40,239 nt of DNA from an uncultured Clostridia bacterium (GTDB taxonomy: Bacteria > Bacillota > Clostridia > TANB77 > CAG-508), in assembly GCA_947624185.1 (NCBI GenBank), contig CANQJG010000003.1:1-40239 (forward strand). Reading direction: 5' to 3'. Positions 1 through 40,239 of the stretch are shown in pieces. A model generated the notes under the pieces. It was not told the origin of the DNA and made no database searches. It saw nothing but the letters and a program-made list of their open reading frames with translations. The stretch's first letter is position 1. Every line of letters starts with the position of its first letter. Both the position numbers and the translations under genes were made by a program.

Positions 1-182
1 ATATTATAACAATTATTTTATATAAAATCAACATTTAAAGTGCAATTTTTGCACTTTAAATGCTTAAAATTTGCACTTTATTTTATATTTGTCAAATCTT
101 TTATAAATTCGAGTTACATATTACTATTTATCTAGCTGAAACAGATAACCTTTGCTTTAATAGTTGAAGTTTTTCTTTAACT

Positions 183-634
183 TTACCAACCATATTCGCT
201 ATATTTAATATTATTTTTATAGTTTTGTATCGCTATAATTCTATCATCAACAATATTAGAAGGTAAATCATTTATATTAATCCATTTTAATTCTTCATTT
301 TTTGAGGTTCATTAATAATTGGTTCACCACTCCATTTATTTGCTTTAAAATATCCATTGTAATAAATACATCCATTTGAATTTTTATGTATCATGCAAAC
401 AAATTCTAAATTTTCTTCTTTTATATCTATATTAAGTTCTTCTTTTGCTTCTCTACACATTGCGTGTTTCATTGATTCATTTGCATCAACATGTCCTGAA
501 GCAGACAAATCGTAAAAGCCATCACAAAATCCTGTATTTTTTCTTTTTTGAAATAAAATTTCTTCATTATTTTCTTTTTCTCTTGTTAATAATAACATTA
601 CTGCAGAACAACATTTAAATCTTTCACTCATCAT
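183..634 (-). pseudogene. NUDIX hydrolase, interrupted by a single-base frameshift (ORF 287..634 plus continuation to stop at 183)
   Basis: Nudix box GHVDANESMKHAMCREAKEELNI. After ..EPQK the frame breaks at an A6 run (298..303 on the complement). One extra A restores NEELKWININDLPSNIVDDRIIAIQNYKNNIKYSEYGW*, a typical NUDIX C-terminus. Confidence 0.8.
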
Positions 635-826
635 TAATCCTCCTATTATTTCTACATTAATTTATTTTATATCTTTTATCTCCCCACCAATTTAGAATTA
701 AATCTATTAAAAATATAATTTTTCTGCTTTCAAATACATTTCTTCTCATATATCCATATTTTAATATTTATCAATTCCTGTACCATTTTTTAGTATATTT
801 TTATTTGTCTTATAATGTAAGGTATG

Positions 827-1459
827 TTATGTTACTTTAACAAAGACTTCGCGTGGTGCTCCACATAATGGACATTTAAAATCAAGAGGTAATTCATCTC
901 CTTCATATACATATCCACATATAGTACATTTCCAACGATTGTTTTTTATTTCTGTTTCAATATCAGGAAAATAAGTTGGTGCTTTTTTAGGACTCTTTCC
1001 TTTTAAAACTTCATGATAGAATTTATAGCTCATTGCTGCTTTTTCCATAGTTTTTTCGGATGAAATTATTTTACCTAAAAAAATTGTGTGTGTTTCTGTT
1101 TCTAAAGTTCCTATTACTTCACATGTTATATAACCATTACTATCTTTTATTATTGGAAGATTATCAACTACTTCATAATCAAAATTTTTAAATTTGTCAT
1201 TATCACGACTACTAGAAAATCCGAAAACACCTATTATTTCACTATTGCTTTCTTCATTTAAAATTGATATTGAAAACTTATTAATTTTTTTAATGCACTC
1301 ATTTGTAAAATTATCATGATTAATGCTTATTGCTATTGTAGCTGGATCAGATGTTATCTGCATAACACTATTTGCTATACAGCCAACATTTCTTTCTTCA
1401 TCTTTGCAACCAATTACATAAACTCCATAATTTAAATCTCGTAATATTAAATTATTCAT
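827..1459 (-). CDS. Flavin reductase-like domain fused to rubredoxin (high-molecular-weight rubredoxin type)
   Basis: N-terminal flavin-reductase-like FMN-binding region (GCIANSVMQITSDPATIAISI); C-terminal rubredoxin motif WKCTICGYVYEGDELPLDFKCPLCGAPREVF. Confidence 0.88.
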   Translation of the reverse strand: MNNLILRDLNYGVYVIGCKDEERNVGCIANSVMQITSDPATIAISINHDNFTNECIKKINKFSISILNEESNSEIIGVFGFSSSRDNDKFKNFDYEVVDNLPIIKDSNGYITCEVIGTLETETHTIFLGKIISSEKTMEKAAMSYKFYHEVLKGKSPKKAPTYFPDIETEIKNNRWKCTICGYVYEGDELPLDFKCPLCGAPREVFVKVT

Positions 1460-1495
1460 AATTATTTTTCAACCTTTCTCCTATCTACATTTTAC

Positions 1496-1741
1496 TTAAC
1501 AATTTACACTCTTAATATTTTGTATTTCAAATCTGTACTTTTGCTTCACATTTGGATATTTCTCATGATCAACTTCTGATGCAAACATATCATAAGGTCT
1601 TATGTATAATTGTGTATCTCCATATAATGCTCTATATACTACATATTTTTCTCTCGTTTCACTGTGCGTTGCTATATCTTCTACTAAATATAAATCTCCC
1701 TTAAAATGTTTATAAATTGATTTGATTTTTATTTCGTTCAT
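1496..1741 (-). CDS. DUF1653 family protein
   Basis: [44 protein letters not shown] resembles the DUF1653 consensus. Confidence 0.8.
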
Positions 1742-1836
1742 ACCTTATATCTCCCTATTTTAAATTTACTTTTTATTTATGTGGCAATTCATTTTTATAA
1801 ATAAGTAATCTTATAATATTAAATTATAATTCAACA

Positions 1837-2262
1837 TTAATCTAAATATTTAAATACTTGCTCAGGATATATTTTTAATTCTTTATTTTTAAATTTATTT
1901 ATATCTATCCACATTGCATCTGTTTCGCAATTATCATCAATTATATGATATTTTTCTTTATAGTCTTTATCTTTTATCTTAACGTTATAAAACAATATCA
2001 ATTCATGAGCATTTTTTCCATTATAGATAAATATATTTTCTACAATACCTAAAAATTCTCCAACACAAATATCTATATTAAGTTCCTCTTTAAATTCTCT
2101 TTTTAATGCCTCTTTACTATCTTCTAAAAATTCAATGCCTCCTCCTATACTTCTATAAAATACCTCGTCTTTTACTTCGTCATATCCTTTACTAACTAAT
2201 ATTTTATTTTCTTTCTTTGCTATTCCAAGAACAATAGGTCTTATTTCTTTATATTTATCCAT
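1837..2262 (-). CDS. NUDIX hydrolase
   Basis: Nudix box GGGIEFLEDSKEALKREFKEELNIDI. Confidence 0.9.
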   Translation of the reverse strand: MDKYKEIRPIVLGIAKKENKILVSKGYDEVKDEVFYRSIGGGIEFLEDSKEALKREFKEELNIDICVGEFLGIVENIFIYNGKNAHELILFYNVKIKDKDYKEKYHIIDDNCETDAMWIDINKFKNKELKIYPEQVFKYLD

Positions 2263-2322
2263 ATCTTAAATCCTCCATAAGTTATTATCTAATTAGAGTA
2301 TAATCATCTACCCCACTTAGTC

Positions 2323-2988
2323 CTACATATTTAAAGTCCATGTTTTATTATCCATTAAAATATCATACTTCAAATCCATTTTCTTTGAAAATGCTTCTAT
2401 TGCTTTAAATACTTTAGAAGTAAAATAATATTCATTAAGCTCTTTTATGTCTATATTACCATCAGTAATAAAGTTTAATATCATTTTTTTATTCTTTATA
2501 TGTATAGTAATATCCTCAATATGTTGATATTGTCTATTTCCTTTTATTTTTTTACCTGACTGAGTAATTCTCGATTTTGTTATATCCAATTTATCTGCTA
2601 AAATGATTGATAAAACTATTATATTATCACTCTCAAAATGTGAACTATGATTTTTAATTGCATCTAGAACAATATCTGAACCTTCAAATAATATATTATT
2701 GTCTTTAAATAGTTTCTTCGAATATTCATAACTTCTTTGTGCATGTCCGTCTTTACCTTGTAGGGCACCAACATCATGTAATAAGCATGCTATTTTACAC
2801 TGGTAAATGGTATTTTCATCAAAATTTAAATCTGTAAGAATTTTTTCTGCAATCTTAGAAACATTTTGTACATGTTTATAATTATGAAAAGCCCCAGCTT
2901 CTTCTTTTTCCTTACTTTCAATTTCTCTATATATTTTAAAAATTTCATCATTTGAATTTAGAAATTCATATACTTCCTTTGGAGTCAT
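2323..2988 (-). CDS. HD-domain phosphohydrolase
   Basis: HNYKHVQNVSKIA ... ACLLHDVGALQGKDGHAQRSYEY: HD motif. Confidence 0.8.
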   Translation of the reverse strand: MTPKEVYEFLNSNDEIFKIYREIESKEKEEAGAFHNYKHVQNVSKIAEKILTDLNFDENTIYQCKIACLLHDVGALQGKDGHAQRSYEYSKKLFKDNNILFEGSDIVLDAIKNHSSHFESDNIIVLSIILADKLDITKSRITQSGKKIKGNRQYQHIEDITIHIKNKKMILNFITDGNIDIKELNEYYFTSKVFKAIEAFSKKMDLKYDILMDNKTWTLNM

Positions 2989-3067
2989 ATTTTCTCATCC
3001 CCTTTATCTATGTTCATTATTATATAATTACATTTCTAAAAAGTAAACCACTTTATAAAAAATTATT

Positions 3068-3093
3068 GACCTATTGCAAATTTACAATAGGTC
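3068..3093 (-). terminator. Hairpin terminator after the hydrogenase operon (possibly bidirectional)
   Basis: GACCTATTG-caaattta-CAATAGGTC, perfect 9-bp stem; T-rich tract follows on the minus strand just past the hydA stop. Confidence 0.75.
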
Positions 3094-3100
3094 GTAATTT

Positions 3101-4855
3101 TTATTCTAAAATATATTTTTCTTGTTTTTCATAATTAGTATGTAAATATTTATGAGCTTTTTCACTTCCTGGAGTCTTAAAGAAATCTTTATAAATTTTA
3201 ATTAGAGTAGGATTTTGATGTGATTTACGTATTATTGATTTTTTATCAATTGTGTACAAAGTATTTGCTCTTAATTTTCTTACATCAACTGCACTTCTTG
3301 TTTTTGAAGATTTTATTGGCTGACCACCGCCCATTACGCATCCGCCTGGGCAAGCCATTATTTCAATAAAATCATATTTACTCTTTCCGTTTTTTACATC
3401 ATCCATTATTTTTCTTGCATTTTTTAAACCTGATGCAACTGCAATTTTTAATTCTTTTCCTGCTACTGTAATTGTAGCTTCTTTTATGCCTTTTTCTCCT
3501 CTAATTTGTTTATATTCAATTTCTTTTAAATCTTTTCCTTCTAATACATCTGCTGCAGTTCTTAATGCTGCTTCCATAACTCCGCCAGTTGTTCCAAAGA
3601 TTGCTCCTGCTCCCGTAGCTTCGCCCATTGGATCGTCAAATTGAGTTTCTTCCAATGAGTTGAAATCTAAGTTCATTTGTTTTATCATCCTTGCAAATTC
3701 TCTTGTAGTAATTACGCAGTCTACATCTCTAATTCCGTCTGCTTCCATTTCATCTCTAGTTGCTTCATATTTCTTTGCGATACATGGCATTATTGAGACA
3801 ACATATATTTTGCTTGGATCTATATTGAATTTTTTTGCATAATAAGATTTAATTATTGCTCCAAACATTTGATGTGGAGATTTGCAACTTGATAAATGTT
3901 CTAATTGATCAGAGAAATTCTTTTCTGCAAATCTAATCCATGCAGGACAACATGATGTAATCATTGGCAATGTTCCATTATTTTTTACTCTATCTATAAA
4001 TTCATTTGCTTCTTCCATAATAGTGAAGTCAGCTCCTGTATTTGTGTCAAATACTTTGTCAAATCCTAATCTTCTTAATGCTGTTACCATTTTGCCTTCT
4101 GCATTTTCTCCTATTGGAACATCAAATTCTTCACTTAATCCTGCTCTTACTGCTGGAGCTGTTTGAGCGACTGTAATTATTTCCGGATCATTTATTTTTT
4201 CCCATACTTTATCTATATCAACTTTTTCATGTAATGCTCCTGTTGGGCATGATTCAATACATTGTCCGCAAAATACGCAGTTTGAGTCATTTAGTGATAT
4301 ATTATCTACAGTTGAAATACATGATTCGAAACCTCTTCCACTACAGTCTATTGCTCCTATATCTTGAACTTTTTTACATGTACTTACGCATCTTCTACAT
4401 AAAATACATTTCTTAAAATCTCTCACTATTGATGGAGATTTATCATCAACTTTTGGTTTTACTTTTTCTCCGTCATATTTAATTTCATCAACATTGTATT
4501 GAATAGCTAAATTCTGAAGTTCACAATTTCCTGACCTGATGCATGTTAAACAATTTCTATCATGATTAGATAATGTTAAATCCAAAACCATTTTTCTAGC
4601 TTGTATAACTTGTGGTGTGTGAGTTTTTACAACCATACCTTCTTCTACTTTTTGGATACATGATGTTGCTAAACCTTTTCTACCTTCAACTTCGACAACA
4701 CACATCCTGCAATCTCCATTTTCATTTATGTCTTTTAGAAAACATAATGTTGGAATATCAATATTTGCTTTTCTTGCTGCTTCTAAAATAGTTGTTCCTT
4801 CTTGAACTTCTACATTAATATCATCAATTTTTAAATTAACTAACTTTTTTTCCAT
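3101..4855 (-). CDS. hydA: [FeFe] hydrogenase catalytic subunit (NAD(P)-linked multimeric type)
   Basis: H-cluster motifs TSCCPAWIRFAE, MPCIAKKYE and MACPGGCVMGGGQP; N-terminal 2Fe-2S domain; HDRNCLTCIRSGNCELQ; two 4Fe-4S motifs. Confidence 0.95.
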   Translation of the reverse strand: MEKKLVNLKIDDINVEVQEGTTILEAARKANIDIPTLCFLKDINENGDCRMCVVEVEGRKGLATSCIQKVEEGMVVKTHTPQVIQARKMVLDLTLSNHDRNCLTCIRSGNCELQNLAIQYNVDEIKYDGEKVKPKVDDKSPSIVRDFKKCILCRRCVSTCKKVQDIGAIDCSGRGFESCISTVDNISLNDSNCVFCGQCIESCPTGALHEKVDIDKVWEKINDPEIITVAQTAPAVRAGLSEEFDVPIGENAEGKMVTALRRLGFDKVFDTNTGADFTIMEEANEFIDRVKNNGTLPMITSCCPAWIRFAEKNFSDQLEHLSSCKSPHQMFGAIIKSYYAKKFNIDPSKIYVVSIMPCIAKKYEATRDEMEADGIRDVDCVITTREFARMIKQMNLDFNSLEETQFDDPMGEATGAGAIFGTTGGVMEAALRTAADVLEGKDLKEIEYKQIRGEKGIKEATITVAGKELKIAVASGLKNARKIMDDVKNGKSKYDFIEIMACPGGCVMGGGQPIKSSKTRSAVDVRKLRANTLYTIDKKSIIRKSHQNPTLIKIYKDFFKTPGSEKAHKYLHTNYEKQEKYILE

Positions 4856-4865
4856 AAGAACCCTC

Positions 4866-6722
4866 CTATCCTATCGCCTTAAATGGACATTTTTGCATAC
4901 AAGACCTACATTTAATACATTTATCTTGGTCAATTTTGTGGACTTTTCCAATCTCGCCACTAATTGCAGAAACTGGACAAACCTTTTTGCATAAATCGCA
5001 TCCCTTACATTTTTCTTCATCAATCACTATTTTTGCAAGTTCTTTGCACTCTTTCGCTCTACAATTCTTATCTATAACGTGCTCTTTGTATTCGTCCGCA
5101 AAATATTTCATTGTGCTTAATATTGGATTTGGAGCAGTTTGACCTAATCCGCAAACAGATGCCTGTTTAATTCCTTTTGCTAATGTATCAAGATTAACTA
5201 AATCGCTTTCTTCTCCTTTTCCACTACATATCTTTTGAAGGATTTCTAACATCCTTTTTGTTCCAATTCTACAAGGTGTACATTTTCCACAAGACTCGCT
5301 AACAGTAAATTCCAAATAGAACTTAGCAATATTAACCATACATTTGCTGTCGTCCATTACGATAAGTCCACCTGACCCCATCATCGAATCTATTTTTGAT
5401 AGTGATTCATAATCTATTGGTGTATCCAAATGTTCTTCAGGTATACAACCACCTGAAGGTCCACCTGTTTGAGCTGCTTTGAATTTTCTGCCATTTGGTA
5501 TTCCGCCACCTATGTCAAATACTATTTCTCTTAGTGTAGTTCCCATTGGTACTTCAACTAGGCCAACATTATTTACGTCTCCACCCAAGGCAAAAACTTT
5601 AGTTCCTTTTGAAGTTTCTGTTCCAATTGATGAATACCATTTTGCTCCATTTAAAATTATTCTAGTTATGTTTGCATAAGTTTCAACATTATTAATAAGT
5701 GTTGGACAACCCCACAATCCGCTATGAGCTGGATATGGTGGTTTTAGTCTAGGTTGACCACGCTTTCCTTCTATTGATTCAAGAAGTGCAGTTTCTTCAC
5801 CACATACAAATGCTCCTGCCCCAAGTCTTATCTCAATATCAAAATTAAATTTAGTGCCAAAAATATTTTTGCCAAGCAATCCATACTTTCTTGCTTGCTC
5901 AATCGCAACTTGTAATCTATGTACTGCAATTGGATATTCTGCTCTTACATATATAAATCCTTTATCAGCTCCGATTGCATATCCTGCAATTGTCATTGCC
6001 TCTAATACTGAGTGTGGATCTCCTTCTAGTATACTTCTATCCATAAAAGCTCCTGGGTCTCCTTCATCAGCATTGCAAACAACATATTTTTGTTTAGCTT
6101 CTTCTATTTTTACAAAACTCCATTTTTTTCCTGTTGGGAATCCTGCTCCACCACGACCTCTAAGTCCTGAATCTGATACTTCTTTTATAACTTCATCTTG
6201 TGACATGGTAGTTAATACTTTTTCCAAGGCTTTGTATCCGTCAAAAGCAAGATATTCATCAATATCTTCAGGATTAATTACACCGCAATTTTTAAGTGCA
6301 ATTCTTTTTTGCTTTTTATAAAAGTCTAAATCATCTAATCTGTCTACCATGTTGCCAGTTACATTTTTACATAATAATCTTTCTACTCTTTTTCCATTAA
6401 TAATATGGCTTTCAATTATTTCTTCACAATCTTCCGGAGTAACCATTTGATAAAATGTATCTTCCGGTCTAATAATTACAATTGGGCCTTTTGAGCAAAT
6501 ACCAAAGCAACCAGTCATGATTACTCTAACATTATCTAGTTTTTTCTTTTTAATAATTTTGTTGAAATTTGCTAATATTTCAGGTGATTTTGAAGATGTG
6601 CAACCAGTACCATGACATACTAATATGTGCTTTTCTCTAGTGTCTGCATTAGTATTAACCCTTAAATCAAGCTCTTTTCTTTTAGTCTCAGCAATTTTAT
6701 GTAGTTCGTCTATACTTTTCAT
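4866..6722 (-). CDS. hydB: Hydrogenase/NADH dehydrogenase NuoF-like flavoprotein subunit
   Basis: GRGGAGFPTGKKW, NADEGDPGAFMDR, FVCGEETALLESIEGKRGQPR, SCGKCTPCRIGTKRM and a C-terminal 2x4Fe-4S domain. Start placed at MKSIDEL because AGGAGT lies just upstream (tracked ORF extends to 6761). Confidence 0.93.
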   Translation of the reverse strand: MKSIDELHKIAETKRKELDLRVNTNADTREKHILVCHGTGCTSSKSPEILANFNKIIKKKKLDNVRVIMTGCFGICSKGPIVIIRPEDTFYQMVTPEDCEEIIESHIINGKRVERLLCKNVTGNMVDRLDDLDFYKKQKRIALKNCGVINPEDIDEYLAFDGYKALEKVLTTMSQDEVIKEVSDSGLRGRGGAGFPTGKKWSFVKIEEAKQKYVVCNADEGDPGAFMDRSILEGDPHSVLEAMTIAGYAIGADKGFIYVRAEYPIAVHRLQVAIEQARKYGLLGKNIFGTKFNFDIEIRLGAGAFVCGEETALLESIEGKRGQPRLKPPYPAHSGLWGCPTLINNVETYANITRIILNGAKWYSSIGTETSKGTKVFALGGDVNNVGLVEVPMGTTLREIVFDIGGGIPNGRKFKAAQTGGPSGGCIPEEHLDTPIDYESLSKIDSMMGSGGLIVMDDSKCMVNIAKFYLEFTVSESCGKCTPCRIGTKRMLEILQKICSGKGEESDLVNLDTLAKGIKQASVCGLGQTAPNPILSTMKYFADEYKEHVIDKNCRAKECKELAKIVIDEEKCKGCDLCKKVCPVSAISGEIGKVHKIDQDKCIKCRSCMQKCPFKAIG

Positions 6723-6795
6723 TAAAACTCCTATTCCGCCAGCATATTCAAATATAACCATTTGAAATGTAGCTATTTTAATTTTTATAGAAAAT

Positions 6796-7278
6796 TTAAT
6801 CTTTTTTCATAAACTCGTCTATTACTTCATCTAATTTCTTAACAGTAGCTTTTCCATAAACTTCGTTATTAATTGTAAATACAGGTGCTAATCCGCATGC
6901 ACCAACGCATCTAGTAGAATCAAGTGAAAATTTTCCATCCTTACTAGTTTCTCCCTCTTCAATTCCAAGTTTTTGTTTAGCTCTTTCTAGCAACTCCTTT
7001 GAACCTTTAACAAAGCAAGCTGTACCCAAGCAAATTGATACATTGTACTTGCCTTTTGGTTTTGTAGTAAATCTTGAGTAAAATGTTACTACTCCGTAAA
7101 TTTCAGCTACAGGAATTCCAAGGTATTCTGATATTTCCAATTGTGCTACTTTAGGAATATATCCAAATTTAGTTTGTACTTCTTCAAGAATTACGATTAA
7201 ATTATCCTTAGTCCTCTTAAATTTAGAAAGCAACTCTTTGGTTTCTTCTCTTACTTTCTTATCCATGCAATTTTCCAT
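6796..7278 (-). CDS. hydC: Hydrogenase NuoE-like 2Fe-2S subunit
   Basis: IPVAEIYGVVTFYSRF ... CLGTACFVKGS ... STRCVGACGLAPV: thioredoxin-like 2Fe-2S motifs. Confidence 0.92.
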   Translation of the reverse strand: MENCMDKKVREETKELLSKFKRTKDNLIVILEEVQTKFGYIPKVAQLEISEYLGIPVAEIYGVVTFYSRFTTKPKGKYNVSICLGTACFVKGSKELLERAKQKLGIEEGETSKDGKFSLDSTRCVGACGLAPVFTINNEVYGKATVKKLDEVIDEFMKKD

Positions 7279-7380
7279 TTATGCTTACCAATCCTTTCTT
7301 GCCTTCGCCATACTTAATCTGCGAAAGGCACAAATTTTTCAAATTTATTCTCCCTTCTGCCCCGATTATATCAAACTAAA

Positions 7381-8454
7381 TTAATTAATACAATTATTTT
7401 GTCGAAAAATATCAATATAAATTTTTCCGCCACCCACAACAATATCATCAATGTACATAACAAGTGATTGCCCAGGAGTTATCCTTGCTTGTGGCTCATC
7501 AAATATTATCTTTATCTGATTTTCATTTAATTGTATTGCCTTCGCATCAGCTTCTTTTGAAGAATATCTTGTTTTTACTTTTACGTTAATGCTATCCTCT
7601 AATTTATCAAATAAAAGCAAATTAATATCACTAATTATTACTTCATTTTTATATAATTCTTTTTCAGTACCAACAATAACTTCATTTTTATTTTTGTCAA
7701 ATCCAATAACGAAAAGTGGCTCCTTGTAAGATATTCCAAGCCCCTTTCTTTGACCAATTGTATAATTATAAAGACCTGTATGTTTACCTAAAACTTCGCC
7801 ATTTGAATCTACAATATTTCCTTCCAAAGGCTTTATTGAAGAATTTTCTTCCAAGAATTTTTTATAATTTCCGTCAGGTATAAAACATATATCTTCGCTA
7901 TCAGGCTTGCTTGCCACAGATAAATCATGTTTTTTAGCAATTTGCCTTATTTCATCCTTGCTCTCAAAATCAGCCAACGGAAAAATCACTTTTTCAAGCA
8001 TTTCCTTTGGAATATTCCATAAAACATAACTTTGATCTTTTTTAATTGATTTAGATTTCCTTAAAATCCATTTTTTGTACTTTTCACTATATTCTGTTTT
8101 TGCATAATGCCCTGTCGCAATGTACTCACACCCCAAGTCTTTCGCCTTTTCATACATTAATCCAAATTTAAGATATCTGTTGCACTCAATGCATGGATTC
8201 GGAGTCCTGCAATTTGCATAACAATCCATAAAATCATCTATAACATATTTCTTAAATTCTTCTTTTCCTTCCAAAATATAATGATTAATTCCTAATTTAT
8301 TGCATAAATTTTTCACATCAATATATGAGCAACAACTTCCATTTGGAAATAGATTTAGTGTTGCTCCTATTACTTCATAACCTGCTTCTTTCAAAAGAAT
8401 TGCAGAGACCGTACTATCTACTCCTCCGCTCATCCCTAGTAAAACTTTTTTCAT
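7381..8454 (-). CDS. mnmA: tRNA-specific 2-thiouridylase
   Basis: GMSGGVDSTVSA P-loop; TPNPCIECNRYLKFG; ATGHYAKTE; DQSYVLW; GQRKGLGIS. Confidence 0.95.
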   Translation of the reverse strand: MKKVLLGMSGGVDSTVSAILLKEAGYEVIGATLNLFPNGSCCSYIDVKNLCNKLGINHYILEGKEEFKKYVIDDFMDCYANCRTPNPCIECNRYLKFGLMYEKAKDLGCEYIATGHYAKTEYSEKYKKWILRKSKSIKKDQSYVLWNIPKEMLEKVIFPLADFESKDEIRQIAKKHDLSVASKPDSEDICFIPDGNYKKFLEENSSIKPLEGNIVDSNGEVLGKHTGLYNYTIGQRKGLGISYKEPLFVIGFDKNKNEVIVGTEKELYKNEVIISDINLLLFDKLEDSINVKVKTRYSSKEADAKAIQLNENQIKIIFDEPQARITPGQSLVMYIDDIVVGGGKIYIDIFRQNNCIN

Positions 8455-8534
8455 TTTACCATTATTCCCTTCTTGTAAATTATATGTATTTATTTTCCTT
8501 GTACAACTATTCTATAACAATTTTTCTTCTATAA

Positions 8535-8978
8535 TTATACGTTTCTTCTCGCACACTCAATACATCTTTGATTATTTATATCATATCCACAATCTAAGCT
8601 TGAAAGACCTAATTCTTTGTGAGTATATCTTGCAAGTTTATTTAATGTATCATCACTTAAAACTGTTTTAATAGCTTTGGCTTCATTTTCGGCATTTTCT
8701 TCAGTCGAACCTAAAATTTCAATTAAAAATAATTTAACAATATCATTGGCTTCCACAATTTTTCGAGCTAAGCTCTCGCCTTCCTTCGTAAGCTCAATTT
8801 GCCCATAAGGTTCATAATTGATTAACTTTTCTTGTTTCAAACTATTGATTGCATTATTCACACTAGCCTTAGTTTTGCCAAGTTTGTTAGCTATTTCTGT
8901 AACTCTAATTTCATTTTTTGTATTTTTTAATATATATATCGTTTTTAAATACTCTTCTTGACTATTTGTCAAATCCAT
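8535..8978 (-). CDS. DtxR/MntR-like winged-helix transcriptional regulator
   Basis: YLKTIYILKNTKNEIRVTEIANKLGKTKASVNNAINSLKQEKLINYEPYGQIELTKEGESLA. Start at MDLTNSQ preceded by AAGGAGAAGGAAA (tracked ORF to 9017). Confidence 0.8.
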   Translation of the reverse strand: MDLTNSQEEYLKTIYILKNTKNEIRVTEIANKLGKTKASVNNAINSLKQEKLINYEPYGQIELTKEGESLARKIVEANDIVKLFLIEILGSTEENAENEAKAIKTVLSDDTLNKLARYTHKELGLSSLDCGYDINNQRCIECARRNV

Positions 8979-9062
8979 TTTCCTTCTCCTTTTTGATTTG
9001 TTAGCTATATCTAACATTATATATGCTTATTAATTCTTTGTCAAATAATTTACAAAAAATAC

Positions 9063-9091
9063 TAGACATTTTCTCATAAATATATTATTAT
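9063..9091 (+). promoter_or_regulatory. Putative sigma-A promoter for ORF 9134..9490
   Basis: TAGACA - 17 nt - TATTAT, followed by an AGGAGG-type RBS at about 9118..9123. Confidence 0.45.
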
Positions 9092-9133
9092 ATTTATATG
9101 AACATAAGAATAAATTAAGGAGGCTCATAACAA

Positions 9134-9490
9134 ATGTTAAATATGAAAAAAATTATAATAATATCAATATTACTTATTTTAGTTTTTGCTGTATTAGGCT
9201 TTAATGCAAATGCATTTGCTTCTAACATTAATATGAATTTAGCAAGCGAATCCAATGTAACTGATGAAGGTAATCCTGGAAATAATATTAGAAATTCTAC
9301 TAACTCTACTAATTCTGATATATTGGATACTAATACAGTTACTAATATTGAAAACATAAATAGTATCGACGAATATAATGAAACAACGTCTAGTTTCGGA
9401 TTACCTGAGATTTTAAATATTTTATTACTTGCTGTTGGTTTAGTTATAATTTTACTTGCTGTTGCAATTTTAATTAGATTAGGAAAATAA
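9134..9490 (+). CDS. Small secreted protein: signal peptide, N/T/S-rich linker, C-terminal TM helix
   Basis: MLNMKKIIIISILLILVFAVLGFNANAFA signal; C-terminal LPEILNILLLAVGLVIILLAVAILIRLGK; upstream SD. Confidence 0.7.
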   Translation: MLNMKKIIIISILLILVFAVLGFNANAFASNINMNLASESNVTDEGNPGNNIRNSTNSTNSDILDTNTVTNIENINSIDEYNETTSSFGLPEILNILLLAVGLVIILLAVAILIRLGK

Positions 9491-9539
9491 GTGTTTCTTT
9501 TAATTAAATAATTCTATATGGTATGTTGCGTAAAAAATA

Positions 9540-9580
9540 GAACTCAAGCTGTTAAACATTTTGTCTAACAATTTGAGTTC
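9540..9580. terminator. Hairpin between convergent genes
   Basis: GAACTCAA..TGTTA..TAACA..TTGAGTTC dyad between convergent CDSs 9134..9490(+) and 9717..10178(-). Confidence 0.7.
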
Positions 9581-9716
9581 ATTTCAATTTCTATAATTTT
9601 ATAATTTTATTTTCTATTTTTCTTATTTATTCTTTTTTTATTCTTTCATTTTTACTTTTCCGTATTGCAAATTTATCATAACATATTATTTCTCATGCAT
9701 TGTCTTTCTTCTTTAA

Positions 9717-10178
9717 TTACTTGTTATTTTCCTTCAAATATCTATTAATTTTCTTATCTGCTTCTTTTTTCTTCAAATCTTCTCTTTTATCAAAAAGCTT
9801 CTTCCCCTTGCCAACTCCTAATTCAAGCTTAACAAAATTACCTTTAAAATATAATTGTATTGGCACTAATGTATATCCTTTTTGTGTAACCATACCAACT
9901 AATTTATTTATTTCTCTTCTATTCAATAATAATTTTTTTGGTCTTAATGGATCTTTATTATATATATTTCCATGGTCATAAGGACTTATGTGCATTGAAT
10001 ATACATATACTTCCCCATTTTTTTCAATAGCTGCATAACTGTCTTTCAAATTTACTTTTCCAGCTCTAATCGATTTTATTTCCGTGCCATACAAAACTAT
10101 ACCTGCTTCAATCTTGTCAAGTATTTCATAGTTATGATATGCAGTTGGATTCTTAGCTATTAATGTACTTTTTTCCAT
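9717..10178 (-). CDS. smpB: SsrA-binding protein
   Basis: [40 protein letters not shown] ... [15 protein letters not shown] ... [18 protein letters not shown]. Confidence 0.96.
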
Positions 10179-10217
10179 TTGTCACCTTTCTTGCTATTAT
10201 TATCATTTAAAAATAAT

Positions 10218-11225
10218 CTATTTTTTTCTTCTTTTTATGAAATCACCAATTTGATTCCATTTTAGAATAATTGCTTCTATTATTATAACTGATAAAATGG
10301 TTAATGTAAATAGCCATACTGGCATTGTTATAGTTTTTACGCCTACACTCATATTAGCATCTACGTCATTTGTGTCTGCCACAGATATTGGCGATTCTTT
10401 TCTAATTACTTTTAATTTATATGTTAAATCTTTTTCATCATTGGTTAATTTTAATAATATTTCATTTTCTCCAACTTGTAATTTATCAGGTTTTTCGATT
10501 TTCAAATAATCTGAATATGGACCTGCATCAGTTACCAATTTCAAATCGACTATTTCATTTTCAACTTCTAAATTATATTCAAATACATCTACATTAAATG
10601 TTGGACTAAAGCTTATATCCTGCTCTTCCCCGTTTTCCTTGATTCCTTTGACTGTTAATCCGTAAATTCCAAATTCAGGTGTTGCTTCTTCAGGAATAAT
10701 TGTTTCTTCAGGTAAATCAGTCGTTTTTTTATTATTATTTGTTTGAGTTTTTGTATTGGTTTTAGGTTGTGTATTGGTGTTAGTTTTTGGAGTAGATGAT
10801 GTTCCAGTATTGGTACTGCCTTGGTTGCTAGTTTCAGGTGGAGTCACTTCAACAGGCTTTTCAGTAATTGTAATACTTCTACTTGATGCAGAAGTTATGA
10901 AATCCGCATTTACATCTGAAGTTGTTACACTAGTGCTTGATACTGGCGCAACAGTAACTTTTCCTGTTCCAGTTGCATTTGCTTTACCGCTTAATGATAG
11001 CTGTCCGTCAACCCACACATTTCCACTAGGCGATACACTTATATTACTAGTACAACTAATATTTACATATCCATTAATTCCGGAAATTGTCACAGAAAAT
11101 GAATCCCCTACATAAGCAGAAGTTTTGCTTATGCTCATCCCAATAGCTGCTGCATGTACTTTTGTTCCGTATAATAGGCTCAAAATAACTGCTAAAATTA
11201 CAACAATATGTACTTTATTTTTCAT
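10218..11225 (-). CDS. Membrane-anchored surface protein: Ig-like/cohesin-like N-domain, T/N-rich linker, cadherin-like beta-sandwich domain, C-terminal TM
   Basis: Signal peptide; SKTSAYVGDSFSVTISG...; repetitive TNTNTQPKTNTKTQTNNNKK linker; FSPTFNVDVFEYNLEV cadherin-like signature; C-terminal TM then KRRKK. Confidence 0.65.
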   Translation of the reverse strand: MKNKVHIVVILAVILSLLYGTKVHAAAIGMSISKTSAYVGDSFSVTISGINGYVNISCTSNISVSPSGNVWVDGQLSLSGKANATGTGKVTVAPVSSTSVTTSDVNADFITSASSRSITITEKPVEVTPPETSNQGSTNTGTSSTPKTNTNTQPKTNTKTQTNNNKKTTDLPEETIIPEEATPEFGIYGLTVKGIKENGEEQDISFSPTFNVDVFEYNLEVENEIVDLKLVTDAGPYSDYLKIEKPDKLQVGENEILLKLTNDEKDLTYKLKVIRKESPISVADTNDVDANMSVGVKTITMPVWLFTLTILSVIIIEAIILKWNQIGDFIKRRKK

Positions 11226-11243
11226 TTTACTATCCTTCCTTTA

Positions 11244-12947
11244 TTACCTTTTTTCAATTTTTTTCAAATTCATAATATCATTTTTTATAAATGTGTAATC
11301 TCTCGTTGTTATTACATTGTCGTTATCAACATCAGCAGTTGATTTCATTATTTCAGAACTTATTTTTTTAAGATTCATAATGTCATTTTTTATAAATGTA
11401 TAATCTCTTGCTGTTATTATTCCGTCTCCGTCTACATCTCCATACAATTTCGTGATATAGGTTTGCACAACATTTTTGTCGCTATCTAAAATCTCTATTT
11501 TTGCACTTGTGCCGACATAAATATTATCCTTAGATAAATATGTTATGTTAATTTCAAAATCTTTTGGAATATTAAAATGTTTTATAAAATTCTCTTTATT
11601 AGTTTCCCTGTCAAAATTGCTTATTACTCCATTTTCTTCTTTGTAATCAATAATTTCTATTTTTTGCTCTTCAGATAATTTAGTTACATTTATTGTTATT
11701 GAAGCCTCTACATTAAATTTCTCAATTGTGGCTGTAATCTTTGTATTACCAGCTTTTAAGCCTTGCACTAGTCCATTACTGTCAACACTAGCAATATTCT
11801 CATCTTCACTTTTCCATACAACATCACAATCTAATTTTCCAATGTCAGTAAATAGCTGTATTTTGTTACCTTCAATTACGCTGGTTTCAGCACCATTTTC
11901 AATATCTATATGTGGCTGGATTGTATTTACAGTAATTTCCTTCTTTATTGCTTCATTTCCGTCAGCAATTGCAGTAACCTTTGCAGTTCCTTCCGCTATT
12001 GCTTCAATCACACCATTTTCATCAACTTTTACAATAGATGAATCGCTTGACTTCCATATAACCTTTTTATTTTTTGCAGAGTCAGGCTTAATTGTTGCAT
12101 TTACTGTCTGCTTTTCGCCTACAAATAATGTTAAATCATCTTTATCTAAAGTAATAGAATTTGGAACTTCCGTTTTTAACTTCAAATTAAAATGTTCAAC
12201 AATCGCTTGACCGTCAGCTTCCCCAATTCTTTTCAATTTTTCATCAGTATTAATAAATTGAAAATCAGAGCCTCTGATAAAAGCGTGTTCAATTAAAATC
12301 GCTTGTATGCCAGAACCATTTGAGAAATTAATTCCTCTATCATCTCCAGGACCTTTCATACAATATCTAATTATTCCATAATAATCAGCCCTGCTACCGT
12401 CATAATATTGCCACTTCTCTTCTGTATCATTGCATAATCTTGTTTTAACTCCCCTAGATGCAATTCCAATACGTCCTAAATTTCTCAAAATAAGCTCGCC
12501 AATCTCTTTGGATTCATCATAATACTTGTATTGCTCTCTACGAGATGTAACATAAACTTCTGCACCATTTGCTTCTTCATAAATAGAGCCAGTCGCATTA
12601 TAATGCAAGCAAAGCAGTAAATCAGCATTGTTATTTCTTGCAACCATTGATCTATCAACTATTTCCATTTCTTGATTATCAGCCAATCCGTCATGTGTCA
12701 TTATAATATTTATTCCATAATAATTATTTAAATAATCTCTCAAATATCTCGTAGTTTTTAAATTAATGTCCTTTTCCATAATACCATAATCATAGTTTAT
12801 TGAACCAAACTCATGACCACCATGTCCCGGATCAAGCACTATTGTCATTGTTTTAACAGTTTCGGCAAAACACAAATTTTTTGAAAAAATTATATATAAA
12901 AATATTATAATTAATGTTGTTACAATTTTTTTTGCATAAATTTTCAC
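11244..12947 (-). CDS. N-acetylmuramoyl-L-alanine amidase (Amidase_3) with two BIG2 Ig-like domains and a C-terminal dockerin type I
   Basis: TIVLDPGHGGHEFGS ... LLCLHYNA ... AILIEHAFI; SITLDKDDLTLFVGEKQTVNATIKP (BIG2); duplicated Ca-binding DVDGDGIITARDYTFIKNDIMNLKK / DVDNDNVITTRDYTFIKNDIMNLKK. GTG start with AAAGGA SD. Confidence 0.92.
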   Translation of the reverse strand: MKIYAKKIVTTLIIIFLYIIFSKNLCFAETVKTMTIVLDPGHGGHEFGSINYDYGIMEKDINLKTTRYLRDYLNNYYGINIIMTHDGLADNQEMEIVDRSMVARNNNADLLLCLHYNATGSIYEEANGAEVYVTSRREQYKYYDESKEIGELILRNLGRIGIASRGVKTRLCNDTEEKWQYYDGSRADYYGIIRYCMKGPGDDRGINFSNGSGIQAILIEHAFIRGSDFQFINTDEKLKRIGEADGQAIVEHFNLKLKTEVPNSITLDKDDLTLFVGEKQTVNATIKPDSAKNKKVIWKSSDSSIVKVDENGVIEAIAEGTAKVTAIADGNEAIKKEITVNTIQPHIDIENGAETSVIEGNKIQLFTDIGKLDCDVVWKSEDENIASVDSNGLVQGLKAGNTKITATIEKFNVEASITINVTKLSEEQKIEIIDYKEENGVISNFDRETNKENFIKHFNIPKDFEINITYLSKDNIYVGTSAKIEILDSDKNVVQTYITKLYGDVDGDGIITARDYTFIKNDIMNLKKISSEIMKSTADVDNDNVITTRDYTFIKNDIMNLKKIEKR

Positions 12948-13327
12948 TTTTATTAGAATTCCTTTCCTGCTTTTGTTATCCTATCTGCAAAAGCACAAAT
13001 TAATTCAAAAATTTAATATTTGTATTTAATATTGATTTAGAAAAGTTTTGTTAAATTCTTTTTAATTATATTTTAATATATTAATAATTTCAATATTTTT
13101 GCGTATTATTACAAAAATTTAATATATTTACTTTGCCGAATCGCTTTTTGATTAAAGAATTTAATATAAAAAATTACATTTTTTTGTTTGCTGAATTTAA
13201 TATAAAAAAACGAACTTATATAAACATTTACTAATTTTTGAAAAATTTTCTTGTTCGATTTTTCTGAATAAATAATTTTAAATTGTAAAAAATAAAAATG
13301 ACGAAAAAAGTCAAAAGGAGGTTTATT

Positions 13328-13822
13328 ATGCGCAAAAAAATGTCGATAATAGCCACCATATCAATTTTAATAATATGTTTGATTAGTAGTTTTGTCTTCG
13401 CAACATCCGGAGATTCAATGTTAACAAATGCAGTAGATGATACAGCAAATGTAATTAACAATGGTGGTCAAATGGTAGGAAACGTTATAGAAGACGGCGG
13501 AGCTATGGTTGGTAATGTTGCTCGTGACGGAGCAGAAATGATGTCTGAAAATATGGTAGATGGAAATACAGCAATTGCCAATGGAATAATAGATAGTCAA
13601 ACTATTGATGATGTTGGTGGAGATGCCAAAAATGCAGTTGAAACAATGACAACAGGAAATGTTTTATCAGGAAATAGTATGTCAAATTATAAAATTTTGG
13701 GATTAAATTTATCTGTTTGGATGTGGATAATTTTAATAATTATTATAATCGTTGTTATAGTTTTAATTTGCAAATATATGCAAGACCATGATGACAATAA
13801 TGATGATGACGATGATGAATAA
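13328..13822 (+). CDS. Small secreted repeat protein with C-terminal TM and acidic tail
   Basis: SD aaaggagg before ATG at 13328; signal peptide; GG.MVGNV..D repeats; TM WMWIILIIIIIVVIVLI; tail DHDDNNDDDDDE. Confidence 0.7.
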   Translation: MRKKMSIIATISILIICLISSFVFATSGDSMLTNAVDDTANVINNGGQMVGNVIEDGGAMVGNVARDGAEMMSENMVDGNTAIANGIIDSQTIDDVGGDAKNAVETMTTGNVLSGNSMSNYKILGLNLSVWMWIILIIIIIVVIVLICKYMQDHDDNNDDDDDE

Positions 13823-13842
13823 AACGTCCTTGCAAAAAGTTA

Positions 13843-13876
13843 CCCCAAGATATATCTTAATCGATAAATCTTGGGG
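13843..13876. terminator. Hairpin between convergent genes
   Basis: CCCCAAGAT ... ATCTTGGGG dyad between CDS 13328(+) and fba(-). Confidence 0.7.
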
Positions 13877-13929
13877 ATTAAATTATTGATTTATTTATAC
13901 ATTTTAATTATATTTATTAGTAGTATTTA

Positions 13930-14859
13930 TCAAGCTTTATTGCTTGAACCAAATACATCTTTTATTTTATGCTTTACACAATCTTTTATATAATCTCTTC
14001 CAAGTCCCAAATATTTTCTTGGGTCAAACACTTCCGGATTTTCAACAAATACTTTTCTGATTCCTGCTGTCATTGCTAATCTTAGGTCTGTATCTACATT
14101 TATTTTTGACACTCCCCTTTGGCTGGCTTCATGCAACATTTCATCAGGCACGCCTTTGGCTCCCGGCATGTTTCCTCCATAAGTGTTACACATTTCAACG
14201 TATTCAGGTACTACTGTTGATGCTCCATGCAATACTATTGGAGTTTCAGGAATCAATGCTTTTATTTTTTCTAAAATATCAAAACGTAATTTTGCTTCTC
14301 CTTTAAATTTATATGCTCCATGGCTTGTTCCAATTGCTATTGCTAGTGAATCGCAATTTGTTTTTTGTACAAATTCTAATGCTTGTTCAGGGTCTGTATA
14401 CATACTGTCTTCTTGTGCTACATTTACGTCATCTTCGATTCCTGCTAATTTTCCAATCTCTGCTTCAACTACTACTCCACGGCTATGAGCATAATCTACT
14501 ACTTGTTTTGTTAATTCTACATTTTGTTCAAAATCATATTTTGAACCATCAATCATTACTGATGTATAGCCATTATCTATACATAGTTTACATGTTTCAA
14601 AGTCAGGTCCATGATCTAAATGTAATGCTACTGGTACGTCATGTTCCTCCAATCCTGCTTCTATCATGTGTTTTAAATATGGTATTCTTGCATATTTCAA
14701 AGCACTTGATGATGTTTGCAATATTACTGGTGAATTTTCTTCTGCTGCAGCATCTAATATTGCTTGTACAAATTCCATATTATTTATGTTAAATGCTCCG
14801 ATTGCAAATTTTTCATCTAGTGATTTTTTAAACATTTCTTTAGTTGTTACTAGTGGCAT
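13930..14859 (-). CDS. fba: Class II fructose-bisphosphate aldolase
   Basis: PVALHLDHGPDFE; SVMIDGSKYDFEQN; VEAEIGKLAG; LAIAIGTSHGAYKF; PIVLHGAS; KINVDTDLRLA. Start at MPLVTT with GGAGG SD. Confidence 0.94.
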   Translation of the reverse strand: MPLVTTKEMFKKSLDEKFAIGAFNINNMEFVQAILDAAAEENSPVILQTSSSALKYARIPYLKHMIEAGLEEHDVPVALHLDHGPDFETCKLCIDNGYTSVMIDGSKYDFEQNVELTKQVVDYAHSRGVVVEAEIGKLAGIEDDVNVAQEDSMYTDPEQALEFVQKTNCDSLAIAIGTSHGAYKFKGEAKLRFDILEKIKALIPETPIVLHGASTVVPEYVEMCNTYGGNMPGAKGVPDEMLHEASQRGVSKINVDTDLRLAMTAGIRKVFVENPEVFDPRKYLGLGRDYIKDCVKHKIKDVFGSSNKA

Positions 14860-14888
14860 TTCTTTTCCCTCCATTATTAATATCTACT

Positions 14889-14915
14889 AACGTTGATTAC
14901 ACACTAATCAACGTT
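14889..14915. promoter_or_regulatory. Perfect inverted repeat upstream of fba (candidate operator)
   Basis: AACGTTGATT-acacact-AATCAACGTT: 10-bp perfect arms, no following U-tract on the minus strand. Confidence 0.5.
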
Positions 14916-14980
14916 TCTATATTTAATACAACCTTATTATATTTCTAAAAAATTCTATTGTCAATTATTTTATTAAAATA

Positions 14981-15008
14981 ACTCGCATGTATTTCATAAC
15001 ATACGAGT
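14981..15008 (-). terminator. Hairpin terminator of CDS 15052..15435
   Basis: ACTCG.ATGT ... ACAT.CGAGT stem, followed on the minus strand by TTATTTTAATAAAAT. Confidence 0.6.
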
Positions 15009-15051
15009 CTTGGTTAACCATTAATTATTAATATAATACACGGTTTATCAC

Positions 15052-15435
15052 TTAAACTTTTTTCCATAAAGTATCTAAACCATCATTTTCAATAACTTTG
15101 TCTTCTAGTTTTTCTTTTTTACCTTTTTTGCTAGATTTCTTTGATTTTACGCTCTTTTTGAAGTCAACTTCAATTCTGTCTAACCAAAGGAAAGATAAAA
15201 ATGAAATAAATGTGAACAATTCATCAACTAGAATACATATTGCTAAAGTTTTAATATTTTCAACTGTAGCGTTTGCTAATTCTATTGTATGTCCTACTAG
15301 CAATGTGATGAAGCAAAGTAACATAATACATGCTACTGTGTTTGACCTATTGTTTCTTGCTAGGAATAAACATAATAAAAATAGAACTAATGCTGTTATT
15401 AAATAAAATGGCTGTGTAAAATCGATAATTGGCAT
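15052..15435 (-). CDS. Small multi-TM membrane protein with lysine-rich cytoplasmic tail, unknown function
   Basis: Hydrophobic segments; KSVKSKKSSKKGKKEKLEDK tail; start at MPIIDF with AAGGAGG SD (tracked ORF to 15474). Confidence 0.65.
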   Translation of the reverse strand: MPIIDFTQPFYLITALVLFLLCLFLARNNRSNTVACIMLLCFITLLVGHTIELANATVENIKTLAICILVDELFTFISFLSFLWLDRIEVDFKKSVKSKKSSKKGKKEKLEDKVIENDGLDTLWKKV

Positions 15436-15635
15436 AATTATTTCCTCCTTTGTTATTCTGTATATATAATACATTATTAATTTACATTTTTCAATATATT
15501 TTGTGTTAATTTTATATTACATTATTATTACAATATTGCAATTTTTTGTATCCCTTTTATTATCTGCTTTTATAGACTTTCAATGTTCTTATTAAATACT
15601 CTATGTTGCTAAACTTAAACTATCTTTTATTTAAT

Positions 15636-17051
15636 TCATTTTTTCTTTATTTTATTTATTACTGCTCTTATCATTGTCATATTATTTAACACACTGTATG
15701 CTACTGCAATTACTAGTGATATTACATTGAATATCCAATACATTGGTGTTGGAATAAATGGCATATATTTTGTATAATAAGCTAGACATACTATTGTTAG
15801 TATTATTGTAGGACCTACCCACTTTAATTCTTTTAGTTTTACATATTTTTTTAATTTATTTCTTCTATAAAAATATACTATCAAATCTGCTATTAATGTT
15901 GATATGCAAGCTGCATAGATACCTATTAATTTTACCAATAGCAAATCTATTACTAGGTTAATGGTTGCTGCAACCAATGTAGTTGTTCCCATTATCTTAG
16001 TGTCTTTAAACGCTGAGAATATTCCACCAAAATAGCTAGACAAGTTAGAATAATATGTTGCAATCATTATTAATGGTATGTAAATATATGCTTCATCATA
16101 AGCTTTATTTATTAAAATTGGAAATGCAAAAGGCATTACTGCGATTAAGCATATCGTTACTGCGAACAATAATCTTTTTGTGTCATGATAAATGCTATTA
16201 TAATATTTATTTTTATTTTCTTCCTTTGTAATCCTTGCTGCTGATTCCTTCCATGCAGTATAGAAATATCCATATACTACGCTTATTATGTTTGGGAATT
16301 TACTTGCCATTGCATAGATTCCATTTGCTGCTGAGCTTATTAATTGTGTTAAAATTATTCTGTCTGACATATTTATTATGCTCCATGATATGCTGTTTGG
16401 CACAAGTGGGACAGAATATTTTATCATTTCCTTCATTAAAGGCTTATCATATTTTCCAAAATAGTTCCATAATCTTAACATTACAAATATTACAATTGCT
16501 GTTGCTATATTTGCTATCGTGTTCGCCCATAGAAGTCCTTCTGCTCCTGCTTTTAGCGCTACTATGAAAAATATATTTAATATTATTGTTACTATTCCTA
16601 ATATGAAATTAGAAAGTGAGTACAATTTTATTTTACTTAATCCTCTTGCCAGCGCATTGCTTAACCCAATGAATATATTTGAAATAACGAACATTATAAA
16701 TGCCAAAATTAGTGAACTTGTATAATTTATTAAATTAAGTATCAATATCGCTAATGGGACAAATATCACAATTCCAAATAAAGTATACAATATCGTTTGT
16801 CCAATTATTTTCTTTTCCTCTTTTTTACTGCTGGCATCTATCAAGAATCTAAACATAGATTCTTCCATGAGCAATGTGATTATTGGACATAGGAATAACG
16901 ATACAGTACATACAAAATCATAAGTTCCATATTCTGAAGGCGACAGCCTAGATGTATACAATGGCAACAATATGTACGATATTATTTGTGTACTTATCTT
17001 TCCTATTGCTATAATTAAAGTATTTTTTACTAACTGTTTCTTTTGATTCAT
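15636..17051 (-). CDS. Polysaccharide flippase (Wzx/MATE-like)
   Basis: KNTLIIAIGKISTQIISYILLPLYTSRLSPSEYGTYDF; ~12 hydrophobic segments. Confidence 0.9.
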   Translation of the reverse strand: MNQKKQLVKNTLIIAIGKISTQIISYILLPLYTSRLSPSEYGTYDFVCTVSLFLCPIITLLMEESMFRFLIDASSKKEEKKIIGQTILYTLFGIVIFVPLAILILNLINYTSSLILAFIMFVISNIFIGLSNALARGLSKIKLYSLSNFILGIVTIILNIFFIVALKAGAEGLLWANTIANIATAIVIFVMLRLWNYFGKYDKPLMKEMIKYSVPLVPNSISWSIINMSDRIILTQLISSAANGIYAMASKFPNIISVVYGYFYTAWKESAARITKEENKNKYYNSIYHDTKRLLFAVTICLIAVMPFAFPILINKAYDEAYIYIPLIMIATYYSNLSSYFGGIFSAFKDTKIMGTTTLVAATINLVIDLLLVKLIGIYAACISTLIADLIVYFYRRNKLKKYVKLKELKWVGPTIILTIVCLAYYTKYMPFIPTPMYWIFNVISLVIAVAYSVLNNMTMIRAVINKIKKK

Positions 17052-17075
17052 TTTTCTCCCTTATTATTTATAATT

Positions 17076-17552
17076 TTAAGACTCTAATCCTAATAAATCT
17101 TGAATTTCATTTTTTAATTCTTTTTTGAAATTTTTATTATTGCTCTTATATTTTTTTGGAGTAAATTGCATATCTAATAATTTAGGCAAATCTTTGAAAT
17201 CTCTCATTGGTATAATATAACCGTCTTTTGCAAATGTTTCTAGAATTTGTTCTTGATGATTATTTACGTGCTCTTTATACTCTTTTTTTCTTGCAACAAC
17301 TATCATTGTTTTATTCATTTTAAGTCCTTGAATTATTGTGCCAACTCCTGCGTGAGTAATTACAACTCTAGCTTTTTTCATATATCTATTAAATTCTTGT
17401 TCAGTAAGATATTTATGAATCTCGATTTTGTCAGATGAATAATCTGTTGATCCTACTTGGGCAATTATTTTTTCCTTGGTATCTAATTTATCAACCGCTT
17501 CAATCAGCCTTTTAAACTTTTTATCTTGAGTTCCCAATGTTACAAATATCAA
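17076..17552 (-). CDS. Alg13/PssE/EpsF-like glycosyltransferase subunit
   Basis: FVTLGTQDKKFKRLIEAVDKL ... VITHAGVGTI. Probable TTG start overlapping the upstream TGA stop (TTGA), SD GGGGGTGG. Confidence 0.85.
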   Translation of the reverse strand: MIFVTLGTQDKKFKRLIEAVDKLDTKEKIIAQVGSTDYSSDKIEIHKYLTEQEFNRYMKKARVVITHAGVGTIIQGLKMNKTMIVVARKKEYKEHVNNHQEQILETFAKDGYIIPMRDFKDLPKLLDMQFTPKKYKSNNKNFKKELKNEIQDLLGLES

Positions 17553-18013
17553 TATATCCACCCCCAATATTTAGCTTTAGGATACAATTTCTTCATTTCT
17601 TCCCATTGAACTACAAAGGTGTCTGCTATCGGGTATACAAGCCTTCCTGCTAGCGTTTTAGTTGTTATATTTGCAAATGTTTCTATCCATATTACTTTTG
17701 CTCCAAATAATTTTGCAATATAACACATTGGCACCGCTGTATGAGTACCAGTTGTTACAATTACTTTTGGTTTTATTTTTAAAAATAAGTATAGACTAAT
17801 AAATATGTTAAACAAAAATATGAAAAAGTATCTAATTGGTGTTCTCCTTGTTCCATATATTAAGAAATGTGCTTTATCTCCATATTTTTGCTTTATTTCT
17901 TTGCTTGCATCTGTTTTTTCAGTTACGACTGAATAATCATAACTTTCAAAGTCAAGCTGTCTGAGTTCGCTTAAGTGTCCACCTATACTTGATATAAACA
18001 TTACCTTTGTCAT
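17549..18013 (-). CDS. Alg14/PssD/EpsE-like glycosyltransferase subunit
   Basis: MFISSIGGHLSELRQL ... VIVTTGTHTAVPMCYIAKLFGAKVIWIETFA. Confidence 0.87.
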   Translation of the reverse strand: MTKVMFISSIGGHLSELRQLDFESYDYSVVTEKTDASKEIKQKYGDKAHFLIYGTRRTPIRYFFIFLFNIFISLYLFLKIKPKVIVTTGTHTAVPMCYIAKLFGAKVIWIETFANITTKTLAGRLVYPIADTFVVQWEEMKKLYPKAKYWGWIY

Positions 18014-18119
18014 TTAAAAAGTCCTTTCAACTACTCTATCTTTCAACTAATTTATTTTATTCTCATTAGTAATTCTATATATGATTTTTTCGGGTACAAA
18101 ATTTAATATGTTTATTCAA

Positions 18120-20057
18120 TTACATTTTATCGGGAACTTCTATTCCTAAAAGTTTTAGTGAATTTTCTAATGTTACTTTTGTCATGTATGTTAAATACAA
18201 ACGTGCATTTTGACTTTCTTGGTCATCACTTATTATTTTATTTTTATCATAAAATACTCCATAAGCTTTCGCTACATCTATACTGTATCTTGTAATTATT
18301 GAAGGTTCATTTTTTTCTAAGCTATTTAATATTATTTGCTTGAAACTACTGATTAATTTTATAAGTTTTATACTAGCGTCATCTGTCAAGATTTTATAAT
18401 TTATGCCTTCTTTTACATTTGTATTATTTGTACTGTTTTCATTTATATTGTCTGCACTATTCTTATTATTTAGAGCTTTTTCTAATACACTTTTAGTTCT
18501 TACAGCCATGTATTGAACATAAGGTCCAGTTTCTCCATTAAAGTTAAGAGCTTCATTTAAATCAAATACTTGATTTTTTATTCTCGACTCTTTTAAATCT
18601 TCGAAAATAACTGCTCCTATTCCAACTTGCTTTGATACTACATCTTTATTATCCAAGTTTCTGTCTTGCATGATTTCTTTTGCTTTTGCAATCGATTCAT
18701 TTAGCAAGTCTTCCACCTTTACAAAATTGCCTTTACGAGTTGACATTTTGCCTTCAGGAAGCATAATCATACCATAACTTACATGTTCTAATCCATTTGT
18801 GTATTTTTCATCTAAATCTAAATATTTAGCTACTTCAAAAATTTGTTTGAAATGTAAATTCTGCTCTTCTCCAACTACATATATACATTTGTCGTAATCA
18901 TAAGTTCTAGCTCTATATAAAATTGCTGCTAAATCACGTGTTGCATAGATTGATGAACCATTAGCTTTTTGTATGATACAAGGTGTTTTTATACCTTTGT
19001 CTTCTAAATCTACCACTCTTGCTCCTTGTGATTCTATAAGCCTTCCGTTTTTTTCCAAAATGTCTATAACTTCTTGCATTTTATCTGAATAAAAAGCTTC
19101 TCCATTATATGAATCAAATTTTACGTTAAGCAATTCATATATTTTTTGAAATTCTTTTAAGCTTAACTCTTTAAATTCGTTCCATAATTTAACGCAATAT
19201 TCATCTCCGTCTTCAAGTTTTTTAAATGTTTCTCTACACTCTTCTAGTACATTTTCATCTTGTTCACATAATTCATTTATTTTTTTATATATTTCTGAAA
19301 GCTTGTCTATTGGATTCTCGGTTAAATCATAGTCCTTACCCCACCTTTTATATCCTTCTATTAGTTTTGCAAATTGTGTACCATAGTCTCCTAAATGGTT
19401 TAGGCTCAAGGTTTCAAAACCACAGTTTTTATAAATCTTATAAAGTGAGTTTCCTATTATAGTTGTTTTTAAATGTCCAATATGAAATGGCTTAGCAATG
19501 TTAGGCGACGAATATTCTACTAATACTTTCTTTCCTTCTCCAATATTCATTTTGCCATATTCATCTTTTTGCTCATCAAATAATTCAATTGCTTGTTTTA
19601 CAATTTGAGATTTATCAATATAAAAATTTAAATAGCCACTTATTGATTCCACTTTTTCAATTATTGAAACGTTGTTTTTCTGCTTTATTTGTGTATTATC
19701 ATTTTCTTGCACATTTGAGTTTGTTTGTACTTCTTCATCTCTTTGTGTGTCTTTATTTTCTTGCACGTTTGAGTTTGTTTTTGCTTCTTCATTTGCTTGC
19801 TGTTTTGAACCTGCTTTTACATCATCATTAATCTGTGCTTTCAACTTGTCAGCTATCATGTTTGGAGCTTGTCTTAATATTTTTGCAAGCCTAAAACAAG
19901 GGAAGGCATAATCTCCGTTGCTTTCTTCTTTTGGAACTTCTATATAATCTTTTATGTCATTTTCAGTTAGTTCGCAACCGTTGTCAATGCTTTCCTCCTT
20001 CATGCAATTCTGTAAATTAGTATATATTAATTTCGCTATTATTTCTTTAAAATCCAT
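18120..20057 (-). CDS. argS: Arginine--tRNA ligase with low-complexity insertions
   Basis: VEYSSPNIAKPFHIGHLKTTIIGNSL; NHLGDYGTQFAKLI; YATRDLAAILYR; GMIMLPEGKMSTRKGNFVKVEDLL; C-terminal DALR region. Confidence 0.96.
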   Translation of the reverse strand: MDFKEIIAKLIYTNLQNCMKEESIDNGCELTENDIKDYIEVPKEESNGDYAFPCFRLAKILRQAPNMIADKLKAQINDDVKAGSKQQANEEAKTNSNVQENKDTQRDEEVQTNSNVQENDNTQIKQKNNVSIIEKVESISGYLNFYIDKSQIVKQAIELFDEQKDEYGKMNIGEGKKVLVEYSSPNIAKPFHIGHLKTTIIGNSLYKIYKNCGFETLSLNHLGDYGTQFAKLIEGYKRWGKDYDLTENPIDKLSEIYKKINELCEQDENVLEECRETFKKLEDGDEYCVKLWNEFKELSLKEFQKIYELLNVKFDSYNGEAFYSDKMQEVIDILEKNGRLIESQGARVVDLEDKGIKTPCIIQKANGSSIYATRDLAAILYRARTYDYDKCIYVVGEEQNLHFKQIFEVAKYLDLDEKYTNGLEHVSYGMIMLPEGKMSTRKGNFVKVEDLLNESIAKAKEIMQDRNLDNKDVVSKQVGIGAVIFEDLKESRIKNQVFDLNEALNFNGETGPYVQYMAVRTKSVLEKALNNKNSADNINENSTNNTNVKEGINYKILTDDASIKLIKLISSFKQIILNSLEKNEPSIITRYSIDVAKAYGVFYDKNKIISDDQESQNARLYLTYMTKVTLENSLKLLGIEVPDKM

Positions 20058-20073
20058 AGAATTCTCCTAACCA

Positions 20074-20251
20074 TTAATTATGATTTGATCTTTAATTCTT
20101 TGCATTTGTTTAATTAAGATCTACTCTTTAATTCTTGCATTTGTTAATTATGATCTACTCTTTAATTCTTTTCGTTTGTTTAATTATGATTTACTTTGTA
20201 ATTGTTTGTATTCTTTTAATCATACTTTGCTTTATAATCATATAATTATTT
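20074..20251. repeat. Imperfect 34-36-bp tandem repeat, 5 units
   Basis: TTAATTATGATTTGATCTTTAATTCTTTGCATTTGT-type units beginning at 20074, 20110, 20144, 20180 and 20216. Confidence 0.75.
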
Positions 20252-20256
20252 AAAAC

Positions 20257-20991
20257 TTATTCTTTTCCTTGTAATTGCTTGCGTTCTTTTTTTATTATTT
20301 TTATATAACGTACATTGCTTTGCAAAAATCTTTTGATTCTTTTTGGTTCTACTGTAATTCTATATAACCACTCCAAATGGTATTTTAAAAACATTTTTGG
20401 AGCTCTTTTTTTCATACCGCTTAATACATCAAAGCTTCCACCTACTCCAACAAATATGCCTTTATTAAAATCTTTTAAATTTTCATAAATTAATATTTCT
20501 TGATTAGGTATTCCTAAAGCTACTAAAACAACGTCAGGTTTTGCTTTTTTTATTTTTTCAAATATTTCTTGTTTATTTTCTACATATCCGTCAACTGCTC
20601 CTGCAATAACTAAGTCAGGATATTGTTCATCAATTTTTTTTGTAAATTTTTCTATTACTTCTTTTTTTGCTCCGAATAAAAATATACTTTTTTTATGTTC
20701 ATTGCATTTTTCTAATAAATAATTTACGAAATCTATTCCTGTAATTGTCTTATTAATTTCCTTAATTCCAAACATTTGGGCACCTTTTACAATTCCAATT
20801 CCGTCAGGTACAATAACTGTTTGATCATCTAATAATGCGTTTTTTAAGGTTTCATTTTCTTCGGCAATCATCAATGTTTCAGGGTTCGCTGTTATTACAA
20901 ACATTTTTTTCTCATCTATTAGATTTTTTTCTGCAAGACTATAAAATTCTTTTTGGCTTCCCTTATATATTTTTTGAAAATATTCTTTCAT
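20257..20991 (-). CDS. WecG/TagA/CpsF family glycosyltransferase
   Basis: VPDGIGIVKGAQMFG; TGIDFVNYLLE; FLFGAKKEVIEKF; DVVLVALGIPNQEI; GVGGSFDVLSGMKKRAPKMFLKYHLEWLYR. Confidence 0.92.
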   Translation of the reverse strand: MKEYFQKIYKGSQKEFYSLAEKNLIDEKKMFVITANPETLMIAEENETLKNALLDDQTVIVPDGIGIVKGAQMFGIKEINKTITGIDFVNYLLEKCNEHKKSIFLFGAKKEVIEKFTKKIDEQYPDLVIAGAVDGYVENKQEIFEKIKKAKPDVVLVALGIPNQEILIYENLKDFNKGIFVGVGGSFDVLSGMKKRAPKMFLKYHLEWLYRITVEPKRIKRFLQSNVRYIKIIKKERKQLQGKE

Positions 20992-21018
20992 TAAAATACC
21001 GTTCCTTTTTATCCTATT

Positions 21019-22122
21019 TTAGTTGCTGTACTTTTCTATTATCGCGTCTACTATTTTCTTACTTGCATTTCCGTCTCCATAAGGATTCTTGGCTACACTC
21101 ATTTTTTTATACTCTTCTTCATTTTCTATTAATTCTTTTGTTAAATTAAATATGTTTTCTTCATCTGTTCCTGCTAGTTTCAAAGTTCCTGCTTCAATTC
21201 CCTCAGGTCTTTCGGTAGTTTCTCTTAAAACTAAAACTGGCTTTCCAAGTGACGGAGCTTCTTCTTGTATTCCACCACTATCAGTTAAAATTAGATATGA
21301 TTTGTTTATAAAATTATGAAAATCTATTACATTTAATGGATCTATTAGCTTTATTTTTTCATTACCGTCTAAATATTCTTTTGCCAACTTTCTGACTTTT
21401 GGATTAAGATGAACTGGATAAACTGCTTTAACATCATCATACATACTTACGATTCTTTTTAATGCTTTGAAAATATTTTCCATTGGCTTTCCAAAATTTT
21501 CTCTCCTATGAACTGTAACCAAAATCAATTTGTCATCTCCAACCCAGTCCAATATTTCATTTTTATAATCATTTTTTACAGTTGTTTTCAAAGCATCTAT
21601 CGCAGTATTGCCTGTTACGAATATTGTATCTTTATTTTTTCTCTCTGCTAATAAATTATTTTTGCAAGCTTCAGTTGGAGCAAAATTCATATCTGCTAAA
21701 ACTCCTACCATTTGTCTGTTCATTTCTTCCGGATAAGGAGCATATTTATTATATGTTCTTAAACCTGCTTCAACATGACCAATATCAACTTGATTGTAAT
21801 ACGCTGCTAAAGCCCCTGCGAAAGTCGTTGTCGTATCTCCATGTACTAACACTATGTTAGGTTTTTCTTCTCTAATAATTTTTTCTAGTCCAGTTAGCAC
21901 CTTGCTTGTTATATCATTTAAAGTTTGATTTTCTTGCATAATATTCAAATCGTAGTCAGGCACTATATCAAATACTTCTAATACCTGATCTAGCATTTGT
22001 CTATGTTGTGCTGTAACACATACAATGCACTTTATCTCTTTTCTTGACTTTAATTCTTTTATTACTGGTGCTAATTTTATCGCTTCAGGTCTAGTCCCAA
22101 ATATCAACATTACTTTAATCAT
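21019..22122 (-). CDS. wecB: UDP-N-acetylglucosamine 2-epimerase (non-hydrolyzing)
   Basis: FGTRPEAIKLAPVI; VHGDTTTTFAGALAAYY; GHVEAGLRTYNKYAPYPEEMNR; VTVHRRENFG; LTDSGGIQEEAPSLGKPVLVLRETTERPEGIEAGT. Confidence 0.96.
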   Translation of the reverse strand: MIKVMLIFGTRPEAIKLAPVIKELKSRKEIKCIVCVTAQHRQMLDQVLEVFDIVPDYDLNIMQENQTLNDITSKVLTGLEKIIREEKPNIVLVHGDTTTTFAGALAAYYNQVDIGHVEAGLRTYNKYAPYPEEMNRQMVGVLADMNFAPTEACKNNLLAERKNKDTIFVTGNTAIDALKTTVKNDYKNEILDWVGDDKLILVTVHRRENFGKPMENIFKALKRIVSMYDDVKAVYPVHLNPKVRKLAKEYLDGNEKIKLIDPLNVIDFHNFINKSYLILTDSGGIQEEAPSLGKPVLVLRETTERPEGIEAGTLKLAGTDEENIFNLTKELIENEEEYKKMSVAKNPYGDGNASKKIVDAIIEKYSN

Positions 22123-22272
22123 CTTTACATCTCCACTTATCGTTTTATTTATTTTTTAATAGTTTATTGTCATTTATTTTTCTGTATCAAATTTTCTGTT
22201 TTGTTCTAATTAATTTTGTTATTTTCATTAATCCATTATTTTTCATTATTATATCATTTACTTTTAATTATA

Positions 22273-22962
22273 TCATTTATTTTTTAATTTTTTATAAATG
22301 CAATATAATTTTATGTTAAATTTATTATTCATTTTCATCCTTAGATGTTCATTTCTCCAAGCTTTTTTACCAAGCCAAGAGCCTAGAAAAACATGTACTG
22401 TAAGCGAATCTTTAGAAGGATTGCAAAGTACGCCGTCTTTGTACACTTTTATTCCTTCTTTAAGCAATTGCTCTTTATTTCCTAACTCACAGCCATATTT
22501 ATTTATCAAAATATTCGATACAGATATTGTATTGTTATCTTCAAATTTAAAATCCATATCAATATCATCATAGTAATCCAACATATCTTTTACAAATGGA
22601 TGCTTGGCTTCAGCTCCAAAAACTGCAGTAAATGGGTAGTTTGCATTTTCATATCCAACAAATGCTCTATTGTCTAGCAAGCTGTCCAATTTATCAATTA
22701 CAAAAACATCTGTATCTAAGTAAATACCACCTTGTTCATATATTGCATATGCTCTAACGTAATCACTTACAAATGCCCACTTCTTTGCTTCGTATGCTCT
22801 TTTTACAAATGGGTGCGAATCAATGTCAAAATTATCTTCGTTCCACTCGATTATTTCATAATCTTTTAAGTGTTTTTTCCATGTTTTCATGCACTTTTGG
22901 ATTGCTTTTGGCTTTTCCTTTTTTCCCATCCATACATAATGGATTTTTTTAGGTATTGACAT
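22273..22962 (-). CDS. GT32-like glycosyltransferase
   Basis: IPKKIHYVWMGKKEKP ... SDYVRAYAIYEQGGIYLDTDVFV (DXD). Confidence 0.9.
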   Translation of the reverse strand: MSIPKKIHYVWMGKKEKPKAIQKCMKTWKKHLKDYEIIEWNEDNFDIDSHPFVKRAYEAKKWAFVSDYVRAYAIYEQGGIYLDTDVFVIDKLDSLLDNRAFVGYENANYPFTAVFGAEAKHPFVKDMLDYYDDIDMDFKFEDNNTISVSNILINKYGCELGNKEQLLKEGIKVYKDGVLCNPSKDSLTVHVFLGSWLGKKAWRNEHLRMKMNNKFNIKLYCIYKKLKNK

Positions 22963-22993
22963 TTTTAATTGTTCCTTTCAATTTGCTGAAATG

Positions 22994-24487
22994 CTATTTA
23001 TTCTTCAATATTCCAAATCTGTAAACAAATTTGTATTGTTTTGTTATGAAATAATATATTACTGCAATTATGAAATTTATTATAGTAAATACCACTCCTG
23101 AACCTATACAAATAGCCAAATTTGAGTATTGCTTTGGCAATATTATATAGAAGATTGCTCCTAGACAAATTATAAATAATGTGTTTAGTGCAAACCTTAA
23201 GTAATATTTCCATACATTTTCATGTATTATTTTCTTGAATATTACAAAAGGTTTTGTAAACAAATCTGCTAAAATCATTGATACTATTGTTCCAACCAAC
23301 ACTCCTGCTATTCCCATATATTGTACTAAAATAATTGATAAGCATAAATTAATTATTACTTCTAAAATAACAAATCTTTTTACTTCTTTAAATTTTCCTG
23401 AAGAAAATGTAAAGACTTTAAGCGGAATTTTTACAATTTGGTAAAATAGTATAATCGTAAATAGCAATGCCAATATTGTACTTGTATGTATATTTCCATT
23501 ATACCATATATTTATAAATTGATTAATAAATAAGAATAATGGTACACATATTATTGTTGCCACAAAGAATACAAATTCATTAAATTCATTAAATACCTGT
23601 ATTCCTTTGCCTTTTGCAGATACTAGCATATCTCCAACGCTTGACATCGTGGCTCCTGCTATTTTGTCCACTAATTGCCTTATTCCTTCTACAAAGTAAT
23701 TGTAAGTTGAATAAATAACAACAAATTTTAACCCAATTACCTTAGAGATAATAATTATATCTATATTGCTTGTCACTAAATTGCCTAAAGTATTTACAAA
23801 TAAGTCTTTTACGTCTTTTATCATCGAGAAATCTTTCTTCTCTTTGAAATCGACTTCTTTATAATTTTTCTTAAATAGATAATGAATTATTACATTACCT
23901 ATAATACTACAAATAACCAAAGAAATCAATATTTCCGGTAAACCTAATCCGCTACATACAATTATTATTTCTACAATTGTTTTTAATATAGTCACTCCTT
24001 GAAATACTGTGTTTGGTATGTATTTCTTTTGATCAGCTTCAAATAGCACTCTATATGGAATTGTGAAATAATAAATTGCTTGACTTATTAAATAAATTAT
24101 AAAAGTAATCTGTGTGTATGAAAAATCAAAGCTATTATCTTTTATGAAAAATCCTACAAAAAATGAGATAATGAATCCTACAACTAATATTAATGTTCCT
24201 ACAACATTGAATATAACTTTTGATGCTGCCATTATAGAACTGATTTTTTTGTTATCTTTTTCGCTTATTGGTTTATAAAGTCTGAAAAGTAAAGCTGTTC
24301 CTACACCACCTTCTAATAATACCAAATAACTTATAATTTGTCCATATAATTGGTACAAGCCTAATTGGTCATTACCTAGAATTTGGATAAACAACTTTGA
24401 TCTAAATAATCCTAATAAAAGTATCACTATTTGTGGAACTGCATCTGTTAAAAAGTTAATAATAGTTGATTTAGTTCTACTCTTCAT
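22994..24487 (-). CDS. Second polysaccharide flippase/oligosaccharide transporter
   Basis: Polytopic; LLGLFRSKLFIQILGNDQLGLYQLYGQIISYLVLLEGGVGTALLFRLYKPI. Confidence 0.87.
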   Translation of the reverse strand: MKSRTKSTIINFLTDAVPQIVILLLGLFRSKLFIQILGNDQLGLYQLYGQIISYLVLLEGGVGTALLFRLYKPISEKDNKKISSIMAASKVIFNVVGTLILVVGFIISFFVGFFIKDNSFDFSYTQITFIIYLISQAIYYFTIPYRVLFEADQKKYIPNTVFQGVTILKTIVEIIIVCSGLGLPEILISLVICSIIGNVIIHYLFKKNYKEVDFKEKKDFSMIKDVKDLFVNTLGNLVTSNIDIIIISKVIGLKFVVIYSTYNYFVEGIRQLVDKIAGATMSSVGDMLVSAKGKGIQVFNEFNEFVFFVATIICVPLFLFINQFINIWYNGNIHTSTILALLFTIILFYQIVKIPLKVFTFSSGKFKEVKRFVILEVIINLCLSIILVQYMGIAGVLVGTIVSMILADLFTKPFVIFKKIIHENVWKYYLRFALNTLFIICLGAIFYIILPKQYSNLAICIGSGVVFTIINFIIAVIYYFITKQYKFVYRFGILKNK

Positions 24488-24512
24488 TATTATTTACAAT
24501 CCCTTTCTTCGT

Positions 24513-25673
24513 TTATAAAATCTCAATCTCAGGAAATATACATAAAAATTTGCATATTTCTATCATTTTATCTTTATCATATTCATTTTTAACAACTATC
24601 GTTTTAAAACCTATTTCCATTTCAATTAGTAGATTTAAATAAAATTCATCAATTGTACCTTGTTTTATTTCTTTGTTAAATTTTCTTATATCTTTGCCTT
24701 TGTAAATGAATATATCAGGCACTTTTTCTATTGTAACTTTTCTATTTGAGCTAGAAGTGTTTTTGTAAAAATTCACTAATGAATTCAAAAATAAATTATT
24801 TTTATAATTTGGCACTCTCTTCTTTACAACGAACTCAACGATTTTGCCTTTTCTCTTCTGCTCTTTTTTATGATAAATCGGTTTGTATTCTATTTTCATT
24901 TTATGTAAAGCTCTACATAAAAAATTTTGTAATTTATAAAATGGAATATTATAATAATTCATTAATGTTGTAAGAGTTCTCAATTCTCCATTTAGTACAT
25001 TTAAAGTTCCGATTTCATCATTTATATAATTGTTTTCATGTATTCTATATTTCATAAAGATAAAATCTACTTTTTTTACTTTTATTATGCTTGGCTTTTC
25101 ATTTTCTGTATTTATCCAAAAAGGCATATTCCATATTAGATATGTATTTTTTATACTTGAAACGTAACTTTCCTTTTTGAAAAATCCAACATCTACATAA
25201 AGATTTCTGCCTAAACTCAATTGTTGTAAAGGCAAATCACTTTTGCTATTTTTATATTGCCTTACCTTTTGAATCCCAAGCTCTGCTCCATTGTCATTAA
25301 TCAGCTTCAAATCTGATATGATAGCATCATAATCTGCATTTTTACTCATGTAATCAACGCATTTTTCAAATGTAGTATTTTCATTTAGCAAATCATCTGA
25401 GTGTAGCACATATATATAGTCGCCAGTAATGTAATCAAGTGCATTAATTATCGCATTTAATTGGTCTGAATTTTCCTGATAACAATATCTAATTTTATCT
25501 TCAGCATCTTTTTCTTTTTTATAGTCTTCAATAATAAGTCTAGTATTATCAGTTGAACCGTCATCTATAATAATTAATTCCCAATCCTTATATGTCTGAT
25601 ACATCAATGAATCAAGCGTTTCTTTTATCGTTTTGCTGTCATTATAAGTTGGCATTATTACTGATATTTTCAA
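24513..25673 (-). CDS. GT2 family glycosyltransferase
   Basis: ISVIMPTYNDSKTIKETLDSLMYQTYKDWELIIIDDGSTDNT ... YVLHSDD. Confidence 0.93.
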   Translation of the reverse strand: MKISVIMPTYNDSKTIKETLDSLMYQTYKDWELIIIDDGSTDNTRLIIEDYKKEKDAEDKIRYCYQENSDQLNAIINALDYITGDYIYVLHSDDLLNENTTFEKCVDYMSKNADYDAIISDLKLINDNGAELGIQKVRQYKNSKSDLPLQQLSLGRNLYVDVGFFKKESYVSSIKNTYLIWNMPFWINTENEKPSIIKVKKVDFIFMKYRIHENNYINDEIGTLNVLNGELRTLTTLMNYYNIPFYKLQNFLCRALHKMKIEYKPIYHKKEQKRKGKIVEFVVKKRVPNYKNNLFLNSLVNFYKNTSSSNRKVTIEKVPDIFIYKGKDIRKFNKEIKQGTIDEFYLNLLIEMEIGFKTIVVKNEYDKDKMIEICKFLCIFPEIEIL

Positions 25674-25675
25674 AA

Positions 25676-26818
25676 TTACTTTAAACTCCCTTCAATCAAG
25701 TTGTACCAATTTTGTGCAACTATTTCTTTTTTATATTTTTTTGAAAACTCCCTGCCCTGCTTTCCTAAAACATTTCTTAGATTTTCATTTTCTATTAATT
25801 CTATTATTTTTTGAGCCATGGTTTCTTTATCTCTGTTTTCAATCAAATAGCCGTTTTCGCCATTTTTTATTATTTCCTTAGCTCCTTGTGCACTATCGAA
25901 CGCTAATAAAGGTATGCCATAGCTTTCAGCTTCAATTAAAACGATTCCAAAAGACTCTGTAAATGAACTCATTGCATAAATTGATGAATCAAGATATAAT
26001 TTATCAAGTTCTTCTTTGGTTTTGTATCCATGTAATATGACATTATTTTCAAGGTTATATTCTTTTATTTTCTGCTGTACTGCACTTTCTTCTTCTCCAC
26101 TTCCGACAATATTTAAAGTCCAATTTGGATATTTTTTATGTACTATATTGAAAACATCAATTAAATCTGTATAACCTTTTTCTTTGGCCAATCTTCCAAC
26201 AGAAATTATATTTTCTGAATTTAGAGTTGACACTTCCTTTGGATAATTATCTATGCAATGTGGTATGTATATACATTTTGTCTTAGTTCCTTTTAACTTT
26301 TCTTGATAAAAATCTGTAAGCTCCTGAGAAACTGGCAAAAAATAATCAATATTTTTTATACATCTCAATGTTTTATTTATATATTTTTTATTGTTATTAT
26401 GATGATTATGCTCTTGTGCAATTTTAAGAGTTCCCTTTTTAGCGTACTTCCCAACCCAAGCATTATGAAAATATCTTGTTGAAATTATTACATCACTATC
26501 TAGTTTTTTTATAGCATCAACCATAAGTTTTTTCCTTAAAAATAGCACCTTTGCACTAATAAATGATTGCTTAATAATTTCAAAGATATTCAAACTTTTT
26601 ATTGCCTTCTTTAGTTCAAGTCTATTTGGTTTTAAATTATTTTTTAAATATGTAACTTTCACTCTTGGATCAATCTTGAAAGCAGAACTATCTTGCAACA
26701 TATAATTTACTATGATTTCTACGCTATAATTTTCACATAGCATATTGCTTAATGATATGATTGCATTTTCTGTTCCGCCAACGCCTAGGTGCAATGCTAA
26801 TATAGATACCTTTTTCAT
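25676..26818 (-). CDS. GT4 family glycosyltransferase
   Basis: LGVGGTENAIISLSNML; ISVGRLAKEKGYTDLIDVF; SSFTESFGIVLIEAESYGIPLLAFDSAQGAKEII. Confidence 0.94.
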   Translation of the reverse strand: MKKVSILALHLGVGGTENAIISLSNMLCENYSVEIIVNYMLQDSSAFKIDPRVKVTYLKNNLKPNRLELKKAIKSLNIFEIIKQSFISAKVLFLRKKLMVDAIKKLDSDVIISTRYFHNAWVGKYAKKGTLKIAQEHNHHNNNKKYINKTLRCIKNIDYFLPVSQELTDFYQEKLKGTKTKCIYIPHCIDNYPKEVSTLNSENIISVGRLAKEKGYTDLIDVFNIVHKKYPNWTLNIVGSGEEESAVQQKIKEYNLENNVILHGYKTKEELDKLYLDSSIYAMSSFTESFGIVLIEAESYGIPLLAFDSAQGAKEIIKNGENGYLIENRDKETMAQKIIELIENENLRNVLGKQGREFSKKYKKEIVAQNWYNLIEGSLK

Positions 26819-26866
26819 ATTAATTCCATTTCTTTCTTGCTTTCAATTCAAGCTAATATTGTTTAT

Positions 26867-27066
26867 ATATAATTCTATAAATATAATAGTGTTCGCACCT
26901 TGCTGTCGCAAATTCCATTATGCCTTCATGGCTGTGCAATTAATATACTTTGTGCAATACATAATGCCATTCGGCGCTTGTATGTAATTTGCTTCATTCG
27001 CCCTTCGCTAACGCTCCGGTTGGGCGCTGCGCGGTTGCTTCAACTATTATATTTATAGAATAATAT
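26867..27066 (-). repeat. Interspersed intergenic element, copy A (core 26891..27042, inverted arms 26872..26890 / 27043..27061, extendable to 26867 / 27066 with one mismatch)
   Basis: ~152-nt core near-identical to copies B and C (about 9 differences versus C by eye). Arms ATTCTATAAATATAATAGT / ACTATTATATTTATAGAAT, perfect over 19 bp. Confidence 0.9.
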
Positions 27067-28535
27067 TACATCCAATCATAATCTTTTAATTTAAATAACA
27101 ATTGAATTAAAATAACACTTATAAATATTCCACTTGCTGGAGCTGTGAGTACGTGACCTGCGAGCAATGCGGCTACAAAGCTTATAAATACTGAATATAT
27201 CATAAACCATACTTCTTGATTTACTATTGCTTTCTTGAATTTTTTTATTAATTCTTTTATTACTAATATTGCAAAGACTACAAAAGGTATGAAATACAAT
27301 ATAAATCCTGCAATTCCGTCGCATATTACAATGTCAAAATAATCCATTTCTATTAATTTTAATGGTTGTACTATATACCATTTCTCAGTCATATAGCCTA
27401 TTCCAAATATTTTGCTTTTTACATTTGCATTTTTGTATAATTCTAAATTATCCCTTAAGAAATCATCTCTTCCGCTGATGAGTGAATCTTGTCTTTTTTC
27501 TTCTTCTTCCTCTTCTTTTTCTTCTGTATCACTTTCGCCTGAAGTTTCATTATTTTTATTGAAATTAAATTCTATTTTTGGAAATGTAACTCCATTGGTT
27601 AGTTTTATATTTTTTCCTACTGGAGAATATGGTACAAAAATGAACGATATAATTATTACCCCAATTGTAACAAGTCCTTTTTTTAAGTATTTCATCTTGT
27701 CTTGCTTTTGAGAATTTTCACTTTCAGCATTGCTGATGCTTTTAGTACTGCCCATACTTTTTTCTTCAGCACTGCTACTTTGTTTAGCTATATTGCTGCT
27801 TGTTTTTGTACTAAAAAATTTTACTACACATACAATTAGAGTTATTACTGCTAGACCAATTGCGCCAAAAAATGGTGCTTTTGTGCCCATTTCTAATACA
27901 GAGAAAATATATAATGCAAGTGTAATAAAATTAAATATTTTTCCTTTTTCGCCATTAATCAAGCTAAGTACTAAAATCGGAGCTGTGCAAGACATGATTA
28001 CTCCGATTTCATTTGCAGCGTAGAAAAGCCCAATTGTACCTTTTTTATCCGGATAAGTGTTATATGCTACACCGAAAACCCTTGCTAATAATATAACTAG
28101 AGCGTAGCCAAATAAAGCATAAATTATGGTTTTATTTTCTATTTTAATATCATTTTTTTTGAATATTGGTATTAAGGCAATAAAAATAATTGGTAAATAA
28201 AATGTTTTTACTATTCCTTTTATTTGAGTAAACATCCCTGTCATACCAAAATTTGCATAGCAATTTACTAGGAATAATATTAAATAAATAGCTAGAATTG
28301 CGTAATATATCAGCATTGTTATTCTATACTTTTTATTACTGATAAAAAGTGCATAGATTGCTGTTGCTATCATGAAAAATGTTCTTACAAATATTCCTAG
28401 TGTGAGCATTTCATTTACATTTCTAACTAACAAAGAAGTTATCACATCTATAATTGGTTGAATTAAAATGTAAAAGACTATGATTTTTTTGATGTTTATT
28501 TTTTTTGTCATTTTTGCCATTATTCCTTTCGCCAT
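27066..28535 (-). CDS. O-antigen ligase/polymerase-like (Wzy/WaaL) membrane protein
   Basis: Polytopic; large loop with EKEEEEEEKRQDSLISGRDDFLRDNLELYKNANVKSKIFGIGY. Start uncertain because the SD-ATG region is duplicated (tracked ORF to 28586). Confidence 0.8.
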   Translation of the reverse strand: MAKGIMAKMTKKINIKKIIVFYILIQPIIDVITSLLVRNVNEMLTLGIFVRTFFMIATAIYALFISNKKYRITMLIYYAILAIYLILFLVNCYANFGMTGMFTQIKGIVKTFYLPIIFIALIPIFKKNDIKIENKTIIYALFGYALVILLARVFGVAYNTYPDKKGTIGLFYAANEIGVIMSCTAPILVLSLINGEKGKIFNFITLALYIFSVLEMGTKAPFFGAIGLAVITLIVCVVKFFSTKTSSNIAKQSSSAEEKSMGSTKSISNAESENSQKQDKMKYLKKGLVTIGVIIISFIFVPYSPVGKNIKLTNGVTFPKIEFNFNKNNETSGESDTEEKEEEEEEKRQDSLISGRDDFLRDNLELYKNANVKSKIFGIGYMTEKWYIVQPLKLIEMDYFDIVICDGIAGFILYFIPFVVFAILVIKELIKKFKKAIVNQEVWFMIYSVFISFVAALLAGHVLTAPASGIFISVILIQLLFKLKDYDWM

Positions 28536-28550
28536 TATTCCTTTCATTGT

Positions 28551-28577
28551 GGAATTAATAATTATATTATTAATTCC
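28551..28577. promoter_or_regulatory. Perfect dyad immediately upstream of the polymerase gene
   Basis: GGAATTAATAAT-TAT-ATTATTAATTCC, 12-bp perfect arms. Confidence 0.6.
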
Positions 28578-28582
28578 CAGTT

Positions 28583-28602
28583 GCATTTAATTAATTAAAT
28601 GC
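28583..28602. promoter_or_regulatory. Perfect 20-bp palindrome
   Basis: GCATTTAATTAATTAAATGC, 5 bp from the adjacent dyad. Confidence 0.6.
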
Positions 28603-28624
28603 GATTTATTGTATTTATAATTTT

Positions 28625-29764
28625 CTAGTCTCCTAGACAAATTCCTATATTTCTTGCAGTTTCTACAAGTTCATCATCCATTGTAACTAAACGAACATTG
28701 CTTTCTTTAGTTCCACCTTCAACTGCACCAAGCTCTTTATTATTTCCTACCACATCTTCTAAAGGTACATAATCAAGCTTGCCATTTTTTATAACTGTAA
28801 GCACTCCAAATTTTCCTTCCATTGCAAGCTCCATAGCTTTGGCTCCATATTTTGTTGAAAGCACTCTATCGTAAGCTGTAGGCGTTCCACCCCTTTGCAT
28901 ATAACCAAGTGTTGTGCATCTTGATTCTAGTCCTGTTAATTTTTCTAATTCTTTTGATACTTTGTCTCCAGCTCCTGCAAATTTTACTGCTATTCCTGTT
29001 CCGTCGCTAACATTACTATTTACTGTTGAAGCAGTACCGTCTTTAGGCTGTGCACCTTCTGCCACAACAACAATGCCGAATTGCTTTCCTTTTGCAATCC
29101 TTCTTTGTAAGCTTTGTGCAACTTTATTTATATCATAAGGAATTTCCGGAATAAGTGCAACATCAGCACCACCTGCAATTGCAGACTCTAAGGCAATCCA
29201 GCCTGCATATCTTCCCATAACTTCTAGACACATTATTCTGTGATGAGTTTCAGCAGTCGTATGAAGTCTGTCTATAGCTTCAGAAGCTACTGATACTGCA
29301 GTATTGTATCCAAATGTTATATCAGTACAAGCTACATCATTATCAATTGTTTTTGGAACTCCAATTGTTTTTATCCCTTTGATAAATAAGTCTCTTGCAG
29401 ACTTCTGAGTACTATCTCCACCAAGTGTAAATACACAGTCAAATCCGTCTTTCATTACATTTTGAACACAAAGGTCTGATAAATCTCTGTATTCCACTGT
29501 TCCGTCCGGATTAGTTACTTTGTAATGAAAAACTATTGTATTTGTAGATGAACCAATTATTGATCCACCTTTTGGCAATATTCCGTCAGCCATTGGATTA
29601 AAATCTAATCTTACAAATTTATTTTCAAGAAGTCCCTTATAGCCGTCAATAAATCCATAGCACTCTATTCCATAAACTTCACATGATTTTTTTATGGCTC
29701 TAATAACTGGATTAAGTCCAGCAACATCCCCACCATTTGCTAGTATAGCAACTCTTTTTAACAT
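28625..29764 (-). CDS. pfkA: 6-phosphofructokinase (phosphoryl-donor specificity uncertain)
   Basis: GGDVAGLNPVIRAI; FTLGGDSTQKSARDL; GVPKTIDNDVACTDITFGYNTA; EVMGRYAGWIAL; LGYMQRGGTPTAYDR. Confidence 0.92.
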   Translation of the reverse strand: MLKRVAILANGGDVAGLNPVIRAIKKSCEVYGIECYGFIDGYKGLLENKFVRLDFNPMADGILPKGGSIIGSSTNTIVFHYKVTNPDGTVEYRDLSDLCVQNVMKDGFDCVFTLGGDSTQKSARDLFIKGIKTIGVPKTIDNDVACTDITFGYNTAVSVASEAIDRLHTTAETHHRIMCLEVMGRYAGWIALESAIAGGADVALIPEIPYDINKVAQSLQRRIAKGKQFGIVVVAEGAQPKDGTASTVNSNVSDGTGIAVKFAGAGDKVSKELEKLTGLESRCTTLGYMQRGGTPTAYDRVLSTKYGAKAMELAMEGKFGVLTVIKNGKLDYVPLEDVVGNNKELGAVEGGTKESNVRLVTMDDELVETARNIGICLGD

Positions 29765-29802
29765 TTGTTTACCTCCTAATTATATGTTAATTTTAACATT
29801 TT

Positions 29803-31365
29803 TTATATTTCTTGATCATCTAAATCTATTTTTTTATCATTTGTTGTTTTCTCTGTATTTTGAATATTTCTTGCCTTTTTATATTCATTATAAATTCTTT
29901 TCCATTTTAATGGATCATATAATTTATTTCTTGTTTGTACTATCCTTAATGCTTTGTTTATTGTATCTAATGCAATTTTGTCTTCTTTCAACTCTTTTTT
30001 ATGTAATTTTAAATATCCTTCTGAGTGTTTATATATTTTTGCTTTAAAAGCCGCTTCTGATTGAACTAATACTTGTAATGTCTCATCTTCTCCTTCTATT
30101 AATTCTTTTATTTCTTCTATTTTATTTAACATATCTTTTGAATCTGATTTTTCTATTAATTTTCTTGCTTTCCCTATTGCATCTAATTCTTTATTTTTTT
30201 CTGTAAAGATTTCTTCAAAGTCATCTTCTGTTTCATCTAATTTTATTGATTCTACTCTTACAATTGGTTCTTTTTTTCTGTCTTTATTTCTTTCTTCTTC
30301 TGCGATACTCCTTAAACTATTCATTGCTTTTACATTGTCAGGTTCTATCTTTAATACTTTTTCTAATAATTCTTTTTCTCTGTCTTTATTTCTTTCTTCT
30401 TTTGCGATTCTTATTAAACTATATATTGTTATTACATTATTAGGCTCTAATTTTAATATTTTTTCTAATAATTCCTTTTCTCGTTTTTTATTTTGCTCTT
30501 CTCTTGCAATTCTTATTAAGCTACTCATTGCTATTGTATTATTAGGCTCTATTTCTAATATTCTTTCTAGTAATTTCTTTTCTTGATCTTTGTTTTGCTC
30601 TCTTCTTGCAATTTTTATTAATCTACCCATTGCTTTTACATTATTAGGCTTTAATTCTAATAATTTCTCCAGTAATTCCTTTTCTCGATTTTTATTTTTT
30701 TCTTCTCTTGCAATTCTTATTAAGCTGCTCATTGCTATTATATTATTAGGCTCTATTTCTAATATTTTTTCTGATAATTCTTTTTCTCGATTTCTATTTT
30801 TTTCTTTCCTTGCTATAATTATTAAATTAATCATCGTTCTTGCATTATCAGGATCTACATTTAATATTTTTTCTAGTAATTCTTTTTCTCGATTTCTATT
30901 TTTCTCTTCTCTTGCAATTTTTGTTAACGTATACATTGCTATTACATTATTAGGCTCTATTTCTAATATTTTTTCTGATAATTCTTTTTCTCGATTCCTA
31001 TTTTTCTCTTTTATTGCTATACCTATTAAACTAATCATTACTTGTACATTGTCATTTTCTACTTTTAATATTTTTTCCAGTAATTCTTTTTCTTCTTCTT
31101 GATTACCTTTTTGTTTTGCTATTAGCATTTCTAAAGATAATATAACAATTCTATTTGATTTTGGGCTTAATTTATTAATTTCTATTCTTGCTTCTTCAAT
31201 GTTTCCTTCTTTTATTAGTCTTTTAGCTTTTTTTCTTATTTCTATTTCTTTTTTCCATTTGTTCAAAGTTGAAATAGATATTTGAGTATCTTTACTTATC
31301 TGTTCTAAGTCTTCATTTGCTTTTATTCTTTCTTCTATCTCATTTTTTACTTTATAAGAATACAT
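29803..31365 (-). CDS. HTH plus tandem TPR-like repeat protein (~8 x 34 aa)
   Basis: N-terminal LEQISKDTQISISTLNKWKKEI HTH; repeats of REKELLEKILEIEPNNVIAMSSLIRIAREEKNKN. Start at MYSYKV with GGGGGA upstream (tracked ORF to 31386). Confidence 0.8.
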   Translation of the reverse strand: MYSYKVKNEIEERIKANEDLEQISKDTQISISTLNKWKKEIEIRKKAKRLIKEGNIEEARIEINKLSPKSNRIVILSLEMLIAKQKGNQEEEKELLEKILKVENDNVQVMISLIGIAIKEKNRNREKELSEKILEIEPNNVIAMYTLTKIAREEKNRNREKELLEKILNVDPDNARTMINLIIIARKEKNRNREKELSEKILEIEPNNIIAMSSLIRIAREEKNKNREKELLEKLLELKPNNVKAMGRLIKIARREQNKDQEKKLLERILEIEPNNTIAMSSLIRIAREEQNKKREKELLEKILKLEPNNVITIYSLIRIAKEERNKDREKELLEKVLKIEPDNVKAMNSLRSIAEEERNKDRKKEPIVRVESIKLDETEDDFEEIFTEKNKELDAIGKARKLIEKSDSKDMLNKIEEIKELIEGEDETLQVLVQSEAAFKAKIYKHSEGYLKLHKKELKEDKIALDTINKALRIVQTRNKLYDPLKWKRIYNEYKKARNIQNTEKTTNDKKIDLDDQEI

Positions 31366-31389
31366 TGAAAATTCCCCCATAGTCATTTA

Positions 31390-32247
31390 TTATTTTGTTC
31401 TTTTGCGAAGATTTTCCCTATTTTTCTCTGCCTTGTTTTTCTTAGCAATCTTTACTATTAATATTATTACTAACAAAAATAGTATTACTGCAACGGCAAC
31501 TAAAAAGGCTATTGCTTTGTTTTCATCTTTAAAAAATTCTGTAACATAATCTTTTGCTTTAATAAAGAAATCATTATTTTCTACTTTAGTAATAATTGTT
31601 TTTTCTACTGCTACATTTACTGTGATTTCATAAACTGTAGTATCTTTTCCGTTTCTTAAAATAATTGTAATTATATTTTCTCCTGACTCTAAGCCTGTGT
31701 TTCCTATTACTTCAATTTCTGCACTTTCAATAGAAGCAACTGCATTTACATTAACATCAGTACTTTCTCTATCACTTTTCATATTAGCTGTATATTTAAA
31801 GTTCAAATCACTTAATGGCTCATTTATAGTGGCTTTATCAATACTTAATTCTGTAAGCTTTAAACCATTATCTTCCTGTTTGGTTACAATTATGTTGTAT
31901 GTTTTCGTTGTTTTATTTTGTGCTGTTACAACAATTTTAATTGTACTTTCCTTGTTAGATAATCTCGTATTTCCACTTATCCTTTTAGTAGCCTTTTCGT
32001 TTTCAGTTTCGGCATTTACTTCAAGTGAAGATACACTTGTTGGCACAACTAGATAATAATTTAATGTATATTTATTAAATTCAGGTGACAAGGTATATCC
32101 TTCAACTGATAAAGATTTTAAATAATTGTTTGCTTTTTCACTTTGTATGGTATTTGTAGAGCTACTAGTAGCTTGCGAAAAATTAATTCCACTTATTAAA
32201 AAAATTATTGTTAATATACTGATTAATACAATGTTTGATTTTTTCAT
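31390..32247 (-). CDS. Secreted membrane-anchored protein with cadherin-like beta-sandwich domains
   Basis: Signal peptide; LKSLSVEGYTLSPEFNKYTLNYYLVVP and LTELSIDKATINEPLSDLNFKYTANM; C-terminal TM then basic tail. Confidence 0.78.
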   Translation of the reverse strand: MKKSNIVLISILTIIFLISGINFSQATSSSTNTIQSEKANNYLKSLSVEGYTLSPEFNKYTLNYYLVVPTSVSSLEVNAETENEKATKRISGNTRLSNKESTIKIVVTAQNKTTKTYNIIVTKQEDNGLKLTELSIDKATINEPLSDLNFKYTANMKSDRESTDVNVNAVASIESAEIEVIGNTGLESGENIITIILRNGKDTTVYEITVNVAVEKTIITKVENNDFFIKAKDYVTEFFKDENKAIAFLVAVAVILFLLVIILIVKIAKKNKAEKNRENLRKRTK

Positions 32248-32328
32248 TTTATAATTCCTTCCTTAGTTCAAATTGTTTGACAATAATTGATTTTTATTTA
32301 TGTAAAATTGCGTATTTTTCCTGTATAA

Positions 32329-32356
32329 ATTTTATCATAAGATAATAAAAAGTCAA
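32329..32356 (-). promoter_or_regulatory. Putative sigma-A promoter for CDS 31390..32247
   Basis: Minus strand TTGACT - 16 nt - TAAAAT. Confidence 0.5.
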
Positions 32357-32380
32357 TACAATATTCGCTTATAATTTTAT

Positions 32381-32580
32381 AAATACATGAAAATAGTTGT
32401 TTTTGAATACGCCGCGCAGCGCCCAACCGGAGCGTTAGCGTAGGGCGAATGAAGCAAATTTCATACAAGCGCCGAATGGCATTATGTAAGCTTTATGAAG
32501 TAAATTAATTGCAAAGCCATGAAGGCATAATGGAATTTGCGACAGCAAGGCATGAAAAAAACAACTATTTCCATGTATTT
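32381..32580 (+). repeat. Interspersed intergenic element, copy B (core 32405..32556, inverted arms 32381..32404 / 32557..32580)
   Basis: Arms AAATACATGAAAATAGTTGTTTTT / AAAAACAACTATTTCCATGTATTT, 23/24 complementary; core homologous to A and C. Confidence 0.9.
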
Positions 32581-32608
32581 TTATATTTAATAATTATATT
32601 TTTTATAT

Positions 32609-33193
32609 TTAAATAATAAACTTTGTAATTGCTAGTCCATCTCCAACTTCTAAAATTTCAGTGGATAAATTCGGATTTTCTGTAACATTTTTTATATATT
32701 CTCTTAAATGATTTACAGCAGTTCTTTGTTTGTGCTTGTTATAATCACTCATTACATAACCTTTATATAAAATATTATCTGCAAAAATTACTCCATTTTT
32801 ATTAAGCATCCTCAAAGCGTGTTCTAAGAAAAAAGGATATTTTGTTTTAGCAGCGTCAATAAAAACCATATCATATTTATTGTCCATTTTAGGTAATATT
32901 TCTACTGCGTCTCCTTCATAAATATTAATTACATTTTCTTTTTCCATTATTTTTATATTTTCTTTTGCTTGTTTAACCATATTTTCGTCACGCTCTATCG
33001 TATCTATTACTCCGCCTTCGCTTAAAAACTGAGAAAAACATATTGCAGAATATCCTACTGCTGTACCAATTTCAAGTATTCTATTTATCTTTTTATTTTC
33101 CATATATTTTTCAATAACTTCTAATGTGTCGTCCATAATAATTGGTACATGATTAGCTATCGCTCTTTGCTTTATTTTAGATAATTTATCCAT
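32609..33193 (-). CDS. O-methyltransferase (family 3; YrrM/TrmR-like)
   Basis: RILEIGTAVGYSAICFSQFL; DMVFIDAAKTKYPFFLEHALRML; GVIFADNILYKGYV. Confidence 0.87.
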   Translation of the reverse strand: MDKLSKIKQRAIANHVPIIMDDTLEVIEKYMENKKINRILEIGTAVGYSAICFSQFLSEGGVIDTIERDENMVKQAKENIKIMEKENVINIYEGDAVEILPKMDNKYDMVFIDAAKTKYPFFLEHALRMLNKNGVIFADNILYKGYVMSDYNKHKQRTAVNHLREYIKNVTENPNLSTEILEVGDGLAITKFII

Positions 33194-33305
33194 TATATAT
33201 TTGCTCCTTTAGATTTTTACATTATTCTATATTATATATTAAGTTGTCAATTTTTTCCAATACTCATATAATTTAATAGCACATTTTTTATAATACTATT
33301 TTAAT

Positions 33306-33504
33306 CAAAATCAAAAAAATATAATAGTTGTAGCAACCGCGCAGCGCCCAACCGAAGCGTTAGCGAAGGGCGAATGAAGCAAATTACATACAAGCGCCGA
33401 ATGGCATTATATATTGCATAAAGTACACTAATTGCATAGCCATGAAGGCATAATGGAATTTGCGACAGCAAGGTGCAAAGACTATTATATTTTTTAAGAT
33501 TTTG
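33306..33504 (+). repeat. Interspersed intergenic element, copy C (core 33329..33480, inverted arms 33306..33328 / 33481..33504)
   Basis: Arms CAAAATCAAAAAAATATAATAGT / ACTATTATATTTTTTAAGATTTTG (perfect inner 15 bp); core homologous to A and B. Confidence 0.9.
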
Positions 33505-33542
33505 AATATATAGTAACAGAAAATTATAATCATCCACAATGT

Positions 33543-35366
33543 CTATTCTTTAACTGTTCTTCTTGCTTCTCTTTCACGTGTTTTTGTATCCAATATTTTC
33601 TTTCTTAATCTAATATTTAAAGGTGTAACTTCAACAAGTTCGTCATCTTCTATAAATTCAATAGCTTGCTCTAATGACATATTTAAAGGTGGAACTAGAC
33701 GAAGTGCATCATCTGAACCTGATGCTCTAGTGTTAGTTAGATGTTTCTCTTTGCATACGTTTACTGATAAATCTTCATATCTTGGATTTATTCCAACTAT
33801 CATACCTTCATAAACTTCTACACCTGGTTCGATTAAAAGTTCTCCCCTTAATTGTGCATTATATAAACCATAAGTAATTGATGTTCCTGCTTCAAAAGCA
33901 ACTATAACGCCTTTTGTTCTTGATTGGATTTCTCCTTTATATGGCTCATAATCTTTAAATACACTTGCCATCCTTCCTTCGCCTTTTGTATCTGTTAAGA
34001 ATTCTGTTCTATAACCAATTAATCCTCTTGAAGGTATTTCGAATTCTATCTTAGTGTGACCGCTTTCAGCAGGTTCCATATTTACCATTTCAGCTTTTCT
34101 TTTTCCTAATTTTTCAATAACAGTTCCAACTGAATCGTCAGGAATATTTACGCTTAAAACTTCAATAGGTTCGCATTTTACACCTTCAATTTCTTTGAAA
34201 ATAACTTTTGGACGAGATACTAAAAGCTCAAATCCTTCTCTTCTCATAGTTTCAATAAGAACTGATAAATGTAATTCTCCACGACCACATACTTCAAAAC
34301 TATCTGCCTTATCTGTATCGCTAACTCTTAATGAAACATTTCTTTCAAGCTCTTTTTGCAATCTATCTCTGATATGTCTAGAAGTAACAAATTTACCTTC
34401 TTTTCCAGCCAAAGGTCCGTCATTTACACTAAAAGTCATTGAAACTGTTGGTTCATCAATATTAACGAAATCGATTTTTTCCGGATGATCTACATCACAA
34501 ATTGTCTCTCCAATGTTTATATCAGGGATTCCTGAAATAACTACTATGTCTCCGGCTTTAACTTCTTCAGCTTCAACTCTTTTTAATCCTTCATAAGTGA
34601 ATAATTTAGCAATTTTGCCTTGAGCAACATCTCCATTTTCCTTGCAAATGCTAACAGTTTGACCAGCTTTTATTGTACCACGTTCTACTCTACCTGAAGC
34701 CAATCTTCCAAGGTAATCATCATAACCAATATTAGAAACTAGAAGTTGTAAAGTACCGTCAATATCACATTTTGGTGGATCAATTTTTTCAACAATTGTA
34801 TCAAAAATGCACTTAACATTGTCGCTCTCATCTTCTAAATTCATTTTAGCAATTCCATTTTTAGCAGACGCATATATAACTGGAAAGTCTAATTGCTCAT
34901 CATTAGCACCCAAATCAATAAATAACTCTAGAACATCATCTACAGCTTTTACAGGATTTGCACCAGGTCTATCAATTTTGTTGATAACAACAATTGGTTG
35001 TAAATCTAGTGCTAAAGCTTTTTTTAAAACTTCCCTTGTTTGAGGCATTGGACCGTCAAATGCATCAACCAAAAGTAAAACTCCGTCAACAGTTTTAAGA
35101 ACACGCTCAACTTCTCCTTCAAAATCAGCATGTCCTGGAGTATCAACAATATTTATTTTTATATCATTATACATAATTGATGTGTTTTTAGAAAGAATTG
35201 TGATTCCTCTTTCTCTTTCCAAGTCGTTAGAATCCATTACTCTTTCTTCAACTTGTTCATTATCTCTAAAAACGTGACTCTGACGTAAAAGTGCATCAAC
35301 CAATGTTGTCTTTCCATGGTCAACGTGCGCAATAATTGCAATATTTCTTATATTTTCGTTTATCAT
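33543..35366 (-). CDS. typA: Ribosome-associated GTPase TypA/BipA
   Basis: NIAIIAHVDHGKTTLVDALLRQSHVFR; DTPGHADFEGEVERVL; VVINKIDRPGA; C-terminal GSDDALRLVPPLNMSLEQAIEFI. Confidence 0.97.
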   Translation of the reverse strand: MINENIRNIAIIAHVDHGKTTLVDALLRQSHVFRDNEQVEERVMDSNDLERERGITILSKNTSIMYNDIKINIVDTPGHADFEGEVERVLKTVDGVLLLVDAFDGPMPQTREVLKKALALDLQPIVVINKIDRPGANPVKAVDDVLELFIDLGANDEQLDFPVIYASAKNGIAKMNLEDESDNVKCIFDTIVEKIDPPKCDIDGTLQLLVSNIGYDDYLGRLASGRVERGTIKAGQTVSICKENGDVAQGKIAKLFTYEGLKRVEAEEVKAGDIVVISGIPDINIGETICDVDHPEKIDFVNIDEPTVSMTFSVNDGPLAGKEGKFVTSRHIRDRLQKELERNVSLRVSDTDKADSFEVCGRGELHLSVLIETMRREGFELLVSRPKVIFKEIEGVKCEPIEVLSVNIPDDSVGTVIEKLGKRKAEMVNMEPAESGHTKIEFEIPSRGLIGYRTEFLTDTKGEGRMASVFKDYEPYKGEIQSRTKGVIVAFEAGTSITYGLYNAQLRGELLIEPGVEVYEGMIVGINPRYEDLSVNVCKEKHLTNTRASGSDDALRLVPPLNMSLEQAIEFIEDDELVEVTPLNIRLRKKILDTKTREREARRTVKE

Positions 35367-35452
35367 TTTCTTACCCTCTTTTATTATCTTTTCTTATTAT
35401 GATTTTTTGTTTTTTATTATGGTTTTTGTATGTTTTTTTTGCTTATTTATTT

Positions 35453-36517
35453 TTAATTAAGACTACTATACTCATTGCTCGTGCCTTCTAATTCTTTTAT
35501 AGAAAGTTCGATTTTTTTCTTTTCCAAATTTATATCTATTATTTTAGTATTAACTTCTTCTCCAATTTGTAACTTTTCTTCAGGTTTAGAAATCCTTTCT
35601 TCACAAATTTGAGAAATATGTATAAGACCGTCTACTCCTTCTGTAATTTGAGCAAACACTCCAAAAGGCATAAACTTTCTAATTTTTACTTTTACAATGT
35701 CTCCTACTTTATAATTAATACTTTCCCAAGGATCTACACCTTTTCCTTCATAAGACAATTTGATTCTCTTATTTTCTTTGTCTAATTCTTTAATAGTAAC
35801 ATTTATTTTTTGACCTTGTGTTAAAATATCTTGTACTTTGGCATCTCTGTTCCATGAAATCTCTGAAATGTGAAGCAAGCCTTGGACTCCATTAATATCA
35901 ACAAATGCACCATAAGAGCATATACTTGACACAATACCTTCGTATTCCTTTCCAACTTCAGCATTGCTCCAAAAGTCATTTTCAGCTTTTTCCTTTATTT
36001 CATCTAAAACAGCTTTGCAAGAACCGATTATTTTACGTTCCTTTGGATTGTATTCAATAATTTTAAATCTTACTATGTCTTTTTGACCACAAGAAAGTGA
36101 GTTAGGAATAAACACTCTAATTCCATTTATATTTATAACCAGACCTTTGTCAGTAACTTCGTTAACTTTTTCTTCAAAGATTTCGTTGTTTTCTACTTTT
36201 TCTTCAAACTCTTTTTTTGCTTCTTGACTTTTTAATCTTTTGCAAGATAAAAGTACGTTACCCAAACCGTCATTTAATTTTAGAATTTCAAATTTTATTT
36301 TGTCTCCAGCTTTCACTTCTTTAGCAGGATCTACATTTTCATCATACGAATACTCAGATTTCGGAATTATACCGTCAGCTTTGTAATTTAAGTCAACAAA
36401 AATTTCTCCCTTGCTACTTACATTAATAACTGTTCCTTCTGTTATTTTTTCTAACTTTTGATTTTCGTTCATTGAATTATTTAATAACTCTTCAAATGAG
36501 ATATTTTCTTCGTTCAT
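35453..36517 (-). CDS. Multi-S1-domain RNA-binding protein (ribosomal protein S1-like)
   Basis: Four S1-like modules, e.g. VGKEYEGIVSSICSYGAFVDINGVQGLLHISEISW and VGDIVKVKIRKFMPFGVFAQITEGVDGLIHISQI. Confidence 0.88.
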   Translation of the reverse strand: MNEENISFEELLNNSMNENQKLEKITEGTVINVSSKGEIFVDLNYKADGIIPKSEYSYDENVDPAKEVKAGDKIKFEILKLNDGLGNVLLSCKRLKSQEAKKEFEEKVENNEIFEEKVNEVTDKGLVININGIRVFIPNSLSCGQKDIVRFKIIEYNPKERKIIGSCKAVLDEIKEKAENDFWSNAEVGKEYEGIVSSICSYGAFVDINGVQGLLHISEISWNRDAKVQDILTQGQKINVTIKELDKENKRIKLSYEGKGVDPWESINYKVGDIVKVKIRKFMPFGVFAQITEGVDGLIHISQICEERISKPEEKLQIGEEVNTKIIDINLEKKKIELSIKELEGTSNEYSSLN

Positions 36518-36624
36518 TAAAAATTTTATTCCTTTTATACGTATATTTAGGTTTTTAGAAGGTTACCTATAAACCTTTATTAAATCATTATTTTGTTATA
36601 TTTTACTACTAAGTCAACATTATA

Positions 36625-36653
36625 ATTATACCGTAACATTGACCGTTTGTCAA
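36625..36653 (-). promoter_or_regulatory. Consensus sigma-A promoter for the S1-domain gene
   Basis: Minus strand TTGACA - 17 nt - TATAAT, ~110 nt upstream of the start codon. Confidence 0.8.
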
Positions 36654-36724
36654 CATAACAGATTGTATAAAACTTATAAAATTGCTTTTAGCTTTTCACT
36701 TGACCAACTGATTATATAAAAATA

Positions 36725-36755
36725 AATTGATGTACGAAAATTTCGCACACCAATT
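36725..36755 (-). terminator. Hairpin terminator of the pilin-FGE gene pair
   Basis: Minus strand AATTGGTGTGCGAAA-t-TTTCGTACATCAATT, 15-bp stem with two G.U pairs, followed by TATTTTTATA. Confidence 0.75.
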
Positions 36756-36770
36756 CACTTAAGATTTAAT

Positions 36771-38222
36771 TTATTTCATATAAAGTACCACACGAAAACC
36801 TGTAATCATACTATAAGCACTCTTTAGAGTATCATCACCTTCGGCATGAACTACAGGGCACTCATTTCCTGCATATTTAAAGCTTCCACCACGAAGAATA
36901 ACATACATTGTACTATCTTTAATATTGTGAGCAGTCGTCCATTCCCATACATTTCCTGCCATATCATATATATTATATGCTTTGAAATCATTACATACAC
37001 CTGTTGCCAGTTCTATTCTGGTTTTGTACGTTTTGCTACTTTTTTCATAACTTTGATCAGCCTTTGCTGTTACTGAACTTTTATTATATGTTGAAGCATA
37101 ATCCCATGTGTCTTTATCTTCATCACTATTTAAACCATGTTTTGCCCAAAAGCCATTTATTTTTGTATAATTTGTTGTCGTATTATTATAATAGTTTCCC
37201 CAATTTGTTGAATTTGATATTGTTTTTCCAATACTAGCAAATAGATTACAAATCACATTCCATGCTTGACTGTCTACTAAATAACTTCCTACACTATCTT
37301 TATTCTTATCTTTATACATATTTTCTGCTACTATTTTAGCGCTTGCTTGGCTTATATAATTCCATACTGGTTCACCTTTTTTACTTACTGGTGATAAATT
37401 TTTTATTGCATCTAATCCAGCTTTATTTGTCTGGCCCCTATTAGAATGATCATATGTTAAATCGCCTTTAACATAAAAACCTGCATTACTTGGAATTCCT
37501 GCTTCATACCTTGCTATATAAAATCCACCATATTTTCTTATACTTTCTTTTGCTTTACTTGTTTGATTTTTCTCCCAACTCGAAGTTATTGCACTTATTC
37601 CCGAATCACCTGAAGCACCACTATTGTATTCGTTATTTACATTTGTAATATCAGCACTTGTATAATCATCACTCCACGCTAGTCCATTGCCTGCAGTTGA
37701 TGTTCCATTTGTTTCATACGGAGTATTATGACTCCAGCCTTTATCCATTACATCATTTTTTGCATCTTCATATTCTTGTTCTGTACATGGTATCCATACA
37801 AATTGATTTCCGCCACCACTATTGTTTAAGTCATCTCCTGAAACATCTGATATTACAAATCCTGTTTTTCTATTTCCACCTGCATAATAGAATCCCTTTG
37901 GTATTGGTATTATATATCCTTTTCCATCTGACGTTGGTGTTACTATACTTGTATCCCAATTTTTATTACTTGGTATCTCTGTTTCTTCTCCTGCACCTTT
38001 CAATCTTGCTTCCATTTCTTCTTCTAAATCTTGTAAACCATTTTCTTCTTCATTTTGGGCACCTTCATATTTTTCTGTTGCTTGTTTTGTTTTATCAATT
38101 AATCCATTATCTCCCAAAGTTAGATTCAAGGTGACTCCTGCTAAAATTAACATTATTATGATTGTAATTACAAGTGACAGTATAGTTATACCTTGCTCTT
38201 TTTGATTTTTCTTCTGTTTCAT
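36771..38222 (-). CDS. Type IV pilin-like N-terminus fused to FGE/SUMF1-like domain (paralog 1)
   Basis: KEQGITILSLVITIIIMLILAGVTLNLTLGDNGLI prepilin-like segment; FVWIPC, GGFYIARYEAG, DMAGNVWEWTT, RGGSF and GFRVVL typical of FGE-sulfatase domains. Confidence 0.87.
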   Translation of the reverse strand: MKQKKNQKEQGITILSLVITIIIMLILAGVTLNLTLGDNGLIDKTKQATEKYEGAQNEEENGLQDLEEEMEARLKGAGEETEIPSNKNWDTSIVTPTSDGKGYIIPIPKGFYYAGGNRKTGFVISDVSGDDLNNSGGGNQFVWIPCTEQEYEDAKNDVMDKGWSHNTPYETNGTSTAGNGLAWSDDYTSADITNVNNEYNSGASGDSGISAITSSWEKNQTSKAKESIRKYGGFYIARYEAGIPSNAGFYVKGDLTYDHSNRGQTNKAGLDAIKNLSPVSKKGEPVWNYISQASAKIVAENMYKDKNKDSVGSYLVDSQAWNVICNLFASIGKTISNSTNWGNYYNNTTTNYTKINGFWAKHGLNSDEDKDTWDYASTYNKSSVTAKADQSYEKSSKTYKTRIELATGVCNDFKAYNIYDMAGNVWEWTTAHNIKDSTMYVILRGGSFKYAGNECPVVHAEGDDTLKSAYSMITGFRVVLYMK

Positions 38223-38231
38223 TTTTACCTC

Positions 38232-39725
38232 CTATTTTACATAAAGAACTACTCTAAAGCCCATAATAGCATGGCAAACAGTATTTAAATCATCATCGCC
38301 TTCTGCATGTACTATTGGATATCCGTCTCCGGCATATTTAAAACTACCACCACGTGGAACAACATACATTTTATCTCCATTGATGTTATGTCCTGTCGTC
38401 CATTCCCATACATTTCCTGCCATATCATATATATTATACACTCTAAAATCATCACACAAACCTGTTCCCAATTCTATTCTGTATTTATATGTTGTACTAG
38501 ACTTAGTATAAGTACTATCAGGTTTAACATTAATATTACCTTTTTCATACTTTGATGCATAAGTGTCCCATTTATCAGCATCTGTCAATCCATATTTTGC
38601 CCATAAACCATTTATTTTTGAATAATCTGTTGATGTATTATTGTAGTAGTTTCCAAATTTTGTAGAATTTAATATTGTTCTTTGCGTATCTTTTGTTCCT
38701 AATACATCCTTGAATAACTGACAAACACGATTCCATGCCTGACTATCTATTAAATAACTTCCTACACTATCGTTATTCTTGTCTTTATACATATTTTCTG
38801 CTACCGTTTTTGCATTTGATTGGTTTATGTAGTTCCATACTTGTACACCTTTTTTGCTTACTGGTGATAAACCATTTATTGCATTCAATCCTGCAGTATT
38901 TACTTGTCCCCTATTTGTATGATTATATGTTAAATCGCTATTTATATAGAAGCTTGCATTACTTGGTACTCCTGCTTCATATCTTGCTATATAAAATCCA
39001 CCATATTTCCCTGTACTTTCTATTGCTTTACTAGTTTGATTTTTTTCCCATTTTGAAGTTATCGCACTTATTGTAGCTTCTGGTACACTTTTAGCAACAT
39101 ATACATCATTTACCTTTTTGATATCAGCATCTGTATAATCATCACTCCAAGCTAAGCCCTTTCCTGTAGTTGATGTTCCATTTGTTTCATATTGAGTGTT
39201 ATGACTCCAATTTTCATCCATTACATCATCTTTTGCTTCTCTATATTCACTTGCAGTACATGGTATCCATACAAATTGATTTCCACCAGCACTATTTTTT
39301 AAATCATCTCCTTCTTGATCAGAAATTACAAATCCTGTACTTTTATTTCCACCTGCATAATAAAATCCTTTGGGCACTGGTATTACATTTCCTTTTCCGT
39401 CTGATATTGGTGTTACTTTGCTCATATCCCAATTTGATTGGTTTGGTGCTTCTGTTCCTGCATCTTCAAATTGATCATATAAATCATCTTGAAAATCTTG
39501 TATTCTGTCTTCTTCTTTTTCTTGAGTTTCTTCATATTTTTCTGTTGATTGACTTGCCTTGTCAATTAATCCATTGTCTCTAAGTGCTGCATTTAATACA
39601 ACTCCTGATAAAATTAGCATTACCAATATAGTTACAGATAGTGCAATTATAGTTACACCCTGTTCATTCAAAATTTTCATATTATTTTTGTATGAATTTT
39701 TTGTTTGTATTTTATTTTGATTCAT
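38232..39725 (-). CDS. Type IV pilin-like N-terminus fused to FGE/SUMF1-like domain (paralog 2)
   Basis: NEQGVTIIALSVTILVMLILSGVVLNAALRDNGLI; FVWIPC, GGFYIARYEAG, DMAGNVWEWTT, RGGSF, GFRVVL. Tandem paralog of the preceding CDS. Confidence 0.87.
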   Translation of the reverse strand: MNQNKIQTKNSYKNNMKILNEQGVTIIALSVTILVMLILSGVVLNAALRDNGLIDKASQSTEKYEETQEKEEDRIQDFQDDLYDQFEDAGTEAPNQSNWDMSKVTPISDGKGNVIPVPKGFYYAGGNKSTGFVISDQEGDDLKNSAGGNQFVWIPCTASEYREAKDDVMDENWSHNTQYETNGTSTTGKGLAWSDDYTDADIKKVNDVYVAKSVPEATISAITSKWEKNQTSKAIESTGKYGGFYIARYEAGVPSNASFYINSDLTYNHTNRGQVNTAGLNAINGLSPVSKKGVQVWNYINQSNAKTVAENMYKDKNNDSVGSYLIDSQAWNRVCQLFKDVLGTKDTQRTILNSTKFGNYYNNTSTDYSKINGLWAKYGLTDADKWDTYASKYEKGNINVKPDSTYTKSSTTYKYRIELGTGLCDDFRVYNIYDMAGNVWEWTTGHNINGDKMYVVPRGGSFKYAGDGYPIVHAEGDDDLNTVCHAIMGFRVVLYVK

Positions 39726-40081
39726 TTGTTTTTCCTTTCTATTCTATTTTTTTCTCATTTTTACTCTAGTAATTTTCTATAACTCATAAAATATTATCGA
39801 TGTGTCATGAAATATCAATACTTCTTCAATATTTTTAATTTACCCTATTTTGCTTTTTTAATTCACATTTTCTATATTTTGTATTCGGTTTGTTCCGACT
39901 ATTTTTATTTTACCATTACATTTTTTCACTGTCAATTATTTTTACAACTTTTGCAATTTATAAAAATAATCGTAAAAGTAAAGCTACAAAAGACAACAAA
40001 AAGCCACGTATTTTAGATTAAACTAAAACACATAGCTTCTATTTCTATGTTTCCACCCGTTTCCTATTATATTTAAAACAT

Positions 40082-40216
40082 TCAAACTGTTGATCAATGA
40101 TGCCATTATATCTACTAAAGTAATTTTTTCTAGACCGATTAACAAATATATGGTAGAATATGGTGTGTGTGTGTGTGTCAGACTGTTGAACAATGAGCCT
40201 ATTATGTCTACTAATA
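40082..40216. repeat. Two degenerate ~39-nt direct repeats with 96-nt period, separated in part by a (GT)8 microsatellite
   Basis: TCAAACTGTTGATCAATGATGCCATTATATCTACTAAAG (40082) versus TCAGACTGTTGAACAATGAGCCTATTATGTCTACTAATA (40178), ~31/39; (GT)8 at 40163..40178. Confidence 0.6.
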
Positions 40217-40219
40217 CGA

Positions 40220-40239
40220 CTCTCTCTCTCTCTCTCTCT
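40220..40239. repeat. (CT)10 dinucleotide run at the window end
   Basis: Direct reading: CTCTCTCTCTCTCTCTCTCT up to the last base. Confidence 0.95.

Follow-up and report, generated by a model that had tools for sequence, protein, structure and literature searches.

Template switching between short inverted repeats has two documented effects, homogenised arms and an inverted spacer; it is reversible and acts within short evolutionary time (PMC8604942). Perfect stems can likewise arise and persist through it, with no need for the G-U intermediate that is usually assumed (PMC8794818). The published cases are single loci with short spacers (PMC8604942, PMC8794818); the search extended to 70 bp, and the inverted spacers comprised only a few bp (PMC8604942). 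In plastid genomes, close relatives differ by small hairpin-associated inversions, in which a segment flanked by short inverted repeats is flipped; those described in the cited passages are likewise single loci (PMC6342102, PMC6824564). Bacterial MITE-like, REP and ERIC-type repeats are short, non-coding, intergenic, multi-copy and palindromic; as characterised in the passages cited, the terminal repeats of MITEs are conserved, and REPs are palindromes, 20-40 bp long, that belong to a single sequence family (PMC2229807, PMC3733652). IS1272, of the IS1182 family with its inverted-repeat-replacing transposition, is a mobile element with inverted repeats that differ between sites; it replaces a target stem-loop, has 16-bp terminal repeats of its own and encodes a transposase (PMC5678879).

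The repeat described here shares with the template-switch cases its homogenised arms, double-sided Watson–Crick changes and recurrent spacer inversion. However, it forms a dispersed family, unlike these cases and the plastid inversions, and its spacer is exchanged between sites and spans about 150 bp in the long form, whereas a short spacer is typical of the published cases, although not strictly defining. Like MITEs it is multi-copy, short, non-coding, dispersed and polymorphic in presence between genomes, but its outer repeat is site-specific. In contrast to IS1272, it has copy-specific arms and carries no gene. This bacterial family appears to be undescribed, whereas the mutational process that probably underlies it is already known.

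Three copies in the window and their relatives

The window, a stretch of 40,239 nucleotides from an uncultured Clostridia bacterium (genome G000), holds three copies of a non-coding interspersed repeat family that consists of a conserved core and a copy-specific stem of about 22-24 bp, formed by the two arms of each copy (Table 1). The window contains the core motif at exactly three places, none being expected by chance (100 shuffles), and the three cores measure 135-137 nt. Positions and arms agree with the original prediction. The arms of copy A pair perfectly over 19 bp (26872-26890/27043-27061) and at 96% when extended to 24 nt (26867-26890/27043-27066), those of copy B pair at 23/24, and the inner 15 bp of those of copy C are perfect. 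The core of copy A is oriented opposite to those of copies B and C, and that of copy C as in its orthologue (L040) in the sister genome G002. Copy B has a core identical to that of another copy elsewhere in the genome (L016), with arms only about 70% alike. Separately, window positions 30166-30975, within an open reading frame on the minus strand (29803-31386), show six register matches of 300 nt that are spaced exactly 102 nt apart, corresponding to protein repeats of 34 residues.

Table 1. Features of the three repeat copies, in window coordinates
Feature	Position	Strand	Remark
Copy A left arm	26867..26890	.	19 bp perfect inner part 26872-26890
Copy A core, long type, 135 nt	26898..27032	-	GCGCAGCG end on minus strand
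Copy A right arm	27043..27066	.	
Copy B left arm AAATACATGAAAATAGTTGTTTTT	about 32381..32404	.	
Copy B core, 137 nt	32414..32550	+	
Copy B right arm AAAAACAACTATTTCCATGTATTT	about 32557..32580	.	
Copy C left arm CAAAATCAAAAAAATATAATAGT	about 33306..33328	.	
Copy C core, 135 nt	33339..33473	+	
Copy C right arm ACTATTATATTTTTTAAGATTTTG	about 33481..33504	.	

More than 30 copies are present in G000, an incomplete assembly of 1.04 Mb (77% complete) from an uncultured bacterium. G002, about 97% identical and likewise an incomplete metagenome assembly, holds a similar number (>30), the congener G024 about 25, and a few relatives hold some more. Among the 57 relatives searched, matches were confined to the same genus; the core motif was also seen, by pattern scanning of named genomes, in uncultured Clostridia assemblies named Lapin-NNN, rabbit by name. 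The core exists in a long form of about 137 nt, a short form of about 92 nt and rarer forms down to about 35 nt.

That the arms vary across copies yet pair within each copy, as the original prediction held, is strongly supported. When arm complementarity over the genomic copies was compared with permuted arm pairs, the mean local pairing score of a copy's own arms was 23.6 in subtype A (35 copies), where cross pairs within the subtype scored 16.3, and 25.4 in subtype B (44 copies), where they scored 16.1. The own mean was reached in 0/20,000 permutations in either subtype, in sets of 35 + 44 copies that kept orthologues in; the later pairing and covariation sets were reduced. The subtypes correspond to two consensus types of the inner arm positions, A (..AATATTATAGTT) and B (CATGAATATAGTTATTTTTGAATA). 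In 40 non-redundant copies, own arms pair at 65-82% and cross pairs at 44-55% over stem positions 15-22, and from position 23 onwards both are at background. The outer arms (positions 15-22) are copy-specific, with cross pairs at background, in contrast to the conserved terminal inverted repeats of MITEs.

Paired changes in the arms, inversion and exchange of the cores

Covariation was scored in 26 distinct subtype B copies, where 20 of the 23 stem pairs have changed on both sides. Double changes were found in 76 of 592 cells, against 16.7 expected from shuffles, and 94.8% of arm cells are paired, a share that falls to 80.2% in shuffles and to 47-54% when the arms are slid. One-sided changes account for 3/592 cells, all of them G-U; a further 31/592 cells are unpaired, mostly in the outer eight pairs. 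Over the first 24 positions of both subtypes there are 908 Watson–Crick pairs, 13 G-U, 3 A-C and 33 other mismatches. Arm pairs shift from A-U to U-A, G-C or C-G with hardly any intermediate. Stepwise compensation is commonly assumed to proceed via G-U (PMC8794818), and the near absence of G-U among the changed pairs therefore argues for copying of the arms at the DNA level rather than for point-by-point compensation under selection. Homogenisation of arms by paired changes is also what characterises the template-switch cases. Double changes of the arms could be dated to the split of G000 and G002 at only one locus (L008/L079), which shows two of them (AAAATAGTT/AACTATTTT versus AAGATAATT/AATTATCTT) and is also inverted, with its core replaced.

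Comparison of G000 and G002 further revealed frequent inversion. Of 17 orthologous sites, 6 have the core in opposite orientations (L003, L008, L009, L015, L026 and L037) and 11 in the same one, tandem copies matched only to L072 being omitted from this count; two partial copies are also inverted (L063/L133 and L013/L135), giving 8/19 in total. Because the flanks of the compared sites are mostly 95-99% identical, inversion at a third or more of the loci means that flipping is frequent relative to substitution, an argument drawn from two close genomes that are both incomplete metagenome assemblies. The L037/L168 pair has one core in common (99% identical, the best paralogue reaching 91%), which lies in opposite orientations between arms that are conserved; the asymmetric letters on the inner side of the arms have flipped with it, which places the inversion breakpoints in the arms. 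Such spacer inversion between close relatives again recalls the template-switch cases. Relative to co-directional neighbouring genes, core orientation shows no preference (22 against 25). A strand-specific RNA of fixed orientation was ruled out, as the orientation is random and flips.

The cores also move between sites. When non-orthologous long copies are compared, the identity of the cores does not follow that of the arms (r = -0.08 and -0.004), and cores that are 97-100% identical lie in arms of merely average likeness, even across subtypes A and B. At three loci the core was replaced while the arms remained fixed (L011/L074, L003/L086 and L008/L079). At the first of these, the arms hardly differ between the two genomes but the cores agree at 91%, and the G000 core is 98.5% identical to that of another G002 copy. 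The independence of core identity from the arms and this replacement indicate that the core spreads or converts between sites without the arms. Collectively, the observations favour core and arms being separable, the cores exchanged and flipped while the arms stay.

Several variant copies were noted. At the L037 site of G024, a core of another sequence family (GTTACGCGTGGCAACC...GTAAC) lies within its own complementary arms, TCCAATAATCATAGTT/AACTATGATTATTGGA (L164), and at the L012 site of G006 a core of only about 35 nt lies between perfect arms, ACATAAATATGTTATTTT/AAAATAACATATTTATGT (L145). The short-core copies L033 (G000:C30), L030 (C76) and L031 (C42) are in tandem and have their outer flanks in common (..AATTATAATTAATCT), so that here the unit was amplified head to tail together with its flank. 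Half copies in G024 (L109, L110, L111, L113 and L117) and G000 (L035 and L025) retain the GCGCAGCG end and its arm, and lone copies of the opposite end were hardly seen, one remnant being L133. Because single-ended copies seem to retain the GCGCAGCG end, 5' truncation of a retroelement was considered but set aside, plain deletion accounting for L024/L132.

Origin of the arms and alternative readings

Selection on pairing itself, with the arms pairing as the stem in an RNA, terminator-like or otherwise structured, or in single-stranded DNA, and compensatory substitutions keeping that stem closed, is in keeping with the strong covariation of the arms but appears unlikely overall. On the core strand, G-U outnumbers A-C by 13 to 3 in the arms and by 10 to 2 in the core stems of the consensus fold, a small excess that gives a weak hint of selection on the single-stranded form of one strand. 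Copies lie closer to the 3' than to the 5' ends of genes (median 75 vs 137 nt), and in related species apparent canonical terminators stand where G000 has the element, at L017 (G006 and G022) and L012 (G005 and G022). However, wobble intermediates are few for so AT-rich a stem, and the core is oriented at random with respect to transcription and flips within short time. Further, L013 and L016 adjoin an intact terminator, L056 and L063 lie within short operon gaps, and an Rfam scan gave no family match at the gathering threshold, which counts against a pairing-selected RNA. The suggestion made at the outset, that compensatory evolution maintains an intrinsic stem, thus holds in so far as the arms appear and disappear together with the element and covary; the near lack of G-U speaks against its compensatory part.

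The competing suggestion, that the core is a mobile cassette inserting into the centre of pre-existing AT-rich palindromes, fits the independent movement of cores but is not supported by the empty sites, and we regard it as very unlikely. At the L056 site G002 carries the element, whereas four relatives (G000, G006, G024 and G005) have only short gene spacers and no palindrome; at the L063 site element and palindrome are both absent in three outgroup relatives. The empty palindromic sites expected in relatives did not materialise elsewhere either: site-specific arms in empty orthologues did not exceed the level of arms from unrelated copies, barring one ambiguous hairpin. This hairpin, CTTTGCATAAAAATAGTTGTTTTTACGCAAAG, in the G024 orthologue of the L024 site (L139), has 19 nt in common with the G000 left arm and could be a remnant or a precursor. 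A hairpin of G024 at the L017 site includes part of the core junction (TCATGC) and looks like what was left after the core was lost. Pairing also ends sharply at about 22 positions, and the inner arms are of two consensus types. The palindrome-free empty sites and the control-level arm search imply that pre-existing palindromes are not required, and a target inverted repeat in the empty site, as in IS1272-like transposition, was seen neither at L056 and L063 nor in the arm search.

The L056 site offers one clear gain, of which recent acquisition in G002 would be the simplest reading. The gained segment is 233 bp long and includes the arms and some AT-rich flank. It joins GATTA...GATAA, with no clear repeat as a target site duplication at this one site, and its arms have no exact second copy in G000 or G002, both incomplete assemblies. 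The L049 sites were left out as gains since at one of them the neighbouring gene has apparently lost its end in G000, a sign of deletion.

Two dyads in the window had been likened to empty sites. They exist as adjacent AT-rich dyads, perfect or near-perfect (28551-28577 and 28581-28604), 3' of an open reading frame on the minus strand (28625-29764); against the comparison, they have no motif in common with the arms and lie just downstream of the gene end.

Slightly less probable again is a site-specific recombinase or transposase that treats the core as a cassette, inverting or exchanging it after recognition of its ends, a reading that suits the sharp core edges and the frequency of inversion and replacement but not the inverted segments, which take in asymmetric letters outside the core and so place the breakpoints in the arms and not at the core ends, nor the search of G000, G002 and G024 for a Y1 transposase, the sole family sought, which found none. 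As these three are the copy-richest genomes, a Y1 transposase was rejected as the motor. PF01797, looked for with REP/RAYT systems in mind, is absent from the same three incomplete assemblies and present in G005 and G006.

Template switching as the probable source of covariation

Judged from genome comparison, the balance leans modestly towards template switching between the arms, which would homogenise the arms and flip the core, together with ectopic gene conversion, which would homogenise the cores. The polymerase would change template between the two arms during replication, within a hairpin or onto the sister strand, and one arm would be rewritten as the reverse complement of the other, so that the arms stay complementary. 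Their letters would not be conserved, as nothing visible constrains them. The same strand exchange would invert the core. We infer template switching as the cause because pairing, missing intermediates and inversion would then be covered by one process. Ectopic gene conversion or cassette exchange, stopping where homology ends, that is, at the arms, would keep cores alike across the genome, and new copies would enter intergenic sites with their arms included.

In 31 genomes of the genus, no match to SbcD exceeded the curated cut-off; weaker matches, to proteins of about 290-400 residues, occur in 25 of them, and the cut-off is exceeded in 8 of 14 control genomes. The missing match may be a permissive factor, bearing on the tolerance of palindromes, or the cut-off could be too strict for this lineage.

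More tentatively, the family might represent a kind of dispersed element in which the terminal inverted repeats are continually rewritten in place from one another instead of being inherited as sequence. The arms would then be a site-specific holder for a core that is flipped and swapped, and possibly an orientation switch for neighbouring genes.

When positions covary, this is usually taken to prove that an RNA or DNA structure is functional. In this family, covariation is near-perfect over dozens of natural copies, which also show core inversions, and it seemingly arises from the mutation process itself. The family would thus be a ready-made natural system in which to measure bacterial template switching, and it advises caution against inferring selection from covariation alone.
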